The position numbers were made by a program, and so were the translations under genes. A DNA stretch of 64,000 nt from Limosilactobacillus caccae (GTDB lineage Bacteria > Bacillota > Bacilli > Lactobacillales > Lactobacillaceae): NCBI RefSeq assembly GCF_900156885.1, contig NZ_FTOY01000010.1, positions 310,001 to 374,000 of the forward strand, given 5' to 3'. The notes beneath the pieces are model-generated. The model worked only from the letters and a program-made list of their open reading frames with translations. It was not told the origin of the DNA and did no database searches. This document shows positions 1-64,000 of the stretch, piece by piece. Each line of letters opens with the position of its first letter. The stretch's first letter is position 1.

Positions 1-158
1 TCCTCGTGCTGAATAAAGATAATTGGAAGGCTTTGACTTCGATAGTAATCAATTCGCTTATTTATTTTTGATATTAGGTTTTCGTAGTTAAAGATAACTT
101 TATCTGCTTTACAAACGCCATTTTGTAAATCTATTACTATAAGAGCCGAATTATTCAT
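1..158 (-). CDS. isochorismatase-family cysteine hydrolase, N-terminal part
   Basis: The reading frame starts at an ATG at 158 behind a good Shine-Dalgarno (TAAGGAG, 5-6 bases upstream) and runs off the window after 52 codons. The first residues, MNNSALIVIDLQNGVC, match the start of the isochorismatase/nicotinamidase fold, in which the Asp of the VIDLQN strand is the first member of the Asp-Lys-Cys catalytic triad. Lys and Cys would lie outside the window. These enzymes hydrolyse amides or vinyl ethers; the substrate cannot be told from this fragment. Confidence 0.75.
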   Translation of the reverse strand, partial: MNNSALIVIDLQNGVCKADKVIFNYENLISKINKRIDYYRSQSLPIIFIQHE

Positions 159-189
159 GAAATCTCCTTACTAATACACTACAGCAATC

Positions 190-375
190 CTACTTTCTAT
201 TCTTTGTGGCATAAAAAATTAACATTGCAGCGCTACTTGTCATTAACAAAATATATGGGACAAACAGCCAGCTTAGTGTAGTGTCCCAATATTTATCAAA
301 TATAATCAGGCCGATGATAAACAAGCAATTTATTACTGAACCGATTGCTATTACCAAATTTTTATTAACCTTCAT
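190..375 (-). CDS. small two-helix membrane protein, unknown function
   Basis: This 61-residue protein starts at an ATG behind AGGAGGG. It has a positively charged N-terminus (MKVNKN), a first membrane segment at about residues 8-26 and a second at about 37-56, then a charged tail (ATKNRK). Both ends should therefore face the cytoplasm. It lies 31 bases upstream of the isochorismatase-like gene on the same strand, so the two may be cotranscribed. No family is recognised. Confidence 0.6.
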   Translation of the reverse strand: MKVNKNLVIAIGSVINCLFIIGLIIFDKYWDTTLSWLFVPYILLMTSSAAMLIFYATKNRK

Positions 376-546
376 AGCACTGCCCTCCTATTAGTTACCA
401 AATTTGAATTGAGGAGCAAAATCTAAAATGGACCCTATTTATATTTTACAATCAATTTCAAAATTGGGCTACAGACAGAAAGAATAAGTGCCATTACTAC
501 ATTCACCCCAGATAGTTCTGAACATGATTGTAGGCAATAATTGGCA

Positions 547-657
547 TTAAACTCCAAAACTATGATTCATAATAGCTACAGTAATAACAACGACAGCAAT
601 CAACCATAGTAATATAGCAAGTATTTTAACAACTTTATGTAACTTCCTCAGTGTCAT
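547..657 (-). CDS. candidate 36-residue single-span membrane peptide
   Basis: A 36-codon frame begins with ATG at 657 behind AGAAGGA. The peptide has a basic start (MTLRKLHKVVK) followed by a hydrophobic stretch at about residues 12-30 and a short polar end (NHSFGV). The basic-then-hydrophobic layout is seen in membrane-active toxins and in small membrane proteins generally. No promoter or antisense partner was recognised, so this is a supported frame with unknown role. Confidence 0.4.
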   Translation of the reverse strand: MTLRKLHKVVKILAILLWLIAVVVITVAIMNHSFGV

Positions 658-784
658 AATTATTCCTTCTTTCCCCGTCATTATAATAAATGGGGGAATA
701 CAAGGAAAACTTTACAGGTATCTCACGGCCCTTTTCTTCAGACCAAAGTGTGTTAATAACTAAATAACCTCAAATCACAACAAA

Positions 785-811
785 AGCCTCCATCACATTA
801 TGCTGAAGGCT
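785..811 (-). terminator. terminator of pepO
   Basis: On the minus strand a hairpin (AGCCTTC pairing with GGAGGCT, one G-T pair) follows the pepO stop by about ten bases and runs into a T-rich stretch. Confidence 0.7.
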
Positions 812-821
812 TTTATTTACA

Positions 822-2726
822 TTACCAAATATGAACCCGGTCTTCCGGTGCCTTGTACATCTTGTCACCCGGCTTGATGTCAAAGGCCGTGTAGAAGTCG
901 GCGAGGTTTTCTGCCTGGACATTTGCCCGCAACTTCTGTGGGGCGTGAACGTCAATTGACAGCAACAATTGCATATACTGCTCAGTTGCCTTCATCCGCC
1001 ATACCGTTGCCCAATTAATGAAGAATTCCTTGGCATTAAAGTCATCTTCACCCTTCGCGGCTTCAAGGGCACAGCTTAGGCCACCAGCATCGGCAATGTT
1101 TTCAGAAACAGTCAGCTTCCCGTTTACCTTCTGGCCGGCAAACGGAATCCCGTCGAACTCTTTGATCATGCTCTGGGCTAGTTTCTTAAAGTGTGCAGAG
1201 TCTTCATCCGTCCACCAGTTGTTAAGGTTCCCTAATTCATCAAAGAGTGACCCGTTGTTATCAAAGGCGTGGGAAATTTCGTGGGCAATGACCGCCCCAA
1301 TTCCCCCGTAATTTTGGCTACTGCTTTGCTTCAAGGAGTAGAACGATGCTTGCAGGATCGCTGCTGGGAAAACGATGATGTTCTTAAATGGGTGGTAGTA
1401 AGCATTCACCGTGGCGGCACTCATCTCCCACCGCATCCGATCAACCGGCTTGTTCCAACGGCCAAACATGTCCTTGTTGGCAATGACAGCGAGCTGATTT
1501 AAGTTCGCAATTAAGGTCTCATCTTCGTCAATCTTAAACTTATCGTACAGTGCCGGAATCTTATCGGGGTAACCAACCTGGATCCCGAGCTTATCAAGTT
1601 TCAAGACAGCCTTATCACGGGTGGCCTTGCTCAACCAGGTGTTGTTGGTCAACCGGTTCTTGTAAACCTTAATCATCTGCTCAACCATGTGGTGGACGTC
1701 TGCCTTCGCCTGCGGTCCAAAGTACTTCTTCCCGTAGTAATCCCCGGCAACTTGGCTGAACATATCGCGGGCAAGGTAGTAGGCAAATTTCCGCTGGCTA
1801 ACCGGCTTCTTGCTTCCGGACAGCGCCCGGCTATAACGACCGTTAATTTCCCGCATTTCATCATCAAGGTAGGACGCGTTGTCGCGGATGATCCGGATAA
1901 TCGCCCAGCTCTTGAAAAGTTCAAAGTGGTCCCGCAAAATCCCATCTAAGGCTTTAAAGAAGGCTGGTTCCATCACAATGACCTTTTCTGGTGTGGCACC
2001 GACTAGGTCCTTGATTACTGCCGCAAGATCGAGCTGGTCGGTTGAGCTTGCTAGTTCCGCCACGCTTTGTGGATTGTACATCTTGCTGTAATCAGCCGCT
2101 TCCTCGGCACTCTTAACGTGGGGAGCAAGCAGGGCATCGAACTTCTTCGCGTCGTCGATCAACTTTGCGGCTTCGTCCTTGTCATAGCCCATCTTGTCCA
2201 TCAACGTCGCCATCATTGCCGACCACAGCTGCAGGAGCTGGTCATGTTGTTCCTTCTTTTCTTCTTCGTAGTAACTCTTATCAGGAAGGATCAGTGATGG
2301 TGAAGAGGCAAACAGGGCATAAACCGTGGCGTTCTTCATGTCCGCATCAATATCGAAACTGACTGGGGACGGCATCCCCGCGAAAATCCAGTTACTCCAC
2401 TGCCCCTGGTAGTCAGCATAGGACGAAAGTTCATCAACACTCGCCAGCATCCGCTTGAGTGGCCGCGCACCGATGTTCTTCCGGCGGGCAAAGTTCTTGG
2501 CGAGCCGGTAAAGTTTGATCATCTCGTTAAACCGGGGATCATCAGACTTTTCCTTCCCATCAGCATAAGCATCGAAGTCGTCCATCAATTGCTTGTCGAT
2601 TTCGTCAACGAGGTCGTTAAAGCCCCCGGTCGCCGGCTTATCATCCGGAATCTTCGCCGTCTTCAACCATTCACCGTTTACCGCTTCATACAAATCGTCT
2701 TTAATTAATTCATTGTTTACTGCCAT
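822..2726 (-). CDS. pepO: M13 family neutral endopeptidase PepO
   Basis: This 634-residue zinc metallopeptidase has the M13 (neprilysin) layout: a long helical N-terminal region, NAYYHPFKNIIVFPAAIL ahead of the active site, the zinc motif HEISH at residues 482-486, and the third-ligand motif ENIADAGG near 540. The C-terminal VHIW is typical of bacterial PepO. Members cut oligopeptides internally and serve in casein peptide use and signalling-peptide turnover. There is no signal peptide, so it is cytoplasmic. The ATG at 2726 follows AAGGAGGTG by seven bases, and a TATAAT lies at 2758-2763, so it probably has its own promoter despite lying 68 bases after the preceding same-strand gene. Confidence 0.97.
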   Translation of the reverse strand: MAVNNELIKDDLYEAVNGEWLKTAKIPDDKPATGGFNDLVDEIDKQLMDDFDAYADGKEKSDDPRFNEMIKLYRLAKNFARRKNIGARPLKRMLASVDELSSYADYQGQWSNWIFAGMPSPVSFDIDADMKNATVYALFASSPSLILPDKSYYEEEKKEQHDQLLQLWSAMMATLMDKMGYDKDEAAKLIDDAKKFDALLAPHVKSAEEAADYSKMYNPQSVAELASSTDQLDLAAVIKDLVGATPEKVIVMEPAFFKALDGILRDHFELFKSWAIIRIIRDNASYLDDEMREINGRYSRALSGSKKPVSQRKFAYYLARDMFSQVAGDYYGKKYFGPQAKADVHHMVEQMIKVYKNRLTNNTWLSKATRDKAVLKLDKLGIQVGYPDKIPALYDKFKIDEDETLIANLNQLAVIANKDMFGRWNKPVDRMRWEMSAATVNAYYHPFKNIIVFPAAILQASFYSLKQSSSQNYGGIGAVIAHEISHAFDNNGSLFDELGNLNNWWTDEDSAHFKKLAQSMIKEFDGIPFAGQKVNGKLTVSENIADAGGLSCALEAAKGEDDFNAKEFFINWATVWRMKATEQYMQLLLSIDVHAPQKLRANVQAENLADFYTAFDIKPGDKMYKAPEDRVHIW

Positions 2727-2794
2727 CTACGGCACCTCCTTGAAAGGTTATAGTTCCATTATACTATTTTTAGCTTGCTTACCATTAAATTTGC

Positions 2795-3088
2795 TTAATC
2801 GACAAAGGGGGCGAGCAAGGTCTGGTGGGCGCTCGGTGAAAACCAGTCATCGTGTTGCATCAGCAGTTGGTTCACCGCCTGATAATCACCGAGGTTTACC
2901 CGCCCCTTGATTAGGCCAGCGATCTGTAATTGCCGGGCAAACTGGACGTCAGCTGCTTGCAAGACGTTGCGAAAAAGCGCCTGCTCATCAGGATCCCACT
3001 GCTTATTAAGCAAGCCAACCGCCCGTTGATATTCCTTGCTGTGGGTCAAGACCTTTTGCATCGCCTGTGGATTGAGAATCGTCGTCAT
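2795..3088 (-). CDS. small helical protein, last gene of the MoxR/VWA cluster
   Basis: This 97-residue protein is not recognised. It overlaps the stop of the VWA gene by 4 bases (ATGA), which points to translational coupling. It is predicted to be largely helical, with a core reading DPDEQALFRNVLQAADVQFA and ending GLIKGRVNLGDYQAVNQLL. A 59-residue protein in another operon (6914-7093) shows the same EQAxxR...Q...RL/QL...GR spacing, so the two may belong to one small-protein family. The coupling suggests it serves the ATPase/VWA pair. Confidence 0.75.
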   Translation of the reverse strand: MTTILNPQAMQKVLTHSKEYQRAVGLLNKQWDPDEQALFRNVLQAADVQFARQLQIAGLIKGRVNLGDYQAVNQLLMQHDDWFSPSAHQTLLAPFVD

Positions 3089-4380
3089 CTATTTTCTCCC
3101 TTCATTTCTAACACCCGGCCTGGCGCATCCTTTACCGATAGCTGGTCGGCTGCAGTTGATAATAGCCAGCAGACGTTGTGGTAGTGATAATCACGCAGCG
3201 TCTGTTCACCCCAGCCATCAGTGATAATGACCGTCAGGGTTCCCGATCGGCTAACCTGGTGTTGCTTGAGGTAATCAAAAATGCACTGAAAACTCGTCCC
3301 CCCGCCACCGTGGCGCTGGAAGGCAATGGCCTTGCCCGGCCGCACCTGCTCTCTTGCGGTCACCTTTGCATCAAAGGTGTAGAGGGTCAGTGGCAAGTGC
3401 TCTCTTCTGACCAGTTTTTCAATCGTTGCTAGCGCGGTGCTGAGTTCCTCATCACTCACCGAGCCCGAGTTATCGACAAATACATTTACCGCCGTCACTA
3501 GCCGGGTGACTTTCCCCGGCAGGTCCATCCGGTAGGGCTGGCGGCGGTTAAAGCGGGCGTGCGACTCCCGCTGTCCCCGGGCGAGCAGGCCGACCTGCCG
3601 GCGTAATATTGCTTGCCAGTCGACTTGGGCTGGGCGTTGGCGCTGGGCAAGCTGGTGAACCATTTCCCCCGGCAACAAGCCGCGGTCGCGTTGCGGAGTC
3701 TCGTGCCAGGCATGTTTTAACAACTGGTTGAGCTTTGCTAAGCGCAGCGTTTGGTTACTGTTTTTGCCAGTCACGGCTCCCCATCCCCGGTGGGTGTCCG
3801 TCGGCTTGTGCGGTCCCGGTTTAGCCGCCGTCCCCGGTTTGCCAGCTGTAAGGGAAATTCCCGCCTGCTTAAGGCGTTCTTGTTCTTGAGGCGTTAGGTT
3901 TTCTAATAGCCGCAGGTAATCCTGTGAATCCAACCTTGCCGGGATTTTCTTCCGCAGAAGTTTTTGTAGCTGGCTAAGGGTCACTGTTCCGGTCGGCGCT
4001 TGTGCCAAATACTGGTTAACGGCAACGTCGGTGGCAATCCGGGCCAATTGGGGATGGCGATAATCTGCATATCGCAGGGGATGGGACCACACAACGTGGA
4101 GCGCTTCATGCTCAAGGAGGTCCGGCAGTTCATCCGCCCGCATTTTTTCTAGGCGGGTGGGGTTGACCATAAGAACTAGCCGGTCATCCTGCCATGCCAA
4201 GCCCATTACGCTAGGAAGGTTGGGAGCTAACTGGCGGGGCAACTGAAGGAGGACTTCGCCAAGGAGCCGGTTTTGCTGGAGGACCTGCACAATGGCGGTC
4301 GTTAATACCTGCTTAGGAAGCACTGCTTGCCCTTTGCCCAGCTGCTTTTGTAAGCGGTGAAGGAGGCCAACCAAGCTCAT
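3085..4380 (-). CDS. DUF2201/VWA-like metallopeptidase-domain protein
   Basis: This 431-residue protein combines an N-terminal putative metallopeptidase domain (HEALH near residue 90, within EHEALHVVWSHPLRY) with a C-terminal von Willebrand A-type domain carrying a MIDAS-like DNSGSVS near residue 300. Proteins of this class are encoded beside MoxR AAA+ ATPases and are thought to act with them as chaperone pairs that mature or remodel target complexes. The stop overlaps the following 97-residue gene, and its start ATG lies within the end of the ATPase gene, again overlapping by 4 bases. The middle (residues 150-210) is basic and Gly/Pro/Thr rich, a probable linker. Confidence 0.85.
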   Translation of the reverse strand: MSLVGLLHRLQKQLGKGQAVLPKQVLTTAIVQVLQQNRLLGEVLLQLPRQLAPNLPSVMGLAWQDDRLVLMVNPTRLEKMRADELPDLLEHEALHVVWSHPLRYADYRHPQLARIATDVAVNQYLAQAPTGTVTLSQLQKLLRKKIPARLDSQDYLRLLENLTPQEQERLKQAGISLTAGKPGTAAKPGPHKPTDTHRGWGAVTGKNSNQTLRLAKLNQLLKHAWHETPQRDRGLLPGEMVHQLAQRQRPAQVDWQAILRRQVGLLARGQRESHARFNRRQPYRMDLPGKVTRLVTAVNVFVDNSGSVSDEELSTALATIEKLVRREHLPLTLYTFDAKVTAREQVRPGKAIAFQRHGGGGTSFQCIFDYLKQHQVSRSGTLTVIITDGWGEQTLRDYHYHNVCWLLSTAADQLSVKDAPGRVLEMKGENR

Positions 4381-5522
4381 GACCGGTTATCTCCCCGCGT
4401 CGCAATCGTTGCTAACTGCTGGTAAAGCGTGGCCACCGCCCCACGTGGTTCCTTGATCGCCTGCTCATATAATGGCTGTAAAAGGTCAGCCAACCGTTCA
4501 CCCGCCGAATAGGCAATCGCATATTGACCGTCGGCGCTGACCATTTGCAGGTACTTACTAAACTTCCCCGCCTCATCTTCGTCAGCAAGGGCCGGTCCCA
4601 GCCAGGAACGCAAGAGCTCCACCTTCGTCGCATCGTCACACTGCTGAAACTGCGCCTCCCCGTCAGCTACCTTTAGCGTCGCGACGGTTAGTTCGTGCCC
4701 GTGGGCCAGGACATACTGGGCAAAGGCAACCCCGACCTCATTGCCAAGGTCACCGCTAAACAGGTCGGCCGCAAGTTGTCGTTGCATCCCGTAATCGAGC
4801 TGTTGCAGCTGGTCTAGGTTGTTTGCGACCCGCTCCCAGGCCCGTGGCGTCGGCTGGAGGTCTTCGTTGTCGGGATCCACAACCATCAACTGCTGCGGGT
4901 ACTGGGTTAAGTAGTCAATCACCAATTGGTTTAGCCCAACCTTGCCGGCCCAGCGAAGCCATTCGGTCGACGAAGTAGTCATGACCAAACGGACAGTCCG
5001 GTCCTTGATCGCAGCATCCCCGCTAGCAACCCCATACTCCCGGTCAGTAAAGCCGGCCATTGTGCTATCTGGGTTCTCGGCCAAAATAATCTTCACCGTT
5101 GCCGGCAGCCGTAGGGCATTGATCTTTCGTTGCAGAACCAGGTTCATCAGTTCGCTTTGCACCGCCTGGGTTCCCCGGTTAAATTCGTCCAAAAACCAAA
5201 TGATGGGGGTAGCAGGATGAGCCTCCGCATACTGGATAATGCTTATCAGGGTCTCGGAATAACCAAACTGCACATTTGCCAGCCGCCCATAGTTGGCCGT
5301 TTCCACAAAGGAATCACTGGTCAGCGGGGGAACTGGAATCGCCAAGTCCCCCTTTTCACTTAGACTAACCACCGTTGTGAACAACTTTGCGTTCATGTTC
5401 GCGGCTACCTCTTCAACGAGGGCCGATTTACCAATTCCGGCGTCCCCGACGATGTTCGGCACGTTGCCGGCGCGCAAGACCAGCGGCACTGCTGTTAATA
5501 ACTGTTGATACGTTAATGCCAT
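4377..5522 (-). CDS. MoxR-type AAA+ ATPase
   Basis: The start is taken at the ATG giving MALTYQQLLTAV, behind GGAAGGA, rather than at an in-frame TTG five codons upstream; this gives 381 residues. Walker A is GDAGIGKS (residues 26-33), and Walker B is IIWFLDEFNRG with sensor motif ILAENPD after it. Such MoxR ATPases pair with VWA proteins, here the directly coupled DUF2201/VWA gene, to unfold or assemble a client. The client is unknown. Its ribosome site lies inside the end of the upstream glycosylase gene, so four genes (glycosylase, ATPase, VWA, small protein) look like one transcription unit. Confidence 0.88.
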   Translation of the reverse strand: MALTYQQLLTAVPLVLRAGNVPNIVGDAGIGKSALVEEVAANMNAKLFTTVVSLSEKGDLAIPVPPLTSDSFVETANYGRLANVQFGYSETLISIIQYAEAHPATPIIWFLDEFNRGTQAVQSELMNLVLQRKINALRLPATVKIILAENPDSTMAGFTDREYGVASGDAAIKDRTVRLVMTTSSTEWLRWAGKVGLNQLVIDYLTQYPQQLMVVDPDNEDLQPTPRAWERVANNLDQLQQLDYGMQRQLAADLFSGDLGNEVGVAFAQYVLAHGHELTVATLKVADGEAQFQQCDDATKVELLRSWLGPALADEDEAGKFSKYLQMVSADGQYAIAYSAGERLADLLQPLYEQAIKEPRGAVATLYQQLATIATRGDNRS

Positions 5523-5524
5523 CT

Positions 5525-6157
5525 TTAATCCTTCCAACCATGGTGGTCAAGGTCCATGTCCCGTTTCCGCATGTTTGAGACGTAGGGGTTACCCTTCACG
5601 AAGAAGCGGTTAGGACTAAGCCCGTTTTCCCCCTGTAAGTTGACCCCAATCCGGGCGGTCGTGACAACTTCTTGTGGTACCCGATAATTTTCTAAATCAA
5701 CCGTTAACGCACTGGTCTCCATTGGTTGCCCATCGAGTTTTCGCGAGTGGATGCCAAGCGCCTGAACAAGTTTGCCAGGACCGTTACTGATGTTGACCCC
5801 GGTCATCTGTCGGTTCTTCGTCATTTCTGCCACATTAATAGCCGGCTCCATCCCCCGCAAAAGGATTCCCTGGGGTTCTTCCTCATCCTGAACAACAATG
5901 TCAAAGCAATAGTGGCCCCGAATCTGGTAAAGGTAGATGTTGCCCGGCTGACCGTACAGTGACTCCGAATAGCCCGTCCGCCGTCCGTTAAAGGCATGCG
6001 ACGCTGAATCGCCCTCGCCAAGGTAAGCTTCCACTTCCACGATATAGCCACCAACTGTCCCCGCGGGCCCGTGGTACTTTACCATTTTTCCCAATAAGTC
6101 CTGCGCAATTTTTATCGTCGGTCGGCCGGTAAAAAATTGTTGATATTTCGTCAGCAT
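5525..6157 (-). CDS. DNA-3-methyladenine glycosylase (AAG/MPG family)
   Basis: This 210-residue protein starts at the ATG at 6157 behind GAGGAGG. The sequence fits the eukaryotic-type alkyladenine glycosylase fold: LLGKMVKYHGPAGTVGGYIVEVEAYLGEGD contains the catalytic Glu of the EVEAY motif, followed by ASHAFNGRRTG and GNIYLYQIRGHYCFDIV. The enzyme excises alkylated and deaminated purines, starting base excision repair. It is the first gene of the unit leading into the MoxR ATPase, whose start lies 3 bases beyond its stop. It is divergent from the YeaO-like gene. Confidence 0.93.
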   Translation of the reverse strand: MLTKYQQFFTGRPTIKIAQDLLGKMVKYHGPAGTVGGYIVEVEAYLGEGDSASHAFNGRRTGYSESLYGQPGNIYLYQIRGHYCFDIVVQDEEEPQGILLRGMEPAINVAEMTKNRQMTGVNISNGPGKLVQALGIHSRKLDGQPMETSALTVDLENYRVPQEVVTTARIGVNLQGENGLSPNRFFVKGNPYVSNMRKRDMDLDHHGWKD

Positions 6158-6220
6158 GTTTATTTTCCTCCTCAAAAGAACTATCCTAAAAATAACACTA
6201 ATCGAAAGGGAGCAAAACTA

Positions 6221-6601
6221 ATGCAATTAAAACTTGAACGAATCTATACCAAACCTGTCGACCTTGACGGCTACCGGATCTTAGTTGACCGGATCTGGCC
6301 ACGGGGAATTTCAAAAGAAAAGGCCCACCTCGACAAGTGGCTCAAGGAAGTCGGCCCTAGCAATGACCTCCGTAAGTGGTACGGTCATGACGTAGCCCGT
6401 TTCCCGGAATTTAAGGAACGCTACTTGGCAGAACTCACCAACACACCAGCCTACTACAATTCGTTGAAGGCAATTGTTCAAGAAAAATTGTCATCCCAAA
6501 ATGTAATTCTTCTCTATGGTGCAAAAGACGAGGAACACAACCAGGCCGTTGTCCTAGCAGGGAAACTCGCCGATGATTTAAAAATTAATATTACAAAATA
6601 A
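6221..6601 (+). CDS. DUF488 family protein (YeaO-like)
   Basis: This 126-residue cytoplasmic protein starts at the ATG at 6221 behind AAAGGGAG. It shows the DUF488 hallmarks YRILVDRIWPRGISK and GPSNDLRKWYGHD followed by VILLYGAKDEEHNQA. The biochemical role of the family is not established. It is divergent from the 3-methyladenine glycosylase with a 63-base gap, so the two may share a control region. The gene is followed by a T-rich stretch but no clear hairpin. Confidence 0.9.
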   Translation: MQLKLERIYTKPVDLDGYRILVDRIWPRGISKEKAHLDKWLKEVGPSNDLRKWYGHDVARFPEFKERYLAELTNTPAYYNSLKAIVQEKLSSQNVILLYGAKDEEHNQAVVLAGKLADDLKINITK

Positions 6602-6752
6602 TTAAATTTTTTCGTCAAATCGCCTTTTTTTTTCACGATATAAATGTTTTATAATAATAGGTGAGAATTTGATTCATAATTCTCTAATACCGCAAAAATA
6701 ATACTGCTTACAAGATTTACATATTGCTTCCTTCGAGTGCATCGAATCTCAG

Positions 6753-6824
6753 ATGTTTTTATGGGGTCTTGCAACAGTCGTTATTTTTATACTAATATTT
6801 GTGCAATTAGTATGGTATTTATAA
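6753..6824 (+). CDS. candidate hydrophobic toxin-like peptide
   Basis: An ATG-started frame encodes 23 residues, MFLWGLATVVIFILIFVQLV followed by WYL. The same frame is open upstream from an ATT at 6723, giving ASFECIESQ ahead of the Met, a spacing that resembles the SxFExIxxM start of the putative holin-like toxin family (Hol_Tox). No normal start or Shine-Dalgarno precedes that longer form. A TATAAT lies at 6650-6655 without a clear -35, and a long hairpin with T-run at 6861-6908 could end the transcript. It could be a type I toxin relic or coincidence. Confidence 0.3.
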   Translation: MFLWGLATVVIFILIFVQLVWYL

Positions 6825-6860
6825 CCCCCTAGTTTCATTTTTGATGAAACAATTATCTGA

Positions 6861-6908
6861 TAGGAGCGGGAATCCGTTATTGAAGTGGTAGACGGGTTCC
6901 TGCTTCTA
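6861..6908 (+). terminator. long hairpin between convergent units
   Basis: A 16-bp stem with a few G-T pairs (arms 6861-6876 and 6893-6908) is followed on the plus strand by a T-rich run. It ends any transcript from the 6.65 kb region and lies just past the stop of the minus-strand small gene. Confidence 0.6.
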
Positions 6909-6913
6909 TATTT

Positions 6914-7093
6914 TTAAATTAATTTATCCGCCCAGCTACGACCATCAAGTTCGCCGGTCGCGTTATCCAGGCGTTGTGCCTGCTCAACCATCAATTGATC
7001 TAACGCCCGGTAAAATGCTTGTTCCTCGTAGGTGGGACTTTTTTTCATTAGGTCCTGGAGCTCCTGATGGGCCCACACTTGATTTTCATTCAT
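6914..7093 (-). CDS. small helical protein, unknown
   Basis: The likely start is ATG at 7093 (MNENQVWAHQELQD), just 1 base beyond the stop of the oxidoreductase gene and preceded by AGGGAGG inside that gene; an in-frame upstream start is less likely. The 59-residue product is acidic and helical, with YEEQAFYRALDQLMVEQAQR followed by a DGRSW motif. It resembles the core of the 97-residue protein at 2795-3088 in residue spacing. Unknown function; translational coupling suggests it belongs with the oxidoreductase. Confidence 0.65.
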   Translation of the reverse strand: MNENQVWAHQELQDLMKKSPTYEEQAFYRALDQLMVEQAQRLDNATGELDGRSWADKLI

Positions 7094-7094
7094 C

Positions 7095-7778
7095 CTAATC
7101 GTCCTCCCTTTCGCGGAGCCAGCCAATCGAGGCTTGCAGGTCAGTTAGTTCATCCTGCTGATCAGTCAGCAAAGTCAACAGCTGCGCCATCTTTGCCTGC
7201 TGGAGGGGGTCGGTAGTTTGGTCAAGCTTGGCGGTTAATTGCTCAGCGAACCAGTTCGTCCGGTCGCTAAAGTGCTGAAACTTTTTGGCCGTTAGGTACT
7301 GTTGGTAGCGAATGAAGAGTAATTGCCGCTGCTCATCGCTCTGCTGAGCAAACTGGTAGACTGGCAGTGGCGGCAAGTACTTCATCCCGGTCGCATGGGC
7401 CAATGCTTGGTACGGCCGCAATAACTCGGCAATCGTGAACTGTTGACTGGCACCGGGCATAAAGGCCTGGGCAGGATGGGCGACTGTGACAACGATGCCA
7501 AGCTCATGCCCCTTGACCAAGCGGTTAGTGGTTAAAGTCGTCGTCCAGGCCTCATCGAGCCACTGTTTGAGAATTGCCGGCGCACTGTACCAATACATTG
7601 GAAATTGCAGAATAATGCGGTTAGCGCTGTGGAGCAATTGCTGCTCATGGACAACATCAAATGGGATCGTCAGTTCATGCCACGTTACGTTGTCTGCTTG
7701 CCGGGCTGCCGTTTTGAAAAAAGCTTCCGTCGCTGAAGAGTCAAGCTGGGGATGGGCAACGATTACTAGGGTTTTCAT
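7095..7778 (-). CDS. NAD(P)H-dependent flavodoxin-fold oxidoreductase (KefF/MdaB-like)
   Basis: This 227-residue protein begins MKTLVIVAHPQLDSSATEAF, the FMN-binding start of the flavodoxin-like quinone reductase fold, and contains ILQFPMYWYSAPAILKQWLDE, the conserved KefF/MdaB/NQO1 motif. Such enzymes reduce quinones or other electrophiles with NAD(P)H. The C-terminal 50 residues are an extra helical region rich in Gln and Leu (QQAKMAQLLTLLTDQQDELT) beyond the usual family length of about 180. It overlaps the preceding gene by 4 bases and is closely followed by the 59-residue gene. Confidence 0.88.
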   Translation of the reverse strand: MKTLVIVAHPQLDSSATEAFFKTAARQADNVTWHELTIPFDVVHEQQLLHSANRIILQFPMYWYSAPAILKQWLDEAWTTTLTTNRLVKGHELGIVVTVAHPAQAFMPGASQQFTIAELLRPYQALAHATGMKYLPPLPVYQFAQQSDEQRQLLFIRYQQYLTAKKFQHFSDRTNWFAEQLTAKLDQTTDPLQQAKMAQLLTLLTDQQDELTDLQASIGWLREREDD

Positions 7779-8104
7779 CGTCTTCCCTCCCCCAGTTTGG
7801 CTAACCCCTGCTGTAACACATCAGCGGCCACATCAACGGTTAGGAAACGTTGGAGTGGCGTCTCACTGTGACGGTCTTTAAACGCCATTGGTTCAGCAGC
7901 AAGGATGACCACCGTTAAATTGTTTTCCGTCAGCATTAATTGGCCGGGGTGCTTATACTTGCCCTTAGTGTGCTTCCCCGTCCGCCAGGTGTGGAGTTTT
8001 GCTTCCCCATTCTGGTCGAGTTTTAACTGGTACTTCCCATCTGCGTCAGCTTCGACTGGGATTCCGGTAAACTTCTGTACTTCATATTTATCCTTTTTGC
8101 TCAT
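7775..8104 (-). CDS. hypothetical protein, first gene of the oxidoreductase operon
   Basis: This 109-residue protein is not recognised. It has no membrane segment or signal peptide, a basic and hydrophilic central part (HTWRTGKHTKGKYKHPGQ) and an N-terminal beta-rich stretch (YEVQKFTGIPVEADADGKYQ). It starts at an ATG shortly after the divergent Rpn promoter region and its stop overlaps the oxidoreductase start by 4 bases, so the three genes 8104-6914 form one unit. Confidence 0.7.
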   Translation of the reverse strand: MSKKDKYEVQKFTGIPVEADADGKYQLKLDQNGEAKLHTWRTGKHTKGKYKHPGQLMLTENNLTVVILAAEPMAFKDRHSETPLQRFLTVDVAADVLQQGLAKLGEGRR

Positions 8105-8170
8105 GCTTATCCCTCTTTGCTTTTGGGTTTAGCTATATTTTAACAGTTCACCCCCTTTATGTACTTAAAA

Positions 8171-8217
8171 AGTGCATTTGCGCTTTTTTTACGTATATAT
8201 CTATTAGGAGGTGCAAA
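8171..8217 (+). promoter_or_regulatory. conserved leader of the rpn genes
   Basis: A block starting GTGCATTTGCGC, then a T-run, ACGTATATATCTATTAGGAG and the Shine-Dalgarno GGAGGTG directly before ATG is almost identical upstream of all four rpn genes (also 9251-9295, 19078-19125 and 20487-20534, minus for the last two). The homology starts right here, so the leader moved with the gene. The GCA(T)TTTGCGC part followed by T could act as a weak hairpin/attenuator. Confidence 0.55.
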
Positions 8218-9099
8218 ATGCCAAATTCAAAATTATTAGCACAGGCGCGACGGAGCTGGGAAGAGGCCGGGTTAGCCAATGACTTTGTTTTCAATAAGGT
8301 GATGCTTGATAAACGGATCACCCTGGAGGTCCTGCGGCGAGTCCTGCCGACCTTGCATATCAAACGGGTTAAGCAGGTAGTTAGCCAGCAGGAGTTCACC
8401 AGTAGCCATGACGCCAAGGGAGTACGGCTGGATATCTATGTCGAGGATGACCAACATAATCGTTACGACATTGAGATGCAAGTAGTAGATAAGCATAATT
8501 TGCCGCAGCGTATTCGTTTTTACCATGCGAACCTTGCGATGGATTGTTATGAAAAGGGCCAGAATTACGCGACGGCGGATAATTCCTATGTGATCTTCTT
8601 CTGTTGTTTTGACCCCTTTGGCTGCGGGGAGCAAGAGTACCAGATTGAGCGGTCGATTAAAGGCCATCCTGAGGCCACATACGCAGACGGGGAGCAAACC
8701 CTGGTATTTGACGTGACTAGCCTACGCCAGGAAGTGAACTCTAAGCTGCAGCAGTTTCTCGACGTAATTGCGAACCGTCAAGTTGGTGACGGCGACGATT
8801 TTATCGTACAATTAGAGAAGAGAATCACCTTCGTTAAGCAAAACCGGAAATGGAGGAGAGAATATATGCAACGATCATTGTACGAGATGGATATTGAAAA
8901 TAGTATTGCGTTGGCTAAGGAAGAAGGACTAGAAAAAGGGTTGAGTCAAGGTAAAGCAGAAGAAAGAACTCGTGGGATCCATAATCTAATTTATTCTCTT
9001 GAACGGCTTGGGACACCCCAAACGACTATTAAACAAAATCTGATGGAACTGTATAGACTCTCCAGTGAGGAAGCCGAGTCTTATCTTACTGATAAGTAA
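8218..9099 (+). CDS. Rpn family PD-(D/E)XK nuclease, copy 1, tail type A
   Basis: This 293-residue protein belongs to the Rpn (recombination-promoting nuclease/putative transposase, YhgA-like) family. The nuclease core holds DFVFNKVML, the catalytic Asp in GVRLDIYVED and the ExQ motif in YDIEMQ (about residues 78-94), then QRIRFYHANLAMDCYEKGQNY. Rpn proteins are DNA endonucleases; E. coli members act as phage-defence toxins. The C-terminus from MQRSLYEMD on is a separate module with EGLEKGLSQGK repeats and a type A end (LSSEEAESYLTDK). That module has its own in-frame Shine-Dalgarno and ATG at 8866. The gene lies directly before copy 2 on the same strand. Confidence 0.9.
   Translation: MPNSKLLAQARRSWEEAGLANDFVFNKVMLDKRITLEVLRRVLPTLHIKRVKQVVSQQEFTSSHDAKGVRLDIYVEDDQHNRYDIEMQVVDKHNLPQRIRFYHANLAMDCYEKGQNYATADNSYVIFFCCFDPFGCGEQEYQIERSIKGHPEATYADGEQTLVFDVTSLRQEVNSKLQQFLDVIANRQVGDGDDFIVQLEKRITFVKQNRKWRREYMQRSLYEMDIENSIALAKEEGLEKGLSQGKAEERTRGIHNLIYSLERLGTPQTTIKQNLMELYRLSSEEAESYLTDK
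8866..9099 (+). CDS. internal in-frame small protein of rpn copy 1 (RpnS-like)
   Basis: Inside rpn copy 1, in the same frame, GGAGGAGAG lies five bases before the ATG at 8866. This is a far better ribosome site than chance would place in a coding region, and it is preserved in every copy. The product would be 77 residues: MQRSLYEMDIENSIALAKEE, a short G/Q/K repeat, and the type A tail. Intragenic small proteins of this position have been reported as antitoxins of Rpn nucleases; assignment here is by architecture. Confidence 0.65.
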   Translation: MQRSLYEMDIENSIALAKEEGLEKGLSQGKAEERTRGIHNLIYSLERLGTPQTTIKQNLMELYRLSSEEAESYLTDK

Positions 9100-9166
9100 T
9101 AGATCTTTCGTTAAGTAGAGCTGGAAATAGAGTAAGTCCCGAGAAGAAGTAATTAACTTAATTTCA
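9100..9166 (+). pseudogene. scar of a type B rpn tail cassette
   Basis: Just after the stop of copy 1 comes a degenerate CGTTAAG...GGAAAT.GAG followed by AGTCCCGAGAAGAAGTAATT. The first part matches the cassette start upstream of the internal ATG, and the second matches the end of the type B tail (coding SREEVIN in copy 2). The middle is gone, so a whole tail cassette was deleted here. The same scar lies at 19209-19277. Confidence 0.6.
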
Positions 9167-9167
9167 T

Positions 9168-9196
9168 GAGGTTGAGTAGTGGCTCAACCTCTTTGT
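9168..9196 (+). terminator. terminator of rpn copy 1
   Basis: GAGGTTGAG pairs with CTCAACCTC around a short loop and is followed by TTTGTTG. The identical hairpin closes the minus-strand array at 19185-19208. Confidence 0.75.
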
Positions 9197-9295
9197 TGTT
9201 TAAAGATATTTTAGGATGCTCCGTACTTTCCTAAATTGCGAAAATTTTAGTGCATTTGCGCTTTTTTTACGTATATATCTATTAGGAGGTGCAAA

Positions 9296-10291
9296 ATGCC
9301 AAATTCAAAATTATTAGCACAAGCGCGACGGAGCTGGGAAGAAGCGGGGTTGGCCAATGACTTTGTCTTCAATAAGGTGATGTTGGATAAGCGGATTACC
9401 CTGGAAGTGTTGCGGCGAGTTTTACCTGATTTAAATATCAAGTGGGTTAAGCAAGTAGTTAGCCAGCAGGAGTTCACCAGTAGCCACGACGCTAAAGGAG
9501 TGCGACTGGATATCTATGTTGAGGACGACCAGCGGAACCGTTACGACATTGAGATGCAAGTGGTCGACAAGCATAACTTGCCACAAAGGATCCGCTTTTA
9601 TCATGCAAATTTAGCGATGGACTGTTATGAAAAGGGGCAGAATTACGCGACGGCGGATAGTTCCTACGTGATCTTCTTCTGTTGCTTCGACCCCTTTGGT
9701 TGCGGGGAGCAAGAGTACCAGATTGAACGGCTAATTAAGGGCCACCCTGACACGGCGTATGCAGACGGGGAGCAAACGCTGGTGTTTGATGTGACTAGCC
9801 TACGCCAGGAAGTAAATCCAAAGCTGCAGCAATTCCTCGACGTAATTGCGAACCGCCAAGTTGGTGACGACGACGATTTTATCGTACAATTAGAGAAGAG
9901 AATCACCTTCGTTAAGCAAAACCGGAAATGGAGGAGAGAGTATATGCAACGATCATTGTACGAGATGGATATTGAAAATAGCATTGCGTTGGCTAAGGAG
10001 CAAGGGTTAGAACAAGGGTTGAGTCAAGGATTAGAAAAGGGGCTGAGTCAAGGTAAGGCGGCCGGTATCGAAGAAGGTCGAGCAGCTGGGATTGAAGAAG
10101 GCTTAAGCCAAGGTAAAGCGGCCGGAATTAAGGAAGGCTTGAGTCAAGGTAAAGCTAAGACTGAACGGCAAATAATTCAAAAGCTAATCAATGGCGGAAA
10201 GTCCCGCGAAGAAGTAATTAACTTTATGGAGCAAATCCTCGAGCTTTCACCAGCCCAAGCCGAGAAATACTACCAAGAATTAGCAAAATAG
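9296..10291 (+). CDS. Rpn family PD-(D/E)XK nuclease, copy 2, tail type B
   Basis: The first 216 residues are nearly identical to copy 1, with the same catalytic Asp (GVRLDIYVED) and ExQ (YDIEMQ). The full protein is 331 residues because the C-terminal repeat (EQGL, SQGK, AAGIEEG units) is longer, and the end is a different type B tail (QIIQKLINGGKSREEVINF... LSPAQAEKYYQELAK). A conserved leader precedes it at 9251-9295. The repeats are encoded by near-identical DNA units and should be prone to slippage. No scar cassette follows it; a bidirectional terminator at 10334 does. Confidence 0.9.
   Translation: MPNSKLLAQARRSWEEAGLANDFVFNKVMLDKRITLEVLRRVLPDLNIKWVKQVVSQQEFTSSHDAKGVRLDIYVEDDQRNRYDIEMQVVDKHNLPQRIRFYHANLAMDCYEKGQNYATADSSYVIFFCCFDPFGCGEQEYQIERLIKGHPDTAYADGEQTLVFDVTSLRQEVNPKLQQFLDVIANRQVGDDDDFIVQLEKRITFVKQNRKWRREYMQRSLYEMDIENSIALAKEQGLEQGLSQGLEKGLSQGKAAGIEEGRAAGIEEGLSQGKAAGIKEGLSQGKAKTERQIIQKLINGGKSREEVINFMEQILELSPAQAEKYYQELAK
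9944..10291 (+). CDS. internal in-frame small protein of rpn copy 2 (RpnS-like)
   Basis: The same GGAGGAGAG-ATG site as in copy 1 lies at 9944, exactly 648 bases from the gene start as in the other copies. The product would be 115 residues with the type B tail, longer than in other loci because of extra EEG/SQGK repeats. Confidence 0.62.
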   Translation: MQRSLYEMDIENSIALAKEQGLEQGLSQGLEKGLSQGKAAGIEEGRAAGIEEGLSQGKAAGIKEGLSQGKAKTERQIIQKLINGGKSREEVINFMEQILELSPAQAEKYYQELAK

Positions 10292-10333
10292 CAATCTGAC
10301 CACCCGACCAATTTGCAAATTTATCCGGTATCA

Positions 10334-10366
10334 AAAAGGACGTGACCACTATGATCACGTCCTTTT
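10334..10366. terminator. bidirectional terminator
   Basis: AAAGGACGTGA pairs with TCACGTCCTTT, with A-run before and T-run after, between rpn copy 2 and the convergent lipoprotein gene. Confidence 0.85.
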
Positions 10367-10368
10367 GA

Positions 10369-10812
10369 CTATTCAATTTTCTTCGTAAATTCGTATGTCC
10401 GCGTTACTCCATCTGGGCCAGTCACTTCATCAGTCCCTAACTGATAACCGTCTGCTGTCTGCGATGACATCGTAATGTGGTGGACATTCCCCTGTGCATC
10501 CGTCGACCCACTATTTGCTCCCACGTTGCCATTATCTGCGCCACTGCCAGTGTTGCCACTATTCGTGGTAGTCGTTTGCGTCGGCGCCGTTGCATTATTT
10601 GCTTGGCTCGCATAGCTCGTTTCACTCTGGCTGCTTGCCGATGAAGAAGACTCCTTCACCGAACTGCTTGAAGACTTCTTATGCGTCTTTTTGTGGTGAA
10701 CTTTGCTTGAGCTGACCGCACTCTTATGGCTGCTGGAACTTGTCGAATTTCCACAAGCGGCTAATGACAACGCCACCGTGATTGATGCTACTGTTACTAA
10801 AAATTTTTTCAT
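10369..10812 (-). CDS. Ser-rich lipoprotein, unknown function
   Basis: The start is the ATG at 10812 behind GGGGGAG. The 147-residue product has a lipoprotein signal (MKKFLVTVASITVALSLAACG, lipobox LAAC), then a low-complexity linker of Ser, Lys, His, Thr and Asn (about residues 25-110) and a small conserved-looking end (TADGYQLGTDEVTGPDGVTRTYEF). The linker would reach through the wall. It follows the large LPQTG gene on the same strand, separated by that gene's terminator. Confidence 0.75.
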   Translation of the reverse strand: MKKFLVTVASITVALSLAACGNSTSSSSHKSAVSSSKVHHKKTHKKSSSSSVKESSSSASSQSETSYASQANNATAPTQTTTTNSGNTGSGADNGNVGANSGSTDAQGNVHHITMSSQTADGYQLGTDEVTGPDGVTRTYEFTKKIE

Positions 10813-10836
10813 TGTTAAATCTCCCCCAAACAAAAT

Positions 10837-10866
10837 GGCAGTCACCCTTTCCCAGTAACTGCCATC
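10837..10866 (-). terminator. terminator of the large LPQTG gene
   Basis: On the minus strand ATGGCAGT pairs with ACTGCCAT and is followed by TTTTGTTT, between the LPQTG gene stop and the lipoprotein start. Confidence 0.75.
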
Positions 10867-10881
10867 TACTACATTACCGAA

Positions 10882-13800
10882 TTAGTATTCACGCTTCTTC
10901 ATCAAGCCGAGGCCAAACATTGCGGAAACTGCGCCTAATGCTAAGGCTGCTGCAGATTCCTTGTTACCGGTTTGTGGCAGTGACGACTGGCTGCTTGTCC
11001 CCGTTGCTTGCTTGCTATCTGCAAGGCTTACAGAGGCACTGGCACCGTGGCCCTGCAGCGTCATGACATTCGTCTTCCCGTTGACTACATCTGCCATGCG
11101 ATGGCTGCCCGCGGTTCTGTCCCCATTAACCGCTGCTAATTCCGCCTGGGCATCTTGCAAGGCTTGGGCCGCATTGTCCTTACCCGTGGTGAGCTCTGCT
11201 AACTTGCTGTTTGCGTTATCGAAGTCAGCTTGGGCCTGTTGAAGCTTTTCCTTATTTGCATTTTGCACCTTGCCAACCAAGGCCGCGAATTCATTTTGGA
11301 AGGCGTTTAAGCGTCCACTGTACTTACTTGTTACTTGTGAAACATCAACCAGTGCTGGCTTCCCATTCGTTGAGTAATCAACGAGGACAACCGGCTGTCC
11401 GTTATGGAAGGCAAAGAAGTAAGTATCGTGCCACTCAATGAACTGCTTGCTGTTAGTTGGCGTGTGGTTAAAGACCGCTACGACATTGTAATCGTAGTTT
11501 CCGGCGCCATTCGTGCTCATCCCAATAGTAGCGCTACTGTTCCCCTTAACATGCAACGAATTGAAGTTAGGGTAATTATCACCCAAGCTGAAGGACGTCT
11601 TGCCGTCATATTGGTAGAACTTCAGGTCGTTTTGCTTACCGTATTGTGCCACAAAGGCGGCCAATTGCTGTGCTTGACTAGCACTCCACATTGGAGTTGT
11701 CGCAATCTCCTTCTTGACACTTTCAAGCGCAGCCCGCTTTTCATTAACGACCTGTTGCTGCTTAGCAAAAGCATCCGCGTGCTGGCGGTAATCCTTTTCC
11801 GCTTGAGCAACTTCTTGCTTAGCCCGGTCGACGGCTGCCTGATGAGCAGACTGCCCCTTCTTTGGCAACAATGCTGCTAATTCAGCATCTAACCGTGCCT
11901 TGAGGTCATTGTAGGCCTTCGTATCTGCGGCCTTCAACTGAGCAAGTGCATCGGCGTTCTTCTTAACAAAGTCTTCATGGTTCTTCAAAAGGCCATCGAT
12001 CTTTGCTTGTGCCGCGCTGTCATCAATCCCTAAGCGCTTAACCGTTGCGTCATAGGTATCATGAGCCGCTTGGCTAGCAGCCTTAATATCATTTTGCCGC
12101 TTCGTTTCAATGGCCGCAATCTTAGCCTGGTCGTCCTTAACAAGCTGAGCATAGTTGGCGTCGAGCTGTTTCTTCACCGCATTTACGTCAATTAACTTGC
12201 TGTTAGCGGTCTTAATCTTGTTATCCCGTGTCTTGGCCGCTGCTTCAGTAGCTTGTTCAAATGTCTGCTTAGCGGTCTCAATCGCGTTCGCCTTATTTTC
12301 AGCCAAGGTCGTCAAGATGATTTGGTGGTCGCTGTTATTTGCTTTATCCGTCTTATGAACAGCGGTCAGATGATCCTTCGCATTCGTCAATGCATCGGCA
12401 TATTGCTTAGGAACGGTAATCTTCTTATGCCAGCCAATCCCATAGCGCTCGACATTTTTAGCATCCTCAAGCTGCTGATTTTGCGGAAGGTCATTACCGG
12501 CAATCTTGTGGCATTCCTTCATCAGTTGAATTGCTTCAGTTGCGCCATCCTTTTCGATTGTTTCTGGTGACATGTAGCCACCATCACCTAATACGTAAGG
12601 CGTGTCTTGAGCGAAATCAAATGTTACTGCATAAGTAGGAACTTCAAGTCCATTAACACCATATTCCCTGTATGTGTCTTTCGTTAACTTTTGAAAACCA
12701 ATGGCAACTAGATTGGCGTTCCCTCGTAATACATTTGCGGTATGACCACCAATGTTAATGCTTCCTGGCGTGTCATTGAAAATTTCGCCATAGTACATAG
12801 ATTGCATCATGTTATATGCATTAACAAGGTAAGATAAAATTGTTGGTTTTTGTGCTGACATCGTCATTAAGTTTTCACCAATGGCATTGCTATCACCAGC
12901 ACAAATCATTATTGGGTGTGCTGTCTTATATCCCCAACTTTGTTTATTAAATTCGCTCGCAGCAGTATCAGAGGCGCTTGCCATTTCTTTCCCCATGGCA
13001 TTTTCAAAGTTATGTGAATACATGACACCATTTTCAATGGAATGCGTGTGATTATTAAGACCAGCCTGCTCACGTTCGTGTCCTACTTCTTCACCTATTT
13101 TAATAGTTTTATCAGTTTGCCGAATTTGTTGCAATGCATTTGTTTTGTAATCTTTATTATTATTTGCTTTGTCCCAAATAGCTGGGTCGTGATGATAAAT
13201 GTAGTCGCGGAAGCCGTTAGTCCAGCTGGTCATAAATGCCCGCAGGATATTCCGTTGCTCCTCGTTCAAGCCATCCTTAGAGACAGCTTCGGAGTTATCA
13301 TTCCAAGCATCATAAATGATTAAACCCGGCTTGAAATCAGTGACCATTTCATCAACATTATGTGGTGCGTGACTGAAATCGATTTCGCTATCGAACACGG
13401 TTCGATGCAAATCAAACCCTGTGTACTCTCCAGCCATTGTATCAAAGTATTCTTTCTTATTCCATCGTGCTTTGTCCCAAGGCCCGTTAATATATTCCGC
13501 AAAATCCGTCGGTTTAACTTGTGACTTCTTCCCCATCACAATCGTTGTCACCGCATGATCATCAGCATCTTTTTGGGCAACATCAACAGCGTCCTTCGCT
13601 GCCGTAATGTCCTTAGCGATTGCGGCCCGCTTGGTGGCGTAGCTCTCGTTTTCTTTCTTAACGCCGTTGTCATAGGCATCATTGGCAGCCTTAATTGCTT
13701 CATCCCGGCTTGCCTGTTGGGCTGCCGTTGTGGTGGCAAACTCTGACTTGGCATCAGCGATTTCCTGGGCCACATTTGCGGCGACTTCGCTTGCCTGGGC

Positions 13801-14316
13801 CTCTGTTTGTGCCATCTTCGCCGCATTAGCAGACCGCATTGCCGCTTCATCATTAGCGTTCGCAGCTGCTTGGCTAGCAGTTGCCTCGCTTGCCTGGGCA
13901 TTGATTGCTGATGTCTGGGCGGCGATCGTTGAATTCATCGCTGCAGAAGCCGCAGCAATCTTAGCAGCGTTTTCCTTCTTCAGTGCCGCTTGCTGTTGCT
14001 GGATAGCAGCAACCTTGCTATCAGTGGCTTCTTTATTTGCCGCATTAGCACTAGCGTATGAATCAGCCGCTGCTTGTTCCTTAGCAGCATTGTCACTAGC
14101 CACGCTGGCTAATTGCTGCTTATTTTGGGCAGCCTTTTGTTGGTAGGCTGTCTGCTTATTTTCCCCGTTACTTACTACATCAGTCGAACCTACATGAACC
14201 GTATCAGCTGAGGCATCCAGCTGGCTGGCTGTTACCCCCCCCATTGCTGCAACAACGATCGTTGCGGCGATCCAGTTCTTACCAGCTTTGTATAGCTTCT
14301 TATGTTCTTTCATCAT
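10882..14316 (-). CDS. SEC10/PgrA-like LPQTG-anchored surface protein
   Basis: The start giving MMKEHKKLYKAGKNW is behind GGGGAGG; 1144 residues. The N-terminus is a KxYKxGKxW-type signal peptide (cleavage near SADTVHV). Residues 30-240 are an Ala/Gln/Lys-rich coiled coil, followed by a central globular domain of about 330 residues with REQAGLNNHTHSIENGVMYS, GENLMTMS and NIGGHTANVL, typical of SEC10/PgrA surface proteins and reminiscent of a CAP-type fold. A second coiled coil and a beta-rich region (about 850-1000) precede the sorting signal LPQTG, a hydrophobic span and KKREY. Sortase A would link it to the wall. It is divergent from the LytTR/GHKL system, whose operator-like repeats lie in its promoter region. 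Confidence 0.9.
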   Translation of the reverse strand: MMKEHKKLYKAGKNWIAATIVVAAMGGVTASQLDASADTVHVGSTDVVSNGENKQTAYQQKAAQNKQQLASVASDNAAKEQAAADSYASANAANKEATDSKVAAIQQQQAALKKENAAKIAAASAAMNSTIAAQTSAINAQASEATASQAAANANDEAAMRSANAAKMAQTEAQASEVAANVAQEIADAKSEFATTTAAQQASRDEAIKAANDAYDNGVKKENESYATKRAAIAKDITAAKDAVDVAQKDADDHAVTTIVMGKKSQVKPTDFAEYINGPWDKARWNKKEYFDTMAGEYTGFDLHRTVFDSEIDFSHAPHNVDEMVTDFKPGLIIYDAWNDNSEAVSKDGLNEEQRNILRAFMTSWTNGFRDYIYHHDPAIWDKANNNKDYKTNALQQIRQTDKTIKIGEEVGHEREQAGLNNHTHSIENGVMYSHNFENAMGKEMASASDTAASEFNKQSWGYKTAHPIMICAGDSNAIGENLMTMSAQKPTILSYLVNAYNMMQSMYYGEIFNDTPGSINIGGHTANVLRGNANLVAIGFQKLTKDTYREYGVNGLEVPTYAVTFDFAQDTPYVLGDGGYMSPETIEKDGATEAIQLMKECHKIAGNDLPQNQQLEDAKNVERYGIGWHKKITVPKQYADALTNAKDHLTAVHKTDKANNSDHQIILTTLAENKANAIETAKQTFEQATEAAAKTRDNKIKTANSKLIDVNAVKKQLDANYAQLVKDDQAKIAAIETKRQNDIKAASQAAHDTYDATVKRLGIDDSAAQAKIDGLLKNHEDFVKKNADALAQLKAADTKAYNDLKARLDAELAALLPKKGQSAHQAAVDRAKQEVAQAEKDYRQHADAFAKQQQVVNEKRAALESVKKEIATTPMWSASQAQQLAAFVAQYGKQNDLKFYQYDGKTSFSLGDNYPNFNSLHVKGNSSATIGMSTNGAGNYDYNVVAVFNHTPTNSKQFIEWHDTYFFAFHNGQPVVLVDYSTNGKPALVDVSQVTSKYSGRLNAFQNEFAALVGKVQNANKEKLQQAQADFDNANSKLAELTTGKDNAAQALQDAQAELAAVNGDRTAGSHRMADVVNGKTNVMTLQGHGASASVSLADSKQATGTSSQSSLPQTGNKESAAALALGAVSAMFGLGLMKKREY

Positions 14317-14482
14317 TAAACGTATCCTCCCCAAAATAACGTTCGAAATATTTTCTTAAAGAACATTAACTTTGCAAATCCCCCGATTTGTTAAATTAAT
14401 CTTCCTTTTCAATTTTGAAGTATACGCTTACTCCCTTGTGAACTTAAAGATTTATTTGCAATTTTCTTAATTTTCCCTACCC

Positions 14483-14533
14483 AAACTGAAAACTAAACCG
14501 GAAACTGAAAAATTACGTTTTGTTTTTCAGTTT
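14483..14533. promoter_or_regulatory. triple AAACTGAAAA operator-like repeats
   Basis: AAACTGAAAA occurs at 14483-14492 and 14502-14511 on plus and at 14524-14533 on minus, so the last two form an inverted repeat with a 12-base gap and the first two a direct repeat 19 bases apart. LytTR regulators bind pairs of short direct or imperfect repeats. The site sits between the LPQTG gene and the response-regulator gene. The remaining 14317-14628 bases are AT rich without another recognised element. Confidence 0.45.
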
Positions 14534-14581
14534 CAACCATCAATTTTAGGTATTCATTCATCTGAATAATAGTTAGTAGAC

Positions 14582-14614
14582 CTAGCTATGATATATTCTA
14601 ATTAACATAGTTAG
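14582..14614. promoter_or_regulatory. inverted repeat over the response-regulator start region
   Basis: CTAGCTATG (14582-14590) and CATAGTTAG (14606-14614) form a 9-bp inverted repeat with one mismatch, spanning a TATATT and ending at the Shine-Dalgarno. It could be an operator or a translation-masking hairpin. Confidence 0.4.
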
Positions 14615-14628
14615 GGGAGGTAATAATT

Positions 14629-15360
14629 TTGAATGTCTACCTGCTTGAAGACGACCCAAGTCAATTGGCACATTTAAAATCCTATGTTTTACAAATTTCC
14701 CGGGAAATACATATCGATAATTTGCAAATCCATGCGTTCCAGTCAACTGACCAGCTAAAGCTTGCCTTACCGCTGGCCAGTGAAGAGAATGTCTTCATTC
14801 TTGACTTAGAAATTAACGGCTACAAACGGGCGGGCCTTAATTTCAGCCAGACAATCCGGAAGTACGACCAGCTAGCCTCAATTATTTTCGTCACCGTCCA
14901 CGATGAATTTGTCTACACGACTTATAAGTACCGGGTGGAGGCGCTTGACTTCATCGCCAAAGACCGTGGAAACGTCTACCAGGAGCTCCTTGATGACTTC
15001 ATCTGCATCAAAGAACAATTATCCGCCGCGAAGAGTCAGGACTTCTTCACCTACAAGGTCTACACCGAAGAGGCGAAGATTCCGCTAAGCCACATCTGCT
15101 ACTTTGAGGCCAACCACTACAACTCCCATTCGTGCGTGATGGTGACAAATGACAACCAGCATATCCAGATCAACTATAACCTACGGGAATTGGAAAACGC
15201 TGACGGGCGCTTTTTCCGGACACACCGGAGCTACCTGGTAAATCCGCAACAGGTCAGAAACGTCAACCGGCTTGACCACACCGCTGAATTCCGCAACGGC
15301 CTCACATGTCCGGTTTCACGACGGCATATTAAGGAACTCACAAAGTTAATTAATAGCTGA
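14629..15360 (+). CDS. LytTR-family response regulator
   Basis: This 243-residue protein starts at TTG, 8 bases after AGGGGAGG, giving MNVYLLEDDPSQ. Residues 1-125 are a receiver domain with the acidic pocket LLEDD and the probable phosphoacceptor Asp in VFILDLEI. The C-terminal 100 residues are a LytTR DNA-binding domain (ICYFEANHYNSHSCVMV, FRTHRSYLVNPQQVRNV). This is the AgrA/BlpR/ComE type. The sensor kinase gene follows 71 bases later. No double-glycine pheromone gene was found nearby, so the signal is unknown. Likely targets are its own operon and the divergent LPQTG gene. Confidence 0.92.
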   Translation: MNVYLLEDDPSQLAHLKSYVLQISREIHIDNLQIHAFQSTDQLKLALPLASEENVFILDLEINGYKRAGLNFSQTIRKYDQLASIIFVTVHDEFVYTTYKYRVEALDFIAKDRGNVYQELLDDFICIKEQLSAAKSQDFFTYKVYTEEAKIPLSHICYFEANHYNSHSCVMVTNDNQHIQINYNLRELENADGRFFRTHRSYLVNPQQVRNVNRLDHTAEFRNGLTCPVSRRHIKELTKLINS

Positions 15361-15431
15361 TAAAACCCTTTCATTTATTAATCACCAATGCTATTCTAGT
15401 ATAGTTATAAAGAGTTCATTGGGAGATTAAT

Positions 15432-16799
15432 ATGCAATTTATTTCAACAAATATTCCAATCCTCCTGAATCCGTCGAGTACCTACCCGTCACTCGCAATG
15501 TATATTTATGCGTTCTGGATTCAGTGGAGTCTTGTTGCCTTTCTGCACGTCAAGCTTTTCGAGCGGACGAGTAAGATCAAAGTGCCGCTGTGGTTATACT
15601 TCGTTTACATCGTCGCCTGGCTCTTGCTGACCCCGTCGCTCGGTGCCGAACTTATTGAAATCGTCGGGCTGACGGTGTTGGTATACTACTTTGTTTCACG
15701 GCGAAATGTCTCAATCACCGCGTTAGTGACCTACTATATTTTCGCGTGCCTGATGTTGTACTTAACGACCGGCCTGGTTGGGACGCTGATCGGGAGCTTC
15801 ATCTCAGTTATCGCCCCGACGAAGGCATTTATCATCAGAGCGTTAATGGCGGTCCCGATTACCCTAATTGAATTTGCAATCGCCTACTGGATCATCACGA
15901 AGACCCAGGCAGCAGTTGCCAAGTTTGTCCAAGTGGTAGCCGAGCAGGCACCAGTCCTCACCTGGGTTTTCAACCTCTTCATGTTTAGCTTTGAAATTTT
16001 CAAATACGCTGGGATGGGTGGTTCAGCCCTCGTCCCTTCGCTGATCTATATCGCCCTAATCTTCGCCTATGCCCTAGTGATGACACTGACGATCCGTTAC
16101 ACGACGAAGTACTTCCAATACCAGGCGTTAGTGATCAGTCAGGAGACGGAATTAAAGAACCTGCAGACATATACTAGCCATATTGAAGAGATGTTCGATG
16201 ACCTTCGTCGTTTCCGTCACGATTACAAAAACATCCTGACGAGTCTCGGCGGTGCGATTGAAGAAGGCAAGATTGACGAGGTTCGTTCAATTTACGACCG
16301 CACGATCATGGCGACGAGTAACGACCTTGAGGAACGGACGGCCGTCCTAAGTCACCTTGCTAATATCAACGACCTTGAGATTAAGAGTCTGGTTTACAGT
16401 AAGGTCATCACCGCGATTGACAAGGATATCGCAGTCGAAGTCGAGGTTGTCGACCCAATTACCCTGTCATCGAAAGTCGATGTTTTAGATGCAATCAGGA
16501 TTATTTCTATCCTGTTCGATAACGCCATCAATGCCGCTGACAAAGCCGCCGGCGGGAAGATCAACTTTACCTTCTTCAACCAAGACCACAACCAATATAT
16601 CGTGATTGGTAATTCGACAACTGAAGAACAAATCGCTGCCGCAAAGGTAAGTGGGAAGTTCAAGGGGCTGACCACGCAAAAGCACTCGCTCGGCTTACGG
16701 ACATTGCGGATCCTGCTCGCAAAATACCCGTTCATCCAGCATAACTACAAGTCAAATAACCACTGGTTTGAACAGGAAATTATCATTCATAATAAATAA
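15432..16799 (+). CDS. GHKL sensor histidine kinase (AgrC-like)
   Basis: The 455-residue protein has about six membrane segments over residues 20-225, a linker coiled coil, and the HPK10-type phosphoacceptor motif RRFRHDYKNILTSL with His at about residue 263. The GHKL ATPase domain shows the N-box SILFDNAINAADKA and HSLGLRTLRILLAKYP. It partners the upstream LytTR regulator. AgrC-like kinases usually sense peptides, but no peptide gene is visible here. Confidence 0.92.
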   Translation: MQFISTNIPILLNPSSTYPSLAMYIYAFWIQWSLVAFLHVKLFERTSKIKVPLWLYFVYIVAWLLLTPSLGAELIEIVGLTVLVYYFVSRRNVSITALVTYYIFACLMLYLTTGLVGTLIGSFISVIAPTKAFIIRALMAVPITLIEFAIAYWIITKTQAAVAKFVQVVAEQAPVLTWVFNLFMFSFEIFKYAGMGGSALVPSLIYIALIFAYALVMTLTIRYTTKYFQYQALVISQETELKNLQTYTSHIEEMFDDLRRFRHDYKNILTSLGGAIEEGKIDEVRSIYDRTIMATSNDLEERTAVLSHLANINDLEIKSLVYSKVITAIDKDIAVEVEVVDPITLSSKVDVLDAIRIISILFDNAINAADKAAGGKINFTFFNQDHNQYIVIGNSTTEEQIAAAKVSGKFKGLTTQKHSLGLRTLRILLAKYPFIQHNYKSNNHWFEQEIIIHNK

Positions 16800-16872
16800 A
16801 AGGAGACTGGCTTTGCACTAGCGAAAGGCGGATTTAACGCTTTTCGGCTGCAAAGGTCAGCCTCCTTTTTAT
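16798..16872. terminator. long bidirectional terminator
   Basis: AAAAGGAG..CTGGC..TTGCA pairs with TGCAA..GTCAG..CTCCTTTT over a branched stem, with A- and T-runs at the ends, between the convergent kinase and zinc-ribbon genes. Confidence 0.8.
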
Positions 16873-17600
16873 TATAGTGAATTGGGGACAATTTCTAGGA
16901 TTTTAATATATTTAATCGCCGGCTTTGTCGCCACTTTTACCGGATAGTGACCCTCTAGCCCGGAGATGGGCGTTTTACCGTTCGACAGCAGTACCGTCTG
17001 CTTCACACTAATTACCGTTTGTAGCGGCCCACTAAACTCAGTCGCCTTTGCCTGTACGTGCAACTTGTAGTGCCGGTGGGTATCGTACAGCTTAGCTAGT
17101 TTTCGTGAACTACAACTGCCAAACTTCTTCTGATCACTTTTCTGATTGCCAAGATATGCCACGTCTAGGGTGAAGGGCTTATCTTTGGGCGGTTGCTTAT
17201 GTCCACCCTTAATCACATAGTAAGCTTGTGCCTGGGAGTGCAAATCCTGATCGTAGTAGACCAGCTTAACTCCCATGTATTCGGTATAGTTGTAGGCACT
17301 CGTGTAACGTTGACTAAGGAAAATAAAGATTACCACGCCAAGCAGGCCAAAGAAAACTGCTAAAAAGCGAAGCAATTTTTTATTTTGTTTCGGCGGTTTA
17401 ACGCTGGGCATCACTTTTTTGGGGCGAATCCCGGTTAGTTTATGATGACAAATCGGGCATTCCGTCGTCCCCAGGGCGTTCACTTTACCGCAATTAGGAC
17501 AGACAATCGCCAGCATTGGCATCGGTAATTTGGCGCCGCAGTTAGTACAATATTCTTCGTTATCGTCATTGATCGTATTACATTTAATGCAAACTTTCAT
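16872..17600 (-). CDS. zinc-ribbon single-span membrane protein
   Basis: The start is the ATG at 17600 (MKVCIKCNTINDDNEEYC), 242 residues. Two zinc ribbons lie in the first 60 residues (CxxC...CxxC twice), then a basic linker (GIRPKKVMPSVKPPKQNKK), one membrane span (LLRFLAVFFGLLGVVIFIFL, about 77-96) and an extracytoplasmic beta-rich domain of about 140 residues. This resembles TcaA/YvbJ-type zinc-ribbon proteins, of which roles are poorly known. The Shine-Dalgarno is weak (AGGTG). Confidence 0.75.
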   Translation of the reverse strand: MKVCIKCNTINDDNEEYCTNCGAKLPMPMLAIVCPNCGKVNALGTTECPICHHKLTGIRPKKVMPSVKPPKQNKKLLRFLAVFFGLLGVVIFIFLSQRYTSAYNYTEYMGVKLVYYDQDLHSQAQAYYVIKGGHKQPPKDKPFTLDVAYLGNQKSDQKKFGSCSSRKLAKLYDTHRHYKLHVQAKATEFSGPLQTVISVKQTVLLSNGKTPISGLEGHYPVKVATKPAIKYIKILEIVPNSL

Positions 17601-17647
17601 TAGCAACACCTAATTAAATATTTTTAACCATTTTAGCATGGAAGAAG

Positions 17648-17676
17648 AAAAAGCGGGGCTGATTTGACCCGCTTTT
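17648..17676 (-). terminator. hairpin between zinc-ribbon gene and rpn array
   Basis: AAAAGCGGG pairs with CCCGCTTTT on either strand; it can close the minus-strand rpn array. Confidence 0.6.
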
Positions 17677-17756
17677 CAGTTATCGGTTCTGTGACTTGAT
17701 ACGGCTTTGCGTAAGCCAATTTTGCGATTCATTTCTGGCCTTAACCAAGAGAGGCG

Positions 17757-18055
17757 TTAGCGAGTTAATTTTTGATAGTATTCCTCGGCTTGGACTGGTG
17801 AAAGATCAAGGATTTGTTCCATAAAGTTAATTACTTCTTCGCGGGATTTCCCGCCATTGATTAGCTTTTGAATTATTTGCCGTTCTTTTTTGGCTTCACC
17901 TTGGCTTAGTCCTTTTTCTAATCCCCGGTTAAGCCTTCTTTAATTCCAGCAGCCTTACCTTGGCTCAGCCCCTTTTCTAATCCTTGGCTCAACCCTTGCT
18001 CCTTTGCCAACGCAATACTATTTTCAATATCCATCTCGTACAATGACCGTTGCAT
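17757..18055 (-). pseudogene. silent rpn tail cassette, type B, frameshifted
   Basis: A promoterless copy of only the 3' module of an rpn gene lies 45 bases after the stop of the copy 3 remnant. It begins with the conserved AAGCAAAATCGGAAATGGAG, keeps GGAGGAGAG and the ATG (18055) of MQRSLYEMD, and runs through SQGLEKGLSQGKAAGIKEGL, where a frameshift near 17925 breaks it. After the shift it reads the type B tail (QIIQKLINGGKSREEVINF... LSPVQAEEYYQKLTR). No nuclease core belongs to it. Confidence 0.75.
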
Positions 18056-18100
18056 ATACTCTCTCCTCCATTTCCGATTTTGCTTGTAATGAAGGCTTTG

Positions 18101-18322
18101 TTACTTATCAGTGAGAAAAAATTCGGCTTCTTTACTGGAAAGTTGATACAGTTCCATCAGATTTTGCTTAATAGTCGCTTTGGGTGTTCCAAGCCGCTCA
18201 AGAGAATAGATTAGGTTATGGATCCCGCGTGTTCTTTCTTCTGCTTTACCTTGACTCAATCCCTGCTCCTTAGCCAACGCAATACTGTTCTCAATATCCA
18301 TCTCGTACAATGATCGTTGCAT
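18101..18322 (-). CDS. internal small protein of broken rpn copy 3 (RpnS-like)
   Basis: GGAGGAGAG five bases before the ATG at 18322 is preserved. The 73-residue product has MQRSLYEMDIENSIALAKEQ, a short GLSQGKAEE repeat and a type A tail. It is downstream of the insertion, so it could still be translated if transcribed. Confidence 0.55.
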   Translation of the reverse strand: MQRSLYEMDIENSIALAKEQGLSQGKAEERTRGIHNLIYSLERLGTPKATIKQNLMELYQLSSKEAEFFLTDK

Positions 18323-18706
18323 ATATTCTCTCCTCCATTTCCGATTTTGCTTAACGAAGGTGATTCTCTTCTCTAATTGTACGATAAAATCGTCGTCGTC
18401 ACCAACTTGGCGGTTCGCAATCACGTCGAGAAATTGTTGCAGCTTGGGATTTACTTCCTGGCGCAGGCTAGTCACGTCAAACACCAGGGTTTGTTCTCCG
18501 TCCACGTACGCCGTGTCAGGGTGGCCCTTAATTAGCCGTTCAATCTGGTACTCTTGGTCACCGAAGCCAAAGGGATCAAAACAACAGAAGAAGATCACGT
18601 AAGAATTATCCGCGGTTGCGTAATTTTGCCCCTTTTCATAACAGTCCATCGCTAAATTTGCATGGTAAAAACGGATCCGCTGCGGCAAATTATGCTTGTC
18701 GACTAC

Positions 18707-18814
18707 CGCAGTAGCTGGCTGGATTCTGAGCGCTGATAAATCAGCACTCAGAACGCCTAGCCATCCTTGCGGGGGCTCACAGACGAAGTAGCAAGCTACT
18801 TCTGGTTCGCTCCC
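18707..18814. mobile_element. 108-bp double-hairpin insertion in rpn copy 3
   Basis: Comparison with the other three copies defines a 108-bp insertion that replaced a single base. It holds two perfect or near-perfect hairpins: TTCTGAGCGCTGAT with ATCAGCACTCAGAA (14 bp, one mismatch, 2-base loop) and GAAGTAGC with GCTACTTC (8 bp, 2-base loop). There is no clear target duplication and no terminal inverted repeat of DDE type. Two subterminal hairpins without duplication resemble palindrome-associated, IS200/IS605-derived miniature elements. Confidence 0.7.
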
Positions 18815-19077
18815 TGCATCTCAATGTCGTAACGATTATGCTGGTCGTCCTCAACGTAGATATCCAATCGTACTCCCTTAGCGTCGTGGCCACTGGTGAA
18901 TTCCTGCTGACTGACTACCTGCTTAACTCGTTTAATATGCAAGGCTGGCAGGACCCGGCGCAACACTTCCAGGGTGATCCGCTTATCCAGCATCACCTTA
19001 TTGAAAACAAAGTCATTGGCCAATCCCGCTTCTTCCCAGCTCCGTCGCGCCTGTGCTAATAATTTTGAATTTGGCAT

Positions 19078-19125
19078 TTTGCACCTCCTAATAGATATAT
19101 ACGTAAAAAGACGCAAAATGCACTA
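19078..19125 (-). promoter_or_regulatory. leader of rpn copy 3
   Basis: Same conserved block as upstream of copies 1, 2 and 4, with GGAGGTG before the ATG and an altered GTCTTTTTACG part. Confidence 0.5.
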
Positions 19126-19184
19126 AAATTTTTCAATTAGGAAAGTACAAAGTATCCGCAACCAAAATACTTTTAAACAACAAA

Positions 19185-19208
19185 GAGGTTGAGCCACTAC
19201 TCAACCTC
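19185..19208 (-). terminator. terminator of the rpn copy 4 array
   Basis: GAGGTTGAG/CTCAACCTC hairpin with TTTGTTG on the minus strand, same as after copy 1. Confidence 0.7.
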
Positions 19209-19277
19209 ATGAAATTAAGTTAATTACTTCTTCTCGGGACTTTTCTCCATTTCCGATTTTGCTTAACGAAGGCTTCG
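19209..19277 (-). pseudogene. scar of a type B rpn tail cassette
   Basis: After the intact standalone cassette, the cassette start AAGCAAAATCGGAAATGGAG reappears and passes straight into AAAGTCCCGAGAAGAAGTAA, the end of a type B tail. The repeat part in between is deleted. It is the counterpart of the scar after copy 1. Confidence 0.65.
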
Positions 19278-19559
19278 TTACTTATCAGCGAGATAAGATT
19301 CGGCTTCTTTACTGGAGAGTTGATACAGTTCCATCAGATTTTGCTTAATAGTTGCTTTGGATGTCCCAAGCCGTTCAAGGGAATAGATTAGATTATGGAT
19401 CCCACGAGTTCTTTCTTCTGCTTTACCTTGACTCAAGCCTTCTTCGATCCCAGCTGCTCGCCCTTCCTTAATCCCTGCAGCCTTACCTTGGCTCAACCCC
19501 TGCTCCTTTGCCAACGCAATACTATTTTCAATATCCATCTCGTACAATGACCGTTGCAT
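19278..19559 (-). CDS. standalone RpnS-like tail cassette, type A
   Basis: This 93-residue frame is an rpn 3' module without a nuclease core. It starts with ATG at 19559 behind GGAGGAGAG and lies 27 bases after the stop of rpn copy 4. Its homology to rpn genes begins at CGGAAATGGAG, just upstream of the ribosome site. It reads MQRSLYEMDIENSIALAKEQ, EG/SQGK repeats, and a type A tail (LSSKEAESYLADK). Placed so, it would be cotranscribed with copy 4 and could supply a second antitoxin-like protein or act as donor for tail exchange. Confidence 0.7.
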   Translation of the reverse strand: MQRSLYEMDIENSIALAKEQGLSQGKAAGIKEGRAAGIEEGLSQGKAEERTRGIHNLIYSLERLGTSKATIKQNLMELYQLSSKEAESYLADK

Positions 19560-19586
19560 ATATTCTCTCCTCCATTTCCGAAGGGG

Positions 19587-19838
19587 TTACTTTATTGCAG
19601 CTTGATAATAACTTTCTGCTTGTTTAGTTGTAAGGTTACGAGTCTTAACAAGAAAATTGATTATCTGGTCGTGTTGCTGCCCTATGTCAAGCAGACCACG
19701 AACCATCGCTACCCGTTCTTCATCTTTACCTTGACTCAAGCCTTCTTTAATTCCAGCTGCCTTACCTTGACTCAATCCCTGCTCCTTTGCCAACGCAATG
19801 CTATTCTCAATATCCATCTCGTACAATGACCGTTGCAT
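19587..19838 (-). CDS. internal in-frame small protein of rpn copy 4 (RpnS-like)
   Basis: The conserved GGAGGAGAG-ATG lies 648 bases into the gene, as in all copies. The product would be 83 residues with the type C tail. Confidence 0.62.
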   Translation of the reverse strand: MQRSLYEMDIENSIALAKEQGLSQGKAAGIKEGLSQGKDEERVAMVRGLLDIGQQHDQIINFLVKTRNLTTKQAESYYQAAIK

Positions 19839-20486
19839 ATATTCTCTCCTCCATTTCCGATTTTGCTTAACGAAGGTGATTCTCTTCTCTAATTGTACGA
19901 TAAAATCGTCGTCGTCACCAACTTGGCGGTTCGCAATCACGTCGAGAAATTGTTGCAACTTAGGGTTCACTTCCTGGCGCAAGCTAGTCACGTCAAACAC
20001 TAGCGTTTGTTCCCCATCAGCGTATACGGCGTCAGGGTGGTCTTTAATTCGTCGTTCAATCTGATACTCTTGGTCACCGAAGCCAAAGGGGTCAAAACAA
20101 CAGAAGAAGATCACGTAAGAATTATCCGCCGTTGCGTAATTTTGCCCCTTTTCATAACAGTCCATCGCAAGGTTCGCGTGGTAAAAGCGGATTCGCTGCG
20201 GCAAATTATGTTTATCGACTACTTGCATCTCAATGTCAAAGCGATTATGCTGGTCATCTTCAACATAGATATCCAGCCGCACTCCCTTGGCGTCATGACT
20301 ACTGGTGAATTCCTGCTGGCTGACTACCTGCTTGACCCGTTTGATATGCAAGGTCGGCAGAACTCGCCGCAACACTTCCAGGGTGATCCGCTTATCCAAC
20401 ATCACCTTATTGAAAACAAAGTCGTTGGCTAACCCCGCTTCTTCCCAGCTCCGTCGCGCTTGTGCTAATAATTTCTGATTTGGCAT
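19587..20486 (-). CDS. Rpn family PD-(D/E)XK nuclease, copy 4, tail type C
   Basis: The 299-residue protein starts at ATG 20486 (MPNQKLLAQARRSWEE) behind the conserved leader. The nuclease core is intact, with GVRLDIYVEDD and the ExQ motif FDIEMQ. After the MQRSLYEMD module and SQGKAAGIKEG repeats it ends in a third tail type, C (DEERVAMVRGLLDIGQQHD... TTKQAESYYQAAIK). With copies 1 and 2 it is one of three apparently functional rpn genes. Two downstream partial cassettes (one intact, one scar) share its transcription unit. Confidence 0.9.
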   Translation of the reverse strand: MPNQKLLAQARRSWEEAGLANDFVFNKVMLDKRITLEVLRRVLPTLHIKRVKQVVSQQEFTSSHDAKGVRLDIYVEDDQHNRFDIEMQVVDKHNLPQRIRFYHANLAMDCYEKGQNYATADNSYVIFFCCFDPFGFGDQEYQIERRIKDHPDAVYADGEQTLVFDVTSLRQEVNPKLQQFLDVIANRQVGDDDDFIVQLEKRITFVKQNRKWRREYMQRSLYEMDIENSIALAKEQGLSQGKAAGIKEGLSQGKDEERVAMVRGLLDIGQQHDQIINFLVKTRNLTTKQAESYYQAAIK

Positions 20487-20550
20487 TTTGCACCTCCTAA
20501 TAGATATATACGTAAAAAGACGCAAAATGCACTTTTTTGACCACAAAAAA

Positions 20551-20570
20551 GCTCAGCTAGCCAACTGAGC
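20551..20570 (-). terminator. terminator of the 20.6 kb lipoprotein gene
   Basis: GCTCAG pairs with CTGAGC and is followed on minus by TTTTTTG. Confidence 0.75.
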
Positions 20571-20585
20571 TCCAATTATTTTATT

Positions 20586-21623
20586 TTAATCATTATTTGC
20601 AATCGACTCGCGGTAGGCCGATTCCGGCTTCAACTTATTCGCGTAGCCGTTCACTTCATCTTTTTGTGCCTGGCTGGTGTAGTAGTCACGAATCAGCCCC
20701 GAAACCGTAATGTGCTTGGTAACTACCGGGGCTTCCGCTACCGACTGATCTCCTTGCGGCTCAACCATCTTTACCGTGACGTCATTACCGTTGCGCTTAA
20801 AGTAGATAAAGCTCGTCGGGTCCCCGTTGGCCGTAATATAGCTATAACCCTGGAGATCTCCGAAGTCACTGTCGGCAGAATCCTCATAGTAAAGGCCACC
20901 ATCAATACCCCGTTTAAACCAGTCCGGGGCCTTATATAAGGCGACCAGCGTCCCCAACTGCTGGGTAGTTAAATTTTGGCTGCTGTGATTGCTTGCTGAA
21001 GATGAATTAGCCGAGGTTTCTCCCCGCAAATCAATAATCTTGGTGTTTTGCGCCACATTGTTGACCCGGCTTACGCCATGATGCTCCTTTGCGTAGGCGA
21101 CCATTTCAGCAGGCGTTACCCCGTCAGCCCGGATTCCGGCATCACTATCGGCAAAGTAAATCTTATCGCCAGCAATCGTGTAGTAAATTGAGTTTAGGCG
21201 GTCACCCTTATTACTCGAGTCGCCGGTAAGCTTAACTGAATACAATAATTCCGCCCCATCAGGATAGGTCTTATACAGCGGCCCATCCCCCTTCGGCACA
21301 CTATCTTTTTCGTAAATCTTAACGGTCGCGCCCTGTCCGCTCTTCGCCATGTTGGCAGAGTAATCATTGCTGTCGGCACCCGGCATATGCGCATCCCCAT
21401 AGTAAAGAACAAGGGCCGCCGTCTGTGATGGCGTTAGCTTGTCAGCGTCAAGACTGCTTAAATTCCCCGCTGCCTGATTCTGGTCAGCCGTACTCCCCGA
21501 AGTGGCGACCTGCGAACTGCTGACGCTAGTCTGTGAATTATTTTGCTGACTATTCCGATTGCCACAAGCCGCTAGCGTCAAAGCTGCTAGCGGGATCGCA
21601 ATCCCTAATGCTAATTTTTTCAT
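20586..21623 (-). CDS. extracellular lipoprotein, unknown function
   Basis: This 345-residue protein has a lipoprotein signal (MKKLALGIAIPLAALTLAACG), a Ser/Gln/Asn linker to about residue 50, then two similar halves: LTPSQTAALVLYYGDAH near 61 and LTTQQLGTLVALYKAPDW near 220. The shared pattern suggests an internal duplication. No enzyme motif is seen. Its ATG directly follows the stop of the upstream membrane-protein gene and uses a ribosome site inside it, so the two are coupled. Confidence 0.75.
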   Translation of the reverse strand: MKKLALGIAIPLAALTLAACGNRNSQQNNSQTSVSSSQVATSGSTADQNQAAGNLSSLDADKLTPSQTAALVLYYGDAHMPGADSNDYSANMAKSGQGATVKIYEKDSVPKGDGPLYKTYPDGAELLYSVKLTGDSSNKGDRLNSIYYTIAGDKIYFADSDAGIRADGVTPAEMVAYAKEHHGVSRVNNVAQNTKIIDLRGETSANSSSASNHSSQNLTTQQLGTLVALYKAPDWFKRGIDGGLYYEDSADSDFGDLQGYSYITANGDPTSFIYFKRNGNDVTVKMVEPQGDQSVAEAPVVTKHITVSGLIRDYYTSQAQKDEVNGYANKLKPESAYRESIANND

Positions 21624-22265
21624 TTAATTGCTCCCTAATCGTTTTGCATCACTCCTTACAATAGCATAATCTAAGAGACATTGTGAAATTATTTTGTACG
21701 ATTTAAGTTTCTGATTAGGCCGATTACTATAAAAGTAATTAATAATAACGATTATCACAGTCATTGCAACTCCTAATGCGTACCCAGTATTACTGATATT
21801 TGAAACAAATAGGTTAGTACATAAGGTCAACAAAGGCGTTGCCGGTACTATATATTTCCAGTAATTTTCTTGTTTGTTCTTCTTTTCATTAATCAGATAT
21901 TCTAAACCATATGCTATTAAAAATGCTGTGTAGGGTGATAAATTATTGTATAAAGCATAACATTTTACGGATTTCTGTAGTTTTTGAACTAATAGTTCTT
22001 CCTCAAGAACATATTCTTTATTCGAAAAAACTTTAGCCCCTATTAGATAGTACATAGCTCCTAAAAGAACCATCCCTATTATTGTTATTAAGACATCCAA
22101 TTTTACAATATAAATAATTAATAAGATTATTATTTCAATTAATACTAACAGCATTATTTTTAACATTTGCTTTTGAATCCAAGCTTTATTAAATAATTCT
22201 ATCACTTGTATAACCCAGCTAATTTCTTCATTATTTATTAAAGCTTGAGTAACTTTATTATTCAT
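21624..22265 (-). CDS. four-span membrane protein, AT-rich
   Basis: The 213-residue protein has membrane segments at about residues 38-56, 60-78, 140-160 and 163-183, and no recognised family. The coding sequence is clearly richer in A and T than its neighbours, with many ATA, TTA and AAT codons, a sign of recent arrival. It is coupled to the lipoprotein gene that follows directly. Confidence 0.65.
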   Translation of the reverse strand: MNNKVTQALINNEEISWVIQVIELFNKAWIQKQMLKIMLLVLIEIIILLIIYIVKLDVLITIIGMVLLGAMYYLIGAKVFSNKEYVLEEELLVQKLQKSVKCYALYNNLSPYTAFLIAYGLEYLINEKKNKQENYWKYIVPATPLLTLCTNLFVSNISNTGYALGVAMTVIIVIINYFYSNRPNQKLKSYKIISQCLLDYAIVRSDAKRLGSN

Positions 22266-22295
22266 AAACTCTCCTTTTTGTTAACCATAAAAAAG

Positions 22296-22316
22296 ATGCT
22301 GCTCTTCACAGCATCC
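22296..22316 (-). terminator. terminator of the second LPQTG gene
   Basis: GATGCTG/CAGCATC hairpin followed on minus by TTTTTTATG, 9 bases past the stop. Confidence 0.8.
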
Positions 22317-22324
22317 TTATCAAT

Positions 22325-25102
22325 TTAATACTCCCGTTTCTTCATCAAACCAAGGCCAAACATTGCTGAAACTGCACCGAGTGCTAGTGCGGCGGCGGAT
22401 GTGCTGCTCCCCGTCTGTGGCAGGCGAGCCTGCTTTACAGCGCCGTCACTAGTTGTGCCCTGACTGCGGTGAATCGGCAATACCGCCGTGGCGCCCTTGC
22501 TAGTGGCCATGCCATTTTCCGTTAACACTAACGTATTGGTCTTCCCGCTAACCACTGCCTGCCCATTCTTAGCGACACCAGCCTGTTGAGGGAATAGCTT
22601 TGTGTGCAATGCCGCTAAGTCGGCATCTAGCTTATTCTTCAACTGATCATAAGCGGCGCGATCACTAGCTAGCAGTGCGGCTAACTTATCGTTATTCGCC
22701 TTAACGAATACATCATGATCAGCGGTCAACTTAGCAATTTGCGTCTTTGCTTCTGCTTGCCGGTGGTCATTAGCACCCTGGGCTGCCTGTTCAAGCTGCG
22801 CCTTAAATGCTGCGACTTCGTCTGCGGCCGCCTTATTGATTGCGGCCAATTTTGCATCGTGCGCCGTCTGCAAGGCGTTGAGCTTAGCCTGGCCGTCTGC
22901 CTTCACTGCTGCCAACTTAGCAGAAAGTTGTTGCTCCAAGGCAGCAAGCGACTCTGGCTGGGCCTTGATGTCAGCGATCTTCTTAGCAAACTGGTCCTTG
23001 ATTGTTTGTAATTGCGTGTCGCGGTCCTTAGTAGCGGCATTAACCTGCTTCGTGTATTCGTCGTTGACCCGCTTGATCGTAGCGTCGTACGTCGCGAGGA
23101 TATCGGCGTGGTAATCCTTCGCGTTGATCGTGTCAACCGCCTTTTGACCATCAGCCTTAACCTGATCGACGTGGGCTTGCGCCTGCTTAACGGCCGGTGC
23201 ATTTAAGTCCGGCTTGTAGCTTGGGGTTTGCGTTGACTTAATTTTTGCAATGACACCAGTATTAACAAGCCCCTTTTCCCATTCGGGGAAAAATTCATCG
23301 TCTTGTGCAAAGGTATCCTCGTATTCCTTAGTGGTGTAATCTTCGTAGTCACCAGCGAAGTCCCAGGTAATATAGTAGAAGGTTTCGTTTTGGTTGTCCG
23401 ACCCAGTGTTTTCGACGAAGAAGTCGGGGTCGGTCTTAGCGTTTTGGAAGGCCATGCCAACGAGCTTAAAGTGCGGGTTAATGACGTTTGCAAGGTGACC
23501 GCCAAGGTGCGGTGCTTGGTCATTTTTAGAGAAGCTGGAGTAGAATTCACCCCAGAGCATGGATTGCATCCGGTTGTAGAGGTTGACTTCCATTTCAAGC
23601 ATGGTATTACCTTCGACGGTGTATAAGTTTTCTCCGGCGGCATCAATTATAGGCGCGTCCCACGTCATGGCTGCACTATCTTGTCCGCTAAACATACGAA
23701 TTTCGTCATAGAAGCTTCCACCGTCATCGTCGTATCCTGCACCATCCTTGGCATTTTCCATGGAGTGTTCGTAATGGTTGTGGTGCTGTTCACGGGTAGT
23801 ACCAATTAGCGTTGATACGTGATTCCAATAGTTCTTTGGTGTAATCAAGTCTTGCAATTGGCTCTTTGGTGCCATTTCACCAACAGTCATGGCTTCCATT
23901 GGGTCGATTAAACTGGAGTAACCATCGACATGTGCGTCAGCCATCGTGTTTTGGATCTTCATTTGTTCCCAAACGCGGTGACGCATGTCGTTCATCCATT
24001 GGTTGGAAAGGTCGTTAAGGCGTTGCTTTTGCTCGTTAGTTAAGTCGCCATTGATCTTTTCAGAATGATCTTGAGCTGGGTCATAGGCTAAGAGCCCGAG
24101 CTTAAAGTCTAATGGCAGTTGGTTTTCGTCAGTGACTAAATTCGTCTTGTCCTTAAAAAGGTCCAGATCTGAAGCCGTGTTGTACCAAGTTCCAAGTGAT
24201 ACTTCTGGGTGCATTGATTGGCCATTGTCACCGGTGTCGGTGTCTTGAGATAATCCCTTTCCATATGAGGTCAATTGATCTCCCCCCGCCGGTGTAGCGG
24301 GCTTAACGGCGGTGTTAATCCGGGGCGCGTTAGCAACAGCTTGGTCGTAAGCTTGCTTAGCCGCAGCCAAGGCCTTAGCGTTTTGAGCTTGTTGGTTCTT
24401 TAAGTCTTGTTGCTTCAAGGCATCAGCGTGTTGGTTGTCTTGGTCACGCTTAGTTGTAGCTTGGCTCACGGCGGTGTCATGGGCAGTCTTAGCCGAAGCG
24501 ATCGTATGGTTGAACTGGTCAGTAACGCCTTGTTCAGCCTTCTTTTGGTCGGCTTGGGCAGCGGAAACTTGGGCGGCCTTTTGGGCAGGCGTTACGATCA
24601 TCTTGGCGGCATTGGCTAAGGCCTGGCTATAACTTGCTTCTTGTGCTTTCACCGCCTGGTCATTTGCCGATAGCTGCTTTTGCTTGCTTTGCTGGTAAGC
24701 AGTATTTTCCGCTTTAATCTGCTCATTTGCCCCTGCCGTCACGGTGGCTTGTTTCTGCGCTACCTGCTGGTTAACCTTGTCCTGGTCAGCCTTATTCGCA
24801 CTCGCTACCCGCTCATTAATTGTCGTGACCTTTTGCTGGACCGTTGCTGCGTCCTTATCATTAGCTTGCGTATTTTGTTGGCGCAGGTCGTTTTCCTTGG
24901 CCTGGTTTTGCTGTTGCAAGCTGGCTAACTGTTGCTGCGCACTGCTTTGCTCATTCGCATACTGCCCTTCCGGCGATACCGTTGCTTGTTGTTGATCACT
25001 AACGGCCTCATCGGCATGCGCCGTCTCCGTGGTGCCAGCCCCGATCAATACCCCTGCAAGGACAGCAGAAGTGGTTAAAGCTTGCTTGTGCATTTTATTC
25101 AT
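22325..25102 (-). CDS. second SEC10/PgrA-like LPQTG surface protein
   Basis: The 925-residue protein has a plain signal peptide (cleavage after AHADE), an Ala/Gln/Lys coiled coil to about 260, a central domain with RHRVWEQMK, TTREQHHNHYEHSMENAKDG, GENLYTVEGNTMLEME and LGGHLANVINPHFKLVGMAF, a second coiled coil (about 640-830) and the sorting signal LPQTG with KKREY. The ordered H..., GENL, W-E and GGH..N blocks resemble a CAP-type fold. Its last 25 residues equal those of the 10.9-14.3 kb protein, although the DNA has diverged. It is a sortase substrate; surface exclusion, aggregation or adhesion are possible roles. Confidence 0.9.
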   Translation of the reverse strand: MNKMHKQALTTSAVLAGVLIGAGTTETAHADEAVSDQQQATVSPEGQYANEQSSAQQQLASLQQQNQAKENDLRQQNTQANDKDAATVQQKVTTINERVASANKADQDKVNQQVAQKQATVTAGANEQIKAENTAYQQSKQKQLSANDQAVKAQEASYSQALANAAKMIVTPAQKAAQVSAAQADQKKAEQGVTDQFNHTIASAKTAHDTAVSQATTKRDQDNQHADALKQQDLKNQQAQNAKALAAAKQAYDQAVANAPRINTAVKPATPAGGDQLTSYGKGLSQDTDTGDNGQSMHPEVSLGTWYNTASDLDLFKDKTNLVTDENQLPLDFKLGLLAYDPAQDHSEKINGDLTNEQKQRLNDLSNQWMNDMRHRVWEQMKIQNTMADAHVDGYSSLIDPMEAMTVGEMAPKSQLQDLITPKNYWNHVSTLIGTTREQHHNHYEHSMENAKDGAGYDDDGGSFYDEIRMFSGQDSAAMTWDAPIIDAAGENLYTVEGNTMLEMEVNLYNRMQSMLWGEFYSSFSKNDQAPHLGGHLANVINPHFKLVGMAFQNAKTDPDFFVENTGSDNQNETFYYITWDFAGDYEDYTTKEYEDTFAQDDEFFPEWEKGLVNTGVIAKIKSTQTPSYKPDLNAPAVKQAQAHVDQVKADGQKAVDTINAKDYHADILATYDATIKRVNDEYTKQVNAATKDRDTQLQTIKDQFAKKIADIKAQPESLAALEQQLSAKLAAVKADGQAKLNALQTAHDAKLAAINKAAADEVAAFKAQLEQAAQGANDHRQAEAKTQIAKLTADHDVFVKANNDKLAALLASDRAAYDQLKNKLDADLAALHTKLFPQQAGVAKNGQAVVSGKTNTLVLTENGMATSKGATAVLPIHRSQGTTSDGAVKQARLPQTGSSTSAAALALGAVSAMFGLGLMKKREY

Positions 25103-25168
25103 TTTAAAATTCCCCCTAGATAGTTATTAAGCTTATCTCCCTAAATAAAGTTACAAAAATCCTTTTTA

Positions 25169-25196
25169 AAAATATCACTATATGCACACTTGTCAA
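25169..25196 (-). promoter_or_regulatory. promoter of the second LPQTG gene
   Basis: TTGACA (25196-25191) and TATTTT (25174-25169) with a 16-base spacer on the minus strand. Confidence 0.6.
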
Positions 25197-25435
25197 TTTA
25201 TTATTTTTGTTATTTATCAAGTAGTTCCAGTCAAAAACACTTCCTTAATCAGTTTTCGTAATCCGCAATAAAAAATTTATTTTGCAAGTTAAGACACTTT
25301 GCTGCTATCAGCTGATATCCAATTACTATCTGCACATATTTCTATATTCATTTTAATTGGTAGTTTAAACTGTTTATATATTGCATTATATAAATTAAAA
25401 TTTTCAGTTACCTTTAGATAGAAAGAAGGTGGCTG

Positions 25436-25756
25436 ATTATCACTAACGTTGGTGAAAATATTAGAGTAGCACGAAAGAGATTAGGGGTTACACAAGAAAA
25501 GCTGGCTGAAGCAAGTGGTTTATCAGTTAATTTTATTTCGCGAATAGAACGCACTGGTGACCAAAACATCAGTATTCATTCTTTAGCAAAAATTGCAGAT
25601 GCATTACAGGTTAATTTAACGGACCTCGTGCAAGATACCTACACTCCACCGAAGACCCATTCGAAGGCCGATCACCTCAACTTTGTCCTCAAGCACATGG
25701 ACCAGGGTGAAATTCTCGCAGATTTATTTTTAAAGATAATCAAATATAACAATTAA
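25436..25756 (+). pseudogene. XRE-type HTH regulator without a canonical start codon
   Basis: A 106-codon frame reads IITNVGENIRVARKRLGVTQ, then EKLAEASGLSVNFISRIERT, an excellent helix-turn-helix of the XRE family, and a C-terminal dimer-like tail ending LADLFLKIIKYNN. In frame, upstream, there is only ATA, CTG or ATT before a TAG; no ATG, GTG or TTG exists before the last third. GAAGGTGG lies right before the CTG/ATT pair, at Shine-Dalgarno distance. Either it starts at ATT or CTG, or the start codon was lost by a point change. The downstream terminator is intact. A stretch at 25103-25435 otherwise holds only the divergent promoters. Confidence 0.7.
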
Positions 25757-25758
25757 AC

Positions 25759-25788
25759 GGGACTGGCAAAAAAAGCTTTGCCAGTCCC
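25759..25788 (+). terminator. terminator of the XRE gene
   Basis: GGGACTGGCAAA pairs with TTTGCCAGTCCC, directly after the stop. No long T-run follows. Confidence 0.6.
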
Positions 25789-25812
25789 GGTTGCAGTTTA
25801 AAAGGAAAAATT

Positions 25813-25925
25813 GCCAGCCGCCAAGCCACGAGGGCTTGGCGGCTGGCACAAGTTAGTCCGTTATTCTGCTAATGCTTCTTTTCGTTTCTCCTGCGGTCCG
25901 TTGTTTTGGCGCGCTTTACAGCGCG
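25813..25925. repeat. two-hairpin palindromic element
   Basis: A perfect 15-bp stem (25813-25827 with 25833-25847, GC-rich) and a 6-bp stem CGCGCT/AGCGCG (25910-25925) bracket about 60 bases without coding capacity. Layout recalls miniature elements with hairpins at each end. Confidence 0.4.
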
Positions 25926-25967
25926 GGCTGATTTTTGAACAAATCTACCCAAAAAGGAGTAATTCTA

Positions 25968-26327
25968 ATGATACTAAAACAAACAGAAGTAATGACAATC
26001 ATGCCCAAGCTACTGCAACAAGCGCAGGAACAACTAAGTACAGCCGACCTCCGCAATAATTTACCCCTCCTTCGGCAACGTAGCCTCGACTTTGCGGCAG
26101 TTTGCGAAGACGCCATCCTCCTTGAACAATTACCAGAAGAAGCCTGCTACTACTTTCGCTGGAAAATAACCCTCCTCGAAAATGAGCTGCCGACCGTTAA
26201 TCTATCCCTAACGATCACCACCCCCACCAGCCAGCAGATCGCCCACGTTTCTTCGCCATTAATCGCCCTCTTCACCGACTACTTTATTGCCACGGGACGT
26301 ATTCCGAACCCATGGTCGATAAGCTAA
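25968..26327 (+). CDS. hypothetical cytoplasmic protein
   Basis: The ATG at 25968 follows AAAAAGGAG; 119 residues. It has a helical N-terminal half (MPKLLQQAQEQLSTADLRNN) and a beta-rich second half (YYFRWKITLLENELPTVNLSLTI), with no signal peptide, membrane span or known motif. It stands alone between the hairpin element and nnrE. Confidence 0.6.
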   Translation: MILKQTEVMTIMPKLLQQAQEQLSTADLRNNLPLLRQRSLDFAAVCEDAILLEQLPEEACYYFRWKITLLENELPTVNLSLTITTPTSQQIAHVSSPLIALFTDYFIATGRIPNPWSIS

Positions 26328-26335
26328 CATCAACG

Positions 26336-26360
26336 GCTCCTCAATGAGGGGCTTTTTTCT
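26336..26360 (+). terminator. terminator of the 119-residue gene
   Basis: GCTCCTC pairs with GAGGGGC over a 3-base loop, followed by TTTTTT. Confidence 0.65.
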
Positions 26361-26419
26361 CCCCCTCCATTCCGCAAAAAGTGATACATTAGAGATAAAA
26401 TCTAAGGAGGTCCTATTAT

Positions 26420-27061
26420 ATGGAAGAAAAAGCAATCACCGCTGAACAGATGCGCCACTACGACTCATATACGATCAACACAATCGGTATCCCCTCCCTC
26501 GTCTTGATGGAGCGGGCTGCGTTGGCTGTCCGGGACGAAATCCTTCACGCCTTTCCACTCAACCTGAAGCACGTGGTCGTTGTTGCCGGTAGCGGCAACA
26601 ACGGTGGCGACGGCCTAGACATTGCCCGCCTCCTCCACATCGCTGGTGTCCGGGTAACGATTTTAAACGTCGGCAACCTTGCGCACGCTTCTGATGAACA
26701 CCAGGTGCAAGAAAAGATTTGCCAATACTATCAGATTCCAGAAACTACTGATCGCAGTGTGCTCAAGAAAGCAACCTTGATTGTCGATGCGATGTTCGGC
26801 ATCGGGATCGATCGCCCGGTCACGGGGAGTTACGCTGACGCAATCACGGCAATCAATGATACCGATGCCGTTGTTGTCGCCGTTGATATGCCGTCAGGGA
26901 TCAACACCGATACCGGCGAAGTAATGGGCGTCGCCGTCAAGGCCACCGCCACCGTTACCTTTGCCTTTAATAAGGTCGGCTTGACCACGGCTAGCGGGAG
27001 TGAGCATGCCGGACGGGTGGTCATCGCTAATGATATGGGCACTTACGCCGTTGACGATTAA
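26420..27061 (+). CDS. nnrE: NAD(P)H-hydrate epimerase
   Basis: The 213-residue protein corresponds to the YjeF N-terminal domain: SLVLMERAALAV, the phosphate-binding VVAGSGNNGGDGLDIAR, the catalytic Asp in IVDAMFGIGIDRPV and VVAVDMPSGINTDTGEV. It interconverts the R and S hydrates of NAD(P)H so the dehydratase can repair them. The dehydratase domain is not fused and not next door, which is usual in lactobacilli. The ATG follows AAGGAGG. Terminated by a strong hairpin. Confidence 0.95.
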   Translation: MEEKAITAEQMRHYDSYTINTIGIPSLVLMERAALAVRDEILHAFPLNLKHVVVVAGSGNNGGDGLDIARLLHIAGVRVTILNVGNLAHASDEHQVQEKICQYYQIPETTDRSVLKKATLIVDAMFGIGIDRPVTGSYADAITAINDTDAVVVAVDMPSGINTDTGEVMGVAVKATATVTFAFNKVGLTTASGSEHAGRVVIANDMGTYAVDD

Positions 27062-27080
27062 AATTAAAGATCCTAAATAA

Positions 27081-27120
27081 ATAGCCCCCAACATCTGCCT
27101 TAACAGATACTGGGAGCTAT
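27081..27120. terminator. bidirectional terminator nnrE/hisS
   Basis: ATAGCCCCCA..CATCTG pairs with CAGAT..TGGGAGCTAT, between convergent genes, with A/T-runs on both sides. Confidence 0.85.
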
Positions 27121-27155
27121 TTTTAATTGCATATTTTTAACCCACTAGCTACTTA

Positions 27156-28433
27156 CTATTTCAGATACTTAGCCGGATCGGCAGCAAAGTCAGCTACCTG
27201 CACATCGACCGTGTCCTTCGTGGCCGCGTTTTTTAACTGGAACTGGCCCTCTTCAGCTTCCCGGGAGCCAAAGACCGCAAAGTACTTGGCATTACGGCGG
27301 AAGGCTTCCTTAATCTGCTTACCGACCTTGATCCCGCTGTAATCCTTATCGGCGACGATTCCTTGTTCCCGCACCTTGTTGAGCAGTTCGAAGGCCACTT
27401 CGTCACCCTGGTCATCAGCACTCGCAAAGAAGATATCTAATTGGTCCTGCGGGGCAAATGCTGGGTTTTCTTCCTGGAGCAGGAGCATTAACCGTTCGAC
27501 CCCCATTCCAAAGCCGATCCCACCTTCTTCGGGACCACCGAGTTGCTTGATCAAGCCGTTGTACCGTCCACCAGCACAGACAGTGGTAAAGCCGCCACCG
27601 AAGACTGGTGAATCCGACATGATTTCAAAAATCGTGTGGTTGTAGTAGTCAAGGCCCCGCACCATGTTGGTGTCAATCTCGTAATCAATCCCCAACTTCT
27701 TTAACAGGGCTTGCACTTCATCAAAGTAGGCTTGGGATTCATCGTCAAGGTAGTCTAAAATTGACGGTGCTTCAGCGACAATCTTCTTGTCACCTTCGTC
27801 CTTACTATCGAGGACCCGGAGGGGGTTCTTGTAAAGCCGCTCCTGGGAGTCCTTGCTCAATTCATCGTAGTGGGGCTTCAAGTAGTTGATCAGGGCGTCA
27901 CGGTAGTCTTCGCGAACCTGCTTGTCCCCTAAGGTATTGATGACTAACTTAACATTGGGCACCCCAAACTTCTTGAAGAGGGCCATCGCCATCGAGATAA
28001 CTTCTACGTCAATTTGTGGCGACTCATTGTTTAATGCTTCCACCCCAATTTGGTGAAATTCCCGTTGCCGCCCTGATTGTGGCCGTTCGTAGCGGAACAT
28101 TGGCCCCATGTAGTAGACCTTGTATGGCTTTGGATATTCCGGACCGTAGAGCTTGTTTTCGACGTAGGCGCGGACCACCCCGGCAGTCCCTTCTGGTCGT
28201 AAGGCGATGTGGCGGTCACCCTTATCATGGAAGTCGTACATTTCCTTTTCCACGATGTCTGACGTGTCCCCGACATTGCGGGAGAAAACATTGTAGTCTT
28301 CAAACATCGGTGTCCGGATGCCCCGGTAACCGAACTGGTTAAAGACTTCCCGCGCGTTTTGTTCTACCTTTTCCCACAGGCTAGTCGTTCCTGGTAAGAT
28401 ATCCGCAGTTCCCTTTGGCTTTTGATAATCCAT
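27156..28433 (-). CDS. hisS: histidyl-tRNA synthetase
   Basis: The start is ATG 28433 (MDYQKPKGTADILPG), 425 residues; an upstream in-frame ATG would use the ribosome site as coding. Class II motifs are clear: motif 2 MFRYERPQSGRQREFHQIGVE, the histidine A-site GLDYYNHTIFE with VRGLDYY, and motif 3 GGIGFGMGVERL. The C-terminal anticodon domain follows. It charges tRNA-His in the cytoplasm. It is preceded by a T-box leader. The aspS gene, a frequent partner in Firmicutes, does not follow; the gene ends at a terminator. Confidence 0.97.
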   Translation of the reverse strand: MDYQKPKGTADILPGTTSLWEKVEQNAREVFNQFGYRGIRTPMFEDYNVFSRNVGDTSDIVEKEMYDFHDKGDRHIALRPEGTAGVVRAYVENKLYGPEYPKPYKVYYMGPMFRYERPQSGRQREFHQIGVEALNNESPQIDVEVISMAMALFKKFGVPNVKLVINTLGDKQVREDYRDALINYLKPHYDELSKDSQERLYKNPLRVLDSKDEGDKKIVAEAPSILDYLDDESQAYFDEVQALLKKLGIDYEIDTNMVRGLDYYNHTIFEIMSDSPVFGGGFTTVCAGGRYNGLIKQLGGPEEGGIGFGMGVERLMLLLQEENPAFAPQDQLDIFFASADDQGDEVAFELLNKVREQGIVADKDYSGIKVGKQIKEAFRRNAKYFAVFGSREAEEGQFQLKNAATKDTVDVQVADFAADPAKYLK

Positions 28434-28460
28434 TTTTAGAAATTCCCCTTTCATTGCATA

Positions 28461-28720
28461 AAAACAAAGCCCCCTAAGGCCATTAGCCTTAGAGGGCGAT
28501 TTTAATCACTGTTCCACCTCTATTTACAGTGACCTCACAGCCACTGCCTCATGAAGTATCTTAACTTCGTGACGATAACGGGTCATCCGAAACGGGCTAC
28601 TAACTTCACCCGTTCAACTGGTAGAGGTGTTTCATAACTGCTGCCAGGTCTCAGTATCCCTGGCTCCCTGTCGCTTACGCAGCTACTTTGTTTCTACGTT
28701 AATGCTTTACATATTTCATT
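28461..28720 (-). promoter_or_regulatory. T-box leader of hisS
   Basis: The minus-strand leader has GCCAGG/CCTGGC and AACGGG/CCCGTT hairpins, a GAAGT/ACTTC stem III-like hairpin, the T-box AGGTGGAACAGTG (plus 28507-28519) able to pair with CACTGT as antiterminator, and a terminator GCCCTCTAAGGC/GCCTTAGGGGGC plus T-run at 28461-28497. Uncharged tRNA would stabilise the antiterminator. The specifier codon could not be placed with confidence. Confidence 0.82.
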
Positions 28721-28753
28721 AGTGATTTTACCATAGCTTGTTTATTTTGGGTA

Positions 28754-29956
28754 TTATTTATCTAAATTAAGCCGCTTTTGCACCCGGCGGATGTGCCACA
28801 GGTAGGCGCAGACAATCAGCAGGGTGACGACCATCATCGCAAAGACGGACAAGAAGAGGTCCGGGTAGCTCCCCTGTTCGATCACATACCCACCGTACAG
28901 GGGCCCGATCGCCCGCCCAATCGACATCATGATATTCAACAATCCCTGGTAATGACCGGCCTCATCAACGTTTGTCAGCTGGGTGATCCAGGCTGGCAGG
29001 CCGGCAAAACTGGTCATCTCCCCAATCGTCAGCAAGACGAAGTCAAGGGCAAACGCCACCAGGCTGCGCGCAAAGATCAGGAAGAAGAAGGACGAGGCAA
29101 AGATAAAAATCCCAATGATAATCTGGGTCGACAAGCGCATGTATGGGCTGAGCTTATTAACCAGTGGCTGGCCGACAATGATCAGCACCCCGTTGAGCGT
29201 CCAGAGCATACTGTAAGCATAAAACGGGATGCCCATATTGGTCATGTGGACTGCCATCACACTCTCCCACAGCGAGTAGCTAAGGTGGATGGTGGCGTAG
29301 TTTAAGAGGATGAACCAGATTAGAATTATCCAGCGACGGTGCAACTGGGCGGGAACTTTCTGCACCTGCTTAGCGGCCGTCTTATCCTTCATCACGTCAC
29401 CAGCAATATTGAAAGTTCCGACTACCAAAACCGTCAACAAGACATAAAAGATTGTGGCAACGGCAAAGACAACCACCACGCTAATCGGCAAGAGAACACC
29501 GACAAGGAGGGTCCCGATGACGACCCCGACGTTAAATGCCATGTAGATATAATTGAACACGTAGCGTGACGGGTGGTCGCTAACCATCGCCCCGTAGGAA
29601 TTGACGATCGTTGCGTTGATCCCGTCCCCAAAGCTATTGATCGTGATCAAGACCGCATACCAGGGCCAGCCATGGATAAAGATCAGTAAAAAGATGGCAA
29701 TTGTCGATAAACTAACCCCTAAGAGGGCCGTCTCATACTGCTTCCAGTGGTCAAATAGCCATCCCCCAAGGTAATTACCACTCATCATCGAAACCGACAT
29801 TACCAGCATGACCATCCCCGCCGTCGTCAGGCTCTGACCGAGGTAGTTGTGCAAGTACATCGTCGTCAACGGCCACAAAAAAGCCGCCCCGGTATTATTG
29901 AGCAAGCTTGCGAGGGCGACCCACTTTAATTTAACTGTTGTTTGTTTGCGACTCAT
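28754..29956 (-). CDS. MFS transporter (multidrug-resistance-like)
   Basis: The 400-residue protein starts at ATG 29956, overlapping the end of the preceding gene at the ribosome-site level (stop TAA two bases upstream). It has 12 predicted membrane spans and the MFS signature in loop 2-3 (GNYLGGWLFDHWKQYETAL), with a second half starting near residue 205 after the KDKTAAKQVQKVPAQLHRR loop. The substrate is unknown; the family includes drug exporters. It is coupled to the LVIS_2131-like gene. Confidence 0.85.
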   Translation of the reverse strand: MSRKQTTVKLKWVALASLLNNTGAAFLWPLTTMYLHNYLGQSLTTAGMVMLVMSVSMMSGNYLGGWLFDHWKQYETALLGVSLSTIAIFLLIFIHGWPWYAVLITINSFGDGINATIVNSYGAMVSDHPSRYVFNYIYMAFNVGVVIGTLLVGVLLPISVVVVFAVATIFYVLLTVLVVGTFNIAGDVMKDKTAAKQVQKVPAQLHRRWIILIWFILLNYATIHLSYSLWESVMAVHMTNMGIPFYAYSMLWTLNGVLIIVGQPLVNKLSPYMRLSTQIIIGIFIFASSFFFLIFARSLVAFALDFVLLTIGEMTSFAGLPAWITQLTNVDEAGHYQGLLNIMMSIGRAIGPLYGGYVIEQGSYPDLFLSVFAMMVVTLLIVCAYLWHIRRVQKRLNLDK

Positions 29957-29957
29957 T

Positions 29958-30578
29958 TTACCGTTCCGCAACCATGTCCGATGATGGAACCCGGATTAAA
30001 GTGTAGGTAGCCGCATTGTGATTGGCCTTTAACCCCAGTCCGTTAATCACCGTATTCTTGTAGTGGACATTCATCACCGCGGCGAAGGCACTCCCCGTCC
30101 GGGCGTCTTCTTTTGCCAGCTGCTTCTTGTCCCACGGCAGGACACTAGCGTCCAGACTAATGATCCGCGGGCCGTCAGATACAGACCCAAAGCGGGAATT
30201 AGTCGTATACTTGTTATTACCTGCCCAGTATGTGTATGAAATAACCGGGTGGTTACCACTCTTACTCCGGGTGGCTAGCACATAGTAGTAATCATCAGCT
30301 TTATTACTCATCTGCAGGGCCTGGTAAGTCGTTGTCGTCCGGGTCTCCTGGTGGTTATTGATGTCGACTGGCCGGAAAAAGGTCAAGTACATCATCGCCC
30401 CTAGCCAGAGCAGCGAGATTACCAGCAAGACGATATAACGAATGACTAGCTTGGTATCAAAGACCTTCTTTGTCTTCGCAATCAGCATTAACTGGTGCAC
30501 CCGGATATAATGGATCACATAACAGAAGAAGAGGACTGCACAAACCCATGACAGCCATCCTAACCAATTCCAACTCAT
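29958..30578 (-). CDS. two-span membrane protein, LVIS_2131-like
   Basis: The 206-residue protein has membrane segments at about residues 7-25 and 47-66 and an extracellular beta-rich domain (YYYVLATRSKSGNHPVISY). It resembles a lactobacillus-specific family often named LVIS_2131; this is from memory of the layout and is tentative. Function is unknown. The MFS gene follows with translational coupling. Confidence 0.6.
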   Translation of the reverse strand: MSWNWLGWLSWVCAVLFFCYVIHYIRVHQLMLIAKTKKVFDTKLVIRYIVLLVISLLWLGAMMYLTFFRPVDINNHQETRTTTTYQALQMSNKADDYYYVLATRSKSGNHPVISYTYWAGNNKYTTNSRFGSVSDGPRIISLDASVLPWDKKQLAKEDARTGSAFAAVMNVHYKNTVINGLGLKANHNAATYTLIRVPSSDMVAER

Positions 30579-30803
30579 AATTCATTAATACTCCATTCTC
30601 TTAAATGTATACTCTGATTATCACACAAAATCCCGCGCTTGTCGTCAAATTCGATGAACAAACAGTGAAATTTAAGAATTAAATGGTGGGATAAAGTGCA
30701 AACTGTGCTAAACTAAATTTTGGTAAGATTCTGTGTCTTGATCTAAAATAAGACATAAGGGAAATATTAATTCACGATAGATTCACTAAGGAGGAATTTA
30801 TTC

Positions 30804-30989
30804 ATGGACAATTTGAGTGAACTTGCTCAAGAATTGATTAATTTCGAGCGTGAAAAAGACTTAAACGATAACGAGGTTGCTTTCGGTAGCCACCTCTCTG
30901 TTGAGCGGATCCATGATATTAAGTCATCAAATTCTGCAGCCACCGCAGAAGAAGTCGAATTGCTGCAACGGTTCATGCAAAGCAAGTAA
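30804..30989 (+). CDS. small HTH-like protein, LBP_cg2779-like
   Basis: This 61-residue protein starts behind AAGGAGG. It is all-helical and acidic, with DNEVAFGSHLSVERIHDIKS resembling a helix-turn-helix core and AEEVELLQRFM at the end. Lactobacilli carry a small conserved family of this type (LBP_cg2779), function unknown. It stands alone, divergent from the LVIS_2131-like gene across 225 bases of AT-rich promoter region. Confidence 0.65.
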   Translation: MDNLSELAQELINFEREKDLNDNEVAFGSHLSVERIHDIKSSNSAATAEEVELLQRFMQSK

Positions 30990-31064
30990 CGACTCATTAT
31001 TAACGGGCGACGATTGATAACGCTAAAAACTCCCCGCTGACTAGCAGGGATTGGTAAAAATAAA

Positions 31065-31099
31065 AACGCGGCAGACGAAGATTTCTCGTCTACCGCGTT
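31065..31099. terminator. bidirectional terminator
   Basis: AACGCGG.AGACGA pairs with TCGTCT.CCGCGTT and T-run, between convergent genes. Confidence 0.85.
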
Positions 31100-31101
31100 T
31101 T

Positions 31102-32049
31102 TTATGCTTGTGGTTGGTGAAATTTAATTGGGATTAGGGCTGGCGTCACCTTTTCCTTCGGCGACTCAACCCGCTTCATCAAGGTCGCAATCAGTTCCTG
31201 GGCGAGTGCCGGGATCGGCTGGATGACCGTCGGCAAGAACGGGGCAATCCGTCTAATTAACTGGGAACCATCATAGCCGGTGATAAAGAAGTCCTTATTC
31301 ACCATCTGCCCGGCCTGCCGGTAGAGGTTATAAATGGTCAATGCTTGAACATCATTCGACGCTAAGACCCCATCGTATTTCCCCGGGAAGGTCGCCGCAA
31401 AGTCCAAATCCTGCAATGCCAAGGGTTCAAAACTCCGTCCCTGCTTTGTCAGGTAGTCCAACGCCCCCTGTATCCGGTTGATCGTTGGGGAAGCAGAGGT
31501 ATCTTCATCCACAATTACCGCTAAGCGCTTTACCTGGTGGTCGACCAAGTACTTGGCGGCTAATTGGCCTCCCTGGTAACTATCCGCTTGGACAATCGGA
31601 ATGTCATCGGCTAAGTACCGGTCAAAGGACACGATCGGCGCGCTAATCTGGTGGTATTCTTCAATATCGAGGTTGTGTGAACTGGAGATGATCCCGTCGA
31701 CCTGGTTGGCCAGGAGCATACTCAAGTATTCGTGTTCGATCTCCGGGTTTTCTGCAGACGACGCGATAATCGTCTTGTACCCCTGTTTGAACAGTTGGTG
31801 TTCGAGTTCGTTAGCCAGCTCGGCGAAAAATGGGTTAGTTAAATTAGGAAAGATCAGGCCGATAAACTTCGATGGCTTTCCCTGCATTGCTCGCGCAAGC
31901 GCGTTTGGCTGGTAATTTAGTTCACGCATTGCCGCATGAACTTTATCGATTGTCTTTTGGCTTAATGAACCGTAACTATTTATTACCCGCGACACCGTCG
32001 TCACGGAAACGCCGGCTAGCTGAGCAACATCTTTTAACTTAGCTACCAT
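31102..32049 (-). CDS. LacI family transcriptional regulator
   Basis: The 315-residue protein has the LacI headpiece KLKDVAQLAGVSVTTVSRVI with the hinge NALARAMQGK, then a periplasmic-binding-type sugar domain (IGLIFPNLTNPFFAELANEL, DGIISSSHNLDIEEY, GYDGS near the C-terminus). It would repress a sugar operon and respond to a carbohydrate or CcpA partner, but no sugar gene adjoins it; the closest genes are a LysM hydrolase and a small HTH protein, so its target is elsewhere or is the divergent hydrolase. Confidence 0.92.
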   Translation of the reverse strand: MVAKLKDVAQLAGVSVTTVSRVINSYGSLSQKTIDKVHAAMRELNYQPNALARAMQGKPSKFIGLIFPNLTNPFFAELANELEHQLFKQGYKTIIASSAENPEIEHEYLSMLLANQVDGIISSSHNLDIEEYHQISAPIVSFDRYLADDIPIVQADSYQGGQLAAKYLVDHQVKRLAVIVDEDTSASPTINRIQGALDYLTKQGRSFEPLALQDLDFAATFPGKYDGVLASNDVQALTIYNLYRQAGQMVNKDFFITGYDGSQLIRRIAPFLPTVIQPIPALAQELIATLMKRVESPKEKVTPALIPIKFHQPQA

Positions 32050-32304
32050 TTCAATACTCCCTTATCATTAAAATCGTTAAACTACCTTATTATAGCTTAA
32101 ATAGCGAACAAGTGGTGAAGTTTATTTTCAAAGTCAATTTACAGCAGGTAAAAATGCACTATAATTATATATGTTTGGCTTATCATTTGTTTTAAATGTT
32201 TTTCAATTGATAAAGTCCCGTAATAAATACGGCCAAATATTGACTTTATAATATTCTGAACAGCCGTTTTAAATGCAATCGCGGGAATTTACACTTTATT
32301 TCAA

Positions 32305-32333
32305 TTGACGCATGGGGGATTTAATGCTAGGTT
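32305..32333 (+). promoter_or_regulatory. probable promoter of the LysM hydrolase
   Basis: TTGACG, 17 bases, TAGGTT; this predicts a 5' leader of about 125 bases that is AT rich. The rest of the 418-base gap (32050-32467) holds the LacI promoter (TATAAT near 32093 on minus) and no other element that I can name. Confidence 0.4.
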
Positions 32334-32467
32334 ATTAATAGTTAAAATCTTTAGAACTTCTTAAACTTTTTTGCTTTTCCTTAGCATTTTAATTTAATAA
32401 ATGATTAATAAGCCACTTTAGCGTATGCTGTTTAAGAATTTTAAACTAGTCAAAGGAGTCTCTGCCA

Positions 32468-34237
32468 ATGAATCGTCCAACCAATATTGACCCATCCACC
32501 CATTTCAAGATGTACAAGAGCGGGAAGAAATGGATGTTCGCTGGGTTGACTGCTGTTACATTGTTAACCACTACTGGGGTTGTCGCCCACGCTGATAATA
32601 ACGCGACACAAGCACAACCAGTAGTTGCTACTAACTCAAATGCCACTTCTACTTCCAGTGACGCTACCAGTCAAAGCACAGCTGATAGCAGCACTGCCGC
32701 TCCCGCTTCTTCCGCTGTTGATACTAACAGTGCCGCTGCATCAGCAAGCACTGCTGCAAGTGCCAGCGATAGTCAAGCAGCTGAATCCGCTGCCCCTGCT
32801 CCGCAAAAGCAAGCTACTCCAGCTGCACCCAAGGCTAATGAAGCAGCCCCACAAGAAACCACTGACCTAAGCACACTCCACTTCAGCAACGGCGCTCACC
32901 AACAACAATTTATCCAAAGTGTTGCGCAAGGGGCAATTGATGGCTGGAACCAATACCGGGTATTGCCATCAATCACGGTCGCCCAAGCAATCGTTGAAAG
33001 TGGTTGGGGACGGTCAGGCCTTGCTACCAGCGCCCACAACCTTTTCGGGATTAAGGGGTCATACAACGGTAACTCTGTGACAATGCGGACACGGGAAGTT
33101 TACGGTGGCCGGAGCGTCTACGTTAACGCCAACTTCCGGAAGTACGCCAACAACTCAGAATCAGTTGCGGACCACGGTCGCTTCCTAGCGGTTAACCGTC
33201 GTTACGCCAACTTACTTGGTGACACCAACTATGCTTCAGTAGCAAGAAAGCTTCAACAAGATGGTTACGCTACTGACCCTAGTTATGCGCGGACATTGAT
33301 CAAATTTGTTCAAACCTACAACTTGAACCAACTGGATGCCGTTGCCCTGTCAGGCAAGGCAATCGTTAACAAACGGAACGACAACGCCCAAACTCCAGCA
33401 ACCAACTACACTGTTTCCAACACTGGTTACTACACAGTTAAGGGCGGCGATACCCTGTCACGGATTGCCAACAACTTCAGCACGACTGTTAATAAGTTGG
33501 CAGCCTTAAACGACATCCACAACGTTAACCGGATTTACGTTGGTCAACGCTTGCTCGTTCGGCAACCACAAACTGCCGCAACCAGCAACAACCACCAGGC
33601 AAACTCAAGTGCTGCTAAGCAAGAAACGGCCGCTACTAACACGGCTGCTGAGACTTACACCGTCAAGCGTGGCGACACCCTTTCTGGCATCGCCCACGAA
33701 TTTAACACGACGACTGCAAAGCTTGCCACTACTAACCACATCGCTAACCCGAACTTAATCCGGGTTGGTCAAGTACTAACTGTTCGTCAGGCGACTAACC
33801 AAGTTGCAACTCCTGCTGCTAAGCAAGAGTCAACTAAGCAAGAAACTGCTAAGACGACAAACAACACTAGTACTAGCCACCAGGTAAGCAGTGCGAAGAC
33901 TTATACTGTGAAGAGCGGTGACACCCTTTCTGGCATCGCCCACGAATTTAACACGACGACCGCAACCCTTGCGGCTACCAACCACATCGCTAACCCGAAC
34001 TTGATCCGGGTTGGTCAACAATTGCAAGTTAGTGGAACGGCCACCAGCAGTGTTCAGTCAACTAGCTACCGGCCAAGTGTTTCGAAGGCCACTAACCGGG
34101 GCACCTACGTTGTGCAAAGCGGCGACAACTTATCAAAGATCGCTGCCTACCACGGCCTCAACTGGCGGACAATCGCAGCAAAGAACAACCTGCAAAGTCC
34201 ATACACAATTTTCGTTGGTCAACACCTTTCACTCTAG
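32468..34237 (+). CDS. secreted glucosaminidase with four LysM domains
   Basis: The 589-residue protein starts [22 protein letters not shown], a KxYKxGKxW-type signal peptide with cleavage after VAHADN. A Ser/Thr/Ala-rich linker runs to about 140. The glucosaminidase domain (about 145-290) has [40 protein letters not shown] (the Glu of VESGWG is catalytic) and [11 protein letters not shown]. Four LysM repeats follow near 317, 395, 477 and 545. It hydrolyses peptidoglycan, likely in cell separation. LysM 2 and 3 are almost identical in DNA. Confidence 0.92.
33655..34024 (+). repeat. near-identical direct repeat of LysM-coding DNA
   Basis: The DNA encoding LysM 2 (33655-33780) and LysM 3 (33900-34024) matches almost base for base, beginning CTTACACCGT/CTTATACTGT and GGTGACACCCTTTCTGGCAT. 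This marks a recent duplication and a site where domain number can change. Confidence 0.75.
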
Positions 34238-34270
34238 TTACTAGCGGATAATTAATTTAATATTAAATTA

Positions 34271-34310
34271 AAGCAAAAGTAGGTGAGATTTACCTACTTT
34301 TTGCTTTTTT
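34271..34310 (+). terminator. terminator of the LysM hydrolase
   Basis: AAGCAAAAGTAGGT pairs with ACCTACTTTTTGCTT, followed by T-run. Confidence 0.85.
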
Positions 34311-34403
34311 TGTTTTAAATAGGTCATAATTTGGTTTAGAATAGAAGTAAGCAGTTTATTATTAATATTCACGAGCTACAACTAGGGAGTTTAAAGAAAG
34401 TAA

Positions 34404-34721
34404 GTGGTATTTATTGTGGTAAACCGTCGGACGACTGATATTCCAAATGTGAACAAGATCAGTCAATTATTTAAGCTGCTTGGTAATCCCAAGCGATTAC
34501 AGTTGCTTTACTTGCTCATCCAGCATTCGATGAGCGTATCAGAAATTAGTATGAAGTTGAATTGGGAACAATCGGGGGTTTCTCACCAACTGCAACTATT
34601 GCGCAAATATAACCTAGTACAACAACGGCGCGAGGGGAAGACCGTGATCTACCATCTGGAGGATCCACAGGTCATGACTTTAATTGCCGATGTTTTAAGT
34701 CATGCTGAAAAGATTATTTAA
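34404..34721 (+). CDS. ArsR family regulator
   Basis: A 105-residue winged-helix protein: NKISQLFKLLGNPKRLQLLY, the recognition helix region SVSEISMKLNWEQSGVSHQL and the wing VQQRREGKTVIYHLEDPQV. No metal-binding ELCVCDL motif is present, so it is not a canonical arsenic or cadmium sensor. It starts at GTG; an internal GTG (MVNRRTT) is an equally possible start. No metal transporter adjoins it. Confidence 0.88.
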   Translation: MVFIVVNRRTTDIPNVNKISQLFKLLGNPKRLQLLYLLIQHSMSVSEISMKLNWEQSGVSHQLQLLRKYNLVQQRREGKTVIYHLEDPQVMTLIADVLSHAEKII

Positions 34722-34758
34722 TGTGAATATTAATTGGGTTCCCCCAATTGTTTAACAA

Positions 34759-34821
34759 AAAGAAGGACGTTTAGAAATACACACTAAGATAGTTTAGTGG
34801 CGATTTCTAAGCGTCCTTCTT
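34759..34821. terminator. long bidirectional terminator
   Basis: AGAAGGACGTTTAGAAAT pairs with ATTTCTAAGCGTCCTTCT around a 25-base loop, between convergent genes. Confidence 0.8.
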
Positions 34822-34823
34822 GC

Positions 34824-35060
34824 TTACTTAACAAAGTGGAGTTGGAAGTCATCGCAATCCAAGACTCCCTTGACGACTACGGCCTCCCCATCGTGGAATT
34901 GGTCCTGATCAAGCCAGAAGCCTAGGTGGGCATGCCCATAAAATTTAAAGTCATAGTGCGGTGCAACATCATCATTATGGATCCGCATGACGCCCTGGCT
35001 GCCATCGGAACACTTTATTGTCTGTGATTGATTATTATTGTGAACATAAACAGTTGTCAC
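34824..35060 (-). CDS. hypothetical small beta-rich protein
   Basis: The start is GTG at 35060 (MTTVYVHNNNQS), six bases after GGAGGTG; 78 residues. It appears all-beta (GVMRIHNDDVAPHYDFKFYG, GEAVVVKGVLDCDDFQLHF) with no signal or membrane span. Not recognised. It stands alone between two strong terminators. Confidence 0.65.
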   Translation of the reverse strand: MTTVYVHNNNQSQTIKCSDGSQGVMRIHNDDVAPHYDFKFYGHAHLGFWLDQDQFHDGEAVVVKGVLDCDDFQLHFVK

Positions 35061-35141
35061 TTTTAACACCTCCACTTTTATTATACCGCTCTTTTTTGGT
35101 ACACCAAAAATATTTTTAGTTATCAGCGAATTAATCCGCCA

Positions 35142-35182
35142 AAAAAGCCCTTATTGACCGTCCTGGCCAATAAGGGCTTTTT
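35142..35182 (-). terminator. terminator of the ABC exporter operon
   Basis: AAAGCCCTTATTG pairs with CAATAAGGGCTTT plus T-run, directly after the fusion-gene stop. Confidence 0.85.
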
Positions 35183-35184
35183 AG

Positions 35185-37167
35185 TTAGTCTGCCGCTAGG
35201 GCATCGATTGGATTCAACTTTGCAGCGCGCCGGGCTGGTAACAGGGCGGCGATGAACGAAATCACAATTGCAATTACGATTGCAAAGATTACGTTCCCTG
35301 CTGTTATTTGAACAATGTTGTACTTAATCAACCCGTATAGGGCGTGGTTAATGGCGGCGGTCGTAATTGCGACGATCACCAGCGCCAATACCGCGGAAAA
35401 CAGCCCGATGAAGACTGATTCCGACGTAAACAGGCGGCGAATATCTTTCTTCCGCTCACCAAGCGCCCGCAGGATCCCAATTTCCTTTGTCCGTTCGGAA
35501 ACCGACATGTACATCGTCACGATAATCATCAAGGCGGAAACCAAGAGCGAGATTCCCGCAATTGCGGCGAGAACGGTCGAGGCTAAACTAACGTAAGTAT
35601 TAACCGTCTTAAGCACCGACCCAACGGTAATCGAACTCAGGATCCGTTTACCGTTTTGGTCGCGCAAGTTATTGATCTTATCACTAACCCCTTGCACGCC
35701 CTCCAGGTTCTTCGCATAGACCGTCACGAAGTTGGCCTGGGTCGTTGCATTAGCGGCCCGCAAGATCTTCTTCATCGTCTGGTAGCTGATGGACGTCACT
35801 GCACTCGGCCCATCGGCGATCCCGGAGACCGTAAATTTCGCATTGACCGGAACGGGATTATTATCCTTATCCAGCCAGTTAAAGTTCAACTCGACTGACT
35901 TCCCGACAATTTTCTTGTAATCCTTTGCGTTGGTCAGCTGGATCGCCTGCTGCTTTGTCAGCAGGATTTCATCCTTTCCTGGCTTATGCCCCTGCTTAAT
36001 TGCATCTTCAGTGACCGCGTTGGTCCACGTATTCATCGAAGTGCCGCTTTGCTTAGTGTCCTTGTACTTTAGCTGGTAGGCACTAACCATGATTCCCTGT
36101 TGGACCGATGATACCCCATCGAGTTTTTCCAGCCGTTTTACATTCTTTTCACTGATCATCATCGTCTGCGGGTTGGACATCATCGTCTGGCCCATTGATG
36201 ACTGAATCTGTTCCTGGGTCATCTTTTTCCCGGTTGGGTTCTTAAAAACCGTCACCGACCGGGGGTTGGCCAGGGAGTTAATCTGGTCTTGGATATAACC
36301 ATTGATCCCGTTGCCAAGGCCGCTGAACAAGAGCACGGCAAAAATCCCAATCGCCGTCCCCAGCATAATCAATGAGTTCCGCCAAAAATTATACATCAGG
36401 TGCTTAAATGCTGTCCGGTAACTCGCTGTGGCCGGTAAGACTTGCGGCGTAATCTTGGTTGGGGTTTCCGGCAACGGGTAGGCAGGATGGAGGCGCTCAT
36501 CACCATCGATCTTCCCATCCGCCAGGTGGACAATCCGCGTCCCACTATCCGCAACTTCTTGGGAGTGGGTAACCGCAATCACCAATTTACCGTCTTTGGC
36601 GATGTTGTCCAATAGTGCCAGGACTTCCTTTGTGTTTTCAGCATCTAGGGCCCCGGTTGGCTCATCAGCAATGATTATCTGCGGGTCACTTGCTAGCGCC
36701 CGGGCGATTGCCACCCGTTGCTTTTGCCCACCAGATAGGTGGTTCGGGTGCTTTTTCACCTGTTCACTCAAGCCAACCTGGTCGAGGAGCTTAAGAGCCC
36801 GCTCGCGCCGTTCATCTTTATTGAGGGTGGTCATATCAAGGGCCACGAGCACATTATCCAGGACTGTAAGGTGGGAGATCAGGTTATACGACTGGTAGAT
36901 GTACCCAACCGTTGCCCGCCGATAGCTATCTAACTGTTTTTCCTTATGGTGGTCAAGCAGCTGCCCATTGACTAATACTTCACCTGTAAAGTCCCGGTCA
37001 AGCCCACCAATGATGTTCATCAGCGTTGACTTACCGCCACCGGATTCACCAAGGATTGATATAAATTCGCTGCGTTCAAATTGAAGGTCAATTCCCTTCA
37101 AAACCGGGAATTCCTCTTTATCCAGGTAGTAAGACTTATGGATGTTTTTTAATTCTAAAAAAGCCAT
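35185..37167 (-). CDS. MacB-like ABC transporter, fused ATPase and FtsX permease
   Basis: The 660-residue protein has an N-terminal ATPase (Walker A GESGGGKST, signature LSGGQKQRVAIARAL, Walker B IIIADEPTGALD) to about residue 230, and a FtsX-type permease from about 270: one span (LIMLGTAIGIFAVLLFSGLG), a large extracellular domain with a MacB periplasmic-like fold (about 300-510), and three C-terminal spans ending RRAAKLNPIDALAAD. Such mechanotransmission-type transporters act on peptides, antibiotics or siderophores outside the membrane. It is the last gene of a TetR-led operon with a second, split ABC unit. Confidence 0.92.
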   Translation of the reverse strand: MAFLELKNIHKSYYLDKEEFPVLKGIDLQFERSEFISILGESGGGKSTLMNIIGGLDRDFTGEVLVNGQLLDHHKEKQLDSYRRATVGYIYQSYNLISHLTVLDNVLVALDMTTLNKDERRERALKLLDQVGLSEQVKKHPNHLSGGQKQRVAIARALASDPQIIIADEPTGALDAENTKEVLALLDNIAKDGKLVIAVTHSQEVADSGTRIVHLADGKIDGDERLHPAYPLPETPTKITPQVLPATASYRTAFKHLMYNFWRNSLIMLGTAIGIFAVLLFSGLGNGINGYIQDQINSLANPRSVTVFKNPTGKKMTQEQIQSSMGQTMMSNPQTMMISEKNVKRLEKLDGVSSVQQGIMVSAYQLKYKDTKQSGTSMNTWTNAVTEDAIKQGHKPGKDEILLTKQQAIQLTNAKDYKKIVGKSVELNFNWLDKDNNPVPVNAKFTVSGIADGPSAVTSISYQTMKKILRAANATTQANFVTVYAKNLEGVQGVSDKINNLRDQNGKRILSSITVGSVLKTVNTYVSLASTVLAAIAGISLLVSALMIIVTMYMSVSERTKEIGILRALGERKKDIRRLFTSESVFIGLFSAVLALVIVAITTAAINHALYGLIKYNIVQITAGNVIFAIVIAIVISFIAALLPARRAAKLNPIDALAAD

Positions 37168-37255
37168 CGTATCCTCCCCGTTTTTTACTTATTTTTAATA
37201 ATTATATCAATCCCACCCGGCGGTCGCTAATATCAAGCTTCTTCTTTAGATTTAT

Positions 37256-37951
37256 TTATACTATTGCCTGGGAAATATCATCCTTTAGCGTTAGTTTACC
37301 ATCAGTCAATTCGTAGATATTATCGGCAAAGTCACATAACCGAAGGTCGTGCGTTACCACAATTACCGCCTTGTTTTCCTTCTTTGCCAGGTCCTGGAAT
37401 AACTTTCCAACTACCTTAACCAGGTCACTATCAAGGGCCGCCGTCGGTTCATCCGCCAGGACAATCTGGGGATTCGTGTACAGCGCCCGGGCAATCGCTA
37501 CCCGTTGGTTTTGTCCCCCGGATAGTTCACCCGGATACTGTTTTAGTAACTGCTTGATCTTTAATTCTTGCATTAACTGGTCAAGCTGGTCAGCGGAAAG
37601 GTTCCCCGTCTTCTTAATCTTATCAACGAGCTTAAATTGCTCGGCAACATTAAGGTAGGGCAACAAACTGTAGGACTGGAGGATAAAGCCAATTTTTTCT
37701 AACCGTAACTTATCCTTTTTCTTTGGCGACATTTGCCGAATGTCAACGCCGTCGATCAACACTTCCCCTTCAGTCGGTGTTTGTAGCCCCCCGGCGATCG
37801 TCAAGAAGGTACTCTTCCCCGAACCAGATGGCCCGATAATTAAGTTCATCACCCCGGCCTCCGCCGTAAAGTTGACATCCTTTAGTACGTGAACCCGGCT
37901 GATGCCTTCACCATAGTACTTATTAATGTTACGTAATTCCATCATTGCCAT
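37256..37951 (-). CDS. ABC transporter ATPase (LolD/MacB type)
   Basis: The 231-residue ATPase has Walker A GPSGSGKST, signature LSGGQNQRVAIARAL, Walker B IVLADEPTAALD and the switch His in VVTHDLRLC. It pairs with the FtsX-type permease 12 bases upstream and is followed by the fusion transporter 88 bases later. Confidence 0.93.
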   Translation of the reverse strand: MAMMELRNINKYYGEGISRVHVLKDVNFTAEAGVMNLIIGPSGSGKSTFLTIAGGLQTPTEGEVLIDGVDIRQMSPKKKDKLRLEKIGFILQSYSLLPYLNVAEQFKLVDKIKKTGNLSADQLDQLMQELKIKQLLKQYPGELSGGQNQRVAIARALYTNPQIVLADEPTAALDSDLVKVVGKLFQDLAKKENKAVIVVTHDLRLCDFADNIYELTDGKLTLKDDISQAIV

Positions 37952-37963
37952 TGCTAATTCCCC

Positions 37964-39022
37964 CTAATTTAACGCCTTCACTGGGTCAATCTTTACAATC
38001 ATCCGAACTGGTAATAATGCCCCGACCATTCCGAGAATAATCAGACCAGCAGCCATCAAGACAACTAACGGCCAGTTCATTACAACTGGTACTGACATTG
38101 GAATCGCCAGTTTCGTAACTAACGTCAAGACAAGTCCACCAAGGACACCGCCAACCATTAACATAATTGACTGGGTAATCGTCGCTAGAACGAGGTGCCG
38201 CGCTGGAATCCCTTGTGCCCGCATTACTGCGTAGTGGCTGATCTTTTGCATCGTGAGGATGTAAAGGAAGACCGCAATGACGATTAACGAGATAACCATT
38301 AAGAAGCCGATCATAAATGCGAACGTATTGTTCTGTGCTGAGTAACCCGGCAACTTATTGATAAATTGCTCGGCAGTGTAGTGTTGTAGCTTTGGGTAAT
38401 CCTTCTTGTTAAGGTCCTTGTCAGAAAAGACCCCGCTAGCAACTGCCTGGGAGTTTAAGCCCCGCAGTTCCCGCCAAGTAGGAAGGTCACCGTAGACAAT
38501 CGAGGCAACGCTGTACTTCGCATCATTAACGAAGCCAACGATCTTATACTTTGTCTTTCCGGAATTAAGGGTCACCTTATCGCCAAGTTGGTAGCCGTAC
38601 TTCTTCAAGCCTTCATCGACAACTACCTCATGACTATTGCGTGCCCGGTGTCCGCTCGTCAACTTAATCTTTTCCCGGGAAATAAATTGCTTATCATCAA
38701 GACCGATGAACTGGATACTTTCCTTGCTAGCACCCTTACTCTTGATGACCGCCGGTGTCTGACCGACAAGCGCCGTGTGATCACGGTCCGTACTTGGCAA
38801 CTGGTCCTTTGTAATCAGTGACTGGCCTAAACTATCATTACTATTTTTGTTCAGGAAAACCGTTTCGGTTCCCCATTCCTTGACAGCTGCATCATTTTCA
38901 TTCTGCAAGCCCAGCATCATCCCCATTAAAAAGAACATCAGGTAACTGATTAAGACAATCATGGCGACAATCAAGCCATAGTGAAGCTTTTCGTGCTTCA
39001 TTTCCTTTAATGCTAAAAACAT
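37964..39022 (-). CDS. FtsX-type ABC permease
   Basis: The 352-residue protein has one N-terminal span (LIVAMIVLISYLMFFLMGMM), an extracellular domain (about 45-235) and three C-terminal spans with MRAQGIPARHLVLATITQSI and the ending LPVRMIVKIDPVKALN typical of FtsX/MacB permeases. It forms a transporter with the next ATPase. It follows the TetR gene by 16 bases. Confidence 0.92.
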   Translation of the reverse strand: MFLALKEMKHEKLHYGLIVAMIVLISYLMFFLMGMMLGLQNENDAAVKEWGTETVFLNKNSNDSLGQSLITKDQLPSTDRDHTALVGQTPAVIKSKGASKESIQFIGLDDKQFISREKIKLTSGHRARNSHEVVVDEGLKKYGYQLGDKVTLNSGKTKYKIVGFVNDAKYSVASIVYGDLPTWRELRGLNSQAVASGVFSDKDLNKKDYPKLQHYTAEQFINKLPGYSAQNNTFAFMIGFLMVISLIVIAVFLYILTMQKISHYAVMRAQGIPARHLVLATITQSIMLMVGGVLGGLVLTLVTKLAIPMSVPVVMNWPLVVLMAAGLIILGMVGALLPVRMIVKIDPVKALN

Positions 39023-39038
39023 TATAATCCCCCTACCA

Positions 39039-39545
39039 TTACAGTAATTTTTGCAAAGCTTTTCTTAACCGGTCCAACGCTGCTGTAGCATTAGCTGGAT
39101 CAAGAAGACACCCCTTAATCGTCTCGTGAATAAGGACCATCACTGCCCATTCCTGAGCACTGTGGATTTTAATTTCGACTGGTGGACGATTTACCAATCC
39201 CTCGTTTGTCTTAAAATGAAGCCGGATAAGGTCGCGGTAAGGGCTCCCGTTGATCCCCGTAACGAACTCTTGAACCTGCTGGACATAATCAGCCGCGCTA
39301 AGGAGGTGGTCAGTACGCGTAATTGGCACATGAATATCTTGAATTGCTGTCCGGTACAAGTATTTATACGCATCCGTCAGATCGGCAAAGTACTTATAAA
39401 AGGCTCCCCGGGCAATTCCAGCATCCGCTACTATCCGCGCAACTTGGGCGTCTGCAAGGGTATGCCGGCTAAACTCATTCAACAAAGCCGTCGTAACATG
39501 CTGTTTTTTTGCTGGACTTAAGTTTTCAAATGTAGAACTTGGCAT
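39039..39545 (-). CDS. TetR/AcrR family regulator of the ABC operon
   Basis: The 168-residue protein has the TetR helix-turn-helix HTLADAQVARIVADAGIARG followed by AFYKYFADLTDAYKYLY, the canonical motif in which Tyr-Lys-Tyr-Phe closes the recognition helix. The C-terminal part is a small ligand pocket. It is the first gene of the ABC operon, so it likely represses it and is itself autoregulated through the two palindromes just upstream. Confidence 0.92.
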   Translation of the reverse strand: MPSSTFENLSPAKKQHVTTALLNEFSRHTLADAQVARIVADAGIARGAFYKYFADLTDAYKYLYRTAIQDIHVPITRTDHLLSAADYVQQVQEFVTGINGSPYRDLIRLHFKTNEGLVNRPPVEIKIHSAQEWAVMVLIHETIKGCLLDPANATAALDRLRKALQKLL

Positions 39546-39564
39546 TTTATCTCCTCACTTCCAA

Positions 39565-39579
39565 GTGACACCGTGTCAC
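39565..39579. promoter_or_regulatory. TetR operator 1 (perfect palindrome)
   Basis: GTGACACCGTGTCAC lies 20 bases before the regulator ATG. It matches a second copy 45 bases away. TetR regulators bind such 15-bp inverted repeats. Confidence 0.75.
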
Positions 39580-39609
39580 CAAATCTTCGCCATAACTTTA
39601 CCACCAAAA

Positions 39610-39624
39610 GTGACACCGTGTCAA
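39610..39624. promoter_or_regulatory. TetR operator 2 overlapping the -35 box
   Basis: GTGACACCGTGTCAA; on the minus strand its end forms TTGACA, a consensus -35, with TAAAGT near the -10 position. Binding here would block RNA polymerase. The plus-strand LtaS-like gene starts 75 bases beyond it. Confidence 0.75.
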
Positions 39625-39698
39625 CTGTAAAACTAGTTATCTTACTTTGTTCGCGGTATACTTTAATTAGTTAACTTTGCAATACAGGAGTTTTTTCA

Positions 39699-42611
39699 AT
39701 GAAAAGCCATCATCTTTCGTGGCCTTTACTCGGGACTGTTCTACTATGGATAATTAACGCAGTAATTTGGTCACCGCAATTACCGTACGCTAATTACAAC
39801 CACCTCAATTCGCAAATGCTGGTCATCCAGCTAACGCACAGCTTGACGATCATCGCCGCCCTCATCGTCACGATGGTGGTCGGCGACCAGCTTAGCCGGA
39901 CAACGGCGAGCCTTGCCCAGACGATCAAGTACTGGCTGTACACGGTGGGGGTAATGATGCTTACCATCCTGGTGGTTTGGCTAGGCTTTAACCGGTTTAT
40001 CTACCATGACTTCTATCATGCACTCCTGCCGATCACCGGCAATACAGTCCCCCTTGCTGCTGCAATGATCATTGCCAGCCTTGCATTGCCCCGCCTGCGG
40101 CCAGTCATCGCTAAGGCACCGTTCACCTGGGCGATGATCCCGTTAGTCTGCTTAGCAATTACAAGCTTTTTTAGCCATGATCCTTTCGGCTTGCTCAACG
40201 GGAAGTCCATTAGTTTCTACCTATTAGTGATGGTGCTCGGTGTTGCTGGGTCACAGATAAAAGCAAAGAAGCTCAACATCCACAAGTGGACACTAAGCTT
40301 CTTGATCGTTAACTGCTATCTTGTGATGGTCATGCCGGATGCCGCATACTACACCCACGGTACCTTAGAGACTGCTAACCGTTTTACAATCCCCGCCTCA
40401 CTCACGATGGTTGCCACCGCCCTCGGCCTGTTCTTACTCTGGCAAAAGAATATCCACCGCTTTGTCAGTGCCCAGCGCCACCGCAATTACTGGTTGCTGA
40501 CCATGGCGATTTTCGTGGAAAACCCAGTTACCCAAAAGATTGTCGTCCAAAACGCCGCCAAGTCAACACAACTGGGGGAACAATTACTCTGGGCAATCGG
40601 CTGGGGGATCATCATTCTCGCATTAGCTTGGAAATTGCCAGCAATTTACAACCGCCTGCAACAACGGTTAGAAATCGCTGCAAAGGTCGATGCCTTCTGG
40701 ACAGTCGATCAAGCAGCACCAGTTGATAAGCAACTGGCCAGCCACCTAAAACGAGTTCAACACTGGCTCTTCACTAAGTGGCCGACCATCCTCGCCCTGC
40801 TTTGCTGCTACGTGCTCGCACTAGCATCAATTTACCTGATGGGGCGACCATCCCTGTTCGTCAAACAATCAATGTTATGGTTTAACACCTTCTTGATCTT
40901 CCTGATTTTCAAGTTCATCCAGGGGCTGACAAATCGCTACTGGGTAGCACTGCTGACGACCATTATCATCAACGGCATCTGGATTATCGCTAATATTCAG
41001 AAGATGACCTTCCGCAACGAACCGATCCTGCCGTCTGAACTAGCGATGATTGCTGACGCAGACAGCTTGCTCGGGATGGTTAGTCCCCGCCTGGTTGTGG
41101 AGTGCGTAATCACCATCGTCTTGTTTGTCGCCGCCATGTTTGCCCTGGAAAAGCGAATTATTGGTCAGCGGGTGATTGCTAAGCACCGGATCTGCTGGAT
41201 AATTATCACCGTCTGTGTATTCGCCAGCTCCTTTGGCTGGAACCAACACAATTCCCGCCTCCAAACCTTTGTCAGTGGGTGGGGAGATGTTCCGCACTTC
41301 ATTCACCAGTCAGCCGGGGCACGGCGTAATGGTCCCCTTGTGCAGTTCCTAAACAACGTTGACATCACAATAATGAACCAGCCAAGTGGCTATTCAGCAG
41401 CAGAAATGAAGCGGATCAGCGACCACTACCAAGAAGTCGCCGCGCAAATCAACAAGGGACGGACAAATAAGCTAAGTGAGCAGACGATTATCTTCAACCT
41501 TAGTGAGAGTTTTGCCAACCCTAACCGGGTCCCAGGTGTCTCGTTAAAGAATAACCCGATCCCCAACATCGATAAGATCAAGCAAGACACCACTTCAGGC
41601 CTGATGGTCAGTTCGGGTTACGGAGGCGGAACAGCCAACATGGAATACATGACGTTGACCGGGTACGCAATGTGTAATTTTGCCCAAACCCTTTCAACCC
41701 CATACACGCAGCTAGTGCCGTACCTAAAACATAACCCAACGATTGTCCAAAGTTTCAACCATGCCGCGGCAATCCACCCCTACTCTAAGAAGTTTTATGA
41801 CCGAGGGATTGACTACCCGAAATTTGGTTTCAACTCCTTCTCATACCTTGGCAATAAGAAGCACCCGATCCGGCACCAACATAAGATTGACAACAACACC
41901 TACCTGTCGGACGAAACGGCCTACGCCAACACCCTTGACCAGCTCAAACGTTATCCCGGTGGGCAATTCATCAACCTGGTTACGATGCAAAATCACTTGC
42001 CGTACAACCAATTGTACAAGCACCTCGACCAGTTCACCGCTACCGTTCCTGATAACGGGACAATCGCTGCCCAGGTTGAAAACTATGCCGTCGGGATTCA
42101 CTACACCGACAAGGCGGTCGCCAAATTTATTAAGGAAATCGATAACATCGACCGGCCGATCACCCTCGTCTTTTACGGCGACCACCTGCCAGGCATCTAC
42201 CGCAATAGCATGAAAAAGGACGGGTTAAAGCTCCACGAGACCGACTATTTCATCTATTCCAACCCGGCAGCCCGCAAGCAGGGGGCAAAGAAGCTGACGA
42301 AATCAACGAACTACGTTGGCCCAAACGACTTCATTGCAATGGCAGCCGAACAAACTAATTCAAAAGTGACCCCTTACCAGGCATTGCTTACCCAGCTGTT
42401 CCACCAGTTACCGGCCTATGCCGTCAGCACGCACACCGATGGGACCAACAGCTACAACTCCGCCCCAGAGTTCATTAACCAGCAGGGCGAGGTTGTTTCT
42501 TACAAGTCATTATCGAAAAAGCAAAAGCAGCTTTGGCATGACTACCAGTTAGTTCAATATGACCTAACCGCTGGTCGGCAGTACCTGCTCAAATATAAAA
42601 TGATGAAATAA
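39699..42611 (+). CDS. large LtaS-like phosphoglycerol transferase (sulfatase fold)
   Basis: The 970-residue protein has a long N-terminal membrane part with roughly 12-14 spans (residues 5-510) and an extracellular alkaline-phosphatase/sulfatase domain from about 590. Catalytic motifs: IIFNLSESFANP, the nucleophile region MVSSGYGGGTANMEYMTLTG (Thr in GGGTA), VTMQNHLPY and LVFYGDHLPG. LTA synthases move glycerol-phosphate from phosphatidylglycerol onto teichoic acid or glycolipids outside the cell. Typical LtaS is about 650 residues with five spans, so this is a larger variant. It lies divergent from the TetR operon. Confidence 0.88.
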   Translation: MKSHHLSWPLLGTVLLWIINAVIWSPQLPYANYNHLNSQMLVIQLTHSLTIIAALIVTMVVGDQLSRTTASLAQTIKYWLYTVGVMMLTILVVWLGFNRFIYHDFYHALLPITGNTVPLAAAMIIASLALPRLRPVIAKAPFTWAMIPLVCLAITSFFSHDPFGLLNGKSISFYLLVMVLGVAGSQIKAKKLNIHKWTLSFLIVNCYLVMVMPDAAYYTHGTLETANRFTIPASLTMVATALGLFLLWQKNIHRFVSAQRHRNYWLLTMAIFVENPVTQKIVVQNAAKSTQLGEQLLWAIGWGIIILALAWKLPAIYNRLQQRLEIAAKVDAFWTVDQAAPVDKQLASHLKRVQHWLFTKWPTILALLCCYVLALASIYLMGRPSLFVKQSMLWFNTFLIFLIFKFIQGLTNRYWVALLTTIIINGIWIIANIQKMTFRNEPILPSELAMIADADSLLGMVSPRLVVECVITIVLFVAAMFALEKRIIGQRVIAKHRICWIIITVCVFASSFGWNQHNSRLQTFVSGWGDVPHFIHQSAGARRNGPLVQFLNNVDITIMNQPSGYSAAEMKRISDHYQEVAAQINKGRTNKLSEQTIIFNLSESFANPNRVPGVSLKNNPIPNIDKIKQDTTSGLMVSSGYGGGTANMEYMTLTGYAMCNFAQTLSTPYTQLVPYLKHNPTIVQSFNHAAAIHPYSKKFYDRGIDYPKFGFNSFSYLGNKKHPIRHQHKIDNNTYLSDETAYANTLDQLKRYPGGQFINLVTMQNHLPYNQLYKHLDQFTATVPDNGTIAAQVENYAVGIHYTDKAVAKFIKEIDNIDRPITLVFYGDHLPGIYRNSMKKDGLKLHETDYFIYSNPAARKQGAKKLTKSTNYVGPNDFIAMAAEQTNSKVTPYQALLTQLFHQLPAYAVSTHTDGTNSYNSAPEFINQQGEVVSYKSLSKKQKQLWHDYQLVQYDLTAGRQYLLKYKMMK

Positions 42612-42676
42612 ACAAAAAAGCACCTCATAATTGTTAACTGTGAAGTGCAAGACAAAAGTTAGACAAAATTAAATTA

Positions 42677-43573
42677 TTAAGCTACTAAGGTGTGATTCCG
42701 GTATTCAACTGGAGTCATGCCTTTTGTTTTTAAGGTTATTCTGACATTGTTAAAATACTCTACATATTTTTGCGCAAGCTCGGTTAATTCCGCGATGTCT
42801 TTACATGGTGGGAAACCAGCCAGTAATTCAGTCTTGAATAAGTGAAAGAAACTTTCAACTGGTGCGTTATCTAAGCAGTTTCCTTTGCGCGACATGCTTT
42901 GAATAAACTGATGCTCGGCTAATTTTTGGGTATAGTAACCTAACTGATAGTGCCACCCTTGATCTGAATGAATGATTGGGTGAGCGGCATCAGGTAAATT
43001 GTTAATTAATTCTTTTAGTGTTCGTGTAATTAGATCCTTATTCGGGCTATTGCTAATCTGAAGGGCCAGAATTTCTTGACTAGCTTCATCAATCATTACT
43101 GAGATGTAAGCCCATTGACGATCTGCTAAGCGAACCTGTGTTACATCAGTATGGATAACACGGTAAGGTCGTTTCTCATTGAATTTTTGTTTCAATTTAT
43201 TATCCGCAATTTTACCAATCGTACCCTGATAAGATGAATATTTACCATTACGATGGCGATTATATAAACTTACTTGAATGTTTAATTCGTGCATTAACTT
43301 GCGAATCGTATCACCAGACAAGTGTATTCCTAATTTATCTAGTTCCATTTGAATACGACGATAGCCCGCGATCCAACGCCCGCGAAACTGAAATCGCTGC
43401 GCGATTTGAAGAATCACTTTCTTTACTTCAGTATATTTATCATGATGATTAGCGATTCGGTTACGTTCATCATGATAGGTTGCCTTGGGCAGTTCGATAG
43501 CTTTGAGAATATCGCCAACCTTATAACGTTGTTTCTTTGGGCGTTGCGATTGATCGTCCCTGATCTGATCCAC
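42677..43573 (-). CDS. IS3 transposase orfB
   Basis: The 298-residue integrase-like protein has the HTH_21 region, and a DDE core: VIHTDVTQVR, HSDQGWHYQ and NAPVESFFHLFKTE. It starts in the -1 frame inside the end of orfA, usually expressed through ribosomal frameshifting as an OrfAB fusion. It appears intact. Confidence 0.93.
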   Translation of the reverse strand: MDQIRDDQSQRPKKQRYKVGDILKAIELPKATYHDERNRIANHHDKYTEVKKVILQIAQRFQFRGRWIAGYRRIQMELDKLGIHLSGDTIRKLMHELNIQVSLYNRHRNGKYSSYQGTIGKIADNKLKQKFNEKRPYRVIHTDVTQVRLADRQWAYISVMIDEASQEILALQISNSPNKDLITRTLKELINNLPDAAHPIIHSDQGWHYQLGYYTQKLAEHQFIQSMSRKGNCLDNAPVESFFHLFKTELLAGFPPCKDIAELTELAQKYVEYFNNVRITLKTKGMTPVEYRNHTLVA

Positions 43574-44148
43574 TATTTGGGTTTTCTTTCTGGCTTTGAG
43601 GGTCCGAACAGGGACAGCGATTTTTTTAAGATATCCCGCTCCAACTTGGTATCGTAAAGTTCTTGATTTTTCTTCGCTAATTCTTCCTTCAATCGTTCTA
43701 ACTCACTTTTATTGGCGAGTTGACGAACCTGCTTCTTAGTATGTTTCACTTTAGACGGCCTACCTTTCGGGTGAGGCTTCAAGGCTGTAATGCCGTCTCG
43801 CGCAAATTGTGAGCGCCAAGTAGAGATTTGAGCTACTAAAATATCAAATCGAGACGCTACTTCAGCCATTGATTCCTCATGAGTTTGGTAGTAGTCTATC
43901 ACATTTAATTTAAAATCAGTGGTGAATGTTCGTTTGTGTTGACGTTTTTTAAGTGCGTCGACACCGCTCAGCTGGTATCTTTGTACCCATTCAGCGATAC
44001 GTCGTTCACTAATTTTATATTTTTTACTTAAATCATAAGTACTTTGAGAGGTTGAAAGGTATTCATGGACGATTTGGGCTTTCAGTTCCGCTTTATATTT
44101 GGTCATACAAAAAAGTGCCTCCACAATCATTAGACTTTTGTCTAACAA
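43573..44148 (-). CDS. IS3 transposase orfA
   Basis: The 191-residue DNA-binding part has two helix-turn-helix units (TYDLSKKYKISERRIAEWVQ and SMAEVASRFDILVAQISTWR) and a C-terminal leucine-zipper-like coiled coil (SELERLKEELAKKNQELYDT). It likely starts at MTKYKAELKAQIV within this frame. The end AGAAAACCCAAATAG overlaps orfB. Confidence 0.9.
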   Translation of the reverse strand: MLDKSLMIVEALFCMTKYKAELKAQIVHEYLSTSQSTYDLSKKYKISERRIAEWVQRYQLSGVDALKKRQHKRTFTTDFKLNVIDYYQTHEESMAEVASRFDILVAQISTWRSQFARDGITALKPHPKGRPSKVKHTKKQVRQLANKSELERLKEELAKKNQELYDTKLERDILKKSLSLFGPSKPERKPK

Positions 44149-44215
44149 TTGTAGGGCACTTCACTGACTAACAATTATGAGGTGCTTTATATTTATCTTT
44201 TACAGGATCTTTTCC

Positions 44216-45226
44216 TTAGGCTTCTTCGCCGCCGACCTTAACGACCGCCTTTGAAACCTTGCCTAACTTGCCGCTTACGAAGTCTTCTACGCCATCGAGG
44301 TCTAATTCGTGAGAGAAGAGTGGCAGTGGGTCAACAACCCCGGATGAAAGAAGCGCAATTGAGTCTTCAAATGTGTAAGGGTTGATGAAGGCACCTTGGA
44401 TCGTAAGTTGCTTTTGGAATACGTCGTAAGTGTTTACGGAGAACTTGTCGTCAGGGTTACCAACACCGAACATCAATACTTGTGCACCACGAGCGGCAGC
44501 AGCAAGGGCTTGTTCTTGGGTTGCTGGCATCCCAACAGCTTCCACAACAATGTCAAATGCGTCAGCAGGAATTTCTTCCTTAGTAGTGTTGATCGTCTTA
44601 ACGCCGAAGTGCTTCCGGTTGTTTTCAAGCTTTTCGTCTGAACGACCAGCTAAGGTAACTTCGTGAACACCACGGGCCTTTAAGATTTGGGCAAACAATT
44701 GACCTTCAAAACCGTCACCCAATACTAATGCCTTTTGGTATGGGTGCGTTTCAAGTAAGTCAACCCCGTGCATTGCGCATGAAATTGGTTCAACAACGGC
44801 AGCAGCCTTTAATGAAACATCGTCAGGAATTGGGTAAACAACCTTGGCAGGAGCAGTGAAGTATTCTTCAAAACCACCATTACGGGTAACACCAACCGCA
44901 TCAAGGTGTTCACATAATTCAGGACGTTGTGTCCGGCAGTACTTGCATTGACCACAGTAGATGTTCGGGTCAACAGATACCCGGTCGCCTGGCTTAACGT
45001 TGGTAACAGCAGAACCAACCTTAGTAACAACACCAGAGTTTTCGTGTCCTAATACAATTGGTGGGACAGCAGATGCTGAACCGGGAAGACCAGCGTACAA
45101 TGCCTTGTCAGTCCCACAGATCCCTGCGTATGCAGTGTGGATTAAGACTTCATCGGGCTTGATTTCTGGTTCATTAATATCTTGGATTTCGAGTTGCTTT
45201 TTGCCTGTTAAAACAAGTGCCTTCAT
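44216..45226 (-). CDS. zinc-dependent medium-chain alcohol/polyol dehydrogenase
   Basis: The 336-residue protein has the catalytic zinc site (GICGTDKALYAG, GHENSGVV), the structural zinc Cys cluster (CGQCKYCRTQRPEL C) and a Rossmann region (KALVLGDGFEGQLFAQILKARG, where the usual GxGxxG reads GDGFEG). It is closest in layout to sorbitol/L-threonine-type or polyol-phosphate dehydrogenases. The substrate is unclear. It is alone in its operon, with a strong promoter at 45270-45299. Confidence 0.88.
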   Translation of the reverse strand: MKALVLTGKKQLEIQDINEPEIKPDEVLIHTAYAGICGTDKALYAGLPGSASAVPPIVLGHENSGVVTKVGSAVTNVKPGDRVSVDPNIYCGQCKYCRTQRPELCEHLDAVGVTRNGGFEEYFTAPAKVVYPIPDDVSLKAAAVVEPISCAMHGVDLLETHPYQKALVLGDGFEGQLFAQILKARGVHEVTLAGRSDEKLENNRKHFGVKTINTTKEEIPADAFDIVVEAVGMPATQEQALAAAARGAQVLMFGVGNPDDKFSVNTYDVFQKQLTIQGAFINPYTFEDSIALLSSGVVDPLPLFSHELDLDGVEDFVSGKLGKVSKAVVKVGGEEA

Positions 45227-45269
45227 ATCAAAATACCTCTCTTGTGAATTAAATCATTTGTCAAGTGTT

Positions 45270-45299
45270 AGTATAGTTTGAAAACGCCTTAATTGTCAA
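45270..45299 (-). promoter_or_regulatory. promoter of the zinc dehydrogenase
   Basis: TTGACA and TATACT with an 18-base spacer on the minus strand, about 45 bases before the start codon. Confidence 0.7.
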
Positions 45300-45602
45300 A
45301 CGCTAGGCAATTTTTCAGCACCTTTTTTGCGATGTTAAAACGTTAAACGTAAAATTTTTTTGCCCTTAAAAATGCCGATATAGCAGCGTTTGTTAAAAAA
45401 TCACAAAAAAATTTGATTTTTTTATTCACCACCCGTCCAGCCATCGTCCCGATTTTAAAGTGAGCTTTTCCCTGCCTTTCTCACCCCACTTTTCTATTTC
45501 ACAAAGCACCCTTATTTGTTTAATATCACCGTGACAATAAGAAGTATTTTCTACTATATATTCCTGAATTAGCCAAAAGTTTTAAATCTTTGTTAAAATA
45601 TG

Positions 45603-45616
45603 TGGAAACGGTTACC
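45603..45616. promoter_or_regulatory. possible cre-like site
   Basis: TGGAAACGGTTACC matches the CcpA consensus TGWAANCGNTNWCA in 12 of 14 positions. It lies between the dehydrogenase and mntH, far from either promoter. The rest of 45300-45711 is AT rich with no recognised element. Confidence 0.35.
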
Positions 45617-45711
45617 GTCTATTAGGCACGTCAAAATTTATCCCTCGATTTTCCTTAAAAGTCCAAGAAATACTAATATAACAGTCATTTTCCATTGCAG
45701 GATATATTTTT

Positions 45712-45725
45712 TTATGTTAACCTAA
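45712..45725. promoter_or_regulatory. candidate MntR operator of mntH
   Basis: TTATGTTAACCTAA is one base off a perfect palindrome TTAGGTTAACCTAA, the form of DtxR/MntR sites. It lies 74 bases upstream of the mntH start, where a manganese-responsive repressor would act. Confidence 0.5.
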
Positions 45726-45798
45726 CAAAGTATTCGAAATAAGTTAATTTTTGGTTTACAACTTGATTAACAAAAATTAGAAGAAAGGTGGATTTGGC

Positions 45799-47388
45799 GT
45801 GGCTGACACAAAAAATCAACACCGTAAGCATCATTTGATTGAATATGCTAACGGCAAGTCACTGGAAGAAATCAACGGTACCGTTGAAGTTCCACAAGGT
45901 AAAGGTTTCTGGAGAACATTATTTGCTTATTCTGGCCCTGGGGCATTAGTTGCCGTGGGTTACATGGATCCAGGTAACTGGTCGACTTCGATCACCGGTG
46001 GGCAAAGCTTCCAATACACCCTAATGACTACTATCTTGATCTCAAGTTTGATTGCGATGTTACTGCAATACATGGCGGCTAAACTCGGGATCGTGAGTCA
46101 AATGGACCTTGCTCAGGCAACACGGGCGCGGACCGGTAAAGCATTAGGGATTATTTTATGGATTATGACAGAATTAGCTATTATGGCGACCGATATCGCT
46201 GAAGTTATCGGGGCCGCAATTGCCTTGAACTTATTGTTCCACATTCCGTTGATCCCATCTGTATTTATTACCGTTCTTGACGTTTTGGTACTGCTATTAT
46301 TAACCAAGATCGGGTTCCGGAAGATCGAAGCAATTGTTGCTTGTTTGATCCTTGTTATCCTCTTTGTTTTCGCATATCAAGTTGCCCTTTCTAACCCTGA
46401 CTGGGGTGGTGTCTTCATGGGACTTCTCCCATCAGCAAAGGCCATTGCCCAGCACCCTGAAGTCGGTGGAATCACCCCATTGACTGGGACATTAGGGATC
46501 ATCGGGGCGACGGTTATGCCGCACAACTTGTACCTGCACTCGGCAATTTCGCAAACGCGGAAGATCGACCACAACGACCTTGACAGCATTCGGCAAACTG
46601 TTCGTTTCACTACTTGGGACTCAAACATTCAATTATCATTAGCCTTTGTTGTTAACGCCCTCCTGTTAATCATGGGGGTGGCAGTCTTCAAGACTGGTGC
46701 CGTCCAAGATAGTTCATTCTTCGGTCTTTATGATGCTTTAAACAACACCTCAATGCTTAGTAACCCAATCTTAATTGCCGTTGCTAAGTCAGGGATCTTA
46801 TCAACCCTGTTTGCCGTTGCCCTGTTAGCTTCTGGGCAAAACTCAACCATTACTGGTACCTTAACCGGGCAAGTTATCATGGAAGGGTTCATCCACATGA
46901 AGATGCCTCTTTGGGCACGGCGGTTGGTTACCCGTCTTATCTCCGTTATCCCAGTTCTTGCTTGTGTTGCCATGACTAGTGGTGAAAACGCCATCCAACA
47001 ACACACTGCGTTGAACTTACTAATGGAAGACTCCCAGGTATTCTTAGCCTTTGCCCTGCCATTCTCCATGTTGCCATTATTAATGATGACCAACAGTGAA
47101 GTCGAAATGGGTGAATTTAAGAACCGTCTCTGGGTTAAGATTTGTGGTTGGGTTTCAGTAATTGCCCTAACCTTCTTAAACTTGTACAACTTACCTGCAA
47201 CCTACGAAGGCTTTGGCCTCTGGGAAAAGGGTACTTCTGACATCCTAGCTTACATCAGTATTGTCATCATTCTTGCACTCTTATTCTGGACATGCATCGA
47301 ATTATACAAGGGTGACAAGCGCTTCGCTGCTGAAGGCAAGGGCTTTGGACAACACGAAGCTGAGATGAACGATTCAGCGAAGGATTAA
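45799..47388 (+). CDS. mntH: Nramp manganese transporter
   Basis: The 529-residue protein starts at GTG behind AAAGGTGG. It has 11-12 membrane spans, the metal-binding DPGN in span 1 (VGYMDPGNWSTSITGG), and the second conserved motif VMPHNLYLHSAISQTRKI with the span 6 signature GATVMPHNLYLHS. The family imports Mn2+ with protons; lactobacilli use high manganese for oxidative protection. An MntR-like palindrome lies upstream and a terminator follows. Confidence 0.95.
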   Translation: MADTKNQHRKHHLIEYANGKSLEEINGTVEVPQGKGFWRTLFAYSGPGALVAVGYMDPGNWSTSITGGQSFQYTLMTTILISSLIAMLLQYMAAKLGIVSQMDLAQATRARTGKALGIILWIMTELAIMATDIAEVIGAAIALNLLFHIPLIPSVFITVLDVLVLLLLTKIGFRKIEAIVACLILVILFVFAYQVALSNPDWGGVFMGLLPSAKAIAQHPEVGGITPLTGTLGIIGATVMPHNLYLHSAISQTRKIDHNDLDSIRQTVRFTTWDSNIQLSLAFVVNALLLIMGVAVFKTGAVQDSSFFGLYDALNNTSMLSNPILIAVAKSGILSTLFAVALLASGQNSTITGTLTGQVIMEGFIHMKMPLWARRLVTRLISVIPVLACVAMTSGENAIQQHTALNLLMEDSQVFLAFALPFSMLPLLMMTNSEVEMGEFKNRLWVKICGWVSVIALTFLNLYNLPATYEGFGLWEKGTSDILAYISIVIILALLFWTCIELYKGDKRFAAEGKGFGQHEAEMNDSAKD

Positions 47389-47397
47389 TTTAGCGAA

Positions 47398-47434
47398 AAA
47401 AGGCTTGAATTACGTTTGTAATCGAGTCTTTTTA
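47398..47434 (+). terminator. terminator of mntH
   Basis: AAAGGCTTGAATTAC pairs imperfectly with GTAATCGAGTCTTT, then T-run. Confidence 0.8.
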
Positions 47435-47493
47435 TTTTTATAACTTCCCGTTCATATTTTGTTCAAACTTTGTGGGTATAGTATAGATAATCC

Positions 47494-47597
47494 CTAATAT
47501 AAATAAACCCCCTTACTTTTCTTCTATAACTATCCCCCTCAATAATAGCGACGAAGAAATGTGAAAAATGGTCGGCCCCTCATAGCCGGCCATTTTT
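47494..47597 (+). ncRNA. candidate C-rich small regulatory RNA
   Basis: TTGTTC (47459-47464), a 17-base spacer and TATAGA (47482-47487) form a plausible promoter. About 104 bases later a hairpin (ATGGTCGGC with GCCGGCCAT, 47568-47593) with a T-run ends it. Between lie two unpaired C-rich motifs, ACCCCCTTAC and ATCCCCCTC, the anti-Shine-Dalgarno type used by Gram-positive sRNAs, and no open frame with a ribosome site. Unproven. Confidence 0.4.
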
Positions 47598-47651
47598 CAT
47601 GCTATAATAGGTAGCTGGATATTACTCACTCAAAAATATGAGGTGAAATCA

Positions 47652-48293
47652 TTGAATAATCAAGACAATAATAAACGTCGCCCTACCCGTGTCGAACTAT
47701 ACGACACCCCAAAGCCGGGCGAAGAAAAGAAAAAGCGTTCTCTCTTTAACCGGAAGCCCCGCCAAAAGAAGGCCACCAGCACAATGGCTTCTTCCGCAGG
47801 GCAACGGCCTCCACACCATCCGAAGAAGCCAGCTAAGCGGGGGTCCCTCGGTATCTCCCGCCGGATGTTTAAGATCATTTTGACCGTCTTACTGGCCTTC
47901 TTGATTGTGATGATCGTCGTCTTCCTCGTTAAGCAACAGGACCCGGTTAATACCGAAAACAATGATGAGACGACGGTATCAACCAGCACATCATCACGGA
48001 AAAAGCACCATAAGAGCAGCAGTAGCAGCCATAAGCGCCGTGCCAGCGATGACGACATCCAAGACACTTATAGCTATACACCAAGCCGGTCGACTACTAC
48101 TAATAATCACAGTGAAAGTACTCCGGCGGCGTCATCATCGACGTCACAGCCAGAGTCACATGCGGACCAAAATAGCAACAGCCAGCCGCAAAATAGCGGT
48201 AGTCAACCAGCAAGTAGTTCAAGTGCTGCATCAACGCCGACACAGCCAACCACTAACAATAGTCCGCAACCACAACCAGCTCCTAGTCATTAA
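47652..48293 (+). CDS. Ser/Thr-rich membrane-anchored protein, unknown
   Basis: The most likely start is TTG at 47652, six bases after AGGTG; a GTG three codons upstream would use that ribosome site. The 213-residue protein has a basic cytoplasmic part (to about 75), one membrane span (ILTVLLAFLIVMIVVFLV), and a low-complexity extracellular tail of Ser, Thr, Asn, Gln and Pro with a His/Lys patch (KKHHKSSSSSHKRR). It resembles single-span wall-spanning anchors. No enzyme domain is seen. TATAAT lies at 47604. Confidence 0.65.
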   Translation: MNNQDNNKRRPTRVELYDTPKPGEEKKKRSLFNRKPRQKKATSTMASSAGQRPPHHPKKPAKRGSLGISRRMFKIILTVLLAFLIVMIVVFLVKQQDPVNTENNDETTVSTSTSSRKKHHKSSSSSHKRRASDDDIQDTYSYTPSRSTTTNNHSESTPAASSSTSQPESHADQNSNSQPQNSGSQPASSSSAASTPTQPTTNNSPQPQPAPSH

Positions 48294-48312
48294 TAAAATT
48301 TTAAAAAGGGGC

Positions 48313-48592
48313 TTGCCAATCACCACTGGCGTGCTATAATCAAGTCAATTGAAGGATATGCACGTTACACGTCCTCCCCAGAGAGTGATGCACTTAGTGG
48401 AAGCATCGCGAGTGACATGTTTCGCTGTACCACCTTCCTAAATTATTAGCCGAGATAAGGCTAGTCGGATCGTGTCCGTTACCGCACCTTAGAGAGGAGA
48501 CACTAGCAGTGTGTCCTAAAGATGGGTGGAACCACGCTAATTACGTTAATTAACGTCCCAGGTACTTACATAGTAGGTACCTGGGGCTTTTT
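48313..48592 (+). promoter_or_regulatory. promoter and T-box leader of thrS
   Basis: TTGCCA (48313) and TATAAT (48335) with 16 bases between start a leader that holds a stem I-like region with a candidate Thr specifier ACC in TGTACCACC, the T-box GGGTGGAACCACG at 48524-48536, and a terminator CCCAGGTAC/GTACCTGGG plus T-run at 48557-48592. Uncharged tRNA-Thr would favour read-through into thrS. Confidence 0.9.
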
Positions 48593-48615
48593 TATTACAT
48601 AAAGGAGAGATTTAC

Positions 48616-50421
48616 ATGGCTCAAGTTGCTGTTATGTCACCAGATGGATCAGTTAAGAAGATCGACCGGGACTCACAAGAAGGATTAGAAGCATTGCGCA
48701 AGCTTTCAGCATTAATGCTTAAGGCTGCTTTGAAGAAGGAATTTAAGGGAATTCGCCTTGGTGAAGTTAAGGCAGAAGAAGATGGCTTCCACGTTGATTC
48801 CGATAAGGACAACCAACAAGTTTCTGCTGATGAATTACCAGCCCTCGAAGACGTAATCAAGGGGATGGCAAAGGCAGATGAAAAGGTTGAATTCGTTGAA
48901 GTTGCCGTTGACGACGCACTCAAAGAAGTTGCTAATGACAAGTTCTCAACTGAATTAATCAACGAACACGCCAAGGATGGCAAGGTTGCAATGTACCAAC
49001 TCGGGGACGTTAAGACTGTTGCTGAAGATGACATCTTACTTTACAGCAACCTCGTTAAGAACATTAAGCTCTTATCCGTTGCCGGTGCTTACTGGAAGGG
49101 TATGTCATCAAACCCAATGCTCCAACGGATTTACGGGACGGTCTTCTACAAGAAGGACGCCCTCGAAGAAGACTTGAAGAAGCGTCAAGAAGCTAAGGAA
49201 CGTGACCACCGGGTTATCGGGAACAAGCTGGACCTCTTCTTCGTTGATCCAAAGGTCGGTGCCGGTTTACCTTACTGGATGCCAAAGGGTTCCACAATTC
49301 GCCGGACCATCGAACGTTACATCATCGACCGGGAAGTTGCTGACGGCTACAAGCACGTTTACACTCCCGTTTTGATGAACCTCGACGCTTACAAGACTTC
49401 TGGTCACTGGGAACACTACCGTGATGACATGTTCCCACCAATGGACATGGGTGACGGTGAAATGCTTGAATTACGGCCAATGAACTGCCCAAGCCACATC
49501 CAAGTTTACAAGCACCACATCCGTTCATACCGTGACTTGCCATTACGGATCGCTGAACTGGGGATGATGCACCGTTACGAAAAGTCTGGTGCCCTCTCTG
49601 GTCTTCAACGGGTTCGTGAAATGACCTTAAACGACGGTCACACATTCGTTGCCCTTGACCAAATCCGGACTGAATTTGCTAAGATCTTGAAGTTGATCAT
49701 GAGCGTTTACAAGGACTTTGACATCACTGACTACAGCTTCCGGCTTTCTCTTCGTGATCCAAAGAACGTCAAGAAGTACTACGCTAACGATGAAATGTGG
49801 GAAAAGTCCCAGTCAATGTTGAAGCAAGCCATGGATGACTTGAATCTTGACTACTACGAAGCCGAAGGGGAAGCTGCCTTCTACGGTCCAAAGCTTGATA
49901 TCCAAACGAAGACGGCCCTCGGTAACGACGAAACGATGTCCACCATCCAATTAGACTTCATGCTTCCAGAACGGTTCGGCTTATCTTACGTTGGTAAGGA
50001 TGGGCAAGAACACATGCCAGTCATGATCCACCGTGGGGTTGTTGGGACCATGGAACGGTTCATCGCTTATCTGACTGAAATCTACAAGGGTGCCTTCCCA
50101 ACCTGGTTAGCACCAGAACAAGTTCACATCATTCCAGTTAACGAAGATGCCCATGGTGAATACGCTGACGACATCGCAAAGAAGATGAAGGCGGCAAACA
50201 TCCGGGTCGTTGTTGACCACCGGAACGAAAAGATGGGCTACAAGATCCGTGAAGCCCAAACCCAAAAGGTTCCATACACCCTCGTTGTTGGTGATGACGA
50301 AAAGAACAACAACGGTGTTTCCGTTCGGAAGTACGGTGAACAGGAACAAAACGAAATGAGTCAAGATGCATTCATGAATGAAATTCTCGCTGACATTGCA
50401 TCATACTCCCGCGAAAAGTAA
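48616..50421 (+). CDS. thrS: threonyl-tRNA synthetase lacking TGS and editing residues
   Basis: The 601-residue class II synthetase has an intact catalytic core: motif 2 [20 protein letters not shown], zinc ligands in MNCPSH (Cys), NDGHTF (His) and VMIHRGVVG (His), motif 3 [10 protein letters not shown] and a C-terminal anticodon domain ([15 protein letters not shown]). The N-terminus is unusual. About 18 residues replace the 60-residue TGS domain, and the second domain aligns with the editing domain but reads [12 protein letters not shown] where HxxxH should be, and [12 protein letters not shown] where CxxGPH should be. It should charge tRNA-Thr without clearing Ser-tRNA-Thr. It follows a T-box. 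Confidence 0.92.
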
Positions 50422-50472
50422 TTAAAACAACAGAGCAATAACTGGGAAACCCTCATGAGCTCCGAATAAGTT

Positions 50473-50513
50473 AAAGCGGTTGATTGCTGGAAACCCTGGC
50501 AATCAACCGCTTT
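50473..50513 (+). terminator. terminator of thrS
   Basis: AAAGCGGTTGATTGC pairs with GCAATCAACCGCTTT and is followed by ATTTTTT. Confidence 0.88.
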
Positions 50514-50640
50514 ATTTTTTGTGAAAGAAATTTTTTTGTCAATAAATTTTCAGAAAGCGAAAAGTGAATACCCTTGTAGCAATCAAAAATAAAACGGTTA
50601 CGGGACCTTCGTGAAGCTTTAAACACCCCTAATTCCTTTG

Positions 50641-50669
50641 TTGACAAGCTTTCATGAAGCCGGTATATT
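50641..50669 (+). promoter_or_regulatory. strong promoter of the 47-residue gene
   Basis: Consensus TTGACA, 17 bases, TATATT. The transcript would have an 75-80 base leader. Confidence 0.75.
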
Positions 50670-50750
50670 AATAATCGCTCCTCAGATGAGCAACTAAAAT
50701 TCGTAATTAATCATTAAAAACAATCATTTATAATTTGGAGGTATTCACTT

Positions 50751-50894
50751 ATGTCTACGATGAACGATTTATTTAAGGCAATGCACAAGCAAACTGTTGC
50801 TAAGCGTGAAGGTAACAACACTAACGGTTTTGATCTTGCTAAGAACAACGCTCCAGCAGGCATTGGTCAAGGCATCCTTAACGTACGTAAGTAA
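50751..50894 (+). CDS. 47-residue small cytoplasmic protein, probably highly expressed
   Basis: A 47-codon frame starts at ATG 50751 behind TTGGAGG with eight bases between. It begins MSTMNDLFKAMHKQTVAKRE and ends GIGQGILNVRK. It is basic and hydrophilic, without signal peptide or membrane span. A consensus promoter, a strong ribosome site, preferred codons (AAC, GGT, CGT, AAG) and its own terminator point to high expression. Not recognised; it could be a nucleic-acid-binding or stress-related small protein. Confidence 0.75.
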   Translation: MSTMNDLFKAMHKQTVAKREGNNTNGFDLAKNNAPAGIGQGILNVRK

Positions 50895-50914
50895 TCACAA
50901 GATAATTTAGTAAA

Positions 50915-50953
50915 AAGCGGTTAGCCACGACAACTGTCAGTGGTTAACCGCTT
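50915..50953. terminator. bidirectional terminator
   Basis: AAGCGGTTAGCCAC pairs with GTGGTTAACCGCTT, T-run after, between the convergent small gene and AraC gene. Confidence 0.85.
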
Positions 50954-50976
50954 ATTTTTATCCGATAATTGCTATG

Positions 50977-51813
50977 CTAATTGAAACTCACTTTGCGACG
51001 GTATATTTGGGGACTAAAGCCACTATACCGCTTAAAGGCCTTCGAAAAAGTAAATTCATCCTTATAGCCAACCCGGTGCGCAATCTCCTGCACCGGGTTA
51101 GTTGTATTTTGTAGTAATTGCTTCGCCTCTTCCATCCGCAACTGGGATAAATATTTTTGCGGTGACAAATTCATGTCCTGCTTGAAAATCGTATAAAGAT
51201 AGCTCCGCGAAATATTAATTTCATGACACAGGTTAGTAATGTTGCAATCACTGCTCCGAAAGTTTTCTTGGAGGTAATAAACCGCCATCTTTAGCTGGTT
51301 GTGTGACATACTCTTATCTTCAACCTGTTTATTAGGGTACTCCGTGACGAGATTATAAAACATCTGGTAGGTCAACGCCTCCACCAAGATATCATTGGAA
51401 AGCGAGCTCGGTGCCCGCAAGGCATCATAGAGTTGCCTTAGACTAGCAAAAAACTTACTATCCTGAACTTGTCGCAGGTACCGCTTCTTTGCCAGCATCG
51501 ACCCCGTCAGCATTGTATTAATCTTGGTCCCTGAAAAGCCAATCCAAAAGTAGTTCCATGGTTCTTCCCCGTCTGCCTGATAGAAACAAGGAACCCCTTT
51601 CGGCAGGATAAAAACATCCCCCGCCTGCAGACTAACGGTATGCTGGTTGGCCGATGAAAACACCCCTTTTCCCTTTTGAATATAGTGAATGACATAGTTA
51701 TCGCGGACGTTATTTCCCCGGTAAAAATAATTGGGCGGACAGTCATCCTGGCCGATAAATAAAATATTGCTCTCCAGACTCTTCCATGAAATACTTTTAT
51801 ATTCGCCGTCCAT
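50977..51813 (-). CDS. AraC family sugar-operon regulator
   Basis: The start is ATG 51813 (MDGEYKSISWKSLE) behind AGGTGGG; 278 residues. An N-terminal cupin-like sensor (YFYRGNNVRDNYVIHYIQKG, DVFILPKGVPCFYQADGEEP) precedes two helix-turn-helix units (ITNLCHEINISRSYLYTIFK and VQEIAHRVGYKDEFTFSKAF with FKRYSGFSPQIYR). This is the MsmR/RafR type that activates galactoside or raffinose uptake. It is divergent from the sugar carrier at 52055 and is its probable regulator. Confidence 0.9.
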   Translation of the reverse strand: MDGEYKSISWKSLESNILFIGQDDCPPNYFYRGNNVRDNYVIHYIQKGKGVFSSANQHTVSLQAGDVFILPKGVPCFYQADGEEPWNYFWIGFSGTKINTMLTGSMLAKKRYLRQVQDSKFFASLRQLYDALRAPSSLSNDILVEALTYQMFYNLVTEYPNKQVEDKSMSHNQLKMAVYYLQENFRSSDCNITNLCHEINISRSYLYTIFKQDMNLSPQKYLSQLRMEEAKQLLQNTTNPVQEIAHRVGYKDEFTFSKAFKRYSGFSPQIYRRKVSFN

Positions 51814-52013
51814 TTTGTCCCACCTAATAAATAATTTTGCCATCTAATATGGCGATTTGTTCACCTAGATCAATCAAAAACACCTAATATCATACTCTTT
51901 TCCTAGCTCTCATGTCAATTTGTCTTGCCAACATATTAACAGGAAGCTGATAATCTTTTCTATGGTTTGATAAACGTTTTACAAATATAATTACCGATGA
52001 TGAAAGCGGATAC

Positions 52014-52027
52014 GGAAAACGATTTCG
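52014..52027. promoter_or_regulatory. cre-like site upstream of the sugar carrier
   Basis: GGAAAACGATTTCG matches TGWAANCGNTNWCA in 12 of 14 positions, 28 bases before the carrier start. CcpA repression would fit. Confidence 0.45.
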
Positions 52028-52054
52028 CATAATTCAAAGAAAGAAGGAACAATT

Positions 52055-53983
52055 ATGGTTACTGAGGGAAAAACCAAAATGACCATGCGTGAGCGACTCG
52101 CTTACAGCTTTGGGGCATTTGGTAACGACTCATTCTACGGCCTCTTATGTGGCTACCTCATTATGTTTATTACGTCGCACTTATTCGATACTGGTAACAA
52201 GGCATTAGATAACAAGATGATCAGTATTGTCACCTTGATTATTATGCTGTTACGGTTCGTGGAGTTATTCATCGACCCGTTTATTGGTAACGCCATTGAC
52301 CGGACAAAGACCCGGTGGGGCCACTTCCGGCCATGGGTTGTCATTGGTGGGACAGTCTCAGCAATTATTCTCTTGATCCTTTTCACCAACATGGGCGGTC
52401 TCTACAAGAAGAATGCTATTGCCTACCTGGTTGTCTTTGGAATTTTATATATTACCATGGACATCTTCTACTCATTTAAGGATGTCGGTTTCTGGTCAAT
52501 GCTACCATCCTTAACCACTGATTCACGGGAAAGGGAAAAGACTGCTACCTTCGCCCGGGTCGGTTCAACGATTGGTGGGGGAATGGTTGGGATCATCGTT
52601 ATGCCAGCCGTTATCTACTTCTCGGCCACAAAGACCAGCACTGGTGATGACCGGGGATGGTTCATGTTTGCCCTCATCATTTGTTCCCTTGCCCTTCTCT
52701 CTGCCTGGGGAGTCGGGATCTTTACCCGGGAAGTTAATAGTGATATTCGGAAGAACAAGAAGGATACGGTCGGCGTTGTCGGCATTTTTAAAGCTCTCTC
52801 CGGTAATGACCAGTTGATGTGGGTCGCTTGTGCCTACCTCTTCTACTGTGTCGGAATTAACATTATCAACTCACTGGAAGTCTACTACTTCACCTACATT
52901 ATGGGGGCACCAAAGGCGTTCTCAATCTTCTCAACAATCAACGTTTTCTTAGGAATTATCGGTACTTCATTGTTCCCATTCTTCTCTAAGCATTTGAGCC
53001 GGAAAGCATTGTTTAGTAGCTTGTTGATCTTCATGCTTTGCGGAATTGCCTTATTCTCCGTTGCTGGTGATAACCTCGCTCTTGTTTTAATTGCTGCATC
53101 AATGTTCGGTTTCCCACAGCCAATGGTCTTCTTGATCGTCTTAATGGTCATTACGGACTCTGTTGAATACGGCCAATTAAAGCTTGGCCACCGTGATGAA
53201 TCACTGGCCCTCTCAGTCCGGCCATTGATTGATAAGTTCGGTGGGGCTGTCGCTAACGGGGTTGTTGGTCAAGTTGCCATCATTGCCGGAATGACTACGG
53301 GGGCAACTGCTTCAACAATCACGGCTACGGGCCGCAATAACTTTAAGCTATTGATGTTTGCCGTTCCTGCTGTATTATTAGTGATCGCCATTTGCATCTT
53401 TGCAAAGAAGGTTATCCTAAGCGAACAAAAGCACGCCGAAATTGTGGCAGAACTGGAAAAGACCTGGGGAAAGAACCTCGGTAAGGAAGATGACTTAAAT
53501 GTCACAACTGAAACAGTCAACATTCCAACGCCAATTACTGGGGAATTAATCAAGCTCAGTGATGTCAACGATGACACTTTCTCGACTGGTGCCGCTGGGC
53601 AGGGATTCGCGATTAAACCACAAGATGGCCGGGTTCTCGCACCATTCGATGCAACGGTTCGCCAAGTCTTCACAACCCGCCACGCGGTTGGCCTGGTTAA
53701 CGATGAAGGAATTGCCCTCCTGATTCACGTCGGCATTGGCACGGTTAAACTAAAGGGAACCGGGTTTGTTTCCTACGTTGAACAGGGCCAACGAGTCAAG
53801 AAAGGACAAGAATTAATCGAATTCTGGGATCCAACAATTAAAAAGGCCGGCCTTGATGATACCGTCATTGTAACCGTCACTAATTCCGATAAGTTCGACG
53901 ATATTACTTTAACCGGTCAGCCCGGCACAAATGTCAAAGCTGGCGAGAACGTATTAAGCCTCCAAGTCGAACTAAAAAAGTAA
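52055..53983 (+). CDS. GPH family galactoside carrier with C-terminal EIIA domain (LacS/RafP-like)
   Basis: The 642-residue protein has 12 membrane spans typical of glycoside-pentoside-hexuronide symporters (RERLAYSFGAFGNDSFYGLL at the start; VELFIDPFIGNAIDRTKTRWGHFRPW as the family signature) and a fused EIIA-Glc-like domain from about residue 500, with the phosphorylatable His near 558 (ALLIHVGIGTVKL). HPr-dependent phosphorylation tunes transport. Substrates of the group are lactose, raffinose or melibiose. No galactosidase adjoins it. Its end is overlapped on the other strand by a transposase frame running out of an IS1182 element. Confidence 0.93.
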   Translation: MVTEGKTKMTMRERLAYSFGAFGNDSFYGLLCGYLIMFITSHLFDTGNKALDNKMISIVTLIIMLLRFVELFIDPFIGNAIDRTKTRWGHFRPWVVIGGTVSAIILLILFTNMGGLYKKNAIAYLVVFGILYITMDIFYSFKDVGFWSMLPSLTTDSREREKTATFARVGSTIGGGMVGIIVMPAVIYFSATKTSTGDDRGWFMFALIICSLALLSAWGVGIFTREVNSDIRKNKKDTVGVVGIFKALSGNDQLMWVACAYLFYCVGINIINSLEVYYFTYIMGAPKAFSIFSTINVFLGIIGTSLFPFFSKHLSRKALFSSLLIFMLCGIALFSVAGDNLALVLIAASMFGFPQPMVFLIVLMVITDSVEYGQLKLGHRDESLALSVRPLIDKFGGAVANGVVGQVAIIAGMTTGATASTITATGRNNFKLLMFAVPAVLLVIAICIFAKKVILSEQKHAEIVAELEKTWGKNLGKEDDLNVTTETVNIPTPITGELIKLSDVNDDTFSTGAAGQGFAIKPQDGRVLAPFDATVRQVFTTRHAVGLVNDEGIALLIHVGIGTVKLKGTGFVSYVEQGQRVKKGQELIEFWDPTIKKAGLDDTVIVTVTNSDKFDDITLTGQPGTNVKAGENVLSLQVELKK

Positions 53984-55686
53984 CTAAGTAATAAAAAATG
54001 AGGCCGGGAAAAAACTAAATTCCTCAAGCCTCTAAATATGAAAATCCGAACCATGATTTTTGTTTTGACAAAAATTGTGGTTCGGATTTTTACTTGTTTC
54101 TTTAAAATTGCCGGATAATTGGTAATCATTTTGCCTAACTTGGTTAAATTCATGGCCATTAAGACCAATCCAATATCGTTTTCCACTGTCTGTTGGCCGC
54201 GAAGGTGGGTTCGGCGTACGCCAAAATCCCTCTTCATGCGACCAAAAACAGGTTCAACGTCGAACTTGCGTCGACGATAAATTGCTTGTCCTTCGTCACT
54301 AGAGAGGGTTTCTTTGACTTGTGCTTTAAAATAGTTCCAAGTAGGATTGACCTGGATGTAACGCAAACGACCACTAGGAGTCTTCGCTAGTTGATCTAAC
54401 TCTGCCGATAATTGATGTTTATCAGCACGGTAAAGTTTAAGATCACGCGTAAAACCGTACCGATCGGTTCGTTGACTGTAACGAGCAAAACCAAAACGCA
54501 CGCCTAAATGGTCTATATAATAGTCATCTTTAGCGTTGTACTGCCAATTTTGTGGCTTAGTTGAATCATTTTTGAACTTGCGCTTCTGTTCTTTCTGGTA
54601 AGTTGTATAAGGAATAATTGGTTGTTTTTCAAATTGATCAATAATCGTCGTGTAATTGTACTCACTTCCGTAGCCAGCGTCAGCTACAATGTGTTCAAAG
54701 AAATTTAAACAATGGAATTGCTTGAGGAAGGGAACTAATGTCCTTGTATCGGTTGGATTACTAAACAAGGCATAATCAAGGACAAATTGATTATGAGTGG
54801 CAATCTGAAGGTTATAGCCGGGCTTTAGTTCGCGGTTTTTCATTGAATCTTCTTTCATACACATGAAAGTCGCATCGTGATCAGTTTTAGAGAAACTATT
54901 ACGGCCCTGAAAGACTGTCTCAGCTTCCTCATATTTTTTTGCCCGCGGGACCATATCTTGCTTAAGTTTTCGATGTAGTTTTTTTAAGAAACGACGTCGT
55001 TGTTTCTTAACTGAACCACCCTTGATCACTTTCGGTTCTTTTTTTATTTCTTCGTTGAGCTGCCCAATCTGTTTTTCTAATTGATCAGTCATCGTTTCCA
55101 AGCCTTCTGATGATTCAATGAGTTCTGGTTTCATTGCCTGAATAACCTTTTTCTCGATCAATTCATCATACATTGCGTTTATGTCTTGCTTTAACTTAGC
55201 ATGATATTTCTCAACTGATTTCCGCCAAGTAAAGGAATACTTATTAGCGTCTGCTTGAACCTTAGTTCCATCAATAAACAAAGCATCTTTTTTGACCAAG
55301 CCATGATCAGTTAGGGACATCGTGAAGTAAACAAACGCACGCTTGATCAAGTTAGCAGCGTGTTGACTACTTCTGAAGTTATTGATGGTATGGTAACTAT
55401 AGGTATGATCGCGAGCTAACCACCGCATTGGTAAGTTTTCGACCAGCATAGTTTCAATCTTGCGTCCCGAATATGTTTGACGAGCATAGGCAAATAATAA
55501 AATTTTCAGCATAATTGCCGGATGTGAAAGTGGGCGACCGGTAGTCGCCACTTTTTCTGATAATAAAACTTCCGCCGGGATCGAGTCGACAAAGGCATCG
55601 ATCAACCGAACTAAATGCGTTTTAGGGACGTTAAAATCAAAGTTTAATACGAATTCAGTTTGTCCTGTGATATAATTTTGATACAT
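53917..55686 (-). CDS. IS1182 family transposase, reading frame extended into the carrier gene
   Basis: The start is ATG 55686 (MYQNYITGQTEFVLNF) behind AAAGGA. The 589-residue DDE transposase has the N-terminal domain with DSIPAEVLLSEKVATTGRPL, the catalytic Asp in DALFIDGTKVQADANKYSF, a coiled-coil insertion, HIVADAGYGSEYNYT and the Glu region RRKFDVEPVFGRMKRDFGVR. The last 27 or so codons lie beyond the left element end at 53999, antisense to the carrier gene, so the stop is supplied by host DNA. The natural protein probably ends near the IS boundary. Confidence 0.9.
   Translation of the reverse strand: MYQNYITGQTEFVLNFDFNVPKTHLVRLIDAFVDSIPAEVLLSEKVATTGRPLSHPAIMLKILLFAYARQTYSGRKIETMLVENLPMRWLARDHTYSYHTINNFRSSQHAANLIKRAFVYFTMSLTDHGLVKKDALFIDGTKVQADANKYSFTWRKSVEKYHAKLKQDINAMYDELIEKKVIQAMKPELIESSEGLETMTDQLEKQIGQLNEEIKKEPKVIKGGSVKKQRRRFLKKLHRKLKQDMVPRAKKYEEAETVFQGRNSFSKTDHDATFMCMKEDSMKNRELKPGYNLQIATHNQFVLDYALFSNPTDTRTLVPFLKQFHCLNFFEHIVADAGYGSEYNYTTIIDQFEKQPIIPYTTYQKEQKRKFKNDSTKPQNWQYNAKDDYYIDHLGVRFGFARYSQRTDRYGFTRDLKLYRADKHQLSAELDQLAKTPSGRLRYIQVNPTWNYFKAQVKETLSSDEGQAIYRRRKFDVEPVFGRMKRDFGVRRTHLRGQQTVENDIGLVLMAMNLTKLGKMITNYPAILKKQVKIRTTIFVKTKIMVRIFIFRGLRNLVFSRPHFLLLSYFFSSTWRLNTFSPALTFVPG
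54035..54090. terminator. hairpin inside the transposase end
   Basis: AAAATCCGAACCA pairs with TGGTTCGGATTTT around an A/T-rich stem; it can terminate transcripts from the carrier gene entering the IS. Confidence 0.55.
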
Positions 55687-55752
55687 GAAAATCATTCCTT
55701 TATTTTTGTTTTGTGGTAATTACATAATATCAGGAACGATTTTCTGTGTATA

Positions 55753-57247
55753 GGGTCTACAATTTTAAGTACTGATGGATTTAACATCGGTGCTTATTTT
55801 GTTTTAAAATTTAAAATAAAAAAACGAAAGATGGTTGGACCCCGTCTTCGTTTAAGAAAGGACCATCTTTCATGAATTATTCTACCAAAATTGCTTTAGG
55901 AATTAAAGATCGCCACCTTGAACTTGATATCAAACATTTCAAAAACCCGATTGAGGATCAAGGTAACTTGATCGTTGTCCATCTTACGCAAAGTTATCCC
56001 CATCATTGTCCTCTTTGCGGACAATTAATGAGCAAGAATGGCTTTAAAACTGTGCGGAGTTTAGGGCCATCGCTGCACTACAAGCCAACCATTTGGTCAA
56101 TTCGCAAGCAGAAGTATATCTGTAAGCCTTCAGAAAATTGTCCTAAGACCGTTACTGATTTCGCCAAGGTTACTGATCTTAAATATCGTCATCACATCGC
56201 CTTAGCCGTCAAACAGCGTATTATGATGCAATTATCAACTAATGAATCGCAAACTGATATTGCCAAATCTTTTGGTGTCTCTGATTGGACTGTCAGACGC
56301 ATCATTTCTAACCTCGATCAAGTCTTTAAGCCTAATTATCATTGGTTACCACGCCACATCGCCTTTGATGACTTCAAATCTGGCCGATTTGCGCCCAGTG
56401 ACATGAGTATGATCTTAATGAATATTGAAAATAAACGCACCTTAGACATTATTTTGTCACGACGCAGCCGTTACTTATATAACTACTTTCTCCGCTATGA
56501 TCGCTCCGCTCGTTTGGCCGTACAAACGGTTACTGTTGATTTATATACTCCCTATCGTCATTTAATTCATGAGCTTTTCCCTCATGCGTTAATTATCGCC
56601 GACCACTTTCACGTGGTCGCACAAGCATACCGGGCCTTAAACAAAATCAGAATCAAGGCAATGAATCGTGCTGGTAAAGGAACTCATCAATGGCGGGCCT
56701 TAAAACGTTTCTGGAAACTGATCTTAACGCCATCAGCTTCCCTTAAATACGATAATTACTGGTCGCGCCGTAACTTTCACTATGCGCAATTAACCGACGT
56801 TGAAGTAGTCCATCGCTTGCTTTCCTACGACGATGATCTAAGACAGGCGTATCGCTATTACCAAGACCTGATTCTCGCAATCAACCACCGCGATCAGAAA
56901 GAACTCAACCATCTTCTCGCTATTAAATGGACCCTTCTGCCACAACCACTTCAAAAAGTTCAACGGACCTTGCGCATACACAAAGCAGAGATCATCACTA
57001 GCTTCAAATATGACAACTATACTAACGGGCCAGTTGAAGGAACTAACAACAAAATCAAAGTAATTAAGCGGACTGCTTATGGTTTCCGGAACTTCTTCAA
57101 CTTTCGGGCACGTATTCTCCTCGCTTTACCAAATTCATACATTGCCATCAATTGGAAAAACAAAAGAACAGCCCATACCAAAAGTCTGGCACGAGCTGCT
57201 TGAAAAGTTATTTAATTTTTTCTATCAGTACTTCTTGACGAAGAGCC
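55753..57247 (+). mobile_element. ISL3 family element with 8-bp target duplication
   Basis: The ends GGGTCTAC...AAGTACTGATGG and CTATCAGTACTT...GAAGAGCC form imperfect inverted repeats of about 26 bp. The 8-base TGTGTATA stands directly on each side (55745-55752 and 57248-57255), a perfect duplication of the length typical for ISL3. The element is 1495 bp, inserted 5' of the IS1182 transposase gene, and looks recent. Confidence 0.92.
55872..57203 (+). CDS. ISL3 family transposase
   Basis: The 443-residue protein has the N-terminal zinc finger (HHCPLCGQLMSKNG with YICKPSENC), a helix-turn-helix (TDIAKSFGVSDWTVRRIISN), and the DDE core: HIAFDDFKSG, VDLYTPYRHLIHELFPHALI ADHFHV and NGPVEGTNNKIKVIKRTAYG. 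It appears complete. The ATG follows AAAGGACCATC. Confidence 0.95.
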   Translation: MNYSTKIALGIKDRHLELDIKHFKNPIEDQGNLIVVHLTQSYPHHCPLCGQLMSKNGFKTVRSLGPSLHYKPTIWSIRKQKYICKPSENCPKTVTDFAKVTDLKYRHHIALAVKQRIMMQLSTNESQTDIAKSFGVSDWTVRRIISNLDQVFKPNYHWLPRHIAFDDFKSGRFAPSDMSMILMNIENKRTLDIILSRRSRYLYNYFLRYDRSARLAVQTVTVDLYTPYRHLIHELFPHALIIADHFHVVAQAYRALNKIRIKAMNRAGKGTHQWRALKRFWKLILTPSASLKYDNYWSRRNFHYAQLTDVEVVHRLLSYDDDLRQAYRYYQDLILAINHRDQKELNHLLAIKWTLLPQPLQKVQRTLRIHKAEIITSFKYDNYTNGPVEGTNNKIKVIKRTAYGFRNFFNFRARILLALPNSYIAINWKNKRTAHTKSLARAA

Positions 57248-57265
57248 TGTGTATACACAAAGCCG

Positions 57266-57302
57266 GACGATGAACCAAAAAATGGCTCATCGTCCGGCTT
57301 TT
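57266..57302. terminator. hairpin at the right end of the IS1182 element
   Basis: AAGCCGGACGATGA pairs with TCATCGTCCGGCTT around a 13-base loop, T-rich after it. Confidence 0.7.
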
Positions 57303-57341
57303 AGTTTTAGACTAGGACTTTTTTCCCAGCCTCATTTTTAT

Positions 57342-58586
57342 TTAGTCATTATCCAGCCGCGAAAGGCCTAAGAAAATAATCAGGCCAATCGCAAAGAGCA
57401 CACTTAATGAAGCTGCCCCAACCGTTGACTTCCCTGTCCACTGGGTGACAAGGCCAACGATGACGGGCCCCAGGATTGCGGAAAATTTCCCTAAGATATT
57501 ATAGAAGCCGAAGAATTCGCTGCTAGCGTTCTTGGGGACCAAGCGGCCAAAGTATGACCGGCTCAATGCTTGAACACCACCCTGACTAGTACCAACGAGG
57601 ATTGCGAGAATCCAGAAATCCCGCAAGGTCTGCAAATGCAGGGCGTAGAGGCAAATAAAAAGGTAGATTACGATCCCCATTATTAAAATTTTCCGGGTAG
57701 AAAAGCGTTGCGCCAGCCACCCATACAAAATTGAAAACGGAAAGGCAATCAACTGGACCACTAAGAGGACCATCATCAGCATCGTCGTCTGAATACCAAG
57801 GTCCTTCCCAATCGCCGTGGCCATTGTAAAAATAGTATCGACCCCATCAATGTAGAAGAAGTAAGCAACCAAAAACCACGTCAACTGCCGATACTGGTTA
57901 ATGTGGTGGAGGGTCTTTTTGATCCGAACAAAGCTATCGAGCAGCGGGCTCCGCGCAGTTTGGACATAAAACTGCTGCTGCCCATGTGCTAGCAACGGCC
58001 AACCAAAGACAATCCACCACAGCGCTGCCAGGAGAAAACTAAAGCGCGCAATGTCGTAGCTATTAAGCAGGCCGCCAAAGCCATTTGTCAGTTCGGCGAT
58101 TAAAAAGATAATGAAGGCAATTACCCCACCGAGGTAGCCCATCCCATAACCGGTCGAAGAGACCTGGTCCATCTGAAAGTTATCAGCAACATCGGTCAAG
58201 AAGCTATCGTAAAACAGGTTTCCGCCAGAATAACCGATGATCGACCCAATATAAATAATTAATAAGAGCTGCCATTGCGTTGGCGGAACAACCGCTAAAC
58301 CGATCGTTAGGATAATCCCCATCCAGGTAAAGACATTTAACCACCGTTTCTTTGCACGGGGATAGTCAGCTAATGCCCCCAGGAGCGGTGCCAACACAGA
58401 AACAATCAGGGTTCCGAAACTGTTCGCATACCCCCACCAGGCGGTTGAATCGGCGGCACTTACCCCTGCCTGGTCAGCCACCGCTTTAAAATAAACTGGT
58501 AAAACAGCGGTCACAACCAAAATTCCATAACCAGAGTTAGCCCAGTCATAAAAAATCCATTGCCACTGTTGTTTTGTAAACTTCAC
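57342..58586 (-). CDS. UMF1 family MFS transporter
   Basis: The 414-residue protein begins MKFTKQQWQWIFYDWANSGY, the UMF1/Atg22-like hallmark DWANSGY, and has about 12 spans with LLGALADYPRAKKRWLNVF as loop 2-3. Atg22 relatives export amino acids from the vacuole, but bacterial substrates are unknown. The start lies 10 bases after the phosphodiesterase stop, so the two are in one operon and may handle linked substrates. Confidence 0.88.
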   Translation of the reverse strand: MKFTKQQWQWIFYDWANSGYGILVVTAVLPVYFKAVADQAGVSAADSTAWWGYANSFGTLIVSVLAPLLGALADYPRAKKRWLNVFTWMGIILTIGLAVVPPTQWQLLLIIYIGSIIGYSGGNLFYDSFLTDVADNFQMDQVSSTGYGMGYLGGVIAFIIFLIAELTNGFGGLLNSYDIARFSFLLAALWWIVFGWPLLAHGQQQFYVQTARSPLLDSFVRIKKTLHHINQYRQLTWFLVAYFFYIDGVDTIFTMATAIGKDLGIQTTMLMMVLLVVQLIAFPFSILYGWLAQRFSTRKILIMGIVIYLFICLYALHLQTLRDFWILAILVGTSQGGVQALSRSYFGRLVPKNASSEFFGFYNILGKFSAILGPVIVGLVTQWTGKSTVGAASLSVLFAIGLIIFLGLSRLDND

Positions 58587-58595
58587 AACGTCACC

Positions 58596-59888
58596 TCAGT
58601 CCTTAAAAATTTCCCGAATTGCTTGGCCAGCCGTTGGCGCAGGATAGTGTAAGCCCAACAGGCGGGCAAATGTCGGCCCTTCATCAACTAAGCGAGCGCC
58701 ATCAACAGTTGCCCCCTCCTTAACATGGGGCCCCGCAAAAATTGCCGTTGTAAAATAGTTTGGTTGCGTCGGCCCATAGCCATGAACCCCATGGTAGCGG
58801 TCATGTGTTCCCAATGATGATGGGTCAACATTTTCAACTATCGCTGGCCGGTTTACTTCGTCGGTAAAGTAGTACCCTGGCTTAGCTTCGACGAGAAAAC
58901 TACACTGCGGGTCAGCCCCGAACTTGACGGCATCTGCCCCGTCATAAATCTGCTCAACCCCTTCAACGCCAGCAATTAGCTGCTTTACGCGTCCCAGGTC
59001 AACATTTCCCCGGGTATAGACGTAGGTCTCCCCATCACAGGTCTTTGCGGTGACCCGCCAATTGTTACGGTAAGTCGTCTTCCCCGGAATTGACCGTAGC
59101 CACCCCGCCTGTTCAAACAGCATGTTTAGGTGGATCATCTTATCGACATTGATCTGGTAATGGTCACCCAAAACAACAAAGTCCGTCTCCGCATACGTGC
59201 CAGCATTCTTCGTCGCTTGAATTATTTTCGCCACCCGCCGATCGAGACGGTGGAGTGCTTGCCGCGCTTCTGCAGAACGAACGCCGTAACGGTGGCGCAT
59301 ACTATCCATATCAACCAGGTGGATTAGGGTCATATCAGGCCGCTTGTTTTCCAGGGTATCGACAGCACACGCAGTCACAAAATCGTCAAGCCATGGCTGC
59401 TTGATTCCATTGCGGAGCTTGCCGTACTTCTTATTCATTTCATAAAGGAAAAGTGGCGAGCTAGCTTTCAGGGAAACTAACACCTGGTTTGTCCAGATTC
59501 GGTTAGGAAAAATTTCTGCCAGGTTATAGTCGATCTTGCTGCCAGCAGTAACGGGCCAGAGGAAGGCGGCCGTAGTTAACCCTGCTTGCCGGGCGACGTC
59601 GTATAGGGGCGTTGCCTTCACATCCTTACGATACCAGTACCAGTCTGGTGATAACCGGCGCGGCTGGAGCTTGGTGTTGTTAACAATTCCGTGGACGGCT
59701 GGATACTGCCCGGTAATAATTGACGTGTGGGAAGGATACGTTAAGGTGGGAAAGATTCCCTGAACACGCTTCACCCACGTTCCCTTAGCGATTAGTTTGT
59801 CGAGCGTTGGTACCAGCTGCCGTTGCTCATTTAAATCGCGAAATCCCATTGAATCAAGTGAGATAACAACAAGTTTATTCTTCGTCAT
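58596..59888 (-). CDS. alkaline-phosphatase-fold phosphodiesterase (ENPP-like)
   Basis: The 430-residue protein lacks a signal peptide and has the two-metal phosphodiesterase pattern: KLVVISLDSMGFRDL (metal Asp), GIFPTLTYPSHTSIITG (nucleophile Thr in PTLTYPSHT), LIHLVDMDSMRHRYG (Asp, His), VVLGDHYQIN (Asp-His) and GTHDRYHGVHGYGP near the end. ENPP-type enzymes hydrolyse nucleotide or glycerophospho-diesters. The first gene of an operon with the UMF1 transporter, whose cargo could be its product. Confidence 0.9.
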   Translation of the reverse strand: MTKNKLVVISLDSMGFRDLNEQRQLVPTLDKLIAKGTWVKRVQGIFPTLTYPSHTSIITGQYPAVHGIVNNTKLQPRRLSPDWYWYRKDVKATPLYDVARQAGLTTAAFLWPVTAGSKIDYNLAEIFPNRIWTNQVLVSLKASSPLFLYEMNKKYGKLRNGIKQPWLDDFVTACAVDTLENKRPDMTLIHLVDMDSMRHRYGVRSAEARQALHRLDRRVAKIIQATKNAGTYAETDFVVLGDHYQINVDKMIHLNMLFEQAGWLRSIPGKTTYRNNWRVTAKTCDGETYVYTRGNVDLGRVKQLIAGVEGVEQIYDGADAVKFGADPQCSFLVEAKPGYYFTDEVNRPAIVENVDPSSLGTHDRYHGVHGYGPTQPNYFTTAIFAGPHVKEGATVDGARLVDEGPTFARLLGLHYPAPTAGQAIREIFKD

Positions 59889-60054
59889 TACTTCATCTGC
59901 TTTCTTTTAAACTTCTATTTACTATTTTATGATTAATCCCCCTAAATATCTAAGAGAATTGTCATTTTATGGGGTGATTAATTTGCTTCAAATTATTTTT
60001 TAATGTAAACTTCATAAAGTATACGTTTAACAGAGAAAATTAGAAAGGAATACG

Positions 60055-61440
60055 ATGCTTATGGAAAGTCAACCGCAGAAGGGTCACGGAGAAAAAGAGA
60101 AAACACTTGGCCTCCTCGACCTGTCAGTCTTAGGAATCGGCGCAATTATTGGTACAGGGATTTTAGTTTTAACTGGAATCGTTGCCGCAGAAGATTCGGG
60201 ACCCGCGATTGTCTTCTCCTTCCTCATTGCCGCCCTCGCTAGTGGGTTAATTGGGCTTTGTTATTCTGAATTAACTACTAGCCTCCCGAACTCCGGAAGT
60301 GCCTTTTACTATGCCTGGGTATCAATCGGAAAATTCGTTGCCTTCCTTGCCGGCTGGACCTTGATCGGGGTCTACGTCACAACTACCGCGACAGTTGCTA
60401 ACGGGTGGACCGGCTATGTCCAATCATTCTTAGAGGTTCTCGGGGTTAACCTCCCGCACCAGTTCCTAGTCAATCCTGCCGCGGGGGGGATTATCAACCT
60501 GCCAGCCGTCCTGATGATCTTCTTAATGACAATTATCCTGACACGGGGGACTAGCGAGAGTAAAGTCGTTAATAATTTCTTGGTGGGCGTTAAGATCTTC
60601 ATCATCCTGCTATTCATCGTCGTCAGCGTCCGCCACGTCAACCCGGCTAACTGGCACCCCTTCTTTCCTTATGGTTACGGGGGAATCTTCACTGGTGCTT
60701 CGGCAGTTTTCTTCTCCTTCCTCGGCTTTGACGCCCTCGCAACATCGGCAGAAGACGCCAAAAACGTCGAGAAAAATATTCCCCGGGCAATAATCTTATG
60801 TCTCGTTATTTCAACTGCCCTTTACATCCTGGTATCCCTGGTCATGACGGGAGTTGTTTCATACAAGGAGCTAAACGTATCGGAAGCAATGTCCTTCGTG
60901 CTGATCATCAAGGGACATAAGTACGTTGCGGAAATCGTCTCATTAGGGGCGGTTCTCGGGATCATGGCGGTCGTCTTCGCCTTTATCTACGCTGGCTCAA
61001 ACATTATGAAGTCAATGAGCCGCAGTGCCTTCTTACCACAAGGACTAGCAAAGACCAATGCAAAAACACAAAGTCCCAACCGGGCAATCTGGTTAATCGG
61101 GATTCTTTCAGCAATCCTCGCAGGTGAATTTGACCTTCACTACCTGGCACTGATTGCCAACATCGGTTCACTGGTCGTCTTCGCATTAATCTCCCTGATC
61201 GTCATCATCCTCCGTTACCGCTATCCTGAACTAAAGCGGCCATTTAAGGTGCCGTTTGGTAACGTCATTCCGATCTGTTCAATCCTGATCTGTATCGTCT
61301 TACTTGTCAGCATTTCCGCAACCGCCTGGTTAACATACCTCGTCTGGGTCGCGGTCGGCTTGATTGTTTACTTCGGCTACTCCTTACGACACGCCGATAA
61401 ATTTAACTTCAGTGACGAAAGTGGCATTCCGAAAAACTAA
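60055..61440 (+). CDS. APC family amino acid permease (CAT/YfnA-like)
   Basis: The 461-residue permease has 12 predicted spans and the APC start LSVLGIGAIIGTGILVLTGIVAAEDSGPA, in which the unwound GxGxxxGTGI segment binds the substrate. FLGFDALATSAEDAKNVEKN is the conserved loop of cationic amino acid transporters. Substrate is likely a branched or cationic amino acid. The ATG follows AAAGGA at short distance; ATG three codons on (MESQPQ) is possible. It is divergent from the phosphodiesterase gene and closed by a bidirectional terminator. Confidence 0.9.
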   Translation: MLMESQPQKGHGEKEKTLGLLDLSVLGIGAIIGTGILVLTGIVAAEDSGPAIVFSFLIAALASGLIGLCYSELTTSLPNSGSAFYYAWVSIGKFVAFLAGWTLIGVYVTTTATVANGWTGYVQSFLEVLGVNLPHQFLVNPAAGGIINLPAVLMIFLMTIILTRGTSESKVVNNFLVGVKIFIILLFIVVSVRHVNPANWHPFFPYGYGGIFTGASAVFFSFLGFDALATSAEDAKNVEKNIPRAIILCLVISTALYILVSLVMTGVVSYKELNVSEAMSFVLIIKGHKYVAEIVSLGAVLGIMAVVFAFIYAGSNIMKSMSRSAFLPQGLAKTNAKTQSPNRAIWLIGILSAILAGEFDLHYLALIANIGSLVVFALISLIVIILRYRYPELKRPFKVPFGNVIPICSILICIVLLVSISATAWLTYLVWVAVGLIVYFGYSLRHADKFNFSDESGIPKN

Positions 61441-61442
61441 AT

Positions 61443-61480
61443 AAAAGCGACTAGCGAAAATTTCTCGCTAGCCGCTTTTT
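61443..61480. terminator. bidirectional terminator
   Basis: AAAGCGACTAGCGA pairs with TCGCTAGCCGCTTT, T-run, between the permease and phoU. Confidence 0.88.
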
Positions 61481-61531
61481 TATTTAGTAATGTACTGACA
61501 GAACTTTTCACAGATTGTAGTTCCGCTTTAC

Positions 61532-62233
61532 CTACTTCTTTTTCAACTCCCGCTGGACCATCGTTGGGTCTGCTTTCCCAGGATTTAATTCCACCAGCTT
61601 ACCTGCCCCACTGTAAATGATCCATTCAGCCAAGTTAACGATGTGGTCGCCCGCCCGTTCTAAGTAACGGATCACTGATAAGTAGTTGCCATAGGTCTTT
61701 ACCTCCTGGCCGCCAGCAGCGAGCTCCCGCATAATTGCATCTTGTTGTTGGACATAGATCAAATCAACCTTTAAGTCCTCGTTTGCTACCTCGTATGCCT
61801 TTTGCTCATCGGTGTAAACATACGCATCCAGGACCTTTTCTAGCATCTGACGAACAAGCATCATCATCTCTTCAATCTGCTGTTCAATTGCTGGGTTGTC
61901 ATCACGCTTGCTCAAGCTAATTGCTGCCCGGGCAATATGAGCCGCGTAGTCCCCGAGCCGTTCAACATCGCTACTAGCCTTTAAGATACTAATAATCTTC
62001 CGGAAGTCACTGGCAACGGGTTGCTGAAGGGCCATTAGTTTTAAGGCCTGCTTTTCCAGGCTGACTTCTTCGTTATTAATTTTCAAGTCATTATTCAGAA
62101 CTTTTTGGGCTAGTTCCGTATCTTTTTCCGTAAACGCCTTGGTTGCCTGGTATATCTGCTCACTGGCATCAATCCCCATTTCCATAAAGTGACTTCTCAG
62201 CCGCCGTAGTTCATCATCAAATATTGCACCCAT
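61532..62233 (-). CDS. phoU: phosphate signalling regulator PhoU
   Basis: The 233-residue all-helical protein has two PhoU repeats with the metal-binding E/DxxxD motifs (ASSDVERLGDYAAHIARAAI near 85 and YLERAGDHIVNLAEWIIY near 190). It represses phosphate uptake when phosphate is plentiful by acting on the Pst complex and the sensor kinase. It is the last gene of the pst operon, 9 bases after pstB. Confidence 0.95.
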   Translation of the reverse strand: MGAIFDDELRRLRSHFMEMGIDASEQIYQATKAFTEKDTELAQKVLNNDLKINNEEVSLEKQALKLMALQQPVASDFRKIISILKASSDVERLGDYAAHIARAAISLSKRDDNPAIEQQIEEMMMLVRQMLEKVLDAYVYTDEQKAYEVANEDLKVDLIYVQQQDAIMRELAAGGQEVKTYGNYLSVIRYLERAGDHIVNLAEWIIYSGAGKLVELNPGKADPTMVQRELKKK

Positions 62234-62242
62234 ATTATCCTC

Positions 62243-62998
62243 CTAACCGAATTTCCCGCTAAGGTAATCCGCCGTCTTTTGCTCTTGGGGGTTCATAAAG
62301 ATATTAGCCGTCTTATCAAATTCAACCAGGTGTCCCTGGTGCATAAAAGCTGTCCAGTCCGCGGACCGGGATGCTTGCTGCATATTATGGGTCACCATGA
62401 TAATCGTAAACTTTTCTTTTAATTGTACTAAAGTATCCTCAATTTGCGAAGTTGATACTGGGTCAAGGGCACTGGTCGGTTCATCCATTAAGATAATTTC
62501 TGGCCGTACGGCTAACGTCCGCGCAATGCAAAGCCGCTGCTGCTGCCCCCCGGAAAGCGCCAAAGCACTCTCTTTTAACTGGTCCTTTACCTCGTCCCAT
62601 AAAGCTGCTTGGCGAAGACTTTCCTCCACCCGCTGGTCTAATACCTCTTTATTCTTCTCCCCGGCTAAGCGGAGGCCGTAAATCACGTTTTCATAAATTG
62701 ACAACGGGAAAGGAGTCGGTTGTTGGAACACCATCCCAATTTGTTGGCGGACCCGGTATACATTTACTTTCGGCTCATTAATGTTTAGGCCGTGAAAGTT
62801 AATCTCCCCCTTAACCGTCGCCACATCGTCATTCATCCGGTTAAGGCTCCGTAAAACCGTCGACTTCCCAGAACCAGACGCGCCAATCAAGGCGGTAATT
62901 TGGTTAGCAGGGAACTTCAATGACACATCATAAACGACCTGTTTTTCACCATAGAAAACTGCTAACTGCTTTGCTTCTAGTGCAACTGAATTCTGCAT
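62243..62998 (-). CDS. pstB: phosphate ABC transporter ATPase PstB
   Basis: The 251-residue protein has Walker A GASGSGKST (about 39-47), the PstB-typical LRSLNRMNDDV, signature LSGGQQQRLCIARTL, Walker B ILMDEPTSALD and VTHNMQQASR. It energises high-affinity phosphate import. Lactobacilli often carry two pstB genes; only one follows pstA here. Confidence 0.96.
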   Translation of the reverse strand: MQNSVALEAKQLAVFYGEKQVVYDVSLKFPANQITALIGASGSGKSTVLRSLNRMNDDVATVKGEINFHGLNINEPKVNVYRVRQQIGMVFQQPTPFPLSIYENVIYGLRLAGEKNKEVLDQRVEESLRQAALWDEVKDQLKESALALSGGQQQRLCIARTLAVRPEIILMDEPTSALDPVSTSQIEDTLVQLKEKFTIIMVTHNMQQASRSADWTAFMHQGHLVEFDKTANIFMNPQEQKTADYLSGKFG

Positions 62999-63009
62999 TT
63001 GCTTTCTCC

Positions 63010-63891
63010 TTATTTTGTCAACTTCTTCTTGATCAAGTAACCGAGGTAGCGGGCAACTAAATTAAATAATAGGATCGTAATGATCAACACGGCCGCTGAA
63101 CCATTCGAGACGGCCCGGGCATCCGGGACGAGTCCTTCACTGTTAACCTTCCAAATATGCACGGCGAGGGTTTCTGCCGGCCGCATTGGATTTAGAAAGC
63201 TCGCTGGACTAAAGGGATTCCAATCACCATAATCAATTGCTGGTGAGCTTTGTCCCGCGGTGTAGATCAACGCGGCTGCTTCCCCAAAAATTCGCCCGGC
63301 ACTCAAGATTGCCCCGGTGATGATCCCCGGTAGTGCTGCTGGCAAGACAATTTTGGTCGTTACCCGCCACTTTGACATTCCTAAGCCGAGACCCGCTTGC
63401 CGCTGCAAGTACGGCACTTGCCGCAGGGCATCCTCACAGCTCCGCGTTAAGATTGGTAGGTTGAGGATTGTCAACGCCAAGGCCCCCGCCAACAGTGAAA
63501 AGTCCATTCCAAACTGTAAAACAAAGACAAGGTAGCCAAAAAGGCCCACCACAACTGATGGTAATGAGCTTAAAACTTCAATTGCCAACCGCAGCAAGCC
63601 TGTCCACCGGTTATCCGGGGCATACTCACTGAGATAAATTGCGGCACACAATGCTAACGGGACTGAAACAATCATCGTTAAGACCACTAAATACAGAGAA
63701 TTAAATAGTTGGTCACGAATCCCACCACCAGCCCGGAAGGACTCCGCACTAGAAGTTAAAAAGTCCCAGGAAACATGAGGAATTCCCGTTGCTAAAATAT
63801 AGGCAAGCAGACTCAAAATCACTAAACCCACGATTCCCGCCAAGGTTAGGATTATCCCCGTTGCTAATTTATCAACTTTTTCTGGATGCAT
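63010..63891 (-). CDS. pstA: phosphate ABC transporter permease PstA
   Basis: The 293-residue permease has six predicted spans and the family signature GGGIRDQLFNSLYLVVL, with the EAA-type loop LRQVPYLQRQAGLGLGMSKW for PstB contact. Its ATG overlaps the stop of pstC by one base, so the genes are translationally coupled. Confidence 0.95.
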   Translation of the reverse strand: MHPEKVDKLATGIILTLAGIVGLVILSLLAYILATGIPHVSWDFLTSSAESFRAGGGIRDQLFNSLYLVVLTMIVSVPLALCAAIYLSEYAPDNRWTGLLRLAIEVLSSLPSVVVGLFGYLVFVLQFGMDFSLLAGALALTILNLPILTRSCEDALRQVPYLQRQAGLGLGMSKWRVTTKIVLPAALPGIITGAILSAGRIFGEAAALIYTAGQSSPAIDYGDWNPFSPASFLNPMRPAETLAVHIWKVNSEGLVPDARAVSNGSAAVLIITILLFNLVARYLGYLIKKKLTK

Positions 63892-64000
63892 TAGCGCACT
63901 CCTTTCCGGCTCACTAACCGAATTAATAAGTTAAAGGCAAGCGACATTATCAGCAGGATTAACGCTAATGACCAGAGGGCGTTATTAGCCGCTGTCCCCA
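63891..64000 (-). CDS. pstC: phosphate ABC transporter permease PstC, C-terminal end
   Basis: The last 36 codons read GTAANNALWSLALILLIMSL, FNLLIRLVSRKGVR and a stop sharing a base with the pstA start. The hydrophobic final span and short basic tail are the expected end of PstC. The rest lies outside the window. Confidence 0.85.
   Translation of the reverse strand, partial: GTAANNALWSLALILLIMSLAFNLLIRLVSRKGVR

Follow-up and report, generated by a model that had tools for sequence, protein, structure and literature searches.

The eight paralogous rpn toxin–antitoxin loci described here appear to exchange the 3' ends of their genes as units, and tails displaced in this way would go on being read and translated as free RpnS. 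On balance we hold this to be the better explanation, with a good measure of doubt. The unit, which we call the tail module, consists of an internal ribosome site, a linker of repeats and a type domain. Four of the loci lie in a 64,000-nucleotide stretch of the Limosilactobacillus caccae genome, referred to throughout as the window. As read from the DNA, cores and tails are mosaic, breakpoints fall at or just after the start of the module, the same tail occurs both within a gene and standing alone, and three arrays share one 3' end. The main text of PMC10327210 describes Rpn proteins as recombination-promoting nuclease toxin–antitoxins in which RpnS is the antitoxin and its four-residue repeats set specificity. 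It presents them as intragenic pairs acting against phage, with separate rpnS genes downstream, and leaves the diversification of the tails as an open question.

The four window genes belong to one rpn subfamily and form two tandem pairs in opposite orientations: copies 1 and 2 at 8218-10291 on the plus strand, and copies 4 and 3 at 20486-18101 on the minus strand. The PD-(D/E)XK nuclease family PF12784 scored above cut-off in copies 1, 2 and 4, the three covered by the profile scan. Each gene has an internal SD and ATG (GGAAATGGAGGAGAGARTATATG) that would start a tail of 73-119 aa. The parts are as follows.

8218..9099, plus strand: rpn copy 1, an ORF with a PD-(D/E)XK nuclease core and in-gene tail A (PF12784, E 1.4e-13)
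8806..8814, plus strand: internal -10-like element of copy 1, GTACAATTA, 60 nt 5' of the internal ATG (from sequence and distance)
8845..9099, plus strand: tail module A of copy 1 with its internal SD; internal ATG at 8866
9100..9166, plus strand: type B module scar 3' of copy 1
9168..9191, plus strand: terminator-like hairpin closing the copy 1 array
9296..10291, plus strand: rpn copy 2, in-gene tail B, internal ATG at 9944, without a standalone tail (PF12784, E 3.2e-13)
17757..18076, minus strand: frameshifted standalone type B module 3' of copy 3 (also given as 17757-18055), its frame lost after 45 aa; CGGAAATGGAG at 18076
18101..19077, minus strand: rpn copy 3, core interrupted by an insert; tail A readable from the internal ATG at 18322
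18707..18815, no strand assigned: insert of about 107 bp in the copy 3 core, related to a small dispersed repeat; borders approximate
19185..19208, minus strand: terminator-like hairpin closing the copy 4 array
19209..19277, minus strand: type B module scar beyond the standalone A of the copy 4 array
19278..19580, minus strand: intact standalone type A module 3' of copy 4 (ORF 19278-19559); CGGAAATGGAG at 19580
19587..20486, minus strand: rpn copy 4, in-gene tail C, internal ATG at 19838; core positions 249-625 free of mismatches against locus L019 (PF12784, E 1.1e-13)

The intact type A module, the frameshifted type B module and the two type B scars lie where the original prediction had put them and in the state it gave, and its assignment of the in-gene tails (A in copies 1 and 3, B in copy 2, C in copy 4) stands. 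Its claim that every module begins at CGGAAATGGAG was right for the standalone type A and type B modules, but the scar at 9100-9166 has the degenerate CTGGAAATAGAG there. In several modules, moreover, homology starts about 15-18 nt further 5' (CCTTCGTTAAGCAAAA), a stretch that modules following a C tail lack.

Searching the window's own assembly returned 23 matches. They resolve into two divergent rpn genes (contigs C4 and C11) and eight loci of the present subfamily, every one of them on contig C2. Beyond the window, L016 to L019 are built like the four loci within it, three having a gene with one or two standalone tails and the fourth a gene with three. Together the eight loci hold 17 tail modules, of which 16 are intact and one is frameshifted; eight are in-gene tails and nine standalone (eight of these intact). 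There are also three type B scars, the third in L016. With the in-gene tail written first and B' for a scar, the window arrays read A-B' (copy 1), B (copy 2), C-A-B' (copy 4) and A-B, the B frameshifted (copy 3). Those outside read C-B-A-B' (L016), A-B (L017), C-B (L018) and B-A-C-B (L019). The three tail types are a division beyond chance: type-domain DNA identity is 84-100% among modules of one type and 44-55% across types. The cores do not sort by tail type. They had been called nearly constant, which is not quite so: their nucleotide identity is 85-95% and the core of copy 3 is 107 bp longer than the others through its frame-breaking insert. The nearest core to that of copy 1 (tail A) is L016 (tail C), and the nearest to that of copy 4 (tail C) is L019 (tail B), each at 94.7%.

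The clearest breakpoint lies between copy 4 and L019, which are 200 kb apart. Their cores differ at 32 positions between 9 and 248, at none from 249 to 625 (377 bp) and at one, 626; the module start CGGAAATGGAG follows at 627, so differences resume 1 nt before it and run on into unlike tails, C in one and B in the other. The probability that all 32 mismatches would fall within the first 249 of 626 positions under random placement is 1.5e-13, for a tract that was picked post hoc. The in-gene C of copy 4 in turn equals the standalone C of L019, its third module, at 132 of 132 nt of the type domain. Cores and tails do not, then, share a single history free of breaks at the module start, the pattern that would have spoken against exchange. 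The linkers of these two C tails are unlike, which places the left edge of that exchange at the repeat linker. The predicted exchange point at the module start holds for the edge between copy 4 and L019, but further breakpoints lie within the linker of four-residue repeats. Two more tails recur in both settings: the standalone B of L016 and the in-gene B of L019 are 99.2% identical over the type domain, and the in-gene A of copy 3 and the standalone A of L019 97.9%. Tail exchange between copies is supported by these comparisons, and the mosaic of cores and tails likewise upholds the earlier proposal that tails are duplicated, deleted and exchanged by way of homology at the module start or close to it.

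The far ends of the arrays add a second line. The arrays of copy 1, copy 4 and L016 have in common the scar B' and a terminator behind it, with flanks 83-88% identical over 102-396 nt, and differ beside the core: core-A, core-C-A and core-C-B-A. As compared within this single genome, the pattern would fit new tails entering next to the core just as well as the loss of tails from that side. A 3' flank common to copy 3 and L019, spotted by eye, fell short of E 1e-3 in BLAST and was dropped, and a stretch shared by L017 and L018 was set aside with just 27 nt in common.

The mechanism we propose starts from an RpnL nuclease whose RpnS antitoxin would be translated from inside the same gene. Unequal homologous recombination of the RecA type would take place between paralogues, in a conserved junction block (the end of the core, the internal SD and the first tail codons) and in the 12-nt linker repeats. 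Such events could place a different tail behind a core, push the older tail downstream, or delete tails. A displaced tail would keep its ribosome site and still be made, and the retained antidote would render a tail change safe for as long as the old toxin persisted.

How far the standalone tails are read bears on the choice between this mechanism and its strongest competitor, a reservoir of silent donors in which the tails would persist chiefly as templates for tail change, with no protein made from them. We consider such a reservoir unlikely, though it deserves serious attention. Finding the same tails in gene and standalone positions suits it, as it suits exchange with expression. Against it, every one of the genome's 17 modules has AGGAG 7 nt 5' of its ATG, so that the internal SD and ATG are retained in all nine standalone tails. 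At the level of sequence, an SD of at least 4 nt precedes all 61 of the modules in the fetched loci, compared with 10 of 65 other core ATGs. No terminator-like site separates gene from standalone tail in the five loci scanned (the four of the window and L019). The dN/dS ratio of the type domain, computable for 40 of 42 same-type pairs, is 0.00-0.26 in 39 and 0.58 in one with very low dS. It is low for the frameshifted module too, which therefore broke recently; part of the constraint on standalone tails may date from earlier time spent in a gene. Another argument comes from E. coli, where the product of a downstream rpnS gene (of rpnE) was detected, according to the main text of PMC10327210. 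The standalone tails had been called silent; with readable starts, eight of nine intact and low dN/dS, they are probably not.

They had also been called promoterless, and here the original prediction was probably right. The sequence GTANAATTA lies exactly 60 nt 5' of the internal ATG in eight of eight in-gene tails and within 110 nt 5' of none of the nine standalone tails, a distribution that favors the reservoir; yet, in the loci scanned, no terminator cuts the tails off from the gene. Among 45 in-gene W-R modules from the fetched loci and the window together, 40 have TANAAT at this site. Codon choice at the site is skewed: valine is GTA in 28 of 28 cases, against 27 of 246 upstream valines, and a leucine written TTA occurs in 33 of 45, against 53 of 289. 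The P values for this element disregard relatedness and cover W-R modules, not those of the P-R-R type. Synonymous variation among the eight cores drops to 3 in the last 24 codons from 115 in the first 192, a uniformity of the junction block that frequent recombination could also cause. A scan with a promoter consensus found promoter-like sites no more numerous than in shuffled sequences, so that the case for the element is built on codon conservation. Each rpn gene of E. coli contains an internal transcription start, and the transcript made from it is short and stronger (PMC10327210). We infer that the -10-like element serves as the -10 box of a promoter for RpnS within the gene, on whose read-through the standalone tails rely. 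On that footing they would be transcribed from the upstream gene and translated as free RpnS antitoxins of other specificity, with antitoxin activity and a benefit to the cell presumed as well.

Which toxins such antitoxins could neutralize may depend on the linkers. These run from 8 to 58 aa. Taken modulo 4, their lengths are 0 in type A, 2 in type B and 1 in type C, without exception among the 16 intact modules; this constancy within a type is expected because the repeats are of four residues. Only one pair within a type has linkers of equal length, the C tails of the L018 gene and of L019 standalone at 41 aa. For RpnC, one extra repeat abolished neutralization (PMC10327210, main text); most standalone tails may therefore not neutralize any resident toxin, a mismatch that also counts for the reservoir. 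In that case they would act as antidotes against RpnL that was formerly present or is coming in, or else provide material for tail change. A role as extra antitoxin for the resident toxins, which we had considered, is weakened by these unequal lengths. Structure prediction gave a helical tail model (pLDDT 73.6 overall) whose best VIA-align Z was 5.4; RpnA_S, whose solved structure is a three-helix fold, was not among the matches listed; Foldseek found no match to the model at E 0.001. The copy 4 sequence had no match among solved structures up to E 1, and a full-length model of copy 4 was discarded at pLDDT 49.8.

A simpler history has been weighed alongside the reservoir and comes out slightly behind it. 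Here the 3' ends of rpn genes were duplicated in tandem in the ordinary way and then decayed, and the mixture of types arose once, long ago, with no exchange at present. Decay is visible in the three common B' scars and the one frameshift, and the window pairs (copies 1 and 2, copies 4 and 3) are themselves duplicates. Duplication alone, however, would leave neighbors of the same type, and the neighboring modules are of unlike type in 12 of 12 pairs (P 0.003 by label shuffling, uncorrected for common ancestry and, since the three A-B' pairs have an ancestor in common, too small). Tracts of complete identity beside diverged sequence, with the tail changing at their edge, also need recent exchange.

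Relatives in other genomes speak on both sides. Among 80 loci fetched from other genomes, ten in five genomes (G019, G022, G031, G041 and G044) have a gene with a readable tail behind it; the 80 were picked by a match to core or tail, and the fraction is not a rate. The downstream tail is clearly of another type than the gene in L064 and L065 (51% DNA identity), intermediate in L066 (66%) and of the same type in L063. By eye, L048, L056, L068, L069 and L098 look same-type, and L036 is decayed and unclear in this respect. Beyond the genome of the window, then, mixed-type arrays are no general rule. Duplication accounts for several such same-type cases, as it does for the downstream rpnS genes of E. 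coli described in the main text of PMC10327210. Exchange has left its mark here as well. L065 belongs to a divergent rpn subfamily present in further species of the genus; it has tail K in the gene and a standalone tail S, a layout repeated in L064 of another species (G041). L066, from the same genome as L065 (G022), has S in the gene. L065 and L066 show no mismatch in alignment columns 477-731 and differ beyond; all 13 earlier mismatches precede column 477. With their internal ATG at column 681, the edge of the tract lies 51 nt inside the tail. The standalone S of L065 and the in-gene S of L066 are 95.8% identical, and the in-gene K of L065 matches the standalone K of L063 at 100% over 120 nt.

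On a tree of 49 cores (copy 3 was outside it), tail class, A-like in 30, B/C-like in 16 and unassigned in three, changes at least six times, four of the changes being forced by well-supported branches. Shuffled labels need 13.6 changes, and 0 of 500 shuffles came as low as six. Between species, then, tails mostly travel with their cores, and it is in the clade of the window that mixing is concentrated; because tail class mostly follows the core between species, swapping is not free. Further collections yielded one distant genome-contig match (29%) and eight plasmid records at 25-38% identity, all from lactobacilli in the wide sense; a search of viral contigs found no relatives.

We give only an outside chance to a more elaborate idea, programmed tail switching akin to antigenic variation. 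The nuclease or the breaks it makes would promote recombination at a sequence-frozen junction block, with new tails entering beside the core and displaced ones serving as expressed antitoxins, and the array would then preserve past specificities in their order, beginning with the newest. RpnL has been proposed as a possible initiator of the recombination that creates downstream copies (PMC10327210, main text). Misjoining of repeated modules from different loci is very improbable: the modules are repeats of about 300 bp in an assembly of 11 contigs, but the arrays lie within a 630-kb contig, have unique flanks and are built of modules that differ at many positions, and similar arrays occur in two other genomes (G022 and G041), that of G041 within a single 2.3-Mb contig.

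Recombining modules whose displaced tails are still translated thus remain our preferred explanation, and they have recognizable kin. The nearest is RpnL/RpnS itself as given in the main text of PMC10327210, with its PF12784-type core, a small variable tail translated from a start inside the gene, four-residue linker repeats, downstream rpnS genes and several rpn copies per genome. In that account, however, the downstream genes rpnC_S and rpnE_S of E. coli group with the tails of the genes they follow, whereas neighbors here are of unlike type, as many as three standalone tails can stand behind one gene, and a tail that is in-gene at one locus recurs standalone at another. What has been published already covers the RpnL/RpnS pairs, their repeats and downstream rpnS genes that match the type of their gene; the mixed-type arrays go beyond it, and a search of open-license papers turned up no description of them.

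The orphan modules of CDI and Rhs systems (PMC3150448, PMC3967940) are also variable C-terminal modules behind a conserved marker, with displaced modules downstream and homologous exchange between orphan and main gene; orphan immunity there can be expressed. The rpn arrays, too, have modules of other types downstream, and these exchange with the main gene where a conserved marker lies. CDI and Rhs orphans, though, are toxin and immunity pairs of secreted proteins, and the orphan toxin usually lacks a start, whereas here the module is the tail itself, a predicted antitoxin with its own ribosome site, and the nuclease is intracellular. With no delivered toxin and no separate immunity gene, the rpn arrays are analogues of CDI and Rhs rather than members. 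The orphan immunity arrays of the Vibrio cholerae T6SS (PMC5361080) arise through successive displacement that leaves old immunity genes downstream, much as we envisage for the tails. Those arrays are thought to protect against kin still firing the old effector, while for rpn nucleases no delivery from one cell to another is known. Eight loci, three tail types and arrays with common ends provide concrete breakpoints and pairs on how Rpn tails diversify, and the logic of displaced modules known from CDI, Rhs and the immunity arrays of T6SS would extend to an intracellular defense nuclease.

The eight loci of the rpn subfamily (the four copies in the window and L016–L019 elsewhere in the same genome) have in common a block of at least about 46 nt immediately 5' of the rpn start codon. 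It is found in all 28 locus pairs, at 91–100% identity in most of them and 88% at the lowest, and it contains GTATATATCTATTAGGAGGTGCAAAATG. The block and the genes surrounding the two tandem pairs lie in the window as follows.

Directly before 8218, 9296, 19077 and 20486: pre-start block of the window copies
8374-8382, and in all eight loci: upstream block, some 47 nt ahead of every rpn start
10882-14334, minus strand: large coiled-coil-like surface protein with an LPXTG-type end, flanking the rpn pairs
14629-16799, plus strand: LytTR response regulator and apparent sensor kinase, between the two rpn pairs
22325-25102, minus strand: second such surface protein, also flanking the pairs

The protein at 22325-25102 (minus strand) matches Gram_pos_anchor, and the gene beside the LytTR response regulator looks like its sensor kinase. 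The core of rpn copy 3 is broken by an insert (approximately 18707-18815) similar to a small dispersed repeat, of which we found six more matches (43–78 nt, 85–88% identity) on three other contigs.

The last B module of L019, whose tail array reads B-A-C-B, is followed by the decayed remnant of one more tail module (G000:C2:531355-531405, 79% identity over about 50 nt); the array was therefore formerly longer. In another genome, locus L067 (G044:C42:6000-8641) carries two consecutive tail-like ORFs without a core, near a contig end.
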